Below the pieces are notes generated by a model that saw only the letters and a list, made by a program, of their open reading frames with translations, did not search any database and was not told the DNA's origin. DNA of 6,475 bases from Gemmatimonadota bacterium (GTDB taxonomy: Bacteria > Latescibacterota > UBA2968 > UBA8231): contig PATE01000029.1 in assembly GCA_002712305.1 (NCBI GenBank), forward strand, positions 6,055-12,529, in the 5' to 3' direction. Made by a program: the position numbers and the translations under genes. Positions within the stretch are counted from its first letter, which is position 1; the number at the start of each line of letters is the position of its first letter. This document shows, piece by piece, positions 1 through 6,475 of this stretch.

Positions 1-78
1 CGGCGTCTGCTGCTCCTCGCGCAGATGTCGGGCCCCGGGCTCGCCCCTCCGCCAGTCACGAAGGCGGAGAGAAAGATC

Positions 79-282
79 ATGATGGCGAGTGGATTTCACT
101 TGCGAACCCGACCTCGCATGTATGCGATGGTCACCCTGATGTGCGGGATGTCCGCCTTGTTACTGCAGTTCATGTTGTCTGGCGCGTCACAGTTCAAGAA
201 CTACGCAGAACTGCGACTGGAATCCGCCGTTCACCAATCGGTGCGAGCGGAAGTCTCAGAGGTCGCGCGAGAACGCAAATAA
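79..282 (+). CDS. Small single-pass membrane protein, unknown function
   Basis: I do not recognise this 67-residue product. Residues about 14-33 (MYAMVTLMCGMSALLLQFML) form one hydrophobic, Met- and Leu-rich helix. A basic stretch precedes it (Arg9, Arg11, Arg13), which predicts a cytoplasmic N-terminus. The charged tail (about 38-67, rich in Glu, Arg and Val) could be an amphipathic helix. I chose ATG at 79 because GGAGAG at 66-71 lies 7 nt upstream; the in-frame ATG at 25 has no such site. The frame is open to the left edge and positions 1-78 also show GC-rich third positions, so this could instead be the C-terminus of a longer gene entering the window. A competing frame ends with TGA at 80-82, forming an ATGA overlap with this start, as expected if an upstream gene is co-transcribed. 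It converges with the mqn operon. Confidence 0.45.
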   Translation: MMASGFHLRTRPRMYAMVTLMCGMSALLLQFMLSGASQFKNYAELRLESAVHQSVRAEVSEVARERK

Positions 283-299
283 GCTGATCGGAGAGAGCG

Positions 300-485
300 A
301 TGAGTACACGATGGCACGTGCAGTTGCTGGAGGGGCTCCCCCCTGACAGCCGCCGCCGTCTGTCGAAGCAGCTACGGCGATCGGTGCGCGCCGGGTCTCC
401 CCCCGACTCGACGCGCCTGGGCGCAGACTGTGCAGCAGGAAGTCAACGGCCGCTATCGGCGCTGCGCTTAGTAGACAGACCGTAG
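300..485 (+). CDS. Small hypothetical ORF, possibly frameshifted
   Basis: This 61-residue frame starts 17 nt after the preceding small gene and has a good ribosome binding site (GGAGAG at 290-295), which is the main reason to list it. The N-terminal part (STRWHVQLLEGLPPDSRRRL) looks protein-like and basic. The second half is low-information and rich in Arg, Ser and Pro. After the C-run near 398-403, the next frame reads WAQTVQQEVNGRYRRCA and stops at 469-471. That tail looks more natural than the annotated one, so a one-base change in the run may have shifted the frame. No family was recognised and it may not be translated at all. Confidence 0.22.
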   Translation: MSTRWHVQLLEGLPPDSRRRLSKQLRRSVRAGSPPDSTRLGADCAAGSQRPLSALRLVDRP

Positions 486-523
486 ATAGACCACATGCGC
501 TGTCCGCGCAGTGTGAGCAGACT

Positions 524-559
524 TGGGTCGGGCAGCCACTCCCCGGCATGCTCGACCCA
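524..559. terminator. Second stem-loop beside the main terminator hairpin
   Basis: A perfect 7-bp inverted repeat, TGGGTCG at 524-530 and CGACCCA at 553-559, encloses a 22-nt loop. It sits 2 nt from the long hairpin, in the non-coding gap between the convergent genes. It may assist termination or protect the 3' end of the mqn transcript. With this stem length and loop size, chance occurrence cannot be excluded. Confidence 0.3.
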
Positions 560-561
560 GC

Positions 562-595
562 CAAGGGGGCCCTGGATGGATCCGGGGTCCCCTTG
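562..595. terminator. Long stem-loop between convergent genes, probable terminator
   Basis: The arms are 562-577 (CAAGGGGGCCCTGGAT) and 580-595 (ATCCGGGGTCCCCTTG). They pair along 16 positions around a nominal 2-nt loop; in practice the innermost one or two pairs would open. Read as plus-strand RNA, the two imperfect positions (569/588 and 573/584) are G-U wobbles; in minus-strand RNA they become A-C mismatches. The hairpin is therefore stronger for transcripts from the left-hand small genes, where it is followed by a partly T-rich stretch (TGTGTGTTCTGCTG). It also lies 24 nt past the ubiX stop codon, so it may act in both directions. There is no classic long T-run on either side. Confidence 0.55.
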
Positions 596-618
596 TGTGT
601 TCTGCTGTGAACGGCCTT

Positions 619-1239
619 CTAGTCCCGAGGGCCCGTCCAGCGCGTGAACAGCTCGTGATCCAGTCCCAGCAGGCCTAGGGCCCGCCCAGCAATGAAGTCG
701 CCGAGATCTTCGAAACTCGTGGGCTTCTGGTAGAAGGCCGGCATGGCTGGCAACACACTGGCACCCGCCTCTGCAACGGTGACCATGTTGCGCAGATGGA
801 TCAGATTCATCGGTGTCTCGCGCACGACCAGCACGAGTGGACGTCGCTCCTTGAGCGTGACATCGGCGGTTCGCTCGATCAGATTTGAAGACGTGCCGTG
901 CGCGATGGCCGAGAGGGTTTTCGCCGAACAAGGCACCACCACCATGCCGTCACAGGGTGCCGACCCGGACGAGATCGAACGGGTCAGGTCGTTGACGCTG
1001 TGCTCCTCCAGGGTTCCGTGGTCAACCTCGTCACCCCCGACACGACGCAGAAAGTCCAACAGCGACTCGTCGGATGACCAGTCTTGTTCTTCGTGGAGCA
1101 CATACCGGCCATACTTCGACATGGCCAGGTGGACGTGGTGTCCATCCGCCAGCAGAGCACGCAAGGTGCGCACGGCATAAATCGCCCCCGAGGCGCCCGT
1201 GATCGCCACGGCGAAGGTCTTGTTAGTCCCACCACTCAT
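619..1239 (-). CDS. ubiX: UbiX-family flavin prenyltransferase
   Basis: This 206-residue protein makes prenylated FMN from reduced FMN and dimethylallyl (mono)phosphate, the cofactor of UbiD-type decarboxylases. Visible family features are the N-terminal FMN-binding GASGAIYA (15-22), a Ser-containing strand VHLAMSKYG (36-44), [13 protein letters not shown] (103-115), Arg123, the RETP block (140-143, Glu141) and Tyr170 in MPAFYQKP, all in the family order. It is slightly longer than the E. coli enzyme (189 aa), mostly from an acidic stretch at about 48-95. The start at 1239 is set by an ATGA overlap with the stop of the dehydratase gene; a longer in-frame start at 1323 would add 28 low-quality residues inside that gene. 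Shine-Dalgarno pairing is weak, so translation is probably coupled. In futalosine-pathway bacteria this type of protein (also called MqnM) serves the decarboxylation of prenylated dihydroxynaphthoate with a UbiD-like MqnL. No ubiD is in this window. Confidence 0.93.
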
Positions 1240-3221
1240 GGGGCCACAGCCTGCGAGTCGCCGCTGGTGCTGGCTTGGCCCGCTTCGAGCAATTTGAGAA
1301 TGGCCTCCACGTCGTAGACACACCCACCCCAGGTTCCCCCGCCTGCATTCTGCAGAGCAGCCCAGAGCCTCGTGTCGTCGGGCAATTCCGCTTCGGGTGC
1401 CAGATCCTCTCGCGAAGGTCGGCCCGAAAGCACCCGTGCTCCCTCGTCGGCTCCGAAGATCTCATCAGCATGCCCCACCAGGTCGATGCGGCCCTGAAGA
1501 TTCCTCGTATCGACAACGACCTCGAGCACATCGCCCTCGACGAGGCGTCCCACGGGGCCGCCGGCAAGGGCTTCGGGCCCGACGTGACCAATACACGGCC
1601 CCGAACTGAAACCGGAGAAACGGGCGTCGGTGAGCAACGCGACATCTTTTCCGTAGTCCAGATACTTGAGGGCGATCGTCACCTGGGCAATCTCCTCCAT
1701 CCCACTGCCCATGGGCCCCGAAGACAGGAGCACGATGACATCACCCGCCCGAATCTCGTCTGCCTTGATCGCTGCCATCAGAGCTCGTTCGGTGGTGTAG
1801 ATGCGAGCCGGCCCCCGTAACGAGTAGACGCCCTGCTCGTCGAGCATGCTCGGAGCGATGGCTGTGCTTTTCACGACAGATCCCTCGGGCGCCAGATTCC
1901 CCGAAGGGAAACAGACCGTACTGGTCAGCCCGCGCGCCTGAGCACGTTCTGGATCCATGATCACATCGACGGCGTCCACCCCGTCGCTCTGCTTGAGCCC
2001 CTCGCGGAAACGGACGCGCCGTTCACTGTCCTCCCACCAGGCCAGATTGTCCCCCACCGACTGCCCGCTCACCGTGGGCGCATCAAGCTTCAGAAGGCCC
2101 AACTCCCGCAGATGGAGCATCACCTCGGGCACACCGCCTGCGAGGAACGCACGCACGGTAGGATGAAACTCGGGTCCATTGGGCAGCACATCGACGAGCC
2201 TTGGTGTCTGGCGATTGATGCGATCCCAATCATCGACCCCCGGTCGTCGTCGACCCGCTGCATAGGCGATGGCCGGCACGTGCAGAAGTAGATTCGTGGA
2301 ACCACCGAACGCAGCATGTACGACCATCGCGTTGTGGATGGCATCATCGGTGACGATGTCATTGCTGGTGATGCCCGCCTGCTCGAGCCCCATCAATGCG
2401 CGCGCCGACCGCACAGCCAGATCCGTCCACACCGGTTCGCCTGAAGGCGCCAGTGCCGCATGGGGCAAACTCAATCCGAGTGCTTCTCCCACGACCTGGG
2501 ATGTGGCTGCTGTGCCAAGAAACTGGCAGCCGCCACCGGGTGAGGCGCAGGCGCGGCAACCAAGATCGTTAATCTCGTGGATGGTGATCTCACCATGGGC
2601 GAGGCGTGAGCCGACGGACTGAATCTTCCCGGCGTCCTCGCCCACCTCCGGCGGCAGCGTCACCCCTCCAGGAACCACGACCACGGGCAGATCTCGTGCG
2701 GCCGAGAGGGCCATGAGGATCGCGGGCAGCCCCTTGTCGCAGGTGCCGACGCCAAGCACACCCCGCCGGGTCGGCAGCGAACGAATCAGGCGCCCCATCA
2801 CGGTGGCTGCATCGTTGCGATACGGCAGGCTGTCGAACATGCCCGTCGTGCCTTGAGATCGTCCGTCGCACGGGTCGGAGCAGTAGGCGGCGAAGGGAAT
2901 TCCCCCAAGACGTTGGATCTCGTGTGCCGCAGCTTCCATCAGCAGCCCCACTTCCCAATGTCCTGTGTGGTAGCCGAGGGCGACGGGCGAGCCGTCAGGG
3001 GCGCGGATTCCCCCCATCGTGCTCAGGATCAGAAACTCCCGGCGCCCCAACTCTGCCGGATTCCATCCCATGCCCGCATTCTGACTATATCCGAAGATGT
3101 CACCGCTCGGCGACGACAGCACCGTCTGCTCGTCGAGAGCCAATGCGCCAGGGGGCCCCGCAACACGCGTGCGCACCTGATAGATGGAGTCGTCGGAGGA
3201 AAGCACGTCGGACGTTGTCAT
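1236..3221 (-). CDS. YjhG/YagF-family sugar-acid (D-xylonate-type) dehydratase
   Basis: This 661-residue member of the IlvD/Edd dehydratase superfamily closely resembles E. coli YjhG/YagF, which are D-xylonate dehydratases of about 655 aa. It is full length. Matching blocks include [18 protein letters not shown] (36-53), [20 protein letters not shown] (113-132), GTCDKGLPA (159-167), [15 protein letters not shown] (222-236), [14 protein letters not shown] (301-314), [11 protein letters not shown] (531-541) and [11 protein letters not shown] (614-624). Cys114/118, Cys161 and Cys222/225/232 include the likely Fe-S ligands, Asp162-Lys163 is the usual metal-site pair, and a Ser in the FSGFSSG block corresponds to the catalytic base of the superfamily. 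The expected reaction is dehydration of an aldonic acid to a 2-keto-3-deoxy acid; the true substrate is not shown by sequence. The start at 3221 has AAAGGT 6 nt upstream; an in-frame start at 3311 would run back into the prenyltransferase gene. It lies 10 bp after mqnP and overlaps ubiX by 4 bp, an unexpected place for a sugar-acid enzyme. Confidence 0.93.
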
Positions 3222-3227
3222 GGAATG

Positions 3228-3233
3228 ACCTTT
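3228..3233 (-). promoter_or_regulatory. Ribosome binding site that sets the dehydratase start
   Basis: The minus strand reads AAAGGT here, 6 nt before ATG at 3221-3219, and it overlaps the TAA stop of the prenyltransferase gene (3234-3232). This supports the 661-residue form over the in-frame start at 3311. Confidence 0.6.
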
Positions 3234-4128
3234 AGGTGACCGAGGCAGCCCAGAGGGTTTGATCTCCCAGTAGGAGCAAATCGGCGAGGGTGAACAGGAA
3301 ATAGGCCACACTGATGATGCTGTTCGCCGTCATGAAGGCGGTGTTGACCTTGGTCAGGTCGTCCGCCTTCATGAGCCGATGTTCCCACAGCAGGAGCAAG
3401 CAGATGGCGGCGACACCGATGAAATAGATCCATCGCAGACCTGCAGTCAGACCCACGGCGACCATGAACCCGATGGTGAACACGTGCAGTAGCTGCGCCA
3501 GGCGTAGCGCGGTCTGAAGTCCGAATCGAACGGGAATCGAGTGGAGACCCGTATGCTGATCGTACTCGTGATCCTGACAACTGTAGAGAATATCGAAACC
3601 GGCGACCCAACTCAGCACGGCCAGACCCAATAGCGCTGGCGACAGGTCGAAACGGCCCGTTACGGCAATCCAGGCGCCGAGGGGTGCCAGCCCCAACCCG
3701 AGTCCCAGAACCAGATGAGATCCCCAGGTGAACCGTTTGGTGAAGGAGTATCCCCCGATCACGAACAGCGCCACGGGGGAAAGGACCAGACAGAGAGGAT
3801 TCAGCTTCCACGCCGCCCCGATCAGACCCAGTGCGGACAGGATCACAAAGAGCCACACCGCGGGCGGCGAGAGGACTCCCCTGGGGAGCTCCCGTTGCGC
3901 CGTACGTGGGTTGCGGGCGTCGATGTGACGATCCACGAGTCGGTTGAAGCCCATTGCCGCCGAGCGTGCTGCGACCATGGCCACCACAATCCAACCGATC
4001 TGCGCTCCTTGAATCCCGCTGACGGCCGCAGCCAACGCAGCGCCACTGAGAGCAAAGGGGAGGGCAAAAATCGAGTGCGAGAATCGAATCATCCGCCCGT
4101 AGCTCAACACGGGCTCAGCGAAACTCAT
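3232..4128 (-). CDS. mqnP: UbiA-family prenyltransferase (menaquinone, MqnP type)
   Basis: This is a 298-residue integral membrane protein with about eight to nine hydrophobic segments. Both Mg-diphosphate motifs of the UbiA superfamily are present: [15 protein letters not shown] at 62-76 (Asn62, Asp66, Asp70), followed by RELPRG, and [12 protein letters not shown] at 179-190 (Asp179, Asp186, Asp190), followed by HSIPVRFG. It would transfer a polyprenyl chain onto an aromatic acid at the inner membrane. The sequence alone resembles 4-hydroxybenzoate polyprenyltransferase (UbiA). The position directly after mqnC and mqnA points instead to 1,4-dihydroxy-6-naphthoate as acceptor, the MqnP role. 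ATG at 4128 is 2 bp after the mqnA stop, with GGAAGGT at 4143-4137 inside the end of mqnA. Length is normal for the family. Confidence 0.9.
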
Positions 4129-4130
4129 CT

Positions 4131-5018
4131 CTACAGACCTTCCGACGGATAAAAGCGGAGCACGGGCTCGTGATCGATAACGCCATGGAGTGCGGCGAGA
4201 CGGTAAAACTCGGCAAGTCCATCCAACTCATCGGGGCCCAGATCGTGGTGGATGTGATGCGTCAGGTACTTCTCGTAGAGGACCGCGTCGCCGGCACGCT
4301 CGCGCTGAAAGACGGCGGCAATCTGAGGAAGGCATGCTGATCCAGCGAGACTTGCCTGCTTCAGCCGGGCCACATGTCCGGCGCTTAGACGATCCTGCCT
4401 TCCTGCCCAGAAGGCGAATACGAAGGGTTTCCCCGTCATCTGCGTCCACTCGTCGGCCAGATCAAGGCTCTGACGCGCCCCCTGTTCAGCCGTGACGAGG
4501 GGCAACACCGGATCGCCGATCAGCAGGGCTGCATCTGCCGTGTGCAGCATCGCGTCTAGATCGGGGGCCGCGGGAACTTGCTCAGGATCCAGATTGAATC
4601 TCTCACGAAGCAGGATCGTCATCAGGGCGACGGAGGTTCGCGAACTGGTATCGACAGCAATCCGGCGGATCTTTGATAGGTCTCCTCGGTAGAACAGACG
4701 AACCGTGAGAACCTCTCCCCGCGAGGCGATGGAGATGCCGGGAACGATCCAGTAGTCCGGATCGCTGCGTGCATACTCGATGACGGGAATCAAGCCAACA
4801 TCGATGCTGCCCGCCGCCAGATCAGCTGCGCATCGCGATGGAAGATCGTAGCGGAGTTCGAAGGGACTGTCGGGACCGTCGAGACCGACGGTGAGTGGAC
4901 GTGTGTTGAGGAAACTCACCGCACCGAGGCGGATCTTGGGGATGCCAGGCTCATCGTCACGCTCATCTTCACCCTCTTCGTCAGACGAGGTTGATGCACC
5001 GGCCTCCGTCGAGGTCAT
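4131..5018 (-). CDS. mqnA: Chorismate dehydratase MqnA
   Basis: This 295-residue protein has the periplasmic-binding-protein-like fold of the MqnA/MqnD family. It converts chorismate to 3-[(1-carboxyvinyl)oxy]benzoate, the first committed step of the futalosine pathway, in the cytoplasm. Diagnostic blocks are IRLGAVSFLNTRPL (29-42, with the family Asn at 38), CAADLAAGSIDVGLIPVIEY (63-82), SIASRGEVLTVRLF (96-109), VDTSSRTSV (122-130) and ALLIGDPVL (164-172). The LNTRP and DVGLIPV blocks favour MqnA over MqnD. Residues about 11-25 form a very acidic, Ser/Asp/Glu-rich extension ahead of the fold; I know of no such feature as standard in the family. The ATG at 5018 overlaps the mqnC stop as ATGA. 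The only purine-rich site (GGAGG) is about 17 nt upstream, so translation is probably coupled to mqnC. No later good start exists before the conserved core. Confidence 0.93.
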   Translation of the reverse strand: MTSTEAGASTSSDEEGEDERDDEPGIPKIRLGAVSFLNTRPLTVGLDGPDSPFELRYDLPSRCAADLAAGSIDVGLIPVIEYARSDPDYWIVPGISIASRGEVLTVRLFYRGDLSKIRRIAVDTSSRTSVALMTILLRERFNLDPEQVPAAPDLDAMLHTADAALLIGDPVLPLVTAEQGARQSLDLADEWTQMTGKPFVFAFWAGRQDRLSAGHVARLKQASLAGSACLPQIAAVFQRERAGDAVLYEKYLTHHIHHDLGPDELDGLAEFYRLAALHGVIDHEPVLRFYPSEGL

Positions 5019-6475
5019 GAGGCCGCCGCCAGCGCCTCCAGGCGGGGCCGCGTAGCGACCGTCTCGTAGGCTGTGTTGCGGCGACGCGGCTCGTACCCTG
5101 CGTCGGCGATGAGGCGCTCCATGTTCTGGAGCCCCATCTCCTGCGTGTGACTCGTCCCGGCAGCGGAGACCACGTTTTCCTCAAGCATCGTGCTGCCAAA
5201 GTCATTGACTCCGTATCGGAGACTGACCTGGGCGATACGCGGCCCCTGGGTCACCCAAGACGCCTGAAAGGACGGGATGTTGTCGAGATACAGGCGAGCC
5301 ACGGCGACGGTTCTCAGGTGGTCGAAGCCCGTCGCCTTCATGCCATTCCAACGCTCGTTGTCGGCGCCAAGGTCGGTGTCGTCGGGCTGGAAGTTCCACG
5401 TGATGAACGCCGTGAAACCACCGGCTTCGTCCTGCAGGTCGCGAATGAGCCGCAGATGTTCGATGCGGTGGTCGGTCGTCTCCACGTGACCATACATCAT
5501 GGTTGCCGTCGTCCGCATCCCCAGACCATGGGCGATGCGATGCACCTCCAGCCAGTCGAGGGTGCGGTCCTTGCGGAAGCCGATGATGTCGCGCACGTCG
5601 TCGTTGAGGATCTCGGCGCCGGCACCGGGAATGGAATCGAGCCCGGCGTCTCGCAGCCGTTGGATCGTGTCGGCAAGAGACAGCTTGGACAGGTGGGCGA
5701 TGTAGATGATCTCCGTCGCCGACAGGCAGTGCAATTGCACCGACGGATAACGATCGCGGATGTCCGAGAGCAGATCCTCATAGTAGTCGAGTCGCAGCTT
5801 TGGGTTGAGACCGCCCTGCATGAGGATCTCATTCGACTTCGGTTCGTCACCACCAAAAGCCGTCAGTTCATCGATCTTGGCAAAGATCTCTTCTTTGGGC
5901 AGCGTGTAGCCTTCATCGGAACCGGGCGCCCTGTAGAAGGCGCAGAAATCGCACTTCACCCAACACACATTCGTGTAGTTGATGTTGCGCCCCACATTGT
6001 AGGTGACGACTTGCTCGGGGTGTCTACGCATGCGCACGGCGTTGGCCAGCATCCCCAGTTCGGCCACATTCGGATGCGCGAACAGAACCTGCGCGTCTTC
6101 GACGGTGATGCGCTCGCCATCGTGGATCTCGAAGGAACACTGGATGCGCGAGATGCCCGACCCCTCGACTTTGATGTCGCCCACGCGTCCAATAGTTGCC
6201 AGCGTGTAGCGGGACTTGGAACCAATATGGAAGCCTATATCGAGGCCGTATAAAGGGATGTTCTCGTTGTTGGCGAATTTAGAGACAAGGTGAACATTTT
6301 CGGGGTGTCTGAGAACGGATTCGGCCCGCTCGTTCCCAGGCACCAGTGAAAAGAGAGCAAGAGGATGCGGGCCGTCGCGCGGCATACTGATTTGGGGCGC
6401 GAGAGGGGAGTATTGAGCAGAACCAAGACGGGAAAACAATGGGGACGGAGTGTTATCGATGCTGGGATCATGTGA
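5015..6475 (-). CDS. mqnC: Cyclic dehypoxanthinylfutalosine synthase MqnC, with foreign N-terminal extension, open at right edge
   Basis: MqnC is a radical SAM enzyme that cyclises dehypoxanthine futalosine to cyclic DHFL. MqnC homology begins near GERITVEDAQVLF (about 6118) and runs to the stop at 5015. It includes VVTYNVGRNINYTNVC, the cluster motif CWVKCDFC (Cys codons at 5965-5963, 5953-5951 and 5944-5942), MQGGLNP, SIPGAGAEIL, TTATMMYGHVE, ITWNFQP and QASWVTQGPRIAQVSLRYG. NDFGSTMLEENVV and the following blocks favour MqnC over the related aminofutalosine synthase MqnE. A short extra stretch, about four residues (DEPKSN region, near 5850), precedes the MQGG block. The frame continues upstream to the window edge with no stop. 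Possible starts are ATG at 6385 and TTG at 6439, but this upstream part is FHA-like and not MqnC-like. Normal MqnC proteins begin only a few residues before the GER block, so the native start is probably missing. The gene heads the operon and overlaps mqnA by 4 bp. Confidence 0.88.
   Translation of the reverse strand, partial: SHDPSIDNTPSPLFSRLGSAQYSPLAPQISMPRDGPHPLALFSLVPGNERAESVLRHPENVHLVSKFANNENIPLYGLDIGFHIGSKSRYTLATIGRVGDIKVEGSGISRIQCSFEIHDGERITVEDAQVLFAHPNVAELGMLANAVRMRRHPEQVVTYNVGRNINYTNVCWVKCDFCAFYRAPGSDEGYTLPKEEIFAKIDELTAFGGDEPKSNEILMQGGLNPKLRLDYYEDLLSDIRDRYPSVQLHCLSATEIIYIAHLSKLSLADTIQRLRDAGLDSIPGAGAEILNDDVRDIIGFRKDRTLDWLEVHRIAHGLGMRTTATMMYGHVETTDHRIEHLRLIRDLQDEAGGFTAFITWNFQPDDTDLGADNERWNGMKATGFDHLRTVAVARLYLDNIPSFQASWVTQGPRIAQVSLRYGVNDFGSTMLEENVVSAAGTSHTQEMGLQNMERLIADAGYEPRRRNTAYETVATRPRLEALAAAS
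6119..6475 (-). other. FHA-like, fungal-looking segment fused in frame to mqnC
   Basis: Read on the minus strand in the mqnC frame, this segment encodes a Ser/Pro-rich stretch and then an FHA-like region: YGLDIGFHIGSKSRYTLATI, then GR, then VEGSGISRIQCSFEIHD. The GR and SR motifs are typical of forkhead-associated phosphothreonine-binding domains. The particular wording (FHIGSKSR, SRIQCSFEI) resembles, from memory, FHA proteins of filamentous fungi. The domain stops after about its first half, without the later conserved strands, exactly where MqnC homology starts. Codons here include many AT-ending ones (AAT, GTT, CTT, TCT, AAA, TTA, ATA, CAT, ATT, GGT), unlike the GC-ending codons of the rest of the operon. 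This is most likely foreign sequence joined by assembly. No operon promoter can be assigned because the native upstream region is not present. Confidence 0.55.

Follow-up and report, generated by a model that had tools for sequence, protein, structure and literature searches.

An open reading frame that seems to fuse an FHA-like segment to the menaquinone enzyme MqnC, at the end of a contig in a Latescibacterota-like metagenome-assembled genome (4.77 Mb, 146 contigs), almost certainly records a chimera made during assembly or library construction, and mqnC itself is ordinary. The stretch analyzed (the window, 6,475 nucleotides) comprises bases 6055-12529 of the plus strand of contig C50, and its position 6475 is the final base of that contig. 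On the minus strand, the frame at 6475-5015 continues for 486 codons without a stop and runs off the contig end. Two unequal parts make up this frame: the native mqnC gene (5015-6129, minus strand), which has lost its first eight codons through the join; and a foreign segment of 346 bases (6130-6475, minus strand), an open-frame part of an unrelated protein that includes a weak FHA-like stretch, TLATIGRVGDIKVEGSGISRIQCSF.

The mqnC part presents no difficulty. Frame residues 121-472 match the equivalog model TIGR03699 over model positions 1-341 of 342, scoring 459.8 bits against a cut-off of 428.1. Because this score lies above the equivalog cut-off, the enzyme is identified as cyclic dehypoxanthinyl futalosine synthase. 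The protein is 90% identical to MqnC of a genome from the same genus (G001), and its closest named relatives come from metagenome-assembled genomes that bear the label Gemmatimonadetes or Latescibacteria/Latescibacterota, with JABJJN010000069.1 as the top match at 91% identity. Its sole difference from other members of the MqnC family is the N-terminal piece, read here as artefactual, that replaces the first eight residues.

The surroundings also are those of a futalosine pathway gene. Downstream, and likewise on the minus strand, lie four further genes: an mqnA-like menaquinone biosynthesis gene (4131-5018; PF02621, E 2.6e-52), whose synteny is kept in relatives; a UbiA-family, MqnP-like prenyltransferase (3232-4128; PF01040, E 6.5e-57, and TIGR01475 above its cut-off); a YjhG/YagF-family dehydratase (1236-3221; TIGR03432, 1081 bits against a cut-off of 808); and a UbiX-family flavin prenyltransferase (619-1239; TIGR00421, 199 bits against a cut-off of 109). 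The remaining member, mqnE, is on a second contig, C37, and the gene order is that of G001, in which a single contig carries mqnE-mqnC-mqnA-ubiA-yjhG/yagF-ubiX. (The dehydratase, which resembles D-xylonate dehydratase, is placed between the prenyltransferase gene and ubiX of a menaquinone cluster. It adjoins the same genes in G001, G015, and G007, with a different neighbor in none of them, and may have been recruited to the locus or merely carried along with it.)

The decisive evidence comes from C37. When the whole genome was searched with the fused protein, the second place found was the end of this contig, with 96% identity over residues 113-288. The last 520 bases of C37 (13398 bases in all) duplicate window positions 5610-6129 on the minus strand: 515 of the 520 are identical (99%), and the other five comprise two substitutions and three Ns. 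This identity breaks off sharply at 6129/6130. From AGATCCACGATGG onward the two contigs match; upstream of AGATCCACGATGG they are unrelated. Beyond the breakpoint C37 reads ATGATCAACGATATTGCACAGAAGATCCACGATGG, which encodes a normal mqnC start, MINDIAQKIHDGERI, and the ATG directly follows the mqnE stop codon. Thus the native protein begins MINDIAQK-IHDGERI, whereas the window has ...SFE-IHDGERI, the first eight residues (MINDIAQK) having been exchanged for a foreign frame that ends in SFE. The presence of this intact native start on C37 led to rejection of a real fusion gene.

Because the order in G001 is that of C37 followed into C50, the two contigs are read as halves of one ordinary locus, whose mqnC start is the one at the C37 end, directly behind mqnE. 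The 520-base duplication then is an overlap that the assembler left unmerged, probably through strain variation. Indeed, C37 contains 55 single Ns compared with 11 in C50 (for example at 1945-5379 and 8357-13027 of C37), which suggests either strain variation or a low-quality consensus in this region of the assembly; one or the other could account for the unmerged ends. The mqnE frame on C37 (11395-12855) also is open for 486 codons, but homology to relatives is seen from residue 97 onward, and codons 1-96 probably are mere open upstream sequence.

Related genomes give the same picture. The fused protein finds a match in 43 of 60, and the best alignments nearly all start at query residue 113-119. 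Two start earlier, at residue 92 in G041 (with a stop codon inside the matched stretch) and at residue 103 in G025, and both are regarded as alignment edges. MqnC of G001 starts with MTADITDIASKVGDGERIT and is preceded by an in-frame stop codon; in other relatives the protein starts M/V-I-x-D-I-A-E/D-K. No FHA-like piece precedes mqnC among the mqnC-carrying relatives examined. The first-pass annotation had named recurrence of the fusion in independent genomes as evidence against an assembly error; the fusion was looked for in these relatives and is absent from them.

What, then, is the 346-base piece? Within the genome, DNA and protein searches returned only the piece itself. Searches of 63 further genomes from the phylum detected no relative, and neither did those of the genome_contigs and viral_contigs collections, within the sensitivity of the tool used for them; phages gave no match, and plasmids only one at chance level (E 0.7). 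By composition the piece is foreign to this genome: GC is 0.549 compared with 0.613 in the native mqnC part; GC at third codon positions is 0.61 compared with 0.79; and among equally long pieces of this genome it ranks in the bottom 0.8% under a third-order Markov model (the background being 20 stretches of the genome). GC by itself is not decisive, as 4.4% of pieces are equally low.

The first-pass annotation described an mqnC frame that extends into an FHA-like sequence. The open frame stands; the FHA identity is weak. Searched with the full frame, the Pfam FHA model (PF00498) aligns to residues 94-127 with 14.4 bits, below the curated cut-off of 20.7 (E 0.053). The likeness consists of a short stretch that contains GR and SR motifs and aligns to profile positions 2-37 of 67, so the C-terminal half of the domain is missing. 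When the piece was scanned alone, including as sub-pieces, Pfam yielded no match and the FHA signal disappeared. A sequence search of the PDB with the piece found no match, and a single-sequence structure prediction was uninformative (pLDDT 35).

A fungal source is a plausible lead. The piece closely resembles a motif of the type IGR...VEGSSI-x-R-(V/I)QCSFEI, which is frequent in fungal FHA proteins. The absence of the piece from the prokaryotic, plasmid, and phage collections is consistent with derivation from a fungal FHA protein. If the fungal label is right, then the mis-joined DNA derives from a fungus in the sample.

These observations suggest how the frame arose. The foreign 346 bases almost certainly were attached wrongly to the end of C50, presumably through mis-extension by the assembler or through a chimeric library molecule, and the foreign coding stretch by chance lies in the mqnC frame at the join (6129/6130). 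Such chance is not exacting: two coding pieces joined at random share strand and frame about one time in six, so the open frame is no evidence for a fusion. Similarly, the interruption of both proteins at one point is the expected outcome of a random join. The first-pass annotation had in fact favored a chimeric join near a contig end, pointing to the truncation of both partners at one point, and had noted a different codon pattern in the FHA-like part. The join, the truncated MqnC, and the change in composition are borne out: the lost residues are those encoded before the breakpoint at which the identity with C37 ends; composition shifts as described above; and the native start on C37, the overlap of about 520 bases reaching exactly to the join, and the lack of any relative with the extension speak for the chimera. 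Counted against it are the frame that stays open across the join, the two bases and three Ns by which C37 and C50 differ over their overlap, and the nominally earlier alignment starts in G041 and G025.

Could another strain, or an additional copy of mqnC, truly bear an FHA-MqnC fusion, with C37 representing the ordinary copy? The assembly does hold two versions of the 5' half of mqnC, separated by those two substitutions and three Ns, and the frame is open. However, C37 ends within mqnC at the point from which C50 continues with the remaining genes in the G001 order; the piece is foreign in composition and lacks a relative in the 63 genomes of the phylum; the join lies only 346 bases from the contig end; and the fused FHA-like piece would be devoid of its C-terminal strands. 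No literature treating FHA, radical SAM, and the futalosine pathway together was found. A rare strain in which a eukaryote-derived, FHA-like segment really is fused to MqnC is very improbable. It is likewise hard to credit a recent insertion of foreign DNA by lateral transfer into mqnC in the population sampled, with no functional fusion resulting: the foreign composition and sharp boundary would fit, but an intact copy is present in the same assembly, the annotated part of the window holds no mobile-element gene, and the contig ends ahead of any second boundary.

The chimeric join, by comparison, is a typical case of its kind. It shares with other chimeric contigs in metagenome-assembled genomes its site at a contig end, a sharp change in composition, and an intact copy elsewhere in the bin, on a different contig, and it shows no feature that sets it apart from them. 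The 346-base piece probably is small for gene-based detection of chimerism. GUNC and similar tools are built for detecting chimerism (PMC8201837).

If the fusion were true, then it would place a domain of the phosphopeptide-binding type on a menaquinone enzyme; nothing supports it. The case instead provides a caution, that an open frame across a join in a metagenome-assembled genome is no evidence of gene fusion. Here the matter was settled by searching the other contigs of the bin, one of which carries the native end of the gene.
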